Of a stretch of DNA of 5,840 nt, positions 1-5,840 are shown one piece after another. The first letter of the stretch is position 1, and the number at the start of each line of letters is the position of its first letter. A program made the position numbers and the translations under genes. A model generated the notes under the pieces. The model had not been told where the DNA came from. It did no database searches and was given only the letters and a program-made list of their open reading frames with translations. Source of the DNA: Chloroflexota bacterium (GTDB taxonomy: Bacteria; Chloroflexota; Limnocylindria; Limnocylindrales; CSP1-4); assembly GCA_021812735.1 (NCBI GenBank), contig JAKAMV010000660.1, forward strand, positions 1 through 5,840, read 5' to 3'.

Positions 1-469
1 CGAGCGCGGACCGCACGTGTTCGGGCCTGACGTGCTGGCCGTTGATGTCGTTGAGGCGACCGTCCCAGGTCTCGCCCACCACCGGCAGGCTCCAGAAGAC
101 CGTGCCGCCCGGTCGGCCCGCGACCTCTGCCGCGATCAGCGCGTCCCGCACGACGCCCACGCTGTGCGTGTTGGTGATCGCGATGGGGGACGTCAGCTGG
201 CCCGACTCGCGCACCCATTCGAGCCCGGTCAGCTCGCCGTTCCCGTTCAGGCGATGGCAGCCGGCAAAGACGGGCTCCTCTCCGGCGTTGCCCTCGTGCG
301 GGAGGATCACCGTGACCCCCGTCCGGATCGGGCCCCGGCCGACCACGAGCGGGCCGTCGCCGGAGATCAGGGTGGTCATGCCGACGCGAACGCCCGCCAC
401 GTCCGTGATCGCGTTGTGGGGCCCGGGGCTCCAGGATCCGACGACGATGCCCAGGTCACGTGCGCGCAC
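1..469 (-). CDS. P1 family (S58, DmpA/BapA-like) aminopeptidase, N-terminal part, runs off left edge
   Basis: This is the first 156 codons of a peptidase of the DmpA/BapA family, N-terminal nucleophile hydrolases that cleave themselves into alpha and beta subunits and remove N-terminal residues (D-, L- or beta-amino acids, depending on the member) from small peptides. The visible translation begins with RARDLGIVVG and contains the family hallmarks NAITDVAGVRVG (about residues 18-29), GVTVILPHEGNAGEEPVFAG (about 53-72), LTGLEWVRESGQLTSPIAIT (about 81-100) and NTHSVGVVRDALI (about 101-113). It ends inside the alpha-subunit region; the self-cleavage site and catalytic Ser lie beyond position 1, so activity cannot be judged. 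The start is a GTG at 467-469, chosen because a GGGAGGG ribosome binding site sits 7 nt upstream and members commonly start near MRARDLGI. It is transcribed away from the DUF1992 gene. Family assignment is firm; substrate is unknown. Confidence 0.93.
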   Translation of the reverse strand, partial: MRARDLGIVVGSWSPGPHNAITDVAGVRVGMTTLISGDGPLVVGRGPIRTGVTVILPHEGNAGEEPVFAGCHRLNGNGELTGLEWVRESGQLTSPIAITNTHSVGVVRDALIAAEVAGRPGGTVFWSLPVVGETWDGRLNDINGQHVRPEHVRSAL

Positions 470-614
470 GCTCGGACCCTCCCTGCAGCCACGCGACCAC
501 GTCCATGCTCGACATGATGACGCGCGAACCGGCGGTCGACACCGCCGATATCGTTGTCCCCGTGAAGCGACGCTGGATCGCACCCTCGCTCGCAACCGTC
601 GGCCTGGGTGATCC
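470..614. other. Divergent intergenic region between the P1 peptidase and DUF1992 genes
   Basis: These 145 bases separate two divergently oriented genes and must hold the promoters of both, unless either gene is leaderless. An AT-richer spot, GATATCGTTG, near 547-556 is the only place that could contribute a -10-like element, but no convincing -35/-10 pair is visible on either strand. No inverted repeat clear enough to call an operator was seen. Confidence 0.4.
477..483 (-). promoter_or_regulatory. Ribosome binding site of the P1 peptidase gene
   Basis: On the minus strand this reads GGGAGGG and lies 7 nt before the GTG at 467-469. It decides the start: the frame stays open further upstream, but the residues there do not resemble the family and no other start has such a site. 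Confidence 0.7.
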
Positions 615-1145
615 ATGAGCCCGGTACGGCGCGACGCCGACGGGCGGCGCCAGGTGGGCCCGAGCTACGAATCCATCGTGGAACGGCTGATCCGCGAAGC
701 GATGGAGCGCGGCGAGTTCGACGATCTCCCGCATCGGGGAGCGCGGTTGCCCCTGCCGGACGAGAGCGCGGCGGGCGACATGGCCATGGCCTACCACATC
801 CTGCACAACGCGGGGGTCGCCCCGCCCTGGATCGAGGCCGACCGGCGGGCGCGGCAGTTGCTGGACGAGCGCGACGCGCTCCTGCGCGGGGCCCGCGGCG
901 CGTCGCCTGTCGCGCGATCGGTACTGCGACGCCGTTTGGTGGCGCTGGTGGAGCGCGCGAACGCCGCCATCGCCGAGCTGAACGCGGAGGCTCCCACGCC
1001 GCGCCAGCACCGGCGCCCCCTGGTACTTGAACGGGAGCTGGAGGCCCTCGACGACGCGGTCCGGGCCACGGGCGGTCGCGACCCGGGCGACAGCGACCCG
1101 GGCGACAGCGGCCCGGGCGACAGCGACCGGGCCGGGCCGTTGTAG
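615..1145 (+). CDS. DUF1992 / DnaJ homologue subfamily C member 28 (DJC28) domain protein
   Basis: A 176-residue protein with the DUF1992 (DnaJC28 conserved) domain. The signature is at residues 20-50: SIVERLIREAMERGEFDDLP followed by RGARLPLPDE, matching the family pattern of an amphipathic helix then GEFDNLPGKGKPL. A second conserved block, AYHILHNAGVAPPWIE, is at residues 59-74. Residues about 75-150 are charged and probably helical. The C-terminus is an unusual low-complexity tail with three tandem DPGDS-type pentapeptides (residues 156-170). The biochemical role of the domain is not established; it occurs fused to J-domains in some proteins, but no J-domain (HPD motif) is present here. 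There is no signal peptide or membrane segment, so it is probably cytoplasmic. The ATG at 615 has only a weak GGGTGAT site upstream, so the exact start is moderately certain. Nothing nearby suggests a partner. Confidence 0.9.
   Translation: MSPVRRDADGRRQVGPSYESIVERLIREAMERGEFDDLPHRGARLPLPDESAAGDMAMAYHILHNAGVAPPWIEADRRARQLLDERDALLRGARGASPVARSVLRRRLVALVERANAAIAELNAEAPTPRQHRRPLVLERELEALDDAVRATGGRDPGDSDPGDSGPGDSDRAGPL
1080..1124 (+). repeat. Three tandem 15-bp repeats (GACCCGGGCGACAGC) in the DUF1992 gene
   Basis: Units lie at 1080-1094, 1095-1109 and 1110-1124. The first two are identical and the third differs by one base (A to G at its second position). The unit is a multiple of three and sits in frame, encoding DPGDS-DPGDS-GPGDS near the C-terminus. 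This looks like slippage expansion tolerated in a disordered tail. Confidence 0.9.
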
Positions 1146-1233
1146 GATCGGCGACGTGGCGCTCGATCCGAGTCGACGGCGCAGGTTTCGTCTCCCGCTG
1201 ACGTGGCGCCACGACCCGCCGAAGGAGGACCGC

Positions 1234-1305
1234 ATGCGGACCCCATCCCGGCGGGGCGGGTGGCCATCGTCGGGCGATTCTGGCCGATGGTGGACCGGGT
1301 TCTGA
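1234..1305 (+). CDS. Possible 23-residue small ORF with strong ribosome binding site
   Basis: An ATG at 1234 is preceded by AAGGAGG at 1222-1228 with a 5-nt spacer, the best plus-strand ribosome binding site noticed in the window. It opens a 23-codon frame (MRTPSRRGGWPSSGDSGRWW, then TGF) ending in TGA at 1303-1305, 15 nt before the tRNA. The peptide is basic and Trp/Gly-rich with no recognised family. It may be a real small gene, a leader peptide, or the surviving 5' end of a gene lost when the tRNA-side region was rearranged. It is not in frame with, nor similar to, its neighbours. Coding status is uncertain. Confidence 0.25.
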   Translation: MRTPSRRGGWPSSGDSGRWWTGF

Positions 1306-1320
1306 GCACGACTATCGCAC

Positions 1321-1407
1321 GCCGAAGTGGCGGAACAGGCAGACGCGACGGTCTCAAAAACCGTTGAGGGCAACCTCGTCCGGGTTCAAGTCCCGGCTTC
1401 GGCACCA
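1321..1407 (+). tRNA. tRNA-Leu (anticodon CAA)
   Basis: An 87-nt class II tRNA with encoded CCA. The acceptor stem GCCGAAG (1321-1327) pairs perfectly with CTTCGGC (1397-1403), followed by discriminator A (1404) and CCA (1405-1407). The anticodon stem ACGGT (1348-1352) pairs with ACCGT (1360-1364) around the loop CTCAAAA, placing anticodon CAA at 1355-1357, which reads UUG leucine codons. The long variable arm has stem GAGG/CCTC (1366-1369, 1374-1377), as expected for leucine. The T arm is CCGGG-TTCAAGT-CCCGG (1380-1396). All parts look intact. UUG should be a rare codon in a genome this GC-rich. An MBG-protein relic follows almost directly. Confidence 0.97.
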
Positions 1408-1417
1408 CCCCCGCCAC

Positions 1418-1436
1418 CCCCACGGGCCCAGTGGGG
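1418..1436 (+). terminator. Possible hairpin downstream of tRNA-Leu (no U-tract)
   Basis: CCCCAC (1418-1423) pairs perfectly with GTGGGG (1431-1436) around a 7-nt loop, 11 nt after the tRNA CCA end. It lacks a T-run, so it is not a classic rho-independent terminator, and it overlaps the MBG-like relic. It may end or process the tRNA transcript, or be a by-product of the local G/C runs. Confidence 0.25.
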
Positions 1437-1630
1437 ACCCACCCGATCACCTGCTCGGGCCTGACCAGCACGAACTGCGCCATTAGCTGGGTGGCTGGGT
1501 GCTGACGGTGAACAAGGCCTCCTTGACCGTCACGGCGAACAACGTCACCCGCCTGCTCGGCGCTACCACCCCGGCCTTCTCGGTCGCGTACGCGAGCTTT
1601 GTCCTTGGGGAGATCCCCGCCGGGACACCG
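1428..1630 (+). pseudogene. Relic of an MBG-repeat (MBG_2-like) surface/adhesin protein, frameshifted
   Basis: Two adjacent reading frames, read in order, reproduce the junction between two MBG-type beta-sandwich repeats found in large bacterial extracellular proteins. From 1428 to 1499 one frame gives PVGTHPITCSGLTSTNCAIS then WVAG, the end of one repeat. From 1502 to 1630 another frame gives LTVNKASLTVTANNVTRLLG and then ATTPAFSVAYASFVLGE, the start of the next. Aligned to the usual repeat (VAGTLTVNKA), the break is explained by loss of one base in the codon at about 1500-1501. The first frame stops at 1503 and the second has a TAG at 1484 before it and another at 1664. There is no start codon, signal peptide or ribosome binding site. 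Only about one repeat survives, so this is a fragment of a much larger gene, lying directly after the tRNA. Family recognition is by eye from the repeat pattern. Confidence 0.75.
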
Positions 1631-1679
1631 GAACGCTGCAAGAGGCCCGTCCCCTTGGTCGGCTAGGCTTCTCGTCGGC

Positions 1680-2114
1680 ATGCTCCCGCTCTCCGATGCA
1701 CTGCGCCATCCATGGCTCCACAGGTGGGCCCGCCGGTACCTGAACCCCTGGGTGCTGCGCCTCGGGTTGGCCGGAGGCCGCCACTCCCCCATCGGGCTCG
1801 TGCTGCACGTGGGCCGCCGCAGCGGACGCGCCTACGCGACCCCGCTGGCCGTCCATCGCCGCGGTGCGCGGTGCTTCATTCCGCTCACCTACGGGCCCGC
1901 CGCGCGCTGGTGCCTGAACGTGCTGGCGGCCAGAGGGTGCCGGGTCCGTATCCGGGGCCGCGAGTACAGGGGGACCGATCCCCGCGTGGTCGGCCGGGGT
2001 GCGCTGCCGCCACCGCTCCGGGCCGTCTATCGGTGGATCGGGATACGGGAGTTCCTCACCCTCACGCTCGACCCGGGTGATATGTCAGGACCACGACCCC
2101 GGTCGGGAAGGTGA
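1680..2114 (+). CDS. Nitroreductase-fold deazaflavin (F420)-dependent oxidoreductase, Ddn-like (DUF385)
   Basis: A 144-residue protein of the Ddn-like family, small split-barrel enzymes that use reduced coenzyme F420 (some members other flavins) to reduce quinones or nitro compounds. Diagnostic is HVGRRSGRAYATPLAV at residues 43-58, matching the conserved TGRRSGRxRxTPL cofactor-binding segment. It is followed by a strand region (FIPLTYGPAARWCLNVLAAR, residues 66-85) corresponding to the family's W-x-x-N-L-x-A block. The usual hydrophobic end is IREFLTLTL (122-130); the last 14 residues, DPGDMSGPRPRSGR, are an extra tail encoded opposite the end of the DHFR relic. The ATG at 1680 was chosen because homologs begin about there and the frame upstream (back to 1599) crosses the MBG relic. 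No good Shine-Dalgarno site precedes it; a TAGGCT at 1664-1669 could be a -10 box giving an almost leaderless mRNA. The physiological substrate is unknown. F420 use is inferred from the family. Confidence 0.82.
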   Translation: MLPLSDALRHPWLHRWARRYLNPWVLRLGLAGGRHSPIGLVLHVGRRSGRAYATPLAVHRRGARCFIPLTYGPAARWCLNVLAARGCRVRIRGREYRGTDPRVVGRGALPPPLRAVYRWIGIREFLTLTLDPGDMSGPRPRSGR

Positions 2115-2513
2115 CGCTGTCGACCAGAGTCAGGGTGCGCCGGGGGACGCCGGCGAAGAGCCGCCGATGAGGAGATCGCCGCCGTCCTCCGCCCTGAGGC
2201 GACGTACCGCGTCGGCCACCTCGCCGTCGATGATGGTGGCGTTCCACGTGGCGGTCTGCAGGGTGTGCGAGGCGACGTACTTCGGCATGGCGTTCATCTT
2301 CCTGCCAAAGTCGCCGGTGCCTTCCATGGTGGGCCACGCGGCCGCGAAGCCCTCGTAGGTGATGCGGCCGAGGAGGAGCGCCTCGCTCGCGTCGAGCTCA
2401 CGCGCCTTGAAGTCGGCGGCTTCCGGCGACCAGAACGGGAACGACCACTGGCCCGGCTCGTCGATGAACCCATCGAGGGTCAGGTACGTGCTGGCGACGA
2501 CGGTGCGCGGCAT
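2062..2513 (-). pseudogene. Dihydrofolate reductase / RibD-C family protein, broken by internal deletion and frameshift
   Basis: The N-terminal piece (2513 down to about 2160, then a stop at 2130) reads as this family: VASTYLTLDGFIDEPGQWSF (residues 6-25), LLLGRITYEGFAAAWP (46-61), KMNAMPKYVASHTL (72-85) and GGDLLIGGS (111-119). It should continue through the block with the HDLVDE-type motif and GSGKRLF; instead it ends after nine unrelated residues. The missing C-terminus appears in another minus-strand frame from 2163 to 2062: RLFAGVPRRTLTLVDSVTFP and then TGVVVLTYHPGRA. About 30 family residues between the two are absent, so a deletion whose length is not a multiple of three joined GGDLLIGG to RLF at about 2160. 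Start ATG 2511-2513 has GGAGGG at 2520-2525, 6 nt upstream. The 127-residue product would lack part of the fold, so activity is unlikely. The 3' end overlaps the convergent oxidoreductase gene by 53 bp. The family is usually an uncharacterised reductase, not the folate enzyme proper. A sequencing or assembly error could mimic this. Confidence 0.8.
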
Positions 2514-2532
2514 GGGTGGCCCTCCGATCGGA

Positions 2533-2551
2533 TCGTCTATTCGTCGTCTAT
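2533..2551 (-). promoter_or_regulatory. Direct repeat TCGTCTAT x2 at 11-bp spacing, candidate promoter/operator of the DHFR-like gene
   Basis: TCGTCTAT occurs at 2533-2540 and 2544-2551 (ATAGACGA on the minus strand), one helical turn apart. It lies 20-38 bp upstream of the DHFR-like start, in the AT-richest part of the gap. TAGACG could act as a -10 element on the minus strand, or the pair could bind a regulator. No clear -35 is seen. Confidence 0.25.
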
Positions 2552-2624
2552 CTCTCGCGGGGAGCGCCGACGTGGTCGCGAGTCTAGATCCCGGGCAGCG
2601 GGGATCCGGCCACCGGCACCTCGA

Positions 2625-2642
2625 CGACCGACGGCTCGGTCG
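2625..2642 (-). terminator. GC hairpin downstream of fixCX, possible terminator without U-tract
   Basis: CGACCGA (2625-2631) pairs perfectly with TCGGTCG (2636-2642) around a 4-nt loop. It lies about 190 bp after the fixCX stop codon and could end that operon, but no T-run follows on the minus strand, so this is only a candidate. Confidence 0.25.
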
Positions 2643-2828
2643 GTTACGTCACGGTGCCCGTCGCCGGGCGAGCCGGTCCCCGGGGCCGGGCCCAGCATCG
2701 GTGGCCGGACCAGATGTCGAGGCGCCCGCAGGTCCGCGAGGGTGCCGCGCTGCAGATCGCTCTCGCCGCGTAGCAGCGAGTTCCCGGCGAGGACGACTCC
2801 CCGCTCGATCCTGCGCGACCACGGCCGA

Positions 2829-4472
2829 TCAGAGCTGCCGGTATCGCGGCCCCTCACCGCCCTCGGGCGGCGTCCAGCGGATGTTGTCCGCAGGGCATTT
2901 CACGGTGCAGGTCATGCAGTGCAGGCAGTTCGACGGGCTGAGCACGATCTGCTCGCCGTTCCAGCGGTAGACCTCGGCCGGGCAGAAGTGCGTGCAGGCG
3001 GCCTGGTATGCCTCTCCGCACGTCGCGCAGAGCGCCGGATCCACCAGCGTCACGTGGGAGGGCTCGTCCTCCCGGTGCGACGTCCCGGTCAGGGCCAGGA
3101 AGGCCGCGCCGTCGGCATGCCCGGGCGCGCGTCGTGCCAGGCGCGCACGTGGGCGCGTTCCCTGCCGGTCGGGCGGCATGTGCAGGTGCAGGGGCAGGCG
3201 ATCCCCCACCGTGGAGAGAAGCGCTCCCGGCACCATGCCCCACTGGAATCCCTGTCGGTAGCTCCGGGCGCGGTGCAGCTCGGCGAGGATGCCGCGCTCC
3301 TCAAGCAGCCGCGCGTAACGTGCCCCGGCGCCGGCCGCCGGCTCGCCTCCCAGCAGCGTGTCGGCGATTGCGTCTGCCGCGCACATGCCGCTGCGCATGG
3401 CGTAGTGCACCCCTTTGAGCTTCGCCTCGTTCACGAACCCGGCGGCATCGCCGACCACCAGTGCTCCGGGCACGTGCAGCGGCCCCAGCGCGTAGTAGCC
3501 GCCCTCGGGGATCGTTTTGGCCCCGGTGGCCACCAGGCTCGACCCGGCCAGCAGGCTCGCGAGGAACGGATGCGCCAGGTACGCCTCGAACTCGAGGCGC
3601 GGGTCGAGGTCGCCGTAGCGCCAGTCGAGCCCCAGGATGAGCCCTACCGCCGCGGCCTTCGGGCCCATGCTGTAGACGAAGCCGCCTCCGAAGACACCGC
3701 GCGGGGTGGGGAACCCGAGCGTGTGCAGCACCCGGTTGGTCCCGAACGGGTTGGTGCCGGCAAACTGGACCACGGCCTTGACCCCGAGTCCGTAGACCTG
3801 CGGGTCGCGGGCCGCGACGGGACCGCGCTCCGGATCGGCGAGTTGTGAGCCGGGCTGCGAGGCGAGCTGCGAGCCGCGGCCCCGATCCGCCAGCTGCGAG
3901 GAAAGGACGCCGTGCGACCCGTCGGCCAGCACCGTCACGGCCGCCGGCACGTCCTCCCCGGGCAGGTAGTTCGCCCCGGGCCGGCCCTCCGCGTCGAGGC
4001 CGGCGTCGACCAGGCGGACGCCGCGCACCACCGCCGCCTCGACCAGCAGCTCGCGCGCGGCAAACCCGTGGTACACCTCGGTTCCCAGGCGCGCCGCCCG
4101 CTCGCTCAGGAACGCGGCCAGCCGCGAGACCGAGAGCGTCACGTCGCCCGCATGGCGCATCGCGGCGGGGACCAGCGGCGGTGGCAGCCGCACGGCCTGG
4201 CGTTCGGTCAGGATGTACAGGTCGTCGCGCTCGACCGGCGTGACCTGGTCGGCGAACCGGCTCCTGTCGCTCCGCCAGCCGGGCAGGAGCTCGTCCAGGG
4301 CAGCCGGCTCGACGATGGCCCCGGAGAGGTTGTGGTACCCGGGTGCGGCGGCCTTGTCGAGCACCACCACCGAGCACTCCCGCCCGGCCGCCTCCATGCG
4401 CTGCCGCAGCCGGATCGCGGTCGAGAGTCCCGCCGGTCCGGCCCCCACGATCAGTACGTCAATGGGCGGCAT
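2829..4472 (-). CDS. fixCX: FixC-FixX fusion: ETF:quinone oxidoreductase-type flavoprotein with C-terminal ferredoxin domain
   Basis: A 547-residue membrane-associated oxidoreductase that takes electrons from an electron transfer flavoprotein and reduces quinone. Residues 4-20 form the FAD-binding Rossmann motif (IDVLIVGAGPAGLSTAI). NLSGAIVEPAALDELLPGW (48-66), YGLGVK (227-232), GFVYSMGPKAAAVGLILGLDW (264-284), IPEGGYYAL (321-329) and GALVVGDAAGFVN (336-348) all match ETF-QO. The C-terminal 75 residues are FixX-like: C482-x2-C485-x7-C493-x3-C497-P and C516-x2-C519-x2-C522-x3-C526-P. C497, C516, C519 and C522 correspond to the single-cluster ligands of ETF-QO; the other four would bind a second [4Fe-4S] cluster. 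The length is about FixC plus FixX and near bacterial ETF-QO. The start ATG 4470-4472 was chosen over one at 4599-4601 because GGAGGT precedes it by 8 nt and the domain begins there. It overlaps the upstream ETF gene by 14 bp, implying translational coupling. Odd points are an SQLA-repeat insertion at 191-217 and an Arg-rich stretch at 435-448. Confidence 0.92.
   Translation of the reverse strand: MPPIDVLIVGAGPAGLSTAIRLRQRMEAAGRECSVVVLDKAAAPGYHNLSGAIVEPAALDELLPGWRSDRSRFADQVTPVERDDLYILTERQAVRLPPPLVPAAMRHAGDVTLSVSRLAAFLSERAARLGTEVYHGFAARELLVEAAVVRGVRLVDAGLDAEGRPGANYLPGEDVPAAVTVLADGSHGVLSSQLADRGRGSQLASQPGSQLADPERGPVAARDPQVYGLGVKAVVQFAGTNPFGTNRVLHTLGFPTPRGVFGGGFVYSMGPKAAAVGLILGLDWRYGDLDPRLEFEAYLAHPFLASLLAGSSLVATGAKTIPEGGYYALGPLHVPGALVVGDAAGFVNEAKLKGVHYAMRSGMCAADAIADTLLGGEPAAGAGARYARLLEERGILAELHRARSYRQGFQWGMVPGALLSTVGDRLPLHLHMPPDRQGTRPRARLARRAPGHADGAAFLALTGTSHREDEPSHVTLVDPALCATCGEAYQAACTHFCPAEVYRWNGEQIVLSPSNCLHCMTCTVKCPADNIRWTPPEGGEGPRYRQL
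3822..3902 (-). repeat. SQLA-type degenerate repeat inserted in the FixC domain
   Basis: Residues 191-217 of the FixCX protein carry SQLA three times (192-195, 201-204, 209-212), two of them as SQLAD, spaced 9 and 8 residues apart. The DNA shows matching degenerate CAGCTGCGAG / GAGCTGCGAG-like units near 3840-3900. It lies between the NADH/ETF-side strand ending VLSSQLADRG and the conserved DPQVYGLGVK. In relatives this gap is a short helix (SQL-x-x-R), so the copies look like a local expansion. Confidence 0.7.
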
Positions 4473-5840
4473 GTGCCGGGACCTCCGTCGCGCGGATGAG
4501 GGCAGGCAGCACGACGGCGACGTCTCCGACCAGCCCGATGTCCGCGTAGTCGAAGATGCGCGCCCGGGGATCCCGGTTGATGGCGACCACGAGGTCGGCA
4601 TGCTGCATGCCCGAGACGTGCTGGACCGCGCCCGAGATGCCGATCGCGACGTAGAGCCGCGGTGTGACGGTCTGGCCCGTCTGCCCCACCTGGCACTCCC
4701 GGCCCGTGTACCCGTCCTCCACCGCCATGCGCGACGCGCCGATGTCGCTCCGGGCGCCCAGGCGAGCCCCGAGATTGCGAGCCAGGGGCTCCAGCAGCGC
4801 GTGGAACTCGGCCCGCGAGTGCATGCCGCGGCCGCCGGCCACGATGATCTCGGCGTCCCGGATCGAGGACGACGCGGCCGCCGTCTCGACCCCGACGATC
4901 TCCAGCCCGATCGATCCGTCCGGCAGCTCAGGGACGATCCACACGATCTCGCCTCTCCTGGCCGGGTCGCGCGGGGGCAGGCCGAAGACGCCGGGCCGCA
5001 CGGTGGCCATCTGGGTCGGCGAGGAGCGCGTCATGATCGTCGCCATGACGTTGCCGCCCAGGGCCGGGCGTGTCTGCTTGAGGATCGCCACGAGCGACAC
5101 GCTGCCCTTCGCGTAGTCGCCGATCTCGAGCCTCGTGCAGTCGGCGGTGAGGCCGCAGTCCGAGGCATAGGCCACCCGGGGCGCCAGCTCCCGTCCCCAC
5201 GGCGTCGCGCCGAAGAGCATCACCTGCGGGTGGTACCTGCGCACGGCGTCCGCGACGGCCCGGGCGTGAGCGCTGGCGATAGCAGGGGTCAGCAGGGGGT
5301 GTTGCGCCACGTACACCCGGTCCGCCCCGTGTGCGATCAGCTCATCGGCGAGATCGTCCTGCGCTGCGCTCACCTGGCCGGCGCTGGCGAGGTGGGCCGG
5401 CCCGGCACCCGCCAGCACGGCCCCCACCGGTGCGCCCAGCGGCGCCGCGAGCTGCCGTGCCTTGCCCAGCAGCGCGAGGGAGACCGACCGGATCCCTGCC
5501 TCGCCGGGCTCGGCGTAGACCCAGAACTCGCCCTGGTAGGTGGGAGTCTGTCCGGCCAGCGCGTAGGGCGCGTCCGCGTCGGCGGGCGCCTGCCGCTTGC
5601 CGCTGCCGTACCGGGCGTCGACCAGGGCCACCAGCTCGGCCGCGTCGTGCGCCAGGACACAGCTGCGCGCCCTGCCCTCGTTCGGGGAGAACAGCCGATA
5701 GACCTGGGTGCGCGAGCCACGGAGCCCGATGCGTCCGGGGTCCGCCTGCACGGAGGCGGCGCTCCATTCGTGGATCGGCGCACGCTGCGCGGCACGAGCC
5801 CCGTGGAACGACCGGTAGAGCGGCGCGGTGCACGCGGTGA
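4459..5840 (-). CDS. fixAB: Fused electron transfer flavoprotein: EtfB (FixA) C-terminus joined to complete EtfA (FixB), runs off right edge
   Basis: One open frame of 459 visible codons, 5' end outside the window. Counting from the GTG codon at 5749-5751, the 29 residues before it and residues 1-48 are the C-terminal part of EtfB: HEWSAAS, DPGRIGLRGSRTQVYRLFSP and the final helix AAELVALVDARY. A Pro/Ala/Gly linker follows (about 49-73), then a full EtfA begins at GEFWVYAEPGE (74-84). EtfA landmarks are VSLALLGKARQLA (90-102), GRELAPRVA (186-194), GLTADCTRLEI (200-210), RPALGGNVMATI (228-239), QMATVRPGVFGLP (247-259), IGASRMAVEDGY (337-348), GQTGQTVTPRLYVAIGISGA (356-375), and INRDP plus DIGLVGD (391-395, 404-410), the FAD-binding region. 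There is no ATG or GTG start in the linker, so separate translation of EtfA is unlikely. It would carry electrons to FixCX, whose gene overlaps its end by 14 bp. Only the fusion itself is unusual; every EtfA motif is intact. Confidence 0.92.
   Translation of the reverse strand, partial: TACTAPLYRSFHGARAAQRAPIHEWSAASVQADPGRIGLRGSRTQVYRLFSPNEGRARSCVLAHDAAELVALVDARYGSGKRQAPADADAPYALAGQTPTYQGEFWVYAEPGEAGIRSVSLALLGKARQLAAPLGAPVGAVLAGAGPAHLASAGQVSAAQDDLADELIAHGADRVYVAQHPLLTPAIASAHARAVADAVRRYHPQVMLFGATPWGRELAPRVAYASDCGLTADCTRLEIGDYAKGSVSLVAILKQTRPALGGNVMATIMTRSSPTQMATVRPGVFGLPPRDPARRGEIVWIVPELPDGSIGLEIVGVETAAASSSIRDAEIIVAGGRGMHSRAEFHALLEPLARNLGARLGARSDIGASRMAVEDGYTGRECQVGQTGQTVTPRLYVAIGISGAVQHVSGMQHADLVVAINRDPRARIFDYADIGLVGDVAVVLPALIRATEVPAHAAH
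4481..4486 (-). promoter_or_regulatory. Ribosome binding site of fixCX inside the end of fixAB
   Basis: The minus strand reads GGAGGT 8 nt before ATG 4470-4472. It lies within the last codons of the fused ETF gene and sets the fixCX start, supporting coupled translation of the two genes. Confidence 0.75.

Follow-up and report, generated by a model that had tools for sequence, protein, structure and literature searches.

A fused EtfB-EtfA protein and its single-chain ETF-quinone oxidoreductase partner: a candidate two-chain, FixABCX-like system

The window, i.e., the whole 5,840-nucleotide stretch of DNA analysed here, carries two overlapping minus-strand genes that encode an EtfB-EtfA fusion (EtfBA) and a single-chain ETF-quinone oxidoreductase (ETF-QO). 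The fusion belongs to the bifurcating (group 2) side of the ETF tree, and the pair is found in some methanogens as well as across several phyla of bacteria. From the sequences, the two proteins would most likely act as a two-chain NADH-driven quinone reductase, which is perhaps bifurcating. The reading that we favour, and to which we give nearly even chances, is a two-polypeptide ETF:quinone oxidoreductase of group-2 lineage that works in the manner of FixABCX/EtfABCX and unites four functions in two chains. FixABCX is a four-chain system, and EtfB-EtfA fusions occur in archaea (Sulfolobales). Fused group-2 ETFs may have been described by Garcia Costas in 2017. We found no publication on the EtfBA-QO pair in the open-licence PMC literature. 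An 'Etf dehydrogenase (fixABCX) system' mentioned for a deep-sea Chloroflexi single cell (an excerpt of PMC5736913) may be the same pair, named differently.

Gene structure and recurrence of the pair

The locus contains the following features (positions in the window).

4459..5838, minus strand: 3' portion of the EtfB-EtfA fusion gene, with 459 aa encoded here and the 5' end outside the window; the full-length equivalent, P0001, has 647 aa
5626..5838, minus strand: C-terminal portion of the EtfB domain, including its GLRGSRTQV loop, from the NCBIfam EtfB match and a 93% identical relative aligned to solved EtfB chains
5710..5712, minus strand: Arg codon (P0001 residue 231) at the position of T. 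maritima EtfA Pro239, from the alignment
4942..5523, minus strand: EtfA ETF domain PF01012, from a domain match
5068..5070, minus strand: codon for the conserved Arg of RPALGG (P0001 residue 445), which corresponds to Arg140 of T. maritima EtfB, from the alignment
4603..4863, minus strand: EtfA FAD-binding domain PF00766, electron-transferring FAD by homology, from a domain match
4459..4472, no strand assigned: 14-bp overlap of the fusion gene and the ETF-QO gene, from the frame coordinates
2829..4472, minus strand: single-chain ETF-QO, 547 aa, from domains, alignments, tree and predicted fold
3510..3794, minus strand: ubiquinone-binding domain of ETF-QO, PF21162, from a domain match
2841..3098, minus strand: eight-cysteine iron-sulfur domain PF05187 (Fer4_ETF_QO), from a domain match and alignment

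An earlier, sequence-only reading of this DNA had described one frame that unites the C-terminus of EtfB with an entire EtfA, as well as the 14-bp overlap with the next gene, and it was right on both. The frame stays open to the window edge, no stop separates the two parts, and EtfA is complete within it (PF01012 at residues 106-299, PF00766 at residues 326-412). The NCBIfam EtfB model matches the window piece weakly (residues 5-71, E 9e-6, far below the model cut-off), and the EtfB part can be aligned to solved EtfB chains through its full-length relative. The ETF-QO frame runs from its best start, ATG 4472, to 2829; the gene spacing of -14 is also present in loci L001, L002 and L005. The G+C content at the three codon positions (0.74/0.55/0.91 in the fusion frame, 0.76/0.53/0.90 in the ETF-QO frame) fits real genes, and the thousands of homologues at E <= 0.001 (6606 of 7999 scored candidates for the fusion, 2515 of 7996 for ETF-QO) indicate that these frames are not due to chance.

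The window edge does cut the EtfB half; apart from this, we found nothing in favour of the idea that the EtfB-EtfA join, or the join of the two QO domains, reflects misassembly or gene decay. The C-terminal end of the database protein P0001 is 100% identical to the 459 residues of the window, and as this protein has 647 aa, the EtfB half is complete and not a truncated remnant. L001, the closest locus, with 93% identity, encodes the same full-length frame on a named contig. The fusion is repeated in all of the best 80 loci that we kept from 199 relatives, ETF-QO follows it in 74 of these 80, and sequence conservation is strong. Together these results rule out artefact or decay, the probability of which we consider practically nil, and both the two-polypeptide design and the two-gene order proposed earlier stand. 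The genomes were scanned with the peptides V[TAS]GMQSVD and GDTAQVPP, and therefore the Met and the VP of the searched motifs are not independent findings.

EtfBA and ETF-QO co-vary strongly (Mantel r of 0.956 over 65 loci, with 0 of 2000 permutations as high), although some of this correlation is expected from shared descent alone. The 478 neighbouring ORFs gave 14 families present in at least three loci, and none of the scanned representatives, one per family, was an acyl-CoA or lactate dehydrogenase, with the proviso that high-G+C shadow ORFs may conceal some neighbour genes. Three Dehalococcoidia loci have a molybdopterin oxidoreductase with a 4Fe-4S protein upstream in divergent orientation, and ten Planctomycetota loci have a divergent B12-binding protein. 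Another Chloroflexota lineage (L092-L094) has the same EtfB-EtfA order in one frame but forms a separate clade (100/99), with Lys for Arg140 and DAET for DGDT, and no QO was matched within the 1.5-kb flanks of its fusions.

Relationships and conserved residues of the two chains

Sequence and PDB chain scores place EtfBA nearer to the bifurcating than to the canonical ETFs. The sequence-only reading had left the class of the EtfB and EtfA halves to a phylogeny; in our tree, built from 35 of the 80 loci picked for spread and a small reference set with two canonical ETFs, the EtfBA family is monophyletic and sits with the group-2, bifurcating ETFs (98/89). The roles of residues at the bifurcating FAD, such as Pro239, come from T. 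maritima (described in an excerpt of PMC10734219). The equivalents of R38, DGDTAQV, R140 and V242 are invariant wherever the position is shown among the best 80 loci, but the invariance of DGDTAQV (80 of 80) is partly ascertained, because the search peptide GDTAQVPP contains GDTAQV. At this motif the two canonical references carry DDDxNQT, and EtfBA stands apart from both, lacking these canonical (group 1) features. The group-2 motifs RxGV, GxxSPTxV and RPxFGG are not intact either: their V, P and F are altered, while R38, V242 and R140 are retained. Pro239 is replaced by Arg, Lys or Trp, giving GxxS[R/K/W]TxV in 80 of the best 80 loci; RPxFGG reads RPALGG, and RxGV reads RxxL, each in 79 of the 79 best loci showing the motif. 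The Pro239, Phe and Val changes are independent of the search peptides. Moreover, the loop from ADCT to RP has a median of 26 residues (range 21-26; 78 sequences) versus 18-19 in 10 references. Some of these changes are also seen elsewhere. A. fermentans EtfAB, which is proven to be bifurcating, has RPAAGG, RxxL is present in two group-2-like separate ETFs, and a separate ETF of G001, the genome of L001, has Arg at the Pro239 place and lacks the DGDT and Arg140 motifs. The top NCBIfam model for EtfBA is acryloyl-CoA reductase EtfA (E 8e-68), at 229 bits against a cut-off of 600. Both halves resemble the EtfAB of Bcd, Car and Lct (4kpu, 5ol2, 6fah, 7qh2) in sequence and predicted fold, but EtfBA is one chain, its FAD-site loop is altered, and it has no family of acyl-CoA or lactate dehydrogenases repeatedly beside it.

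The second gene encodes ETF-QO, a long-known enzyme, and not the FixC-FixX fusion that had been proposed, although the number of its cysteines is EtfX-like. It matches pig ETF-QO over the whole length (E 1e-83, versus 8e-17 for Thermotoga EtfC), it combines the FAD, UQ-binding and Fer4_ETF_QO domains in a single chain, and its predicted fold resembles pig 2gmh with a TM score of 0.84. In a tree of 34 of the 74 QO loci, picked for spread and excluding FixC_Smel (truncated at 340 aa, a guessed ORF), it groups with ETF-QO, and five FixC sequences are on their own 100/100 side, so it is not a FixC-type quinone subunit. Fix_Ecoli and FixC_Htur are long branches in the EtfBA and QO trees, and for this reason their placements are unsure.

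The iron-sulfur domain has eight cysteines (residues 482, 485, 493, 497, 516, 519, 522 and 526). All eight are present in 63 of the 67 best-80 loci that reach this domain and, among the matches listed, in 119 of 120 database proteins. This would give room for two [4Fe-4S] sites, as in T. maritima EtfX, whose two [4Fe-4S] clusters belong to the quinone branch (an excerpt of PMC10734219). Pig ETF-QO and five sequences from proteobacteria have four cysteines, the mitochondrial-type single [4Fe-4S] site, and the present ETF-QO is not of this type. Planctomycete ETF-QO that do not adjoin a fusion have seven, and Asp replaces the eighth, in 30 of 30 sequences (the top-scoring ones from 159 matching genomes), which indicates that the second site is not confined to proteins with a FixABCX-like role. 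Part of the pattern is absent from FixX of E. coli, S. meliloti and Bradyrhizobium. The eight-cysteine QO form one clade in 12% of bootstraps, and two changes are needed on the QO tree; these proteins may be a single clade or the stem from which canonical ETF-QO descend.

The pair thus shares with T. maritima EtfABCX (7koe) and the FixABCX of diazotrophs a group-2 EtfB and EtfA with R38, DGDTxQV, R140 and V242, a quinone-reducing flavoprotein partner and an eight-cysteine iron-sulfur domain like that of T. maritima EtfX. It differs in having two chains instead of four, in the changed GxxSPTxV, RPxFGG and RxGV motifs, in a partner that is an ETF-QO apart from the five FixC sequences, and in carrying the eight cysteines within a domain of that chain. 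Compared to pig, proteobacterial and planctomycete ETF-QO, the chain has the same single-chain layout with UQ-binding and Fer4_ETF_QO domains, but eight cysteines instead of four, four and seven, respectively, and a fused group-2 EtfBA as its gene partner.

Host genomes and possible functions

Host traits were read from the genomes of 30 relatives, hand-chosen for diversity; as these are mostly MAGs of unstated completeness, gene absences are weak evidence. Acyl-CoA dehydrogenase matches are present in 24 genomes and absent from six, including all three Methanothrix, which makes a donor other than acyl-CoA likely in those six. Since 28 of the 30 have a single Fer4_ETF_QO match, the QO may also, or mainly, serve fatty-acid oxidation where such dehydrogenases occur. 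EtfBA is the only ETF found in six genomes, three of them Methanothrix. A 2-oxoacid:ferredoxin oxidoreductase domain is present in all 30, but also in 11 of 14 controls. G001 has two COX1 and four acyl-CoA dehydrogenase matches, a second, separate EtfB/EtfA that adjoins an acyl-CoA dehydrogenase, and no Fer4_ETF_QO match other than the present one. According to an excerpt of PMC6085437, Fix is the sole bifurcating complex common in aerobes (53% of Fix homologues).

If EtfBA and ETF-QO form a stable complex of the FixABCX-like kind that we favour, EtfBA would carry two FADs, a bifurcating one in the EtfB half and an electron-transferring one in the EtfA half. NADH would most likely reduce the former. 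One electron would then pass via the EtfA FAD to the two putative [4Fe-4S] clusters and the FAD of ETF-QO and on to menaquinone, or to methanophenazine in Methanothrix, and the other would probably go to ferredoxin. In anaerobes, the system may also run in reverse.

The main competing explanation, which we rate as tenable but somewhat against the balance, is a plain non-bifurcating ETF/ETF-QO system in which the FAD-site changes abolished bifurcation, and the quinone pool is fed, as in mitochondria, by acyl-CoA dehydrogenases and enzymes like them, with EtfBA or a second ETF as the electron carrier. This would agree with an ETF-QO rather than a FixC as partner, with the gene content of G001 and with the altered motifs, one of which recurs in the separate ETF of G001, where the bifurcation motifs are missing. 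The group-2 placement and the retained DGDTAQV, R38, R140 and V242 argue against it, as does the presence of the pair in genomes without an acyl-CoA dehydrogenase match and the lack of such a gene among the 14 neighbour families. Alternatively, the pair may be an NADH:quinone oxidoreductase that does not use ferredoxin: NADH would reduce the EtfB-site FAD, and quinone would take both electrons, as a low-potential semiquinone would no longer form at the altered site. There is a precedent in the Pcd-Etf complex of C. propionicum, whose EtfA subunit has a 15-residue insertion to which the failure to reduce ferredoxin is attributed (an excerpt of PMC5736913), and the changes of Pro239 and Phe, the longer loop immediately before the Arg140 motif and the best NCBIfam model, despite its score below the cut-off, all point in this direction. 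However, the T. maritima P239G and V242G changes kept bifurcation at least partly (an excerpt of PMC10734219), and the longer EtfBA loop may lie at another position than the C. propionicum insertion. We regard this explanation as improbable.

A wider form of the bifurcating reading, which we consider unlikely, is that EtfBA with a two-cluster ETF-QO is a widespread bifurcating or confurcating enzyme coupling NADH, ferredoxin and quinone or methanophenazine in oxygen-respiring Chloroflexota, Planctomycetota that lack oxygen respiration and Methanothrix. The basic residue in place of Pro239 would then tune the bifurcating FAD, and the eight-cysteine QO and the seven-cysteine planctomycete form would record how the mitochondrial-type ETF-QO with four cysteines arose from FixC plus FixX. 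The series of eight, seven and four cysteines makes an origin of the mitochondrial type from a FixC-FixX-like ancestor by cluster loss testable. In Methanothrix, the pair would, if this is true, connect NADH or ferredoxin to a membrane carrier, a link of which we found no description in the open-licence PMC literature. As the FAD ligands are kept and the surrounding loop is changed, EtfBA may be a simple system for studying what makes an ETF bifurcate; if confirmed, this two-chain version of FixABCX would be shared by an acetate-using methanogen and by hosts that have or lack cytochrome oxidase.

Identity of the gene pair

The window carries the following genes.

2-616, minus: peptidase family S58 protein, N-terminal part (PF03576, E 2e-42), running off the window edge
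615-1145, plus: DnaJ-homologue C28 conserved-domain protein (PF09350), head to head with the S58 gene
1599-2114, plus: deazaflavin (F420)-dependent nitroreductase-like protein (NCBIfam 47.2 bits, cut-off 46.35)
2130-2513, minus: RibD C-terminal domain protein (PF01872), downstream of the QO gene
2829-4472, minus: ETF-quinone oxidoreductase (ETF-QO, here QO), 547 aa from the ATG at 4472
4459-5838, minus: EtfB-EtfA fusion frame (EtfBA), open, 459 aa, continuing past the window edge

Sequence match, tree and the fold of its AlphaFold model all identify the second gene of the pair as an ETF-QO, a known single-chain enzyme. QO matched pig ETF-QO over its whole length (E 1e-83, versus 8e-17 for T. 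maritima EtfC and 8e-12 for EtfX), and in a 45-sequence tree a 100/100 branch split five FixC from the side holding QO and ETF-QO. The top match of the model (mean pLDDT 78) was again pig ETF-QO (TM 0.84), with EtfC third (TM 0.57). The sequence-only reading had taken this gene for a FixC-FixX fusion, which the pig ETF-QO match, the separate position of FixC and the fold ranking do not support.

The EtfBA frame overlaps that of QO by 14 bp and runs from the end of EtfB into a full EtfA. Protein searches returned a 647-aa protein (P0001) that ends in a stretch identical to all 459 residues of the window frame, along with numerous full-length relatives roughly 630-670 aa long. Because these extend beyond the 459 residues, the EtfB half, the completeness of which was a check set beforehand, is whole. 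The few names on the listed relatives are mostly Chloroflexi/Chloroflexota, with two Limnocylindrales and one Patescibacteria, and the nearest genome contig is that of a Chloroflexi MAG (L001, 93%).

Spread, neighbours and hosts

From the contig scan we retained the best 80 loci of 199 confirmed relatives. EtfB runs into EtfA as a single frame in 80/80, some cut at contig ends, and a QO lies behind the fusion on the same strand in 74, including L072, where it is about 2.2 kb away; the two-gene order that had been proposed for a search thus recurs in other genomes. Five of the six loci lacking QO are at contig ends (L003, L007, L040, L047 and L080), and for the sixth (L065) the QO domain of the genome is on another contig. 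Record titles name Chloroflexi, Planctomycetota, Omnitrophota, Verrucomicrobia/Opitutia, Lentisphaerae, Actinomycetota, Methanosaeta/Methanothrix and a few others. EtfBA and QO protein distances correlated with r 0.956 over 65 loci, a value reached in 0 of 2000 permutations. In both trees the pair of L075, a locus of a MAG titled Deltaproteobacteria, clusters with a Sedimentisphaerales locus, which would reflect either gene transfer or misbinning. Within Chloroflexota the fusion is not general, since only 5 of 301 genomes drawn (G001, G002, G004, G005 and G061) carry it at 66% identity or more, the next-best match being 40%.

Fourteen neighbour families occur in at least three loci, and no acyl-CoA dehydrogenase is among them. 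In three Dehalococcoidia loci (L029, L030 and L046) the region upstream of the fusion encodes, in divergent orientation, a molybdopterin oxidoreductase together with a 4Fe-4S protein, and molybdenum-cofactor genes follow downstream. A B12-binding-domain protein (Pfam, on L064 as representative) lies divergently upstream in ten Planctomycetota loci (L051, L057, L058, L060, L064, L065, L070, L073, L078 and L079).

We surveyed 30 chosen host genomes and 14 controls. Acyl-CoA dehydrogenase matches were present in 24 hosts (controls, 10/14) and were lacking in G005, G011, G012, G013, G017 and G020, the last three being the Methanothrix genomes of the set. The POR domain was found in 30/30 hosts (controls, 11/14) and COX1 in 11; 28 hosts had a single Fer4_ETF_QO match. 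Six of the 30 hosts (G011, G013, G016, G017, G018 and G020) showed no ETF besides the fusion.

The FAD site and the cluster cysteines

The best solved relatives of both EtfBA halves are bifurcating ETFs, and the AlphaFold model (mean pLDDT 85) concurs. In a 52-row tree the EtfBA family is monophyletic (100/100). It shares a branch supported at 98/89 with the bifurcating ETFs, five rows of FixAB type and three further fusions, and this branch excludes two canonical ETFs as well as E. coli FixAB, which is long-branched. The phylogeny suggested for the two halves places the fusion on the bifurcating-ETF side and singles out no sister group for the clade. According to PMC10734219, the residues near the bifurcating FAD are Arg38, Pro239 and Val242 in one subunit, plus Arg140 in its partner (T. 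maritima numbering). The residues corresponding to Arg38 (79/79), Val242 (80/80) and Arg140 (79/79) are kept among the 80 loci, as is DGDTAQV (80/80). The Pro239 position holds Arg (45), Lys (29) or Trp (6); each of the ten references of bifurcating type (five solved pairs, three rhizobial/burkholderial FixAB, Sporomusa and the L091 FixAB) has Pro there. The RPxFGG motif around Arg140 is RPALGG in 79/79, and its Phe is not strict, A. fermentans having RPAAGG. The loop before this motif has a median of 26 residues (range 21-26, 78 sequences) versus 18-19 in 10 references.

The separate ETFs of host genomes G012 and G024 have Pro at the 239 position; that of G001 has Arg and lacks DGDT and Arg140. 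In L106 and L107 (G001 and G004, which also carry the fusion) a separate EtfB/EtfA lacking the DGDT and Arg140 motifs adjoins an acyl-CoA dehydrogenase. A second Chloroflexota fusion lineage (L092, L093 and L094) differs in having Lys for Arg140 and DAET for DGDT, and no QO matched in its 1.5-kb flanks. No ETF partner was seen in ten ORFs of the wider stretches L096-L099.

The iron-sulfur domain of QO has eight cysteines, invariant across a 26-sequence alignment. All eight are present in 63 of 67 loci reaching this domain (61 with a stricter pattern); of 120 listed database matches, 119 have them, and the odd one has an apparent frame shift there. Three of the four exceptional loci have Asp for one second-site cysteine and one is masked. 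In the QO of L018, L021 and L026 (Pirellulales, Lentisphaerae) the second site reads NC-x-H-D-G-S-C, Asp replacing one cluster cysteine. The eight would probably pair into two ferredoxin-type clusters; in T. maritima, EtfX contributes two [4Fe-4S] clusters to the quinone branch (PMC10734219).

Five proteobacterial ETF-QO have the four-cysteine core only. Thirty planctomycete ETF-QO (L112-L141), the top scorers from 159 genomes that gave a match, each carry seven of these cysteines, and in 30/30 Asp occupies the position of the last one. These proteins may bind a second cluster in which Asp is a ligand, or retain the remains of one; no ETF gene matched within their 2.4-3.3 kb stretches. With three cysteines beyond the core there, the second site is not confined to the EtfBA-QO pair; the full eight is.

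Proposed working of the pair

EtfBA-QO can be filed under neither FixABCX nor mitochondrial ETF-QO without qualification, because it fails the defining FixC and motif features of the former and departs from the single cluster site of the latter. Its components are known; we found no description in the searched open literature of a fused EtfBA of the bifurcating (group-2) ETF lineage combined with an eight-cysteine ETF-QO, of how widely this pair is spread or of the FAD-site changes it shares.

We tentatively favour a shortened FixABCX-like enzyme. Electrons would pass from NADH to the FAD at the EtfB site, then via the EtfA FAD, the two clusters and the QO flavin to quinone, and ferredoxin would be the second acceptor. 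In Methanothrix and G011, where the fusion is the only ETF, the missing acyl-CoA dehydrogenase matches argue for a donor such as NADH. A plain ETF route is the main rival and only somewhat less likely, and that NADH would reduce quinone without ferredoxin seems unlikely. The changes in the FAD loop would also suit an enzyme that does not bifurcate, and in Chloroflexota with fatty-acid oxidation the sole QO may serve both routes.
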